Shown here piece by piece: positions 1 through 25,594 of a stretch of 25,594 nucleotides of DNA. How positions within the stretch are numbered: position 1 is the first letter of the stretch; every line of letters starts with the position of its first letter. The stretch covers positions 1 through 25,594 of the IMG/VR virus record IMGVR_UViG_3300025102_000256; one strand, written 5' to 3'. This DNA is from a virus. Position numbers and translations under genes: made by a program. The notes under the pieces are model-generated. The model searched no databases, had not been told where the DNA came from, and saw only the letters and a program-made list of their open reading frames with translations.

Positions 1-2499
1 TATACCAGTGTTGAGCAAGCAGGTGATACAATTCTGGTACGAGGATACAATGAAGGTAGACCATATCAGGATCGTGTAAAATTTAATCCAACTTTGTTTC
101 TCCCTTCACCTGAAAAGTCGGAGTGGAGAACATTAGATGGTAAGTATGTTAGACCTGTTAAGCAAGGCACAATTCGTGATGCGAAAAAGTTTGTACAAGA
201 CCATAAAGATATACCTGACTTTGACATCTGTGGTCAGACTAGATACGTAAATCAATATCTTTACGAGCAATACCCTGATGAATCCATGTCGTATGATATG
301 GGTGATATTCGTGTGTTTACCCTTGATATTGAAACACGTGCAGAGAATGGGTTCCCTGATATCGAGAGTGCTGATCAGGAGATACTTTTAATAAGTATCA
401 AGGATTCAAATACTAATAATATATCTGTTTTTGGTACAAAACCTTATGATCACAACACTAAAGATGGTGTTCATGGTGATGTAAAGTATATGCATTTCAG
501 TAGCGAGACTGCTATGCTTAATGCATTTGTTCATTGGTGGTCTTCAAACTATCCAGATGTTATTACTGGATGGAATGTGCAACTCTTTGATATGCCCTAC
601 ATCATCCGTAGGATCAATAGAGTTGTTGGAGAGAAAGAGTCAAGATTGATCTCACCATGGAAGAATGTTTATTGCAGGGAAATATACATCAAAGGTCGTA
701 GGCAGATTGCTTATGACATTTCTGGTATTGCAGTACTAGACTATCTAGAATTATATAAAAAGTTTACTTATACTAATCAAGAGTCTTATAGGTTAGATCA
801 TATTGCTTTTGTTGAACTGGGTGAGAAGAAATTAGATCACTCGGAGTATGATACTTTCAAAGAATTCTATGATAATGATTGGAGTAAGTTTGTAGAGTAT
901 AACATTCATGACGTTAGGTTGGTAGATCAACTTGATGACAAGATGAAACTACTTGACTTAGCCATAACTATGGCATATGATGCAAGAGTTAATTTTGAGG
1001 ATGTATATTCTCAAGTAAGGATGTGGGATAACATCATATATGTTTATCTTGCACGTCAAAACATTGCTATTCCTCCTAAAAGAGAAAGCAATAAAGATGA
1101 TCAATACATAGGTGCTTATGTTAAAGAACCGATTCCAGGTATATACGATTGGGTTGTTAGTTTTGACCTCAACAGTCTGTACCCTCATCTCATCATGCAG
1201 TATAACCTCTCGCCAGAGACCTTACTACCAGGAAAACGCCCCAGTGCACAAATTGACAGGTTACTTTACAAACAGGAACCGTTAGATGACCTAAAGGGTT
1301 GTACTGTATGTGCTAATGGTACTCTATATGACACTACATTTCAGGGTTTTCTTCCTAAACTTATGGAGAAAATCTATAAGGAACGTACCATTTATAAGAA
1401 GAAGATGATTGCTGCTAAAAAGCAGTATGAAAAGAACCCTAGTGTACAGTTAAAGAAAGAAATTGCTAGATGTAATAACATACAGATGGCAAGGAAGATC
1501 CAATTGAACAGTGCTTATGGTGCAATTGGTAACGAGCATTTTAGATACTATCGTTTGGAGATTGCAGAGGCAATTACCACATCAGGACAGTTATCTATCA
1601 GGTGGATTGGTAACAAAATGAATGAGTATCTCAATAGGATACTCAAAACTGAAGGAGAAGATTATGTTATTGCTTCAGATACTGACTCTATGTACCTTAA
1701 CTTGGGTCCTATGGTTGAGAGTGTATACAAGGGTAGAGAGAAAACTGATGAAAGCGTTGTTACGTTCCTTGATAAGATCTGTAATCTGGAATTTGAGAAG
1801 TATATTGAGAGTTCTTACCAAGAACTGGCCGACTACTTGAATGCTTATGATCAGAAGATGGTCATGGCACGTGAGAATATTGCTTCGAAGGGTATTTGGA
1901 CTGCGAAAAAGAGATATATCCTTGACGTATGGGATAGTGAGGGTGTAAGATATGAGAAACCCAAGATGAAAATCATGGGTCTAGAGACTCAAAGGTCTTC
2001 AACCCCACAATACTTCAGAAACAAACTTCTGGAGGCATTCAAGACTATTATCAAGGGTACTAATGAGGATGTTCTCGATTATATTGACCATGTAAAAGAG
2101 GACACAAGAAAGCAGGATCCGATTGACATCGCATTCCCTCGTGGTGTAAATGGTCTTGAGAAATATAAGAGTAATGCTGACATATATGTAAAGGGAACAC
2201 CCATACATGTACGTGGTGCTCTACTTTATAATTACTATGTTAAACAGAATAAGGTATCACATAAGTATGCTCCTATACAAGAGGGAGAAAAGATAAAGTT
2301 TCTTTATCTAAAACAACCAAATCCTATCGGAGAAAATGTAGTTTCTTTCATGGGTACTATACCCAGAGAGTTCAACGTTGACAATTACATAGACTATAAT
2401 TTACAGTTCGATAAGTCATTCTACCAACCTTTAAGAAATGTGCTAGAATGTATCGGTTGGGATTCCGAACGTAGAGTATCTCTACTCCAATTTTTCTGA
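1..2499 (+). CDS. 43: DNA polymerase gp43, family B (5' end cut by window)
   Basis: Replicative T4-type DNA polymerase with 3'-5' proofreading. The frame is open from base 1, and the first residues (YTSV..TILVRGY) resemble the beta strands that begin cyanophage gp43, so only a few codons lie outside; the TTG at 94 is not the start. Numbering from base 1, ExoI DIE is at residues 109-111 (nt 325), followed by ExoII (GWNVQLFD) and ExoIII ([10 protein letters not shown]). The polymerase motifs are A (DLNSLYPHL), B ([10 protein letters not shown]) and C (SDTDS, Asp codons at 1678 and 1684). The C-terminus RRVSLLQFF looks like a sliding-clamp binding peptide. About 832 residues are present, a little shorter than T4 gp43, and the gene is not split. 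It shares one base with uvsX (TGATG), suggesting translational coupling. Identification is secure. Confidence 0.97.
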
Positions 2500-3542
2500 T
2501 GAATATTACAAGATCAACACCTAACATGGATTTTTTAAAACAAATAATTAAAGATAGTAAGAACGAGTATGCTACAGTTGCTTCTGATGGTATTGCTGCA
2601 GGTGATGTAGAGTCATTTGTTGACACTGGAAGTCATATCTTCAATGCTCTAGTCAGTGGATCTATCCTAGGTGGTATTCCTTCTAATAAAATTACAGCAC
2701 TTGCTGGAGAAACTGGTACTGGTAAGACATTCTTCTGTCTTTCTATCGCCAAGAATTTTTTAGAAACAAATCCTGATGCTGGAGTTTTATATTTTGAAAC
2801 TGAATCTGCTATCTCTAAAGAGATGGTTGAAACTAGAGGAATAGACTCAAAAAGATTGGTCATTTTTCCTATCAATACTATAGAAGAGTTCAGAACACAG
2901 GCGGTCAGAGTACTCGATAAATACCTAGAGCAGCCCAAAGAAGAGAGAAAACCTCTCATGTTTGTGCTAGATTCCCTAGGCATGTTAGCGACTAATAAAG
3001 AGGTAGAAGATGCCTCTAATGAAAAGAACGTTCGTGATATGACTAAAGCACAACTGGTTAAGTCATGCTTTAGGATTCTTACTTTGAAATTAGGTAAGGC
3101 AAATATACCCATGTTAGTTACAAACCATACTTATGATGTTATTGGCTCGTATGTACCTGCTAAAGAGATGGGGGGCGGTAGTGGTCTTAAGTATTCTGCT
3201 AGTACAATTGTATATCTCTCAAAGAAAAAAGAAAAAGAAGGAACCGACCTGGTCGGAAACATTATTAAATGTGAGGCGAAAAAGTCCCGTTTAACTCGTG
3301 AAGGATCTAAAATTGAAACTCGTTTATTTTTTGATTCTCGTGGTCTTGACCGTTACTATGGTCTATTGGAACTGGGTGAGATGGGAGGACTCTGGAAGAA
3401 TGTTGCAGGAAGATATGAGATTGGAGGCAAAAAGATCTACGCAAAACAGATCCTTTCAGATCCAGACACCTACTTTACTCCAGATGTAATTCAAGCACTA
3501 GAAGAAACTGCTAATAAGGTATTCCATTATGGAGAAGGTTGA
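2499..3542 (+). CDS. uvsX: UvsX RecA-like recombinase
   Basis: Phage RecA/RAD51-family strand-exchange protein for recombination-dependent replication and repair. Walker A is GETGTGKT (residues 70-77 from the first ATG), Walker B is [12 protein letters not shown], and an N-terminal SNKITALAG strand leads into the P-loop. A C-terminal basic stretch ([13 protein letters not shown]) is typical of UvsX loops. The first ATG overlaps the gp43 stop by one base. A second ATG at 2526 begins [11 protein letters not shown], which is where I would expect cyanophage UvsX to begin, so the first nine residues may not be made; neither ATG has a convincing Shine-Dalgarno sequence. It overlaps gp41 by 14 nt. 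The gp43-uvsX-gp41 order forms a replication cluster. Confidence 0.95.
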
Positions 3543-4896
3543 ATCAACAATTTTGAGGAATCTTCTGTGTAGTGAGGATTTTTATCGTAAGGTAGTTCCT
3601 TTTGTCAAACCTGATTATTTTCAGGACATGTCGGAGAGAGTTATCTTTGAAGAGATACAAGATTTCTCTACAAAATATGATAAAATCCCTACTAAAGAGG
3701 TTCTTAACATAGGATTGCAGCAGAGAACTGACCTTAATGATGATACATTTAAAAATGCTACTACTCTAGTAGATAATTTAAATGATGAGTGGGTAGATAC
3801 TGAATGGTTACTTGATGCCACCGAGAAATGGTGTCAAGAACGTGCTGTTTATAACGCATTACTTCAGTCTATCAAGATTGCTGACGGTGGAGATGAAAAG
3901 TTAGACAAGGGTGCTATACCTAGCATCTTACAAGACGCATTAGCAGTATCATTTGATGAATATATTGGTCATGATTACGTAGATCAGGCATTAGATAGGT
4001 ATGAGTACTACCATAAGGATGAACTTAAGATTCCATTTGATCTAGAGAAATTTAATCTAGTAACTAAAGGTGGACTACCTAACAAAACACTCAATATTGC
4101 CCTTGCTGGTACTGGTGTTGGTAAGTCTTTGTTCATGTGTCACATGGCAAGTGCTTGTCTCTCACAAGGAAAGAATGTACTCTACATTACTATGGAGATG
4201 GCAGAGGAAAAGATTGCTGAAAGGATAGATGCTAACCTATTGAATGTAAATATCAAGGATATTGGTGCTATTCCAGAACAACTCTTTACCTCTAGGGTAG
4301 GAGAGATAGGTAGGAAGACACAAGGTAAACTTATTATTAAAGAATACCCTACTGCTAGTGCTCATGTTGGTCATTTCAAGGGTCTTTTGTCTGATTTGAA
4401 TCTTAAAAAGGATTTCAAACCAGATATCATCTTCATAGATTACCTAAACATATGTGCTAGTGCTAGGTATAGAGGTGCTATCGTTAACTCATACACATAT
4501 GTTAAGGGTATAGCAGAAGAGTTACGTGGTCTAGCAGTAGAGCAGGATCTTCCTATAGTATCTGCTACACAGACTACTAGATCAGGGTTTGGTAGCACTG
4601 ATCCTAGTTTAGAAGATACATCTGAATCGTTTGGTTTACCTGCTACTGCTGACTTTATGTTTGCTTTGATTAGCACAGAAGAGTTAGAACAATCTGGTAG
4701 AATTATGGTTAAACAATTGAAGAATAGATATAATGATCCTACATACTTTAAAAGATTTACAGTAGGTATTGACAGAGCAAAGATGAAGCTGTATAATGTT
4801 GAGGACTCCGAAGTAACTAACGAAGTTAAAGAAGAGTTTGAACCAATAGAACCAGTGGTTAATAGTAAATCTAAATTCACATCATTCGTAATATAA
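3529..4896 (+). CDS. 41: Replicative DNA helicase gp41 (DnaB-like)
   Basis: DnaB/gp41-family hexameric 5'-3' helicase that unwinds the lagging-strand template and pairs with the gp61 primase, which lies 9 kb downstream here. An N-terminal helical domain of about 140 residues is followed by a RecA-like motor: Walker [10 protein letters not shown] (192-200), the H1a-type [18 protein letters not shown] stretch, Walker [12 protein letters not shown], and a later SATQTTRSG segment typical of DnaB H3. The length of 455 aa is close to T4 gp41 (475 aa). The start ATG lies within the uvsX tail with 14 nt of overlap. One base separates its stop from the mazG start. Confident assignment. Confidence 0.95.
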
Positions 4897-4897
4897 C

Positions 4898-5302
4898 ATG
4901 ACAGTAAATTTCAAGAAGTATGAAGAGTTTGTTTCAGCAGTTACTTCAGAAGCTTCAACTAACTTTGTTGACTTCGCTGATCGTATTGGCGAGTTGGATC
5001 GTGAGGGTGCCAATATTGAACGTCTTCTCACTGCTGGTGTTGGCCTTGCTGCTGAATCTGGTGAGTTCCTTGAGATCGTTAAGAAGATGGTTTTCCAAGG
5101 TAAGCCTTGGAACGACGACAACAGAGAACATCTTATTATTGAGTTGGGTGACGTTATGTGGTACGTAGCACAAGCATGTATGGCACTTGATATATCCTTT
5201 GATGAAGTAGTTGAAACTAACGTCAATAAACTTAAGAAGCGTTATCCTGGTGGTGAATTTGACGTACACTTTAGTGAGTGTAGACAAGTAGGAGATAGAT
5301 GA
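4898..5302 (+). CDS. mazG: MazG-like nucleotide pyrophosphohydrolase
   Basis: Small all-alpha NTP pyrophosphatase of the MazG/dUTPase-2 fold, found widely in marine cyanophages and thought to act on nucleotide pools. The metal-binding signature ExxE...ExxD is present as E53-S-G-E56 and E82-L-G-D85, inside LAAESGEFLEIVKK and IELGDVMWY. At 134 aa it is one MazG domain, half of the E. coli two-domain protein. The 5' half uses CGT and CTT/CTC codons more than its neighbours, which favour AGA and TTA/CTA; this could reflect separate acquisition. It follows gp41 by one base and overlaps the next gene by 4 nt (ATGA). The family is clear; the true substrate cannot be read from sequence. Confidence 0.9.
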   Translation: MTVNFKKYEEFVSAVTSEASTNFVDFADRIGELDREGANIERLLTAGVGLAAESGEFLEIVKKMVFQGKPWNDDNREHLIIELGDVMWYVAQACMALDISFDEVVETNVNKLKKRYPGGEFDVHFSECRQVGDR

Positions 5303-5514
5303 TTAACCTTGATGAAAAATTTCATAGTTACCTAGAGAAAGGTGGTAAGACCTTCAAGATTGATGGTGTTAATGAACCATTAAGAGGGTATGGATATCAA
5401 TGTGATGGTAATGATATAGTAGGATACTATGTTACTACCACCAACTTTAAATTATTTTATAATTTGAATGAGCAGTTCATTAAAATGGAGTCACTAAATG
5501 AATCTTCCGATTGA
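5299..5514 (+). CDS. Hypothetical small protein, 71 aa
   Basis: Not recognised. It starts within the last codons of mazG (ATGA overlap) and runs into the next small gene with a 17-nt overlap, so it is part of the same translationally coupled string. The sequence is acidic to neutral with several beta-prone, Tyr/Gly-rich stretches (GYGYQCDGNDIVGYYVTTT) and no membrane segment or recognisable catalytic motif. Position at the end of the replication block suggests early expression with MazG, but nothing shows a function. Confidence 0.75.
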   Translation: MINLDEKFHSYLEKGGKTFKIDGVNEPLRGYGYQCDGNDIVGYYVTTTNFKLFYNLNEQFIKMESLNESSD

Positions 5515-5632
5515 TGAGAAAGAATTAGATATTATTGTGACACAATTATGGAAGTCACGTAAGAATCAAGGTGAACCTTTGGTCGAACCATTGTATCAAA
5601 AACTCTTGTCTATACAAAAAGAGAAATTCTAA
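5498..5632 (+). CDS. Hypothetical small protein, 44 aa
   Basis: Short ORF MNLPIDEKELDIIVTQLW... ending with a Lys/Gln-rich helix and the stop TAA at 5630-5632. It overlaps the upstream gene by 17 nt in another frame and fills the space exactly up to the terminator at 5639-5660, which supports it as a real last gene of the replication operon. It is predicted to be mostly helical, with no known motif. The stop codon overlaps a late-promoter-like motif (CTAAATAAATA, 5629-5639). Confidence 0.65.
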   Translation: MNLPIDEKELDIIVTQLWKSRKNQGEPLVEPLYQKLLSIQKEKF

Positions 5633-5639
5633 ATAAATA
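5632..5639 (+). promoter_or_regulatory. T4-type late promoter motif AATAAATA
   Basis: This 8-mer matches the NATAAATA consensus of T4-like cyanophage late promoters (TATAAATA in T4, read by the gp55 late sigma). It overlaps the stop of the upstream gene and lies 21 nt before the 5661 start codon. Transcription would begin roughly 6 nt further on, inside the loop of the adjoining hairpin. Confidence 0.6.
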
Positions 5640-5660
5640 ACCCCTATAGGGGGTTTTTTT
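5639..5660 (+). terminator. Intrinsic terminator closing the replication block
   Basis: Hairpin AACCCC (5639-5644) / GGGGTT (5650-5655) with the short loop TATAG, followed by an uninterrupted T tract to 5660. The T tract touches the ATG at 5661. It would stop transcripts coming from gp43-mazG. The left arm lies just downstream of the late promoter motif, upstream of the expected late start site. Confidence 0.8.
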
Positions 5661-7184
5661 ATGTCAATAACAATTCCAACAACAGTTGATAAAGCATGGA
5701 ATGATCTTTTTAGAGAAGGTTTATCCACGGATGAGTATAGTTATTTGGTATTTGATGTTAAAAAAACCGAAAGCGATGCTTCAAAAAAAGTTCAGGTTTT
5801 CATGAAGGTATATGTTCCTGAAAATAAAAGAAAGACTGCTACTGAAAATGTAAAGAAAGCAATGGAGGATACGGGGTATACAGTAGAGCATAGGAAATCC
5901 AAAGGTTCTAATATACCAGAAATAGATATAGTAGTAACTGAAAAAAATGTTATTCGTGTTCAGTTTAAACCAATCAAATCTTCAGGATCTGGTGGTGGGT
6001 CAAAACAAACTACAATTCAGGAAAGTACATCTTGCTTATATAATTCACTTCGTTTTCATGTACATCCGAATAATAAATTAACTCCTACCATGACTCTTAC
6101 TACAGATGATATGGAGAAAGCAGCGAAATGGATTGATACTCCAGATGCTACTTTGGAACAGATGATTGAATTTGCTAACCAAGATCCTGATTGGAAAGAA
6201 GTTTTTGTAGATGGTGCAAATGCATTGTATAATAAAGTAAAACCTGCTGCTTCAAATGATTTTATGTTTGTTCGTGGAGATAAAGAAATAGATGATGGTG
6301 TAATAAAAAAAGCTTTTGCTCAATGTAAAGCTTCGTTAGTACACAAAGAGTTAAAAAATGAAGACAAGTGGAACCCATCAGATATTTGGATAGTTAGTAA
6401 GGGTGCCAAGACTGAAATAATTAACAAATTAACACCATATGGTGTGAAAAAAACAACAACTACAATAGAAGTATTTAATGATGCACTATCACAATTTTTT
6501 ACTGATGAAAAATTGATGGGAGTATCTTTAAAAAAGACTGGTGGTACTGGTACAGTAAAGGTTGTGAATGCTGACACCCCACAAGAGAGAAAAGCAAGTC
6601 TTGGGGTTGAGTTTAAGAAAAAGAAATCAATAGATATGTTAGTTTATGATAGTAAAACAAATTTTACTGGTGAACATGCTCATAAGAGATGGCCAATGGA
6701 TGTATACATTCAGTATGGAACTGGAAAAAAGGATAACATACAGTTAAGAAATTTTGGTGGTGATAATAAAGGTGATTGGAAGTTAGAACTTAAAGGCGAG
6801 CATGCTGCTATGGGTAAGATTCAAGGTAATGTTGCTAGGTTTATATTAAAGCATACAGGATTCACAGGTGTACCTGACGAACCAGAATGGTCTGCTTGTG
6901 ATCCAAAGAAAGCTACTGCTAAACAAAAATCAGATATCACAAAAGAAATATATAAATTATTAGATACTTTTGGTGCAAATGGATTTGATAAAAGTGACGG
7001 AGATCAAATGATGGGTGAGATTGCTGGTAAAAGACAGTCTTGGAGGTATAGTAAACTATCAGGACTTCGCTTTTTAGAATATCTCTGTAAAGAAAATGTG
7101 AATGCAGATATGGCAATCAAAGAACTATATCTTTTTGGTGGATCACAAGCAGACCACTCATCAATATACTACAAGTATTCTTAA
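5661..7184 (+). CDS. Conserved-type hypothetical protein, 507 aa, possibly nuclease-like
   Basis: Not firmly recognised. It is a soluble, lysine-rich protein with no membrane segment. The N-terminal third has an alternating hydrophobic/charged beta pattern ending in EIDIVVTEKNVIRVQFKPIK, then a flexible Ser/Gly linker (SSGSGGGSK). The D...(Q)xK spacing is reminiscent of PD-(D/E)xK nuclease cores but is not decisive. The middle has KWNPSDIWIVSKG, and the C-terminal part has a Gly/Lys-rich stretch (NFGGDNKGDWKLELKGEHA) and ends in YYKYS. It is first in a unit with the ligase-like and nucleotidyltransferase genes, overlapping the next by one base (TAATG), and is probably expressed from the late motif at 5632 with a very short leader whose only SD-like feature is the G run of the hairpin. 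Confidence 0.85.
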   Translation: MSITIPTTVDKAWNDLFREGLSTDEYSYLVFDVKKTESDASKKVQVFMKVYVPENKRKTATENVKKAMEDTGYTVEHRKSKGSNIPEIDIVVTEKNVIRVQFKPIKSSGSGGGSKQTTIQESTSCLYNSLRFHVHPNNKLTPTMTLTTDDMEKAAKWIDTPDATLEQMIEFANQDPDWKEVFVDGANALYNKVKPAASNDFMFVRGDKEIDDGVIKKAFAQCKASLVHKELKNEDKWNPSDIWIVSKGAKTEIINKLTPYGVKKTTTTIEVFNDALSQFFTDEKLMGVSLKKTGGTGTVKVVNADTPQERKASLGVEFKKKKSIDMLVYDSKTNFTGEHAHKRWPMDVYIQYGTGKKDNIQLRNFGGDNKGDWKLELKGEHAAMGKIQGNVARFILKHTGFTGVPDEPEWSACDPKKATAKQKSDITKEIYKLLDTFGANGFDKSDGDQMMGEIAGKRQSWRYSKLSGLRFLEYLCKENVNADMAIKELYLFGGSQADHSSIYYKYS

Positions 7185-8377
7185 TGGCAAACGTAACACA
7201 GTTAAAACATTTAGAACACCTTGAGGATGAGATGCTCAACTATGGAGTTGATGGTTGTAAAGCTGCTGTCTCTTTTTTAAAAGAACTTCGTAAGATGTTA
7301 GGTCAACAGGATAATGATGGTTTCATGCAAACCAAATGGGATGGAGCACCTGCTGTTATCTGTGGAAAACACCCTCTTTCTGGTATGTTCTTTGTTGGAA
7401 CTAAATCTGTATTCAATAAGAACGATCCTAAAGTATGTTACAGTGAAAAAGGTATTGACAAATATTATCAAGGAGACCTTGCAGAAAAACTTAAATTTTC
7501 TCTTCGTTATTTTAAAGAATTAGATATTGAAGGAGTAGTTCAGGGTGATCTTATGTTCACTGATAGTACATTAAAAAAAGAAACTATCAATGGTGAATTA
7601 CTTTATACATTCAAACCTAACACTATTACATATGCAATTCCAGTAGATCATTCTATTGGTAAGGCAGCAGGTACTGCAAAGATTGGTGTAGTGTTTCATA
7701 CTCATTACACAGGTGATGAACTTGAATCAATGCAAGCAAAAGCTGGTGCTGATGTTACTGGATCTAAAGATGCTTTAGTAATTAAAAATGATACTCCAAT
7801 GGATCGTGTTGGGTTGTCTTCTAGTGAGGAAAAAACATTCGATGCTCATGTATCAAAGATTGAAAGTATGTGTAAGATATGTGGAGACTTCCTTGATGAG
7901 TTGGTTAAATTTTCTGGTACAAAGGGTGATCTTAAGTGGCATGTATCATCTTATATAAAACAGTTCTTTAATAGTGAGATTAGAAATGCTCGTAGTATAG
8001 GTAATGTTGATCATGCATTAGATAACCTTACAAATTTCTATCATTTAAAAACTGCCAAGATGCTTGATGCTATCAAGACTCCTAAAAATAAAGCAGAAAA
8101 AAGGAAGTTAGTATACGATAGTGAGAATTATCTACAAGATAATAAGACAAAGTTTACAGCAATGCTTTCTCTTTACAAAGAGATTCAACACGTTAAGCAG
8201 ATGGTTATAGATAAGTTAGATCATCTTGAAACCTTCAAGACATTTATTAAAACTGAAAAGGGATATAAAGTAACTGGACCAGAAGGTTATGTTTTGCACA
8301 AAGATGGTGATATGATTAAGTTTGTTAATCATCTTGAGTTTGCTTATAATAATTTCACAGTATCAAAGGACTGGTAA
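7184..8377 (+). CDS. Putative nucleotidyltransferase of ligase type (KxDG), 397 aa
   Basis: Motifs in the order of covalent nucleotidyltransferases (DNA/RNA ligases, capping enzymes) are visible. A motif I-like TKWDGAPAV has the candidate nucleotide-accepting Lys at 51. A motif III-like EGVVQGDLMF lies at 116-125, a IIIa-like IGVVFHTHY at 167-175, and a motif IV-like DALVIK at 196-201. A convincing motif V (KxK) is not obvious, so the protein is divergent or not a ligase. The C-terminal half is helical and Lys-rich, and might bind nucleic acid. It sits between the 507-aa unknown and an NMNAT-like gene, sharing one base with each, so the three are likely made together. The function is an inference from motifs; a nick-sealing or end-adenylating role is possible. 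Confidence 0.8.
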   Translation: MANVTQLKHLEHLEDEMLNYGVDGCKAAVSFLKELRKMLGQQDNDGFMQTKWDGAPAVICGKHPLSGMFFVGTKSVFNKNDPKVCYSEKGIDKYYQGDLAEKLKFSLRYFKELDIEGVVQGDLMFTDSTLKKETINGELLYTFKPNTITYAIPVDHSIGKAAGTAKIGVVFHTHYTGDELESMQAKAGADVTGSKDALVIKNDTPMDRVGLSSSEEKTFDAHVSKIESMCKICGDFLDELVKFSGTKGDLKWHVSSYIKQFFNSEIRNARSIGNVDHALDNLTNFYHLKTAKMLDAIKTPKNKAEKRKLVYDSENYLQDNKTKFTAMLSLYKEIQHVKQMVIDKLDHLETFKTFIKTEKGYKVTGPEGYVLHKDGDMIKFVNHLEFAYNNFTVSKDW

Positions 8378-8949
8378 TGTCAGGATTAATATGCAAAAAA
8401 TGTTACGTTACCTTTGGTAGGTTCCAACCACCTACTACAGGACATAAGGAGAACTTTGCTGGTGTTAAACGTGCTGCTGGAGGTCATGACTATCGAATTT
8501 ATATTTCACAAAGTGTAGACACTAAAGGAACTAACCCATTACCACCAGATATAAAGTATAATTACATGGTTAAAATGTTCCCTGAACACAAGGGACATAT
8601 CTTTAGTGGACCAAGAGATCCTGTTTCTATCATGCAAGATTTAATGATGGCAGGGTATGATGAGGTTATCTATCTTGTAGGATCTGATAGGGTTAATGCT
8701 ATGGGATTCCTCCATAAATACAATGGAGAAGGAAAGGACTTCCACTTTAGGAAGATTGAAATAGTATCTTCTGGTAGTAGAGATGCAGATGGTGACACGT
8801 TTGCTATATCTGGTACTAAAATGAGAAGAGCAGCATTTGCTGGTGACTTTAAAACTTTTAGGAAAGGTATTCCAACATCATTAAAAGATCCAGATTGCAA
8901 ATCTTTAATGGAAGAAATTAAACAACGATTACCTATAAAATTCAAATGA
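8377..8949 (+). CDS. NMNAT/cytidylyltransferase-like nucleotidyltransferase
   Basis: Class I (HIGH-type) nucleotidyltransferase fold. The N-terminal GRFQPPTTGH (14-23) gives the T-x-G-H phosphate-binding motif, VGSDRV (101-106) is the usual mid-domain strand, and ISGTKMR (144-150) is the ISxTxxR signature. At 190 aa it has the size of a single catalytic domain such as archaeal NadM/NMN adenylyltransferase; phage copies are often labelled cytidylyltransferase. The reaction would be transfer of a nucleotide monophosphate from an NTP with release of pyrophosphate, possibly NMN to NAD. The start ATG overlaps the previous stop (TAATG), and its end overlaps the next gene by 4 nt. The fold is secure; the substrate is not. 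Confidence 0.9.
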   Translation: MSGLICKKCYVTFGRFQPPTTGHKENFAGVKRAAGGHDYRIYISQSVDTKGTNPLPPDIKYNYMVKMFPEHKGHIFSGPRDPVSIMQDLMMAGYDEVIYLVGSDRVNAMGFLHKYNGEGKDFHFRKIEIVSSGSRDADGDTFAISGTKMRRAAFAGDFKTFRKGIPTSLKDPDCKSLMEEIKQRLPIKFK

Positions 8950-9308
8950 AAACATTCCGAGAGTTCGTATCTGAAGGTAAGAAAAGAGGATTGTGGGATA
9001 ACATCCATGCTAAAAGAAAGCGTGGTGAACCTAAAGCAAAGAAAGGTGATAAGGATTATCCAGAGACTCTTAAAGTTGAAAGTGCTTGGCAACGCAAGGA
9101 AGGTAAGAATAAAGAAGGTGGTTTGAACGAGAAGGGACGTAAGTCTTATGAACGTGAGAATCCTGGTAGTGATTTGAAGAGACCACAACCAGAAGGTGGT
9201 CCCAGAAAGAAATCATTCTGTGCTAGAATGAGTGGTGTTAAAGGACCAATGAAAAAAGATGGTAAACCAACTCGCAAAGCACTCGCATTACGAAAGTGGA
9301 AGTGTTAA
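8946..9308 (+). CDS. Basic protein with capsid-targeting-like N-terminus and CARM...RKWKC tail
   Basis: 120-aa strongly basic protein. The first 11 residues, MKTFREFVSEG, closely resemble the T4 internal-protein capsid-targeting peptide MKTYQEFIAEA, which gp21 protease cuts after Glu10; here Glu10 is also followed by a small residue. The body is Lys/Arg/Gly rich (GLWDNIHAKRKRGEPKAKKG). The C-terminus (KKSFCARMSGVKGP...LALRKWKC) is a module I recall from many unrelated phages, with two Cys that could bind metal. It could be a DNA-binding internal head protein, which is an inference. It overlaps the upstream nucleotidyltransferase by 4 nt (ATGA) and abuts the next gene. Confidence 0.85.
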   Translation: MKTFREFVSEGKKRGLWDNIHAKRKRGEPKAKKGDKDYPETLKVESAWQRKEGKNKEGGLNEKGRKSYERENPGSDLKRPQPEGGPRKKSFCARMSGVKGPMKKDGKPTRKALALRKWKC

Positions 9309-9641
9309 ATGAATATTAATCCAAAACTTATTATAGAGGCAAACATTAAACGTTTGTCTAAATTTTTTGATCTAACTAAAGATCCTTTTGCTCCAGAAAA
9401 GAAAGCAGAAATTCCATACGATCATTGGTTTGATGATAACCCAAGACCTGAAGAGGAGATAGCAGATAACTATGCTTCACGTCATGAGTACACACCTGAC
9501 TATGAGAAGAGTGCTGAAGAGGTAGTGACCATGCATGAGAAAGCATATAGAATTGCTACAGCAAAGTATAATCCTTTTGCCGTAGGGGGATCTGAACGAT
9601 TAGGTGGGTCTGAAGAATGGCACGATTCAAAACCAGGATAA
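9309..9641 (+). CDS. Hypothetical acidic protein, 110 aa
   Basis: Not recognised. It starts directly after the previous stop. The N-terminus MNINPKLIIEANIKR has an I-x-E/A site with Glu at position 10, the same position as the T4 capsid-targeting cleavage site, although the rest of the peptide differs. The body is acidic and aromatic-rich with Pro (YDHWFDDNPRPEEEIADNY), unlike the basic proteins around it. There is no membrane segment. One base separates its stop from the next ATG. A partner of the neighbouring basic, possibly internal head, proteins is conceivable. Confidence 0.75.
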   Translation: MNINPKLIIEANIKRLSKFFDLTKDPFAPEKKAEIPYDHWFDDNPRPEEEIADNYASRHEYTPDYEKSAEEVVTMHEKAYRIATAKYNPFAVGGSERLGGSEEWHDSKPG

Positions 9642-9642
9642 T

Positions 9643-9933
9643 ATGAAAAATTTTAAAAAGATAAGAGAACAAGCACTTCGTCAACAGGTTAGACAGACTG
9701 AAGTTTTCTCTGAAGGTGATCATATAATGAATTCTAATACAGGAGACAAAGGAGTTATAAAAAGGAAGGGTGGTAACTATGTTATTGCTATTTCAGAGCA
9801 TGGACAGATGTTTCGTGCATGGATAAAGGATATTAGACTCATCAATTACGATGAGAGTATAAATAAAGAAAGAAAAAGTACTATCTTCACACATGGAAAG
9901 GCAAAAACCAGTCAACAGTGTTCAACACAATGA
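9643..9933 (+). CDS. Small beta-rich (SH3/KOW-like) hypothetical protein, 96 aa
   Basis: Start chosen at the ATG one base after the previous stop; an in-frame GTG at 9604 would lie far inside the upstream gene. The N-terminus MKNFKKIREQALRQQ is basic and helical. The middle (EGDHIMNSNTGDKGVIKR to WIKDIRLI) reads like a compact SH3-like barrel with the GD...G.I.RKG.NYV pattern of KOW-type folds, which often bind nucleic acid or protein. The last 20 residues are polar and probably disordered. It overlaps the following gene by 41 nt in a different frame. Function unknown. Confidence 0.75.
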   Translation: MKNFKKIREQALRQQVRQTEVFSEGDHIMNSNTGDKGVIKRKGGNYVIAISEHGQMFRAWIKDIRLINYDESINKERKSTIFTHGKAKTSQQCSTQ

Positions 9934-10660
9934 TGAGTATTCGAAAGCACTGATCGAATCGTACTCCAAGTGGATGGGTGGAACAGGTTTCCAGCAATCC
10001 GAACCAATTGCTCTTGCCGAGGATGGAATTCCTGCCGAGCAGAAGCAAGGTAGTGGTGAAGGTGGTGGAGAATTTGAGACCCCTATTGGTAAGGTTCCTG
10101 CAGTTGAGAAGGATGAGTCAACATCTATCCCTGAACTACAGAAGAAAGGTGGTGAAGATAACTTCACAATCAAAGATCCAAAAGCAAATGCTGGACTACC
10201 TGATCCTGCTACAAATTTACGTATTGGTGCTGGTGTTAAGCAGTCTCATGGTGCTGCTATTAGAGATGTAACCAAGGTTGCTGCAGAAGAAGTAGAACAT
10301 GTTGTTGAGAAAGAAGAGTGTTGTAAGAAATGTGGTTCAAAAGACCATGTAACAAAAGAATGTAAAGCAACTAAAGAAGAAGTAGAGACCTATCAGTGGG
10401 ATGTAGTTAACGAAGCATTAGAAATTCTTGGTGAACTAACTGAATCAAAGTATCATGTACGTGGTGCTAAACTATCAGATTTAAAAGAGAGAACAGAGAC
10501 TACTACACAGAGACTGTTTAAGTATAGTAAAAGATTACAAGAAAAGAAAGCAGCAAAGGATTATGATGGAGATGGTAAGGTAGAGAGTGGTAAGGATGAG
10601 TACTTTGGTTCCAAAGATAAGGCAATCAAAAAAGCAATGGGTAAGAAAGCAAAAAAGTAG
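9893..10660 (+). CDS. CCHC zinc-knuckle protein with DxDxDG tail, 255 aa
   Basis: Largely disordered Gly/Glu/Lys-rich protein. Residues 144-157 form a canonical zinc knuckle, C-x2-C-x4-H-x4-C (CKKCGSKDHVTKEC), flanked by a Glu-rich helix. Around 168-215 is a helical segment, and the C-terminus carries KDYDGDGKVESGKDEY followed by a Lys-rich helix; this DxDxDG calcium-loop-like tail recurs in several proteins of marine T4-like phages as I remember them. The N-terminal region contains ALIESYSKW, with an L-I-E/S site that could suit the gp21 prohead protease. The zinc knuckle suggests single-stranded nucleic-acid binding. The start at 9893 overlaps the upstream gene by 41 nt; the next in-frame Met is residue 28. 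Confidence 0.8.
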   Translation: MERQKPVNSVQHNDEYSKALIESYSKWMGGTGFQQSEPIALAEDGIPAEQKQGSGEGGGEFETPIGKVPAVEKDESTSIPELQKKGGEDNFTIKDPKANAGLPDPATNLRIGAGVKQSHGAAIRDVTKVAAEEVEHVVEKEECCKKCGSKDHVTKECKATKEEVETYQWDVVNEALEILGELTESKYHVRGAKLSDLKERTETTTQRLFKYSKRLQEKKAAKDYDGDGKVESGKDEYFGSKDKAIKKAMGKKAKK

Positions 10661-10665
10661 ATGGG

Positions 10666-11160
10666 GTGGGCAAGAAGAAGGTTGGACATGATTGCTCATC
10701 TAAAGTAAAACACGAAGAGTATGGTGTAGGAGATTGCATTAAAGAAATGCATACTCTTGATGAGAATGGTAACATCACACATTATGATGTGCTATTTTCA
10801 GATAGACTTGTTAAGAATGTTTCTGTTGAAAATTTAGAAGTTCTAGTCAGGGAATACCACGAGCATTATATTAATGTTGAAAAGAATCAAGAAGTAGTAT
10901 CAGAAAAGAAAAAGGGTTTAGATGGTAAGGCATGTTGGAAAGGATATAGTCAACGTGGTACTAAAAAGAAAGGTGGTAAGACAGTTGATAACTGTGTGAA
11001 GAATGAGGAAGTAAAAAAGAATAGCAAGGCAAGTATTGAGATTATGCCTGACATTGAGGACGGTGGACGTGATAAAAAGAATAAGAAAAGTAATAAGAAA
11101 TACTTACTAAAGGCTATAAAATCTCAAAAAGATGACAAGCCTGTTAAGAAAACATACTAA
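10666..11160 (+). CDS. Basic protein with KOW-like N-domain and CWKGY/DNC motif, GTG start
   Basis: 164-aa Lys-rich protein. The GTG at 10666 is taken as start because the beta-rich N-terminal unit (HEEYGVGDCIKEM to VENLEVL) begins well before the first in-frame ATG at 10750. An ATG at 10661 is in the wrong frame and meets a stop after 15 codons. The second half holds DGKACWKGYSQRGTKKKGGK...DNC (86-110), a Cys-containing motif seen, as I recall, at the ends of several marine phage proteins, then a Lys-rich tail. It lies 5 nt after the zinc-knuckle gene and is the last gene before the terminator at 11159. A DNA-binding internal protein is plausible but unproven. Confidence 0.75.
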   Translation: MGKKKVGHDCSSKVKHEEYGVGDCIKEMHTLDENGNITHYDVLFSDRLVKNVSVENLEVLVREYHEHYINVEKNQEVVSEKKKGLDGKACWKGYSQRGTKKKGGKTVDNCVKNEEVKKNSKASIEIMPDIEDGGRDKKNKKSNKKYLLKAIKSQKDDKPVKKTY

Positions 11161-11163
11161 ATA
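11157..11163 (+). promoter_or_regulatory. Late-promoter-like CTAAATA motif before lipase gene
   Basis: CTAAATA spans the stop codon of the upstream gene and lies 20 nt before the lipase ATG. It differs by one base from NATAAATA. Its position relative to a hairpin is the same as at 5632, which is the main support. Confidence 0.4.
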
Positions 11164-11181
11164 GCGACAGTTGCTATTTTT
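11159..11181 (+). terminator. Intrinsic terminator between basic-protein cluster and lipase
   Basis: Inverted repeat AAATAGCGA (11159-11167) / TTGCTATTT (11171-11179) with a CAG loop, one G-T wobble, and a run of five T. It ends 3 nt before the lipase ATG at 11184. Confidence 0.65.
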
Positions 11182-11183
11182 AA

Positions 11184-11777
11184 ATGACATTACCAAAGGA
11201 GGTTATCCTTGAGGCACTTAAGTGTTGTAGGGATGTTTATCCTAATGAAAAAGATTTTCTAGTAAGCAGGAAGATTGCAGGACATACCATTCTTGCAGTA
11301 GAAGGAACAAATGAAACAACAGATTGGATTACTAATCTAAAGTTTCTTATTAAACGTGACGATTGTCACAGAGGATTCAAGAACAATGCTAACAGGACAC
11401 TAGCAGAACTAGTGGTAGCATACGAGGGATTGAATCCAGAGAGAAAACTTGTTATAGCAGGTCACTCTCTTGGTGGAGCAACCGCAACATTAATTGCAGA
11501 CTTATTATGGGAGTCAGGCAATACAAATATTGCATTAGTAACTGCTGGATCACCCAGACCAGGTGGACGTAAGTTAAGAAAGAGGATTAAAGATCTTGAA
11601 CATCTTCGGTTTGTGCATGGTGATGACATTGTTCCAGGGACTCCTCCTTGGCTTGCTGGCTATGTACACACTCATCCAGTTGTTAAATTAGATGATGAGA
11701 ACGATACCAGATTTGATGGTGTTGCTGATCATAACATAGGTGACTACTATGATGCTGCAGTGAAGTACTATTCATGA
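11184..11777 (+). CDS. Class 3 lipase-fold hydrolase
   Basis: Alpha/beta hydrolase of the fungal-type lipase (Lipase_3) group. Landmarks appear in family order: EGTNETTDWITNL (40-52, the oxyanion-side G-T...DW..N motif), CHRGF (61-65, the HxGF motif), nucleophile elbow GHSLGG (93-98, Ser95), TAGSPRPGG, HGDDIVPGTPP (145-155, catalytic Asp 147 or 148), and ADHNIGDYY (His183). The triad therefore looks complete. At 197 aa it is compact, with no signal peptide or membrane helix, so it would act in the cytoplasm or be carried in the virion. It could cleave membrane glycerolipids or polyesters. It lies 24 nt downstream of the basic-protein cluster with no clear SD. Confidence 0.9.
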   Translation: MTLPKEVILEALKCCRDVYPNEKDFLVSRKIAGHTILAVEGTNETTDWITNLKFLIKRDDCHRGFKNNANRTLAELVVAYEGLNPERKLVIAGHSLGGATATLIADLLWESGNTNIALVTAGSPRPGGRKLRKRIKDLEHLRFVHGDDIVPGTPPWLAGYVHTHPVVKLDDENDTRFDGVADHNIGDYYDAAVKYYS

Positions 11778-11789
11778 GTTTGGGAGCAG

Positions 11790-11797
11790 TATAAATA
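11790..11797 (+). promoter_or_regulatory. T4 late promoter TATAAATA
   Basis: Exact TATAAATA in the 52-nt gap before the Ig-domain gene, with ATG 32 nt further on and a GGAG Shine-Dalgarno at about 11820. It is the best-formed late promoter in the window, as expected for a virion gene. Confidence 0.8.
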
Positions 11798-11829
11798 ATT
11801 GTTAGCACAGAGTAATTGTTGGAGATACC

Positions 11830-12390
11830 ATGTCTTTATACGGAAGAACTGATAGCAATGCCAATAAAGCGAAAGCAGGAATTGGTCTTGATAATTCATC
11901 ACAAGCAAAGACTGTAGTCTTTGTTGATAACACAGAAGCAGCACTAGCACAAAATAAAGCTCGTGGTATTAATGCTCCTGGATGGTGGTCATACTACACC
12001 TTCACCGATTCAGGTGGAAACACACGTCATAAAGCAGAAATGCTGGTTACTATTGCTAACCCAGACACAACTGAAACACAAGCAGATGATACAATTGCAG
12101 GAGATGCAGCATCTTCAGTAGCAATTGATACTCAACCACAAAATGCTAGTGTTGAAGCGAATGAATCCAACACAGCAACCTTCACAGTTGCAACTACAGT
12201 TACTGGTGCTGGTACAAAAACCTATCAGTGGCAACTTAATCAAGTTGACATTTCAGGTGCAACTAGTGCTTCTTATGAGACTGCAGCAGTTGTTGCTGGA
12301 GATGATGGTGGCAAGTACAGATGTAGAGTTGGTACCTCACAAGGTGCTGTTACCGTAATGTCTGATGAGGCTACACTAACCGTTACTTAA
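11830..12390 (+). CDS. Virion structural protein with C-terminal Ig-like domain
   Basis: 186 aa. The N-terminal half (MSLYGRTDSNANKAKAGIG ... GINAPGWWSYYTFTDSGGN...HKAEMLV) is a domain I recognise from cyanophage particle proteins. A linker leads to an Ig-like beta sandwich (about 96-186) with the YQWQ core strand, the DDGGKYRCRV F-strand signature and a closing EATLTVT strand. Similar Ig domains decorate T4 (Hoc) and other tailed phage capsids and bind weakly to cell-surface carbohydrate, so a decoration or adhesion role is likely. It is preceded by its own late promoter and a GGAG SD. Low-lysine, Ala/Thr-rich composition fits an exposed virion protein. Confidence 0.88.
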   Translation: MSLYGRTDSNANKAKAGIGLDNSSQAKTVVFVDNTEAALAQNKARGINAPGWWSYYTFTDSGGNTRHKAEMLVTIANPDTTETQADDTIAGDAASSVAIDTQPQNASVEANESNTATFTVATTVTGAGTKTYQWQLNQVDISGATSASYETAAVVAGDDGGKYRCRVGTSQGAVTVMSDEATLTVT

Positions 12391-12397
12391 TATGTAA

Positions 12398-12754
12398 ATG
12401 AATTTTGATGAGTTGAATCCCAATAACTGGGTCATGTTTGCGATTAAAAATTATGATAATCCAAACTCTGTTACTTATGAGGATTTTGAAAAGGATCTAA
12501 ATAAAATTAAGTATATCAAAAGATTATTTCGTCGTTATGAAACTCACAATGAGTTGAAGACGCATCTGATTTTAAATCATATTATCGTGATGTATAATGT
12601 TTTTGATGACGCTGCTACACCTCTACTCTTTTATAAGATAGAGGCAACGCACTGGCCAGCACTGAAAGCATTCATGCTGGCATTAAACCGTTTACCCGAT
12701 TCCCTGAATAAGGATATTGATCAAGAATGTCTGAAGCAACTGAATCAAATATAA
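12398..12754 (+). CDS. Conserved hypothetical helical protein, 118 aa
   Basis: All-helical soluble protein (NFDELNPNNWVMFAIKNYDNP at the start, then EDFEKDLNKIKYIKRLFRRY and HLILNHIIVMYNVF). It resembles a small family of unknown function that T4-like phages carry near structural or terminase genes, but I cannot name a role. It begins 7 nt after the Ig gene, so it is probably co-transcribed from the late promoter at 11790. Its end overlaps the next gene by 28 nt. No catalytic residues stand out. Confidence 0.82.
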   Translation: MNFDELNPNNWVMFAIKNYDNPNSVTYEDFEKDLNKIKYIKRLFRRYETHNELKTHLILNHIIVMYNVFDDAATPLLFYKIEATHWPALKAFMLALNRLPDSLNKDIDQECLKQLNQI

Positions 12755-13467
12755 ATGAAATGATGGCAGGTGATGGTTCTGGACTAGCACTGCCACCAGC
12801 GTTTGTGTTTGTGAATACTAAATCACATCGCAAATATAAGAAAAATAATGATAAGGTAGATGGACGCACAAAGGGTGCTAAAACTATGCTCTCTCGTATT
12901 AACAAAAGAAAAATGAAAAAGGAAGAACTTGAAGTTAAAGTAGAACCTATCCAAGAGAAGGCACCTACTGAAACAGAACGTGCTCAAAAGCAGATTCATC
13001 AGATGAAGAAGCTTAAGAGATCAAAAGGACTTCAGAAGAAGAGAGCTGAAGCAAAGAAAGGTATGCAAGATAAGTCTGATGAAATGAACGTACTCATGAG
13101 AGCACGTATGTCTGACTTTAAAAAGAAAGCATCGGATCAGACCAAGAAAGCAGGATCCACAACACAAAAAAATTCTTATGAACCAACTGAAGGTGAAATT
13201 ATGGTAGAAACATATAATGACGTTATCCAAGTTGCTATGGAAGTAGCAACATCAGAACTGAATCCAGCAGGAGAGCATGGATTCGCAAAGATTAAATTTG
13301 ATGATGGAACAGAACAGAACCTTGATAATTTCTCTGCCAAGAGAATTGCTGCTTGCTATGGTCAACTAGATGATACACACAAGAACCAGTTTCAGTATCT
13401 ATTAAACAAAGATGCCTCTACTTATCAGAGTGCTCTTGACTTTGCTATTCGCAGTTCCAGTAAATAA
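12727..13467 (+). CDS. Hypothetical basic coiled-coil protein, 246 aa
   Basis: Not recognised. Residues 35-145 are very rich in Lys/Arg/Glu with heptad-like spacing (MKKEELEVKVEPIQEKAPTE, RAQKQIHQMKKLKRSKGLQ), suggesting a long charged helix. The C-terminal hundred residues form a more ordered helical domain (GEIMVETYNDVIQVAMEVAT ... FSAKRIAACYGQLDD). The opening MSEATESNINEM has an I-N-E/M site that could be processed by the prohead protease, though this is weak. The start ATG is inside the previous gene (28-nt overlap), and 2 nt separate it from the next. Possibly virion or scaffold related, from context only. Confidence 0.8.
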   Translation: MSEATESNINEMMAGDGSGLALPPAFVFVNTKSHRKYKKNNDKVDGRTKGAKTMLSRINKRKMKKEELEVKVEPIQEKAPTETERAQKQIHQMKKLKRSKGLQKKRAEAKKGMQDKSDEMNVLMRARMSDFKKKASDQTKKAGSTTQKNSYEPTEGEIMVETYNDVIQVAMEVATSELNPAGEHGFAKIKFDDGTEQNLDNFSAKRIAACYGQLDDTHKNQFQYLLNKDASTYQSALDFAIRSSSK

Positions 13468-13469
13468 CT

Positions 13470-13844
13470 ATGGCTGAAGGAGTTAACGCTGCCATCCTTG
13501 AACGATTAGAAAAAGTTGTTCAATCTTTGCAAGATAACTCCGTTAAAATGGGGCAACTTCTTGCTGTCCATGATGAGAAGTTAGACAAAGAGGACAGGAT
13601 CGATGCCGTATTATTCGAGAAAGTTGAATCGCTTCATAGAGAAGTCAATCGTTCGACTAAAGAGATTAAGGCAGGATGTGAGAGAGATATTCGCAAGGTA
13701 GATGATCGTCTTCGAGTAATGGAAAAGAAGATGTGGTCTATCTTTGGTGCTCTTGCTGTTATATCTTTCCTAGTTAGTGTACCAGGTCAAAAACTCATGA
13801 CCAATTTTGCATCTGGACCTGCCACGTTGACACAAACAAGGTAA
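13470..13844 (+). CDS. Coiled-coil protein with C-terminal membrane anchor, 124 aa
   Basis: Residues 8-86 form a continuous charged coiled coil (ILERLEKVVQSLQDN, VHDEKLDKEDRID). A single hydrophobic helix follows at about 88-105 (MWSIFGALAVISFLVSV), then a short polar tail. Topology would be a tail-anchored helical bundle at the inner membrane. The gene at 24028 has the same architecture (coiled coil, Trp, then membrane helix), so two members of this type are present. Roles in lysis control or membrane docking are possible but not shown. The -35 box of the gp61 promoter lies inside its last codons. Confidence 0.82.
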   Translation: MAEGVNAAILERLEKVVQSLQDNSVKMGQLLAVHDEKLDKEDRIDAVLFEKVESLHREVNRSTKEIKAGCERDIRKVDDRLRVMEKKMWSIFGALAVISFLVSVPGQKLMTNFASGPATLTQTR

Positions 13845-13855
13845 TTTGATATAAT
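13827..13855 (+). promoter_or_regulatory. Consensus sigma70 promoter for gp61-nrdA-nrdB
   Basis: TTGACA (13827-13832), 17-nt spacer, TATAAT (13850-13855), with an extended -10 TG at 13847-13848. Both boxes are perfect matches to consensus. The expected start is near 13862, 15 nt before the gp61 ATG at 13877. A host-polymerase promoter fits early expression of primase and ribonucleotide reductase. Confidence 0.8.
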
Positions 13856-13876
13856 AATGTTCAGGACAACTGGACT

Positions 13877-14869
13877 ATGAGTTATATTGATCAGAAATAC
13901 ATAGGTCTTGCTTCTGCTTCTTTGACTCTGTTTAAGAAGAAGAAAGCAAACCTGTATAATTTTAGGTGTCCTTATTGTGGGGATAGTCAGAAGAAAAAGA
14001 GTAAGGCAAGGGGTTATATATTCCAAGTCAAGAATGATTACGTATACAAATGTCACAACTGTGGCATGGGTAGAACATTTACAAATTTTCTAAAGGATCA
14101 GAATAAGTTACTCTATGATCAGTATATCATGGAGAGATATAGTGCTGGACTTACTGGTAGAGGATCACAGACACCAGATTTAGTGATACCAGATTCTAAA
14201 CCAGTCTTTAGTAAGAAGGGTAAACCGATAGATTTAGAGAAAGTATCTGATCTAAATATATCACATCCTGCCCGAAAATATCTAGAAGATAGAAAGGTTA
14301 GACTAGACCTTTTCTACTTCTGTCCGAAGTTCAAAGAGTGGACTAACTCCTATAAGCATACCTATGATGATATGCGTGGAGATGAACCACGTATTATTAT
14401 ACCTCTGTATACAGAAGATAATAAATTGTTTGGATTCCAAGGTAGATCCTTGGCAGTTCAACCACAAATGAGATATATTACTATACTGATAGATGAAAAT
14501 CAACCCAAAATATATGGACTCGAAAGGGTCAATCGACTACGACCAGTATACGTCACAGAGGGTCCGTTCGACTCGACCTTCCTTCGCAATTCGATTGCTA
14601 TGTGCGGAAGTGACGTTCATCTTTCTAGTATCGGGATTGGCAGCCCTGTGTGGGTATATGATAACGAGCCAAGAAACCCCGAAATCGTCAAGCACGTTGC
14701 GACTACTGTCTCCTCCGAGCAAGCTGTTGTGATTTGGCCATCAAATATAGTTGAGAAAGATATCAATGATATGGTTCTCGCTGGACATGACGTGCAATCT
14801 ATTGTACAATCAAATACCTACAAGGGTCTGGAAGCACAAGTAAAATTAAACATCTGGAAAAAAGTATGA
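13877..14869 (+). CDS. 61: DNA primase gp61
   Basis: T4 gp61/DnaG-type primase that makes RNA primers for the lagging strand together with gp41. The N-terminal zinc ribbon has CPYCG (C31, C34) and CHNCG (C59, C62). A toprim-like domain follows with YVTEGPFDSTFL (Glu-Gly..Asp) and VWVYDNEPRN supplying the acidic metal-binding residues. The length of 330 aa is near T4 gp61 (342 aa). Codons change in the toprim region (about 14519-14740), where TCG, CCG, GCG and CGC appear that are rare elsewhere. It is driven by the consensus promoter at 13827 and overlaps nrdA by 4 nt. Confidence 0.95.
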   Translation: MSYIDQKYIGLASASLTLFKKKKANLYNFRCPYCGDSQKKKSKARGYIFQVKNDYVYKCHNCGMGRTFTNFLKDQNKLLYDQYIMERYSAGLTGRGSQTPDLVIPDSKPVFSKKGKPIDLEKVSDLNISHPARKYLEDRKVRLDLFYFCPKFKEWTNSYKHTYDDMRGDEPRIIIPLYTEDNKLFGFQGRSLAVQPQMRYITILIDENQPKIYGLERVNRLRPVYVTEGPFDSTFLRNSIAMCGSDVHLSSIGIGSPVWVYDNEPRNPEIVKHVATTVSSEQAVVIWPSNIVEKDINDMVLAGHDVQSIVQSNTYKGLEAQVKLNIWKKV

Positions 14870-17175
14870 GCAACGGCATTAGTGTTTTAAAGAGGACAGG
14901 GGACACAGAACCTCTTAACTTGGAGAAAGTTCATAGAATGGTAGAAGACGCTTGCAGGGGTCTTGCAGGGGTCTCTGCATCAGCAGTTGAAATGAATTCT
15001 GGATTACAATTCTATGATGGCATCGAGACAAATGATATACAAGAGATCTTGGTGCGATCTGCTAATGATTTAATTACATTAGAGAATCCAAACTATCAAT
15101 TTGTGGCAGCAAGACTATTGTTGTTTGGTACAAGGAAACAGGCATTTCATAAAGATATATGGACCAAGGGTATGCCTCATTTGTATGATGTGGTAGTATA
15201 TAATGCGACAATCAATAAAGTATATGATGAAGAGATATTAGACAAGTATACTGAAGAAGAGTGGGATATTTTAAATAATTATATCGATCATGATCGTGAT
15301 TATATCTTCACTTACGCAGGACTTCGCCAAGTAGTAGATAAATATCTGGTACAAGATAGAAGTACTGGTGAGGTCTTTGAGACACCACAGTATATGTACA
15401 TGATGATATCATTGACATTGTTTGCTGAATACTCTTTATCTAATAGATTAACTTACGTAAAAAAATACTATGACGCAATCTCAAAGCACAGAATCAACAT
15501 CCCAACCCCGATCATGGCGGGGGTACGGACCCCAATTCGTCAATTTGCATCTTGTGTTCTGGTTGATAGTGATGACACCCTCGACAGTATCTTTAGTTCT
15601 GATATGGCTATTGGCAAATATGTCGCACAGAGGGCTGGTATCGGTATTAACGCAGGACGGATCAGAGGAATCAACAGTAGAATCCGTGGCGGCGAAGTAC
15701 AACACACAGGTGTGGTCCCCTTCCTCAAAAAGTTTGAATCAACTGTCAGATGCTGTACTCAAAATGGCATCCGTGGTGGATCAGCAACTGTCCACTTTCC
15801 TATCTGGCACAAAGAAATCAGAGACATCCTCGTCCTCAAAAACAACAAAGGAACAGAAGACAACCGAGTCAGAAAACTCGACTACAGCATCCAGTTAAGT
15901 GAATTATTTTACCAAAGGTTTATCGACAATAAGGAAATCTCGTTATTTTCGCCTCATGATGTTCCTAACCTTTATGAGAGTTTTGGGACCAGTGAGTTTG
16001 ATGACCTTTATACTCGCTATGAGAGTGATAAATCCATCCCCAGAACTACAGTTGGAGGACAAGAACTTATCCTCGATCTCCTTAAGGAGCGAGCAGAGAC
16101 AGGTAGAATTTATATAATGAATATTGACCATTGTAATTCACACTCATCTTTTAAAGACAAGGTGAGTATGAGTAACTTGTGTCAAGAGATTACTTTACCT
16201 ACTACACCTATCCAACATATCGATGGTGAAGGTGAGATAGCATTGTGTATACTATCTGCTATCAATGTAGGTAAGGTATATAAACTAGAAGAGTTAGAAG
16301 AATTATGTGACCTATCTGTTAGAGGTCTAGAAGAATTAATTGACTATCAGAACTATCCAGTTGAAGCAGCAGAAAGATCTACATTAGCACGTAGATCATT
16401 AGGTGTAGGGTTCATAGGACTAGCACATTACCTTGCAAGAAATGGTGAGCATTATGATGATGGTACAGCACCAAAGTTAGTTCATGAATTAACAGAAGCA
16501 TTTCAATACTACCTACTCAAGTCATCTAATCAAATTGCTAAAGAAAAAGGTAAGTGTGATGGATATGAACGTACAAAATATGCTGATGGTATCCTGCCTA
16601 TAGATACATATAAGAAGGATGTAGATGAGATTGTAAGGAATGACTTACTACTTGATTGGGAATCTCTTCGGGAAGACATACGATTACATGGGTTACGGCA
16701 CTCAACACTGTCGGCACAAATGCCTTCGGAGAGCAGTTCCGTTGTGTCAAATGCAACCAATGGAATCGAACCACCTAGAGCATACCTGTCCGTTAAGAAA
16801 TCAAAGAAGGGACCTCTTAAGCAGATTGTTCCATCCTATCAGTCATTAAAGAATAACTACACGTTACTCTGGGACATGTCTGGTAATGCTGGATATGTTA
16901 GAGTGGTAGCAGTAATGCAAAAGTTCTTTGATCAAGCAATCAGTGGTAATTGGAGTTACAACCCAGAGCATTATGAAAATGCTGAAGTTCCTGTCAGTGT
17001 AATGGCACAGGATTTATTAACAACTTATAAGTATGGATGGAAGACAAGTTACTATCAGAATACTTATGATGCGAAGACGGATGATATGGATGATGAAAAG
17101 AAACAAGCAGTAGCAAATTTATTGGAAGATATTCTTACTATGGAGGAGGAAGATTGTGAAAGCTGCAAAATCTGA
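14866..17175 (+). CDS. nrdA: Ribonucleoside-diphosphate reductase alpha subunit, class Ia
   Basis: Large subunit that reduces NDPs to dNDPs with NrdB supplying the tyrosyl radical. An ATP-cone begins the protein (SVLKRTGDTEPLNLEKVHRM). Active-site residues are present with near E. coli spacing: Cys230 (QFASCVLV), N437-L-C439-Q-E441 (radical Cys and partners), Cys461 (ALCILSA), the PSESSSVVSNATNG substrate loop, a Tyr-Tyr pair near the C-terminus (TSYYQNT), and a C-terminal C764-x2-C767 that accepts electrons from thioredoxin/glutaredoxin. The length is 769 aa, as in the family. Two stretches (15481-15897 and about 16660-16780) show different codon choice. It follows gp61 with a 4-nt overlap, an early operon. 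Confidence 0.97.
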   Translation: MSNGISVLKRTGDTEPLNLEKVHRMVEDACRGLAGVSASAVEMNSGLQFYDGIETNDIQEILVRSANDLITLENPNYQFVAARLLLFGTRKQAFHKDIWTKGMPHLYDVVVYNATINKVYDEEILDKYTEEEWDILNNYIDHDRDYIFTYAGLRQVVDKYLVQDRSTGEVFETPQYMYMMISLTLFAEYSLSNRLTYVKKYYDAISKHRINIPTPIMAGVRTPIRQFASCVLVDSDDTLDSIFSSDMAIGKYVAQRAGIGINAGRIRGINSRIRGGEVQHTGVVPFLKKFESTVRCCTQNGIRGGSATVHFPIWHKEIRDILVLKNNKGTEDNRVRKLDYSIQLSELFYQRFIDNKEISLFSPHDVPNLYESFGTSEFDDLYTRYESDKSIPRTTVGGQELILDLLKERAETGRIYIMNIDHCNSHSSFKDKVSMSNLCQEITLPTTPIQHIDGEGEIALCILSAINVGKVYKLEELEELCDLSVRGLEELIDYQNYPVEAAERSTLARRSLGVGFIGLAHYLARNGEHYDDGTAPKLVHELTEAFQYYLLKSSNQIAKEKGKCDGYERTKYADGILPIDTYKKDVDEIVRNDLLLDWESLREDIRLHGLRHSTLSAQMPSESSSVVSNATNGIEPPRAYLSVKKSKKGPLKQIVPSYQSLKNNYTLLWDMSGNAGYVRVVAVMQKFFDQAISGNWSYNPEHYENAEVPVSVMAQDLLTTYKYGWKTSYYQNTYDAKTDDMDDEKKQAVANLLEDILTMEEEDCESCKI

Positions 17176-17185
17176 TGTGAAAGGG

Positions 17186-18316
17186 ATGACGGTATTCAAT
17201 ACAAATTCTGTTGATACTATTAAACAACCTATGTTCTTTGGTGCTCCATTAGGAGTCCAAAGATATGATGAGTTTAAGTATCCAGTATTTGATAAGTTAA
17301 CACAACAGATGTTAGGATATTTCTGGAGACCTGAAGAGGTATCACTTCAGAAAGATCGTGCTGACTATCATACGTTACGTCCAGAACAAAAACATATCTT
17401 TACTTCTAACTTAAAGTATCAGATCATGTTAGATAGTGTACAAGGACGTGCACCTGGTATGGCATTTGCTCCTTATGTTTCTCTACCAGAACTAGAAGGA
17501 TGTATGAATATATGGCAGACTATGGAGATGATTCATAGCAGATCATACACATATATTATTAAGAATGTTTATTCAGATCCAACAGAAGTTCTTGATACCA
17601 TCCTTGAAGATAAGAATATATTATCAAGAGCAGAGAGTGTTACTAAAGCATACGATGAATTTATTAACGTAGCAAATGAATGGGGTCAGAGTAATAATTG
17701 GAAAACAGATTGGAAAGATCATCCTAATTCACAATGGTGTGAGAAAGATCTAAAGAGAAAATTATATTTGGCAGTTGTTAATGTGTATATTCTAGAGGCA
17801 ATACGTTTTTACGTATCATTTGCCTGTAGTTTTGCCTTTGGTGAACTAAAAATGATGGAAGGTAACGCAAAAATCATCGGTTTAATTGCACGAGATGAGT
17901 CACAACACATGACTGTCACTTTAAATATCATAAAAAATTGGATTAAAGGTGATGATCCTATCATGCAGGAGATAGCAAAGGAAGAAGAAGAGAATGTTTA
18001 TCAAATGTTTAGGGATTGTGTAGATGAAGAGGAGAAGTGGGCAGACTATTTGTTCAAAGATGGTAGCATGATAGGATTAAATGAGAAACTATTACAGAAG
18101 TATGTTGAGTGGACTGCTAATCGTAGAATGAAATCTATAGGATTGAAACCTATATATGATGTACCATTAAATAACAATCCTCTTCCATGGACAGAGCATT
18201 GGTTAAACTCAAAGAGTATGCAAGTAGCACCACAAGAGACTGAAGTAGAATCATATATGATAGGCAGCATCAAACAAGATGTAGATAAGAATACTTTTAG
18301 TGGATTTAAACTATGA
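17186..18316 (+). CDS. nrdB: Ribonucleoside-diphosphate reductase beta subunit, class Ia
   Basis: Diiron-tyrosyl radical subunit of RNR. Iron ligands and radical Tyr follow the E. coli pattern: LDSVQGR (Asp), E-x2-H-x3-Y in EMIHSRSY, and a second set in FGELKMMEG and ARDESQH. Start: the ATG at 17186 gives 376 aa, equal to E. coli NrdB, and begins MTVFNTNSVDT. However, a GTG at 17156 with a strong GGAGGA five bases upstream is an alternative that adds ten residues and overlaps nrdA by 20 nt; that GA-rich tract also encodes the acidic nrdA tail, so it may be coincidence. It overlaps the next gene by 4 nt. Confidence 0.95.
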   Translation: MTVFNTNSVDTIKQPMFFGAPLGVQRYDEFKYPVFDKLTQQMLGYFWRPEEVSLQKDRADYHTLRPEQKHIFTSNLKYQIMLDSVQGRAPGMAFAPYVSLPELEGCMNIWQTMEMIHSRSYTYIIKNVYSDPTEVLDTILEDKNILSRAESVTKAYDEFINVANEWGQSNNWKTDWKDHPNSQWCEKDLKRKLYLAVVNVYILEAIRFYVSFACSFAFGELKMMEGNAKIIGLIARDESQHMTVTLNIIKNWIKGDDPIMQEIAKEEEENVYQMFRDCVDEEEKWADYLFKDGSMIGLNEKLLQKYVEWTANRRMKSIGLKPIYDVPLNNNPLPWTEHWLNSKSMQVAPQETEVESYMIGSIKQDVDKNTFSGFKL

Positions 18317-18546
18317 ATAATCCGATGAAGAAACCTGTAGCAGCATATCTAGAACTACTAGAACAGCAAGATAGTCTTAAGATGACCGAGGAATACTGGT
18401 GGACTAAATTGGATCAGGATCAAATGTTAAAAGTTATGCAACAGTTTTGTTGGGATAACAGTATTGATTTCAACAGGGTCAATTGGGCTAATTTTTTAAA
18501 TGGTACTAGTGTACCTACACAAGTCCTATGGGGGAGAGATGTTTAG
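18313..18546 (+). CDS. Hypothetical protein, 77 aa
   Basis: Small helical protein (AYLELLEQQDSLKMTEEYWW, KLDQDQMLKVMQQFCWDN) of unknown role, with no membrane segment or catalytic motif. ATGA overlap with nrdB places it in the ribonucleotide-reductase transcript. Two bases separate its stop from the next ATG. An RNR-associated accessory role would be a guess. Confidence 0.75.
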   Translation: MNNPMKKPVAAYLELLEQQDSLKMTEEYWWTKLDQDQMLKVMQQFCWDNSIDFNRVNWANFLNGTSVPTQVLWGRDV

Positions 18547-18548
18547 AT

Positions 18549-18785
18549 ATGTCAGAGAATTGGCGAGAAGAATACGCAGGGATGATGTCTCACGGAAAAT
18601 TCAGGAGCGATTTGCTGAAGAATGGACCGAAGAGTCTATCCCAAAGTTGGTTGATGCAGGCTATGCACAACGACTGGAAGAAGAAGAAAGGGATCAAACC
18701 AGATCCAGAACCACCAGACTGTCAGAGCAGCATGAAGGAGTGGGAGGAAAGCATCAAGAAATACCAGACCCATGGAACTGAATGA
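18549..18785 (+). CDS. Hypothetical protein, 78 aa (one of two open frames)
   Basis: Reads MSENWREEYAGMMSHGKFRS..., with a conserved-looking Trp/His stretch (SWLMQAMHNDWKKKKGI) and a Pro-rich segment. Starts 2 nt after the previous stop and overlaps the NifU-like gene by 14 nt, which fits the tiling of the region. A second + strand frame (18500-18781) is open over the same bases and encodes an Arg/Glu-rich peptide; I prefer this frame because its start abuts the preceding stop and its composition is less skewed. Function unknown. Confidence 0.72.
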   Translation: MSENWREEYAGMMSHGKFRSDLLKNGPKSLSQSWLMQAMHNDWKKKKGIKPDPEPPDCQSSMKEWEESIKKYQTHGTE

Positions 18786-19014
18786 CGATAATGTAATAGC
18801 AGTTTTAGAAGAACTGTTACCATACATTGAAGCAGATGGTGGTTGGTTAGAATATGTGGAAACCGACTATACAAAAGAAGGAAACTATGTTAAAGTAAGA
18901 CTTGGTGGTGCATGTGCTTCATGTGCCATGAGTTCTATTACTTTAAAGCAAGGTATAGAACGTAAACTTATGGAAGAAATTCCAGATGTCACAGGAGTTA
19001 TTCAAGTATTATGA
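18772..19014 (+). CDS. NifU C-terminal-domain (Nfu-type) Fe-S scaffold protein
   Basis: 80-aa stand-alone Nfu domain. It has the family layout: an N-terminal helix (VIAVLEELLPYIEADGG), beta strands (VKVRLGGAC), and C48-x2-C51 (GACASCAMSS) followed by the LKQGIERKLMEEIP helix and a final V-I-Q-V strand. Two such domains share one [4Fe-4S] cluster through their CxxC pairs and pass it to target proteins. Cyanobacteria use Nfu for photosystem I and ferredoxin cluster delivery, so the phage copy may maintain host redox metabolism during infection. It overlaps the preceding gene by 14 nt and the PsbN-like gene by 4 nt. Confidence 0.92.
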   Translation: MELNDDNVIAVLEELLPYIEADGGWLEYVETDYTKEGNYVKVRLGGACASCAMSSITLKQGIERKLMEEIPDVTGVIQVL

Positions 19015-19337
19015 TTTTTTTATCAACCCCGTCAGTGTATAATCTACCTGGCACATGGGAGAAACAACCTGATGCTATAGTCCCACATTTAAATCTTACA
19101 CCTGATCAAGGATTCATTTTGTTCTTTGGTCTAGTTGTTATAGGTTTGGTTGCTTATGGACTATATCTTACACTAGGAGCAGGAAAGAAGGATTTGCGAG
19201 ATCCTATTGACGAACATGCCAAGATGCATGAACTAGGTATTGCACATGGACATGGTGGTAACAAGGATGCCTATGAGATGTCTGGTAAATTGACAAAAAA
19301 TCACACACATGATGAAGACAAAAACGCAACCACGTAA
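19011..19337 (+). CDS. PsbN-like single-pass membrane protein, 108 aa
   Basis: Residues 34-56 are one membrane helix (GFILFFGLVVIGLVAYGLY), then a short GAGKK turn and LRDPIDEH (62-69). Helix, turn and L-R-D-P-(F/I)-(D/E)-E-H together match the whole of cyanobacterial/plastid PsbN, a 43-aa protein needed for photosystem II assembly or repair. Here PsbN is embedded in a longer protein with about 30 extra N-terminal residues and a His/Gly-rich tail (HELGIAHGHGGNK, NHTHDED) that might bind metal. It starts MIF with an ATGA overlap onto the NifU-like gene, a pairing of two photosystem-linked functions. Membrane topology is clear; PsbN homology rests on recognition by eye. Confidence 0.75.
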   Translation: MIFLSTPSVYNLPGTWEKQPDAIVPHLNLTPDQGFILFFGLVVIGLVAYGLYLTLGAGKKDLRDPIDEHAKMHELGIAHGHGGNKDAYEMSGKLTKNHTHDEDKNATT

Positions 19338-19584
19338 GACTAGGAGTGATAAGAAACCAGTCTTTACTAAAGTCAAGTCCGATGCTAAATGGGAACTAGG
19401 CAATGGTAATGGTAACATAGGTAATACTATGCCTTGGTACTTACATCCAGTTAAGAAAGATGCATTCAACAAATCATGGTTGAGTTCGTATGATCGTGCA
19501 TGTGAGCACATACAAAAATTAAAACTTAAACCTGAAGATTATACATTGTGGAATCTAGTCACCAAGAAACCGAGGACTACATAA
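19309..19584 (+). CDS. Hypothetical basic protein, 91 aa
   Basis: Not recognised. Basic N-terminus (MMKTKTQPRKTRSDKKP), a Gly/Asn-rich stretch (LGNGNGNIGN), then an ordered C-terminal half (MPWYLHPVKKDAFNKSW ... EHIQKLKLKPEDYTLWNLV). The start could be either of two tandem ATGs (19309 or 19312). It overlaps the PsbN-like gene by 29 nt and directly abuts the oxygenase gene. Soluble, no known motif. Confidence 0.75.
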   Translation: MMKTKTQPRKTRSDKKPVFTKVKSDAKWELGNGNGNIGNTMPWYLHPVKKDAFNKSWLSSYDRACEHIQKLKLKPEDYTLWNLVTKKPRTT

Positions 19585-20253
19585 ATGATTGAAGAAAATA
19601 ATGGTGAGTTTGTAAAAGAACATACTATCAGATTACCGTTTAGTCCACCAATTTATCAGTCTAAATTTAATTCGAGTGAATTAAAAGTATTGCAGGATTT
19701 ATCTGAAGATACAAGGAATTCATTTCGATTAGGTAACAATTTATCGGGAAATATACAAGAGCAAAGAGCTGTAGAGTCTCTAGAGGAAAACATTTTTTAT
19801 ATTCTTGCTCCACATGTACGAGAATATGTAAAATTTTTTACTGAAAAAATAAAACTGATGGGCAATACTGGTTATGATAATGATGATAATGAAATAAGAG
19901 ATTATAGTAAATTAAATTTTTCTATATCTGCTCTTTGGTTTAATTATATGACAAAGAATGAATTTAATCCTTTGCATCGACATACTGGACTAATTAGTGC
20001 AGTACTTATGATCAAAGTGCCTGAAGAAATTAGTCAAGAACATATAAGTATCCCAATAGAATCAAATGCAAGGTGTCCAGGAATGTTAGAATGGGTAAAC
20101 ACTGGATATGGTGCTGGATTTTATCGTAAGTATCCAGTTGAAGGAGAAATTTATTTATTTCCAGCAGAACTTCAACATCAAGTATATCCTTATGCAAGTG
20201 ATGTTGAAAGAATAACAGCAAGTTTTAATGTAGCAGAGATTAATTTTTCATGA
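19585..20253 (+). CDS. 2OG-Fe(II) oxygenase superfamily protein
   Basis: 222-aa double-stranded beta-helix oxygenase of the type frequent in cyanophages. The candidate iron/2OG site is NPLHRHTG (His131, His133), a distal His in ELQHQVYPY (His198) and Arg209 in ERITASFNV, which would bind 2-oxoglutarate. The flanking strands SALWFNYM and GEIYLFP fit the family pattern. Such enzymes use oxygen and 2-oxoglutarate to hydroxylate proteins, nucleic acids or small molecules; phage substrates are unknown. The gene is noticeably more AT-rich than its neighbours. It abuts the previous stop and shares 4 nt with the next gene. Confidence 0.88.
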   Translation: MIEENNGEFVKEHTIRLPFSPPIYQSKFNSSELKVLQDLSEDTRNSFRLGNNLSGNIQEQRAVESLEENIFYILAPHVREYVKFFTEKIKLMGNTGYDNDDNEIRDYSKLNFSISALWFNYMTKNEFNPLHRHTGLISAVLMIKVPEEISQEHISIPIESNARCPGMLEWVNTGYGAGFYRKYPVEGEIYLFPAELQHQVYPYASDVERITASFNVAEINFS

Positions 20254-20429
20254 GATTAACACAAGAAGTCATTGACAAGATTCAAATTGCAATGCAACAT
20301 ACTAAAATGAATGGTGATATAAACTGGAAAGATGGTGACGAGATAGACGTATCATTAGGTGGAACGTTTGCTGGTGACAAATTTATAAGTATAACTAATA
20401 GAACAAGAAGTAACACTACAAAAAAATGA
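20250..20429 (+). CDS. Hypothetical protein, 59 aa
   Basis: Small ORF MRLTQEVIDKIQIAMQH... that exactly fills the space between two genes with ATGA overlaps at both ends, strong positional evidence that it is translated. An N-terminal helix is followed by a Trp/Asp-rich turn (INWKDGDEIDVSLGG) and a beta strand. No known motif. Confidence 0.75.
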   Translation: MRLTQEVIDKIQIAMQHTKMNGDINWKDGDEIDVSLGGTFAGDKFISITNRTRSNTTKK

Positions 20430-20989
20430 ATAAAATTTTAACAGCATTAGTATCTGCATCAATGCTGTTACCAACTGCAACACTAGCATCTTCTATTAGA
20501 CCAGGAAGTAGAGTGACTCACAGTTCACTTAATTCTAAAGTTAAATCTAGAACACCGTTATGTAAAGACGCAGAAGAAAAGTTTACACAGGAATGTGAGA
20601 TAACAATAGATGAGACTGGTGTTAAAGGACCAGTAGGACACATCACAACTGTAGTCCAATGGAAAACAGAAGAGCAAGACTTTAGTGTAGGTGGAGCAGC
20701 AGTTGGTGCTGTTGCTGGAACTGCTGGTGGAATGTTAGTAGGACTAGGTAGTTGTGCCTTTACTGGCCCCTTTTGTCTACTAGTAGCACCATCAATTATG
20801 TCAACTGGTACAATGGTAGGTGGAGGAGCAGGTGGCAATCGTAGTGGAAGATTCTTTACTATCGTTGGTGATGATGCTCAAGGCACTAGACTAATACAAG
20901 AGTTTAAATATGGATATGGTAAGGATGTTAAGAAGGCATCTAAACTACTACTCAAGACAACTAAACTTGTTGAAGGTGAAGTTAGGTAA
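20426..20989 (+). CDS. Exported glycine-zipper protein, 187 aa
   Basis: The N-terminus is a standard Sec signal peptide: MNK, hydrophobic ILTALVSASMLLPTATLA, and probable cleavage after Ala21. The mature part has a beta-like domain with a few Cys, then a Gly/Ala-rich membrane-type segment (GGAAVGAVAGTAGGMLVGLG) and a second hydrophobic stretch (FCLLVAPSIMSTGTMVGGG), i.e. a glycine-zipper hairpin as in outer-membrane or channel-forming proteins. It would act in the periplasm or outer membrane of the host. Possible roles are superinfection exclusion or envelope remodelling; none is shown. It overlaps neighbours by 4 nt and 1 nt. Confidence 0.82.
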   Translation: MNKILTALVSASMLLPTATLASSIRPGSRVTHSSLNSKVKSRTPLCKDAEEKFTQECEITIDETGVKGPVGHITTVVQWKTEEQDFSVGGAAVGAVAGTAGGMLVGLGSCAFTGPFCLLVAPSIMSTGTMVGGGAGGNRSGRFFTIVGDDAQGTRLIQEFKYGYGKDVKKASKLLLKTTKLVEGEVR

Positions 20990-21267
20990 TGATAGAAAAG
21001 GGTGACAAGATTGTAAGGATGGTACTGTTGAGTCCACACGAGGCAGATCATCTATACAAGAAAAAGAACGGTACATTCTATTGGTGTCATCATAGAAAGA
21101 GTGGTGACACCTTTTCTATACCAGAGATACAGATGGAGATGTTTCCACCTCCACCACCTAAAAAGGTAGTAGTAGGGACAGATGCACCACATCATAATAT
21201 ACTACAAAAATATTATGGTGAGGACTGGAAACCCACACCCGTAGAAGGATTGGAGGATCATTACTAA
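20989..21267 (+). CDS. Hypothetical protein, 92 aa
   Basis: Not recognised. Begins at the A of the preceding stop (TAATG). The N-terminal half reads as a small beta unit (GDKIVRMVLLSP, GTFYWCHHRKSGDTFSIPEI), then a five-proline run (MFPPPPPKKVVVG) and an acidic, aromatic C-terminus. A short proline-rich linker protein; soluble. The next gene begins on its stop codon. Confidence 0.75.
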   Translation: MIEKGDKIVRMVLLSPHEADHLYKKKNGTFYWCHHRKSGDTFSIPEIQMEMFPPPPPKKVVVGTDAPHHNILQKYYGEDWKPTPVEGLEDHY

Positions 21268-21428
21268 TGTTTGTAACACCTGAATATGCAAAGAAGAAAA
21301 CTAGGGTACACCCACATTATAATACTGTTGATCTAATGTATGATGAAATCAATAAACATGAGGTTGGTCAAGAGGAATGGTATACATATATTGATTTCAT
21401 AAGTGAGAATCAATATGACTTCCGATAA
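21267..21428 (+). CDS. Hypothetical protein, 53 aa
   Basis: MFVTPEYAKKKTRVHPHYNT..., rich in Tyr, Glu and Asp, probably helical in its second half. The start overlaps the previous stop by one base and the end overlaps the next gene by 14 nt, consistent with a real coupled gene. No motif recognised. Confidence 0.7.
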   Translation: MFVTPEYAKKKTRVHPHYNTVDLMYDEINKHEVGQEEWYTYIDFISENQYDFR

Positions 21429-21714
21429 ACATCCCAACGGTTACACACAAGAGATGATCAAGGAGATACTAGGTACTGCTTGGTTGGATAAAAATAATAT
21501 ACCTGAAACTGGTAATCAGATCAGAAGAAGAAAGGGTAATGAGATGAGAGCAGGGTTGAGACCCTATCCCAAGTACCCATCAAAGGAATCAAGGATAGCA
21601 GACACTTCAGGTATGTTTGATGAGAATGGACAATACATATATCCAGAGGGATCTGGATTTAATTTTATGGATAAAATAGATCCTAATTCACAATGGAAGG
21701 TTAAAGTATCATGA
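21415..21714 (+). CDS. Hypothetical protein, 99 aa
   Basis: Start taken at the ATG at 21415 (MTSDKHPNGYTQEM) rather than the GTG four codons earlier. Soluble and Pro/Lys/Arg-rich in the middle (NQIRRRKGNEMRAGLRPYPK), with a disordered-looking C-terminus. It overlaps both neighbours (14 nt and 4 nt). Function unknown. Confidence 0.74.
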   Translation: MTSDKHPNGYTQEMIKEILGTAWLDKNNIPETGNQIRRRKGNEMRAGLRPYPKYPSKESRIADTSGMFDENGQYIYPEGSGFNFMDKIDPNSQWKVKVS

Positions 21715-21974
21715 TTTTTTTAATATCGATAATGTCCTTTGCAAATTTTGTATTCTATCCTTTAGTGGTAGGGGCAATCATTGCAGTGATCATAGAACAA
21801 ATCTTTAGAGCACAGGATAAAGCACCTGAAATTTTAAAGTCTATGGCAATAAGAAAGTATTTGGTGAGACAAGCATGGTTGTTTAATATAATTTGGTTTG
21901 TAGGATACTTTATATTACTAATAGTAAATAGACCAGGAGCACAGGCAATGCCTGATATGATTTGGCAGGGATAA
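21711..21974 (+). CDS. Two-helix membrane protein, 87 aa
   Basis: Two hydrophobic segments (about 9-30, ANFVFYPLVVGAIIAVIIE, and 55-72, WLFNIIWFVGYFILLIV) are separated by a charged loop, so both ends would lie on the same side of the membrane. The start MIF at 21711 overlaps the previous stop (ATGA); a later ATG at 21732 would remove seven residues. Size and topology would suit a holin-like or accessory membrane protein, but there is no specific match. Confidence 0.75.
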   Translation: MIFLISIMSFANFVFYPLVVGAIIAVIIEQIFRAQDKAPEILKSMAIRKYLVRQAWLFNIIWFVGYFILLIVNRPGAQAMPDMIWQG

Positions 21975-22310
21975 ATGAAAACACAAAGTGCTAAAGCAAA
22001 AGGTAGAAACCTTCAGAAGTGGGTACGAGAAATGCTCATAGAGATACTTGATGTACATCCAGAGGATGTAGAGTCACGTAGTATGGGTGCTGGTGGTGAA
22101 GATCTCATCATGGCAAGAGCAGCACGAGAAAAATTCCCACATTCTATTGAATGTAAGAATGTAGAGAGACTTAATGTGTGGGATGCCTACGAGCAAGCAT
22201 CAGCAAATTCTGGTAAGCATGAAGCTATAGTAGTCATGAAGAAAAATAGAAGAAAACCTTTAGTTGTTGTTGATGCAGAGTACTTTATAAGGTTGTTTGA
22301 ATCTAAATAG
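21975..22310 (+). CDS. PD-(D/E)xK-type nuclease, possibly Holliday-junction resolvase-like
   Basis: 111 aa with the core of the PD-(D/E)xK nuclease fold: GRNLQKWVREML (N-terminal helix), SRSMGAGGEDLIM with Asp43, SIECKNVE with Glu59-x-Lys61, and Gln75 in a following helix. It ends in a strand-turn-strand (EAIVVMKKNRRKPLVVVD). This order is shared with archaeal-type Hjc resolvases and VRR-NUC domains. It would cut branched or nicked DNA in a metal-dependent way, sensible beside T4-type recombination-dependent replication. It abuts the upstream gene. The fold is likely; the exact substrate is open. Confidence 0.8.
   Translation: MKTQSAKAKGRNLQKWVREMLIEILDVHPEDVESRSMGAGGEDLIMARAAREKFPHSIECKNVERLNVWDAYEQASANSGKHEAIVVMKKNRRKPLVVVDAEYFIRLFESK
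22303..22309 (+). promoter_or_regulatory. Late-promoter-like CTAAATA before holin-like gene
   Basis: CTAAATA overlaps the last codons of the nuclease gene, 19 nt before the ATG at 22329. Same 7-mer and similar distance as at 11157; no hairpin accompanies it here. Confidence 0.35.
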
Positions 22311-22328
22311 AGCAGCGACTATAATAAC

Positions 22329-22760
22329 ATGACTGAAGAAGTAAAAGAAATTAAAGAGGAAAAGGAAAAGAAAAAAGGTCCGTTAGGTAAACTAAAGGAT
22401 GCTATTCTTCCTGATGCCGATGAGCAAGCAGCAATCATCAGTACAGCTGTCAGAATTACGGTCCTTGCCTGGTCGGGAGGAATATTAACATTAAATTATG
22501 TTTCAATTCCAGGTATACCACAACAGAAAATTGATCCAACATTTATAGCTTCGGTTTTTACAGGAGTTTTAGCTAGCTTTGGAATTCAGACTGCTAGTAA
22601 GAAGGGTGATGGTACTATGAAGATGAACGGCAACGGTAATGGTGCCAATGGAAATGGTGGTAGTGGTGGACCTGTCCAAACTTTAAGGATAGAACAGGCA
22701 CCTCTAAAAATTATTGCTGTTGATCCTAACAAGAAAAAGGAAGAACCTTTTAAAATGTAA
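22329..22760 (+). CDS. Membrane protein with two helices and Gly/Asn tail (holin-like)
   Basis: 143 aa. Highly charged N-terminus (EEVKEIKEEKEKKKGP), then helix 1 (about 36-57, IISTAVRITVLAWSGGILTL), a short PGIPQQ loop, helix 2 (about 70-88, TFIASVFTGVLASFGIQTA), a repetitive Gly/Asn linker (residues 100-114) and an ordered tail (VQTLRIEQAPLKIIAVDPN). The family recurs in cyanophages as I recall. The two-helix hairpin is what class II holins look like, but the ordered tail is unusual for one, so membrane anchoring of a virion or replication component is an alternative. Confidence 0.8.
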   Translation: MTEEVKEIKEEKEKKKGPLGKLKDAILPDADEQAAIISTAVRITVLAWSGGILTLNYVSIPGIPQQKIDPTFIASVFTGVLASFGIQTASKKGDGTMKMNGNGNGANGNGGSGGPVQTLRIEQAPLKIIAVDPNKKKEEPFKM

Positions 22761-22776
22761 AGCGAATATTAAACGT

Positions 22777-22783
22777 GTAAATA
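22777..22783 (+). promoter_or_regulatory. Weak late-promoter-like GTAAATA
   Basis: GTAAATA lies 16 nt before the 22800 ATG, a position like that of the other late motifs, but the match is poor. Confidence 0.2.
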
Positions 22784-22799
22784 ATTATGCCCATGACTT

Positions 22800-22964
22800 A
22801 TGGATTGGGAACTAGAAAATAAAAACATTCAACTCCAAGATATGATTATTGTTTACGAACAAGAAATCAAAAAACTAGAGCATGAAAAAAAGCAACTCAA
22901 AAAGAAAATTGAGTTGCTTGAATTTCGTCTGGAAATGCATACTAAAGAATCTAAAAATCAATAG
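22800..22964 (+). CDS. Small coiled-coil protein, 54 aa
   Basis: MDWELENKNIQLQDMIIVYE... continues into an almost uninterrupted heptad helix rich in Lys, Glu and Leu (EIKKLEHEKKQLKKKIELLE). It would form a short parallel coiled coil, perhaps a dimerising adaptor. Its stop overlaps the tail of the minus-strand gene by 7 nt. Small coding regions of this kind are usual in cyanophage genomes, but I know no function. Confidence 0.7.
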   Translation: MDWELENKNIQLQDMIIVYEQEIKKLEHEKKQLKKKIELLEFRLEMHTKESKNQ

Positions 22965-23122
22965 TGGTATTCATCCAGAATATCTAGTGCACTATTGAGT
23001 GCCTGTTGTGCAGCCCAGCGTTCTTTGTCGTCCCATTTAGGGTAGCAACTTCTGTTGTCAATACCTCTTTTTATATCAAGTAGACGTGCACACATGTCTA
23101 CTTTTTTTAGTCTTCCGTTCAT
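22958..23122 (-). CDS. Small hypothetical protein on minus strand, 54 aa
   Basis: Reading 23122 to 22958: MNGRLKKVDMCARLLDIKRG, then CYPKWDDKERWAAQQALNSALDILDEYHY. The Trp-Asp-Asp-Lys-Glu-Arg-Trp-Ala-Ala stretch looks like a conserved helical core and resembles small cyanophage proteins I have seen, so the gene is likely real despite its size. It fills the only sizeable gap in + strand coding and ends tail to tail with the coiled-coil gene (7-nt overlap). An AT-rich segment upstream (23146-23160) could hold its promoter, with TATACT at 23151-23146 on the minus strand. Confidence 0.7.
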   Translation of the reverse strand: MNGRLKKVDMCARLLDIKRGIDNRSCYPKWDDKERWAAQQALNSALDILDEYHY

Positions 23123-23171
23123 GAGTCGAAGTCTGGGAATACCATAGTATAATATAATTTATTGTTTCTGG

Positions 23172-23179
23172 TATAAATA
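23172..23179 (+). promoter_or_regulatory. T4 late promoter TATAAATA
   Basis: Exact TATAAATA, 22 nt before the 23202 ATG and in noncoding sequence behind the minus-strand gene. Expected to drive 23202 and 23447 late in infection. Confidence 0.75.
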
Positions 23180-23201
23180 GAGTACGGATTATTTTGAAAT
23201 C

Positions 23202-23447
23202 ATGAAAATTAAATTTAACGATATTGCTAACGCAATCAGTGTTATATCAGGAGTATCACTCGCTGGTATTATTGGAATAGGATCCTATGTTTATCTAAAC
23301 AAGGATGCTATAGTAGATGACATCAAAGATGCAGCAATTGAATCTGTAACATCAGGCATGGCTGGTGGTGCTCTTGATGGTGCTCTACCACAAGCATCTG
23401 CACCTCAAGGTGCTAGTATGGGTCTTCCTATTCCTGGCGGATTCTGA
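23202..23447 (+). CDS. Small membrane protein, 81 aa, late-expressed
   Basis: One hydrophobic helix (about 10-31, AISVISGVSLAGIIGIGSYVY), then an acidic amphipathic region (KDAIVDDIKDAAIESVTSG) and a Gly/Ala/Pro-rich tail (QASAPQGASMGLPIPGGF). It sits just downstream of an exact late promoter and shares one base (TGATG) with the next gene, so the pair is likely made together. Virion or lysis related by context; no family assignment. Confidence 0.78.
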   Translation: MKIKFNDIANAISVISGVSLAGIIGIGSYVYLNKDAIVDDIKDAAIESVTSGMAGGALDGALPQASAPQGASMGLPIPGGF

Positions 23448-23704
23448 TGGATCTACAAAAGATCGCTTCAACTGGCACAGCTGCTGCTGTGCTAGGGACT
23501 GGTGCGTTTGTTGGTGGCAACCATGTTGTTGACCAGAAAACTGGTGGTCCAGAGAAGAGAGAACAACAAGAAGAAGTTAGATTGAGAAAGATTATATCTG
23601 AAGAAGTCTATCTACAATTAGTTAATGCTTGGCCAAAATCTTCTGGACCTGTTAAGGGACTTAAGAAACCAGAGGATTACCAGAAACAAATTCCTCAAAA
23701 ATAA
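23447..23704 (+). CDS. Hypothetical protein, 85 aa
   Basis: The N-terminus has a Gly/Ala-rich, weakly hydrophobic stretch (STGTAAAVLGTGAFVGGNHV) that could be a membrane-interacting helix; the remainder is charged and helical (KREQQEEVRLRKIISEEVYL), ending Pro/Lys-rich. Start overlaps the previous stop by one base. With the upstream gene it forms a two-gene late unit. Not recognised. Confidence 0.75.
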   Translation: MDLQKIASTGTAAAVLGTGAFVGGNHVVDQKTGGPEKREQQEEVRLRKIISEEVYLQLVNAWPKSSGPVKGLKKPEDYQKQIPQK

Positions 23705-23711
23705 TGGTCGA

Positions 23712-23730
23712 TTGACATTAATGTTATACT
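23712..23730 (+). promoter_or_regulatory. Extended -10 promoter (TGTTATACT) with overlapping palindrome
   Basis: TG-n-TATACT at 23722-23730 is an extended -10; a TTGACA at 23712 is only 7 nt away, too close to act as its -35. The perfect palindrome ACATTAATGT (23715-23724) overlaps the upstream half of the -10 region. AGAGG before the ATG at 23751 serves as ribosome site. Confidence 0.45.
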
Positions 23731-23750
23731 AATAAAAATACAGAGGTATT

Positions 23751-24047
23751 ATGATTTTTTGGATTGGATTCTTTGTTATGTTTTTTAATGAAGGATTTGT
23801 TATGATGAGGCATGTATCACCGTGGTTCGGAAAGCAGAGAGATAAATTTATTGATAAGTATGGTGCTAATATGTGGTATAGATTCCATGGCACATTAGAT
23901 TATGTTTGGATGATACTTGTAGGTCTTGGATTAGTTCTATATCCAAACAGATTATTTCATCTAGCAGTACTAGCAACCTTCTGGGGTGTATCATTTTCGA
24001 TATTTTATTTACCGAGGTGGATAAAGAATGGCAGAAGTCACAACTAA
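23751..24047 (+). CDS. Three-helix membrane protein, 98 aa
   Basis: Hydrophobic helices at about 1-18 (MIFWIGFFVMFFNEGF), 49-66 (LDYVWMILVGLGLVLYPN) and 69-87 (FHLAVLATFWGVSFSIFYL), with a charged loop (GKQRDKFIDKYGAN) between the first two. Small polytopic inner-membrane protein of unknown role. It has its own early-type promoter and a good AGAGG ribosome site, so it is probably expressed independently of the late genes upstream. It overlaps the next gene by 20 nt. Confidence 0.78.
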   Translation: MIFWIGFFVMFFNEGFVMMRHVSPWFGKQRDKFIDKYGANMWYRFHGTLDYVWMILVGLGLVLYPNRLFHLAVLATFWGVSFSIFYLPRWIKNGRSHN

Positions 24048-24318
24048 AGACGCAGAGCAAGACGTAAAGATTGCTGTACTAGATAGCGTTGTAGATAATG
24101 CTACTCGTCGTATGGAATTGATTCATAAAAGAATTGATAGAGTAGACGAGAGGGTTATTAAATCAAACGAAGAAATTAAAGAAAGAATTAGAGCACTAGA
24201 GAAGTGGGTCTGGGGTGCTGCAGCAGTTCTTACTGCCTTTGTAGTCGCAGGTACTATTGTTGGTGAGTTAAATCTATTACCTAATACTGATGGGAATACC
24301 GTTCATACCAAACAATAA
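24028..24318 (+). CDS. Coiled-coil protein with membrane helix, 96 aa
   Basis: Residues 10-58 form a charged coiled coil (VVDNATRRMELIHKRIDRVD, EEIKERIRALEKW), followed by one membrane helix (60-79, WVWGAAAVLTAFVVAGTIVG) and a short polar tail. The order is the same as in the 13470 gene product, so this may be a second member of that family. It overlaps both neighbours (20 and 29 nt). Its membrane topology and size would also suit a lysis accessory protein; no direct evidence. Confidence 0.8.
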   Translation: MAEVTTKDAEQDVKIAVLDSVVDNATRRMELIHKRIDRVDERVIKSNEEIKERIRALEKWVWGAAAVLTAFVVAGTIVGELNLLPNTDGNTVHTKQ

Positions 24319-25201
24319 CCAAGAGATTCCTAACATCACAGTGAATGGTACAGGGATTCCTTTGATACCAACGCAAGGTGGTGGGGTTCATGCTATAGGT
24401 ATTCGTCAAAGTTATGTTGCAGACATAAGGAATCTTAATATACATGAGACACGTGACTGGATAACAAATCCACCTCAAGCACTACCAGTAGAGGTACCTG
24501 TAACAGTACTTGCTGGTACACCCATTGTTAATATGCCTGGTTGTGTCACAGTACATAAAGAGAATGCTAAAAAGGATCCATCAACTAATAAGAATCTAGT
24601 AAACGATGATCCTAAAGGACAGACCACGTTGTGTGATGCTGGTATGCCCTACTACCAACCACCTGATTATGATTACAGGGAGTTGAGTTGGCAGACAGTC
24701 TATCAAGACCAAGAAGAAGTTGATGAAGGAGTTGATTCAGGAGACCCAGAACAATTAGATACACCATCAGCACCATCAGCACCTGATACGCCAGGTGAAA
24801 CTGCTGGAAAGGTGGAATGCCCTCCATTAAATGCAAGACGCATTGGAGACCTTAATACAGCAGGTACAGAGAAGATTAAAGAATATAAATTGACAGTTGA
24901 TGGTAAGAGATGTGAAACCATATGGGAACCTGTTCCACAACTAGAGCAATATCTGCCATCTGCTGGTATGGTAACAACAACTGCAACGATTGCTACTGTG
25001 GCAACAACGAGTGCCCTACTTGCCAAACCCCTAGCAGACCTTCTTCTGAAAGTTGTGAAACCTGTGATAAAGAAGGTGATGGCGAAGGTTCAGAAGATTC
25101 TTGGGAAGAAGGAGAAGGTTTTATCTCTACGGGAACGTCTTCTTGCCCAGAAGGAGAGGAATCAAGCTGTGAAGGCTGCTCGGATCCTGAAGGGGAAGTA
25201 G
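24290..25201 (+). CDS. Putative virion structural protein with membrane-like segment, 303 aa
   Basis: The start ATG lies within the previous gene (29-nt overlap). The N-terminal 110 residues are beta-rich with Pro/Gly/Asn/Thr (MGIPFIPNNNQEIPNITVNG, PVEVPVTVLAGTPIVNMPG), as in tail or head-fibre type proteins. The middle is Asp/Pro/Ser-rich (residues 141-168). Then comes a small Cys-containing unit, a hydrophobic Thr/Ala stretch (about 223-247, MVTTTATIATVATTSALLA) and a very basic helical tail (LLKVVKPVIKKVMAKVQKIL...). The last 80 codons switch to G-ending codons, and the final 209 nt lie antisense to the minus-strand gene. Structural role inferred from composition and memory of cyanophage homologues. 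Confidence 0.8.
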   Translation: MGIPFIPNNNQEIPNITVNGTGIPLIPTQGGGVHAIGIRQSYVADIRNLNIHETRDWITNPPQALPVEVPVTVLAGTPIVNMPGCVTVHKENAKKDPSTNKNLVNDDPKGQTTLCDAGMPYYQPPDYDYRELSWQTVYQDQEEVDEGVDSGDPEQLDTPSAPSAPDTPGETAGKVECPPLNARRIGDLNTAGTEKIKEYKLTVDGKRCETIWEPVPQLEQYLPSAGMVTTTATIATVATTSALLAKPLADLLLKVVKPVIKKVMAKVQKILGKKEKVLSLRERLLAQKERNQAVKAARILKGK

Positions 25202-25594
25202 GATCAGTCCACTGTGGTTGTGGTAGTTGATGTTCGTGTGGTATTAACTTACCACCTGGTGCTGTTACGATAACATCACCACAGATAGATGCATAAGGTG
25301 AATCTGGGTGGAAAAATATTCCTGCCTTTTTGAGTTCACCACAATTTTTCAATCTTGCGATCTCGAAGTCTAATCTTTTGTTAGCAACTGTTTGAGCAAC
25401 TAACTCATTTTGATTTTGTGCTGCTTCAGCACACTTACGTTGCATACCCCTGTTGAGTGGTATTGATAGAGTAGCAGATAGACCTACGTTAAAGGATTGA
25501 TTTGCTCTCATGTCAGTACGCACAGGTTTAAACCATGATGGTGTCATCTCACCACCACTATCAACTATATCTGGAACACCATTAGCACTGTCTA
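24993..25594 (-). CDS. Conserved cyanophage-type protein on minus strand (5' end beyond window)
   Basis: The minus frame is open from the right edge (...DSANGVPDIVDSGGEMTPSWFK...), so the Met at 25547 is internal. The part from 25594 to about 25220 looks genuinely conserved: SFNVGLSATLSIPLNRGMQR, a helix (NELVAQTVANKRLDFEIARL), and LKKAGIFFHPDSPYASICGD with paired Cys. It resembles a cyanophage protein family I recall, possibly secreted or virion-associated. The last roughly 70 residues are Ser/Pro/Gln-rich low complexity and lie antisense to the + strand gene ending at 25201; the stop is at 24993-24995. The core is confident; the tail could be recent readthrough. Confidence 0.72.
   Translation of the reverse strand, partial: DSANGVPDIVDSGGEMTPSWFKPVRTDMRANQSFNVGLSATLSIPLNRGMQRKCAEAAQNQNELVAQTVANKRLDFEIARLKNCGELKKAGIFFHPDSPYASICGDVIVTAPGGKLIPHEHQLPQPQWTDPTSPSGSEQPSQLDSSPSGQEDVPVEIKPSPSSQESSEPSPSPSLSQVSQLSEEGLLGVWQVGHSLLPQ

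Follow-up and report, generated by a model that had tools for sequence, protein, structure and literature searches.

Phage T4 provides the closest known case of proteins carried in the head for delivery to the host. Its internal proteins IPI, IPII and IPIII, together with the packaged enzyme Alt, are made late, reach the core of the prohead by means of a short propeptide at their N-terminus and are later ejected. In this capsid-targeting sequence (CTS), residues 4 and 7, both aromatic, serve targeting and residues 8 and 10 serve processing, with cleavage at L/I-X-E (PMC9026906). Two other groups of phage enzymes are relevant here: RNA-repair sets made up of a ligase, a kinase, an HAD phosphatase and a Pol-beta nucleotidyltransferase (PMC7824862), with Rnl1/Rnl2, Pnkp and RlaP as representatives, and NAD salvage systems (NadV with NMNAT-Nudix or NMNAT-kinase; NARP). 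Cyanophage virions have been known since 2010 to contain NMNAT-like proteins, but neither the route of these proteins into the particle nor their role in it has been explained.

The window analysed here is the whole 25,594-nucleotide stretch of the virus record IMGVR_UViG_3300025102_000256. Its plus strand carries protein 1 (5661..7184; 507 aa, phrog_1462), protein 2 (7184..8377; 397 aa, Pfam DUF6267) and protein 3 (NT; 8377..8949; 190 aa, NMNAT/cytidylyltransferase-like), which share the single-base stop/start overlaps given in the initial annotation, with TAATG at 7184 and 8377. A fourth gene encoding a DUF6321 protein (8946..9308) overlaps the end of protein 3 via ATGA. Downstream on the same strand are a small protein (9643..9933) with a putative SH3/KOW-like domain, named from its sequence pattern, and a phrog_4359 protein (9893..10660) whose family matches S-SCSM1 ORF92 and S-SZBM1 139, both detected in virions. 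Annotation of this small SH3-like protein as 'ribonucleotide reductase alpha' was dismissed as erroneous.

A T4-type late promoter core, AATAAATA, is located at 5632..5639 upstream of protein 1; the cyanophage late promoter consensus is NATAAATA (PMC2984593). Immediately after it an intrinsic terminator (5639..5660; AACCCCTATAGGGGGTT plus a T run, the hairpin being followed as CCCCTATAGGGG-T7) ends against the ATG of protein 1, and its 3' arm, AGGGGG, is positioned like a Shine-Dalgarno sequence and may act as one for this gene. TAAATA was present at -40 to -18 of protein 1 in 59/63 non-redundant loci compared to about 1.5 expected from shuffles, which bears out the late-type promoter proposed ahead of the trio and matches the late transcription of T4-type capsid-targeted internal proteins. 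The accompanying claim that the genes do not lie with the replication genes was only partly right: in mapped cyanophage relatives the module is located between gp41-helicase/mazG and gp61/nrdA, although the terminator and late promoter split it from the genes upstream.

The operon order in T4-like marine phages was protein 1, DUF6267, NMNAT-like protein and small SH3-like protein. NT was downstream of protein 1 in 57/57 protein-1-anchored loci with room downstream, and DUF6267 was adjacent in 44 of these 57, as expected of a single conserved module. In 47/60 loci DUF6267 was either fused to NT or its direct neighbour, and natural fusions of DUF6267 with NT and of NT with the SH3-like domain were found, the latter being a C-terminal fusion on the NMNAT domain in most relatives and a separate gene in the window. 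The initial annotation held that genes commonly occurring apart would speak against a joint system, and this applies in part: many DUF6267 loci lack protein 1 or hold one that has diverged too far (adjacent in 20/63), and two genomes carry a short DUF6267 elsewhere. Some relatives add tagged adenylate kinase, Pol-beta transferase, HAD phosphatase or restriction-enzyme-like proteins to the module, and in some the Pol-beta nucleotidyltransferase is fused to the NMNAT domain. Protein 1 and the Pol-beta nucleotidyltransferase are not mutual replacements, since they co-occur in three loci (L067, L080, L086) and were both matched in a fourth (L074). Matches of the module to genome contigs were treated as probable phage contigs rather than as cellular genes.

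Protein 2 contains the ATP/NAD-dependent ligase motifs in order: I (KWDG, residues 51-54), III (QGD, 120-122), IIIa (HTxY, 172-175), IV (EGxV, 367-370) and V (K379); a helical insertion separates IIIa from IV. The KxDG signature reported earlier is this KWDG, and it was invariant across 81 DUF6267 homologues together with the Q and D of QGD, HTxY, EGxV and K379. The strand placement of the motifs agrees with the structure model; a Foldseek search of the confident DUF6267 model, however, returned no ligase, only carbonic anhydrases at a TM of ~0.1 that we regard as noise, and Pfam gave no ligase match. The description of protein 2 as ligase-like is supported by its motifs and not by fold search. 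Profile comparison (hhalign) with Rnl1 gave P = 0.0011 on motifs IV-V (controls P ≥ 0.12), a match of only 19 columns at 20% probability in a comparison where true ligase families also miss one another. Run against Rnl2 and T4 DNA ligase, the same comparison carried no information, since even genuine ligase families failed to find each other.

For protein 3 the NMNAT-like assignment is supported. The TxGH and ISxTxxR signatures noted previously correspond to PTTGH and ISGTKMR, and their G, H, S and R were invariant in 10 divergent homologues. Motifs and superfamily profile both place it in the NMNAT/cytidylyltransferase (HIGH) superfamily, in agreement with the NMNAT-like assignment; it matched the PHROG cytidyltransferase at E 9e-64, and three homologues scored above the cut-off for Pfam CTP_transf_like. 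At the equivalog level (NadM/NadR/NadD) no match was obtained, with TIGR00482, nadR and PRK01153 far below cut-off.

For protein 1 the invariant residues were D241, S289-x-K291, K103 and E121, among them nuclease-like motifs reminiscent of D..(D/E/S)xK. A nuclease relation, for which the initial annotation pointed to a weak nuclease-like stretch, found some support in a relative whose protein 1 slot is occupied by a restriction-enzyme-like protein, but fold search of protein 1 itself gave no PD-(D/E)xK match and mostly weak Pol-beta superfamily transferases (E 0.04 or worse). Protein 1 lacks the canonical DxD of Pol-beta nucleotidyltransferases, and hhalign against the Pol-beta domain gave P 0.26. 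The REase_II profile match (E 1.4e-9) belongs to the different, tagged protein in that slot. Other D..SxK proteins also fill the slot ahead of DUF6267; when protein 1 was compared with the other proteins found in this slot in cyanophages and pelagiphages, no significant homology emerged (P 0.12). The link of protein 1 to nucleases is only suggestive. Pfam, NCBIfam and PADLOC assigned no function to protein 1 or DUF6267, and sequence-profile searches of the PDB with the three proteins gave nothing useful.

A head-packaging signal, missed in the initial annotation, was found on several module members. The pattern sought at the N-terminus was an aromatic residue at positions 4 and 7 of the propeptide, L/I/V at 8 and Glu at 10, with T4 IPII as positive control. 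The NMNAT-like protein of most relatives begins with the T4-type M-x-x-F-x-x-F-L-x-E, then A (MKKFSAFLNEAE in S-SM1), and 67/74 NT+SH3 proteins have a capsid-targeting-like start. A stricter pattern matched NT in 58/124 and 12/22 cases and DUF6267 in 17/35 non-cyanophage loci, and was rare on other genes (7/1196 and 13/326, module partners among them). Non-cyanophage relatives carry the CTS on DUF6267 and sometimes on protein 1, and in three phages only 2-3 of ~700-920 ORFs per genome were tagged, the NMNAT-like gene being among them each time. Four residues was the most frequent spacing between the CTS Glu and HLEH of tagged DUF6267 (16/21), which is also where many untagged homologues start: 60 of ~155 have a Met 4-5 residues ahead of HLEH. 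Protein 1, DUF6267 and NT of the window are without a CTS; within the window's module it is the fourth gene that is tagged (MKTFREFVSE, then G), fitting the T4 rule with F4, F7, V8 and E10.

Published virion proteomes include the NMNAT-like protein in five cyanophages, S-SM1, S-SCSM1, S-SZBM1, S-CREM2 and S-CBWM1 (PMC9602691, PMC9146016, PMC10665884, PMC3037559), the S-CBWM1 detection being quoted from a citing proteome paper. Protein 1 was reported in one, as the annotated virion protein ORF90 of S-SCSM1. DUF6267 was unreported in the virion proteomes compared and absent from the S-SZBM1 and S-CREM2 tables, and no published virion proteome was found for the window's clade, to which Syn1 and S-RIM44 belong. 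Head packaging of module members is fairly likely, and tags and proteomics together suggest that members of the set travel in the head and are injected along with the DNA.

We consider the trio to be the core of a late operon encoding a head-loaded, ejected kit for processing nucleic-acid ends, with a probability of roughly 0.45. The products would be loaded during assembly by way of the T4-type CTS, which the prohead protease would remove after Glu10, and would probably enter the host alongside the DNA on ejection. As the CTS in the window's clade is found only on the fourth gene, the trio would there enter as a complex or via another signal. Early in infection the set would most likely act on nucleic-acid ends of a kind that we can only infer: DUF6267 would seal ends by way of an enzyme-AMP intermediate, protein 1 may cut or trim them, and the NMNAT-like enzyme would act as an AMP transferase, most likely in NAD synthesis, supplying the ligase or the cell. 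If packed and injected, the set would equip the phage from the start of infection with repair enzymes of its own for nucleic acids or NAD. The trio had been proposed as a possible nucleic-acid end-modification, repair or NAD-linked system; the single module, the NMNAT superfamily and the ligase motifs uphold that proposal in part, while fold search did not support a ligase fold for DUF6267 and the nuclease part is suggestive only. A bolder version, to which we give slim odds, makes DUF6267 an NAD+-using ligase, with the fused or adjacent NMNAT remaking NAD+ from released NMN and ATP and adenylate kinase recycling AMP in some phages, so that a self-recharging, head-borne and injected kit would repair the entering genome or tRNAs of the host ahead of any phage gene expression.

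The packaged NMNAT might instead merely sustain host NAD+, perhaps against NAD-depleting defences, with DUF6267 and protein 1 as passengers having other jobs. NAD regulation was proposed by proteome authors (PMC9602691), and the NMNAT-like protein is both the component commonest in virions and the most widespread (540 phage records, where DUF6267 has 468 and protein 1 has 52). We nevertheless think this somewhat unlikely: DUF6267 is fused to NT or beside it in most loci and independently tagged, and is therefore a partner; NT resembles true NMNATs only weakly, and the module yielded no NMN-producing partner. It is less likely still that late expression is not followed by injection, the proteins clinging to CsCl-purified particles and acting inside the producing cell. 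Co-purification was raised as a caveat by the authors of two proteomes, peptides were few in some (3 in S-CREM2, 2 in S-SZBM1) and the window's trio is untagged; set against this, several groups made the detections in those five phages, the detected proteins bear a rare T4-type targeting sequence with a protease site, and the tag recurs on NT, DUF6267, protein 1 and partners. Very improbable, in our judgement, is an assault on the host, in which an injected nuclease, assisted by the transferases, would degrade or modify the DNA or RNA of the host or a defence signal. The tagged restriction-enzyme-like protein and the other D..SxK proteins ahead of DUF6267 would fit such a role, as would the T4 precedent of an injected restriction inhibitor and particle-borne Alt, but a ligase and an NMNAT are no obvious weapons and the nuclease identity of protein 1 is unproven.

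The packaging signal and the published virion detections reframe the function of the trio, and the T4-type tag offers a testable entry route for virion NMNAT-like proteins. Their constant partner DUF6267, a Pfam family that is still uncharacterised although hundreds of marine phage genomes encode it, makes what seemed a lone 'NAD gene' one component of a proposed multi-enzyme kit that reaches the host as infection starts. If the kit reading is true, injected nucleotidyl-transfer enzymes would extend the short catalogue of enzymes that phages package, and DUF6267 would gain its first biochemical hypothesis. Compared to T4, which packages small internal proteins, one of them a restriction inhibitor, and an ADP-ribosyltransferase, the module is a multi-enzyme nucleotidyl-transfer operon in which only some members retain a tag of their own. 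It recalls phage RNA repair in the weak similarity of DUF6267 to Rnl1 at motifs IV-V and in having, in some relatives, a ligase-type enzyme near a Pol-beta nucleotidyltransferase, a P-loop kinase and an HAD phosphatase. It differs in that the kinase belongs to the adenylate-kinase family, an NMNAT-like protein is the invariable partner and some components bear capsid tags; we know of no packaged RNA repair set. With NAD salvage the module shares a phage-encoded NMNAT-type transferase of the HIGH superfamily, but in place of NadV, Nudix or an Adps/Namat partner, none of which was identified in the module, it has DUF6267, and its NMNAT-like domain bears a capsid tag and precedes an SH3-like domain.

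All three reading frames of the initial annotation, with their coordinates and single-base TAATG overlaps, were found in the sequence as claimed: protein 1 (507 aa, 5661-7184, plus strand), the DUF6267 protein (397 aa, 7184-8377, plus strand) and the NMNAT-like nucleotidyltransferase NT (190 aa, 8377-8949, plus strand). An ATGA overlap at 8946 joined a fourth gene (DUF6321, 8946-9308, plus strand) to the trio. The record is a 25.6-kb viral metagenome sequence, and its nearest isolates were Vellamovirus cyanophages, e.g., Syn1 and S-RIM44 (identity ~74% for DUF6267, ~62% for protein 1). A small SH3/KOW-like protein (SH3; 9643-9933, plus strand) is often annotated as ribonucleotide reductase alpha or NrdB subunit, which looks like a propagated misannotation. 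Near virion-protein genes, a 197-aa protein carried a lipase-type GHSLGG motif (11184-11777); a lipase-like virion protein has been described in S-CREM1 (PMC9964418).

Across ~160 fetched loci the gene order was protein 1, DUF6267, NT, SH3. NT lay 3' of protein 1 in 57/57 protein-1-anchored loci with room, and DUF6267 adjoined protein 1 in 44/57. Around DUF6267, NT formed a fusion with it or lay no more than 400 nt away in 47/60 loci, and protein 1 adjoined in 20/63. Fused ORFs of module members were found among relatives, and PHROG 455 is a single profile spanning DUF6267, NT and the small domain. Proposed as one module, the trio proved to be a real one, although in some lineages either protein 1 or DUF6267 can be lost or replaced, since adjacency was incomplete and S-SCSM1 and S-CREM2 carry a short DUF6267 away from the module. 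This ~295-aa paralogue (S-SCSM1 221406-222290; S-CREM2 58890-59777) was absent from the S-CREM2 virion table. In S-PM2 (AJ630128; 5998-7777 of its fetched locus, L002), the annotation divides DUF6267 and NT into two ORFs at a point inside DUF6267; set beside the intact fused relatives L041 and L061, the entry seems to contain a frame break. Tblastn matched 540 phage records with NT, 468 with DUF6267 and 52 with protein 1. By predicted structure, a fold search shows protein 1 relatives extending beyond the sequence-detectable range, in P-HM1, S-RIM14, S-RIM8, P-SSM3 and P-TIM68 (E 1e-10 to 1e-21, 13-18% identity).

Tag-like starts were present in 67/74 NT+SH3 fusion proteins (e.g., MKKFSAFLIEAE, MKSFLQFLKEAA, MRFRQFIIEAV), using a pattern that tolerated starts one residue shorter or longer, with T4 IPII as positive control. 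In T4 IPIII the first 10 residues suffice, with positions 4 and 7 targeting and 8 and 10 allowing processing, and cleavage falls after L/I-X-E (PMC9026906); judged by sequence, the NT+SH3 starts are this T4 capsid-targeting rule. Among non-cyanophage relatives the tag occurred on DUF6267 in 17/35 (e.g., MYSFKQYLNE|AKNTHLEHLED), on NT in 12/22 and on one protein 1 (L259, MLSFRTYLREAAD). Other genes carried it in 13/326 cases (non-cyanophage loci) and 7/1196 (viral-contig loci), the tagged genes including some partners of the module, and in three complete genomes just 2-3 of 716-923 ORFs were tagged, NT among them each time. Four residues from the tag Glu to HLEH was the commonest spacing in tagged DUF6267 (16/21), and this is also the point at which many untagged homologues begin.

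NT has been reported from virions of S-SM1 (as T4-GC190; PMC3037559), where its N-terminus is MKKFSAFLNEAE, and of S-SCSM1 (PMC9602691), S-SZBM1 (PMC9146016) and S-CREM2 (PMC10665884); it was also reported for S-CBWM1, as cited in the S-CREM2 study (PMC10665884). S-SCSM1 ORF90, a homologue of protein 1, bears a virion-protein annotation although it is untagged, so a protein may be able to enter without a tag of its own. The literature searched contained no report of virion-borne DUF6267. Because the 8946 gene alone fits the capsid-targeting rule in the window, we infer packaging of its own trio from the relatives.

A late promoter (AATAAATA, 5632-5639) agreed with the published cyanophage consensus NATAAATA (PMC2984593); directly 3' of it, a terminator (CCCCTATAGGGG-T7) abuts the protein 1 start codon. 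TAAATA occurred at -40 to -18 of protein 1 in 59/63 non-redundant loci (1.5 expected), before DUF6267 in just 8/110 and before NT in 16/103; the promoter therefore acts chiefly for the operon as a whole, beginning with protein 1. In several relatives (L003, L098, L156, L163, L164, L166, L022, L161, L016) TAAATA lies in the loop of an intrinsic terminator 5' of protein 1, whose 3' arm GGGAGG resembles the protein 1 Shine-Dalgarno, whereas in the window (5632-5660) the promoter sits just 5' of the hairpin. With the promoter in the loop, early read-through would be stopped, and late transcripts would begin in the loop and escape.

The TxGH and ISxTxxR residues of NT were invariant, and CTP_transf_like scored above cut-off in homologues; equivalog NMNAT models were far from matching, and NMN is the likeliest, though not proven, substrate. 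In DUF6267, motifs I, III, IIIa, IV and V follow the ligase order and showed no variation across 81 sequences; in its confident model (pLDDT 90.8) KWDG sits at a strand end, and a helical segment is inserted between motifs IIIa and IV. Motifs IV-V matched the phage RNA ligase 1 profile (P=0.0011; controls 0.12 or more) and Foldseek with the model returned no ligase; we treat DUF6267 as ligase-like, not as a member of the ligases. Protein 1, also confidently modeled (pLDDT 90.9), matched mainly Pol-beta superfamily folds in PDB and viral libraries (cGAS, Cid1, RelA/SpoT, Tas1), the PDB matches being weak (E 0.04 or worse), and despite these it had no DxD signature. Its invariant motif, KW(N/S)P(S/A)DI(W/Y)...G(V/I/F)SLK, appears to resemble PD-(D/E)xK nucleases, and D..SxK motifs occurred in other proteins of its slot directly before DUF6267. 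One tagged slot protein (L264:2320-3321) scored E 1.4e-9 against a type II restriction enzyme model and is a candidate injected endonuclease.

NMNAT in cyanophage virions and T4-type packaging of enzymes (Alt) were already known; new are the recognition of the T4-type targeting rule on these proteins, the view of DUF6267, protein 1 and NMNAT as one packaged module, and the interpretation of DUF6267 as ligase-like. In the literature searched no paper named DUF6267, and 'capsid targeting' and 'cyanophage' appeared together only in a T4 review. The promoter data point to late transcription of the operon, whose proteins would be made by coupled translation; the tag, and virion presence in relatives, suggest loading into the prohead core, after which the tag would be cut off. 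The proteins would then presumably be ejected alongside the DNA and, in the new host, may carry out end processing and nucleotidyl transfer, activities and substrates alike being conjectural.

The partners in relatives bear on this role. A tagged adenylate kinase, matching Pfam ADK with E 1e-37 to 1e-40, lay between DUF6267 and NT in four non-cyanophage loci (L249:1239-1823, L256:6182-6757, L080:4464-5045, L085:7471-8031). A tagged HAD-type phosphatase lay beside DUF6267 in two loci (L273:6436-7041 and L274). A Pol-beta NTase (GSxxT...DLD) was fused N-terminal to NT in relatives, and S-CREM2 gp156, listed in the virion table, matched NTP_transf_2. In phage RNA repair sets (PMC7824862) a ligase occurs together with a kinase, a HAD phosphatase and a Pol-beta NTase, and on this likeness the module may be read as a repair kit.
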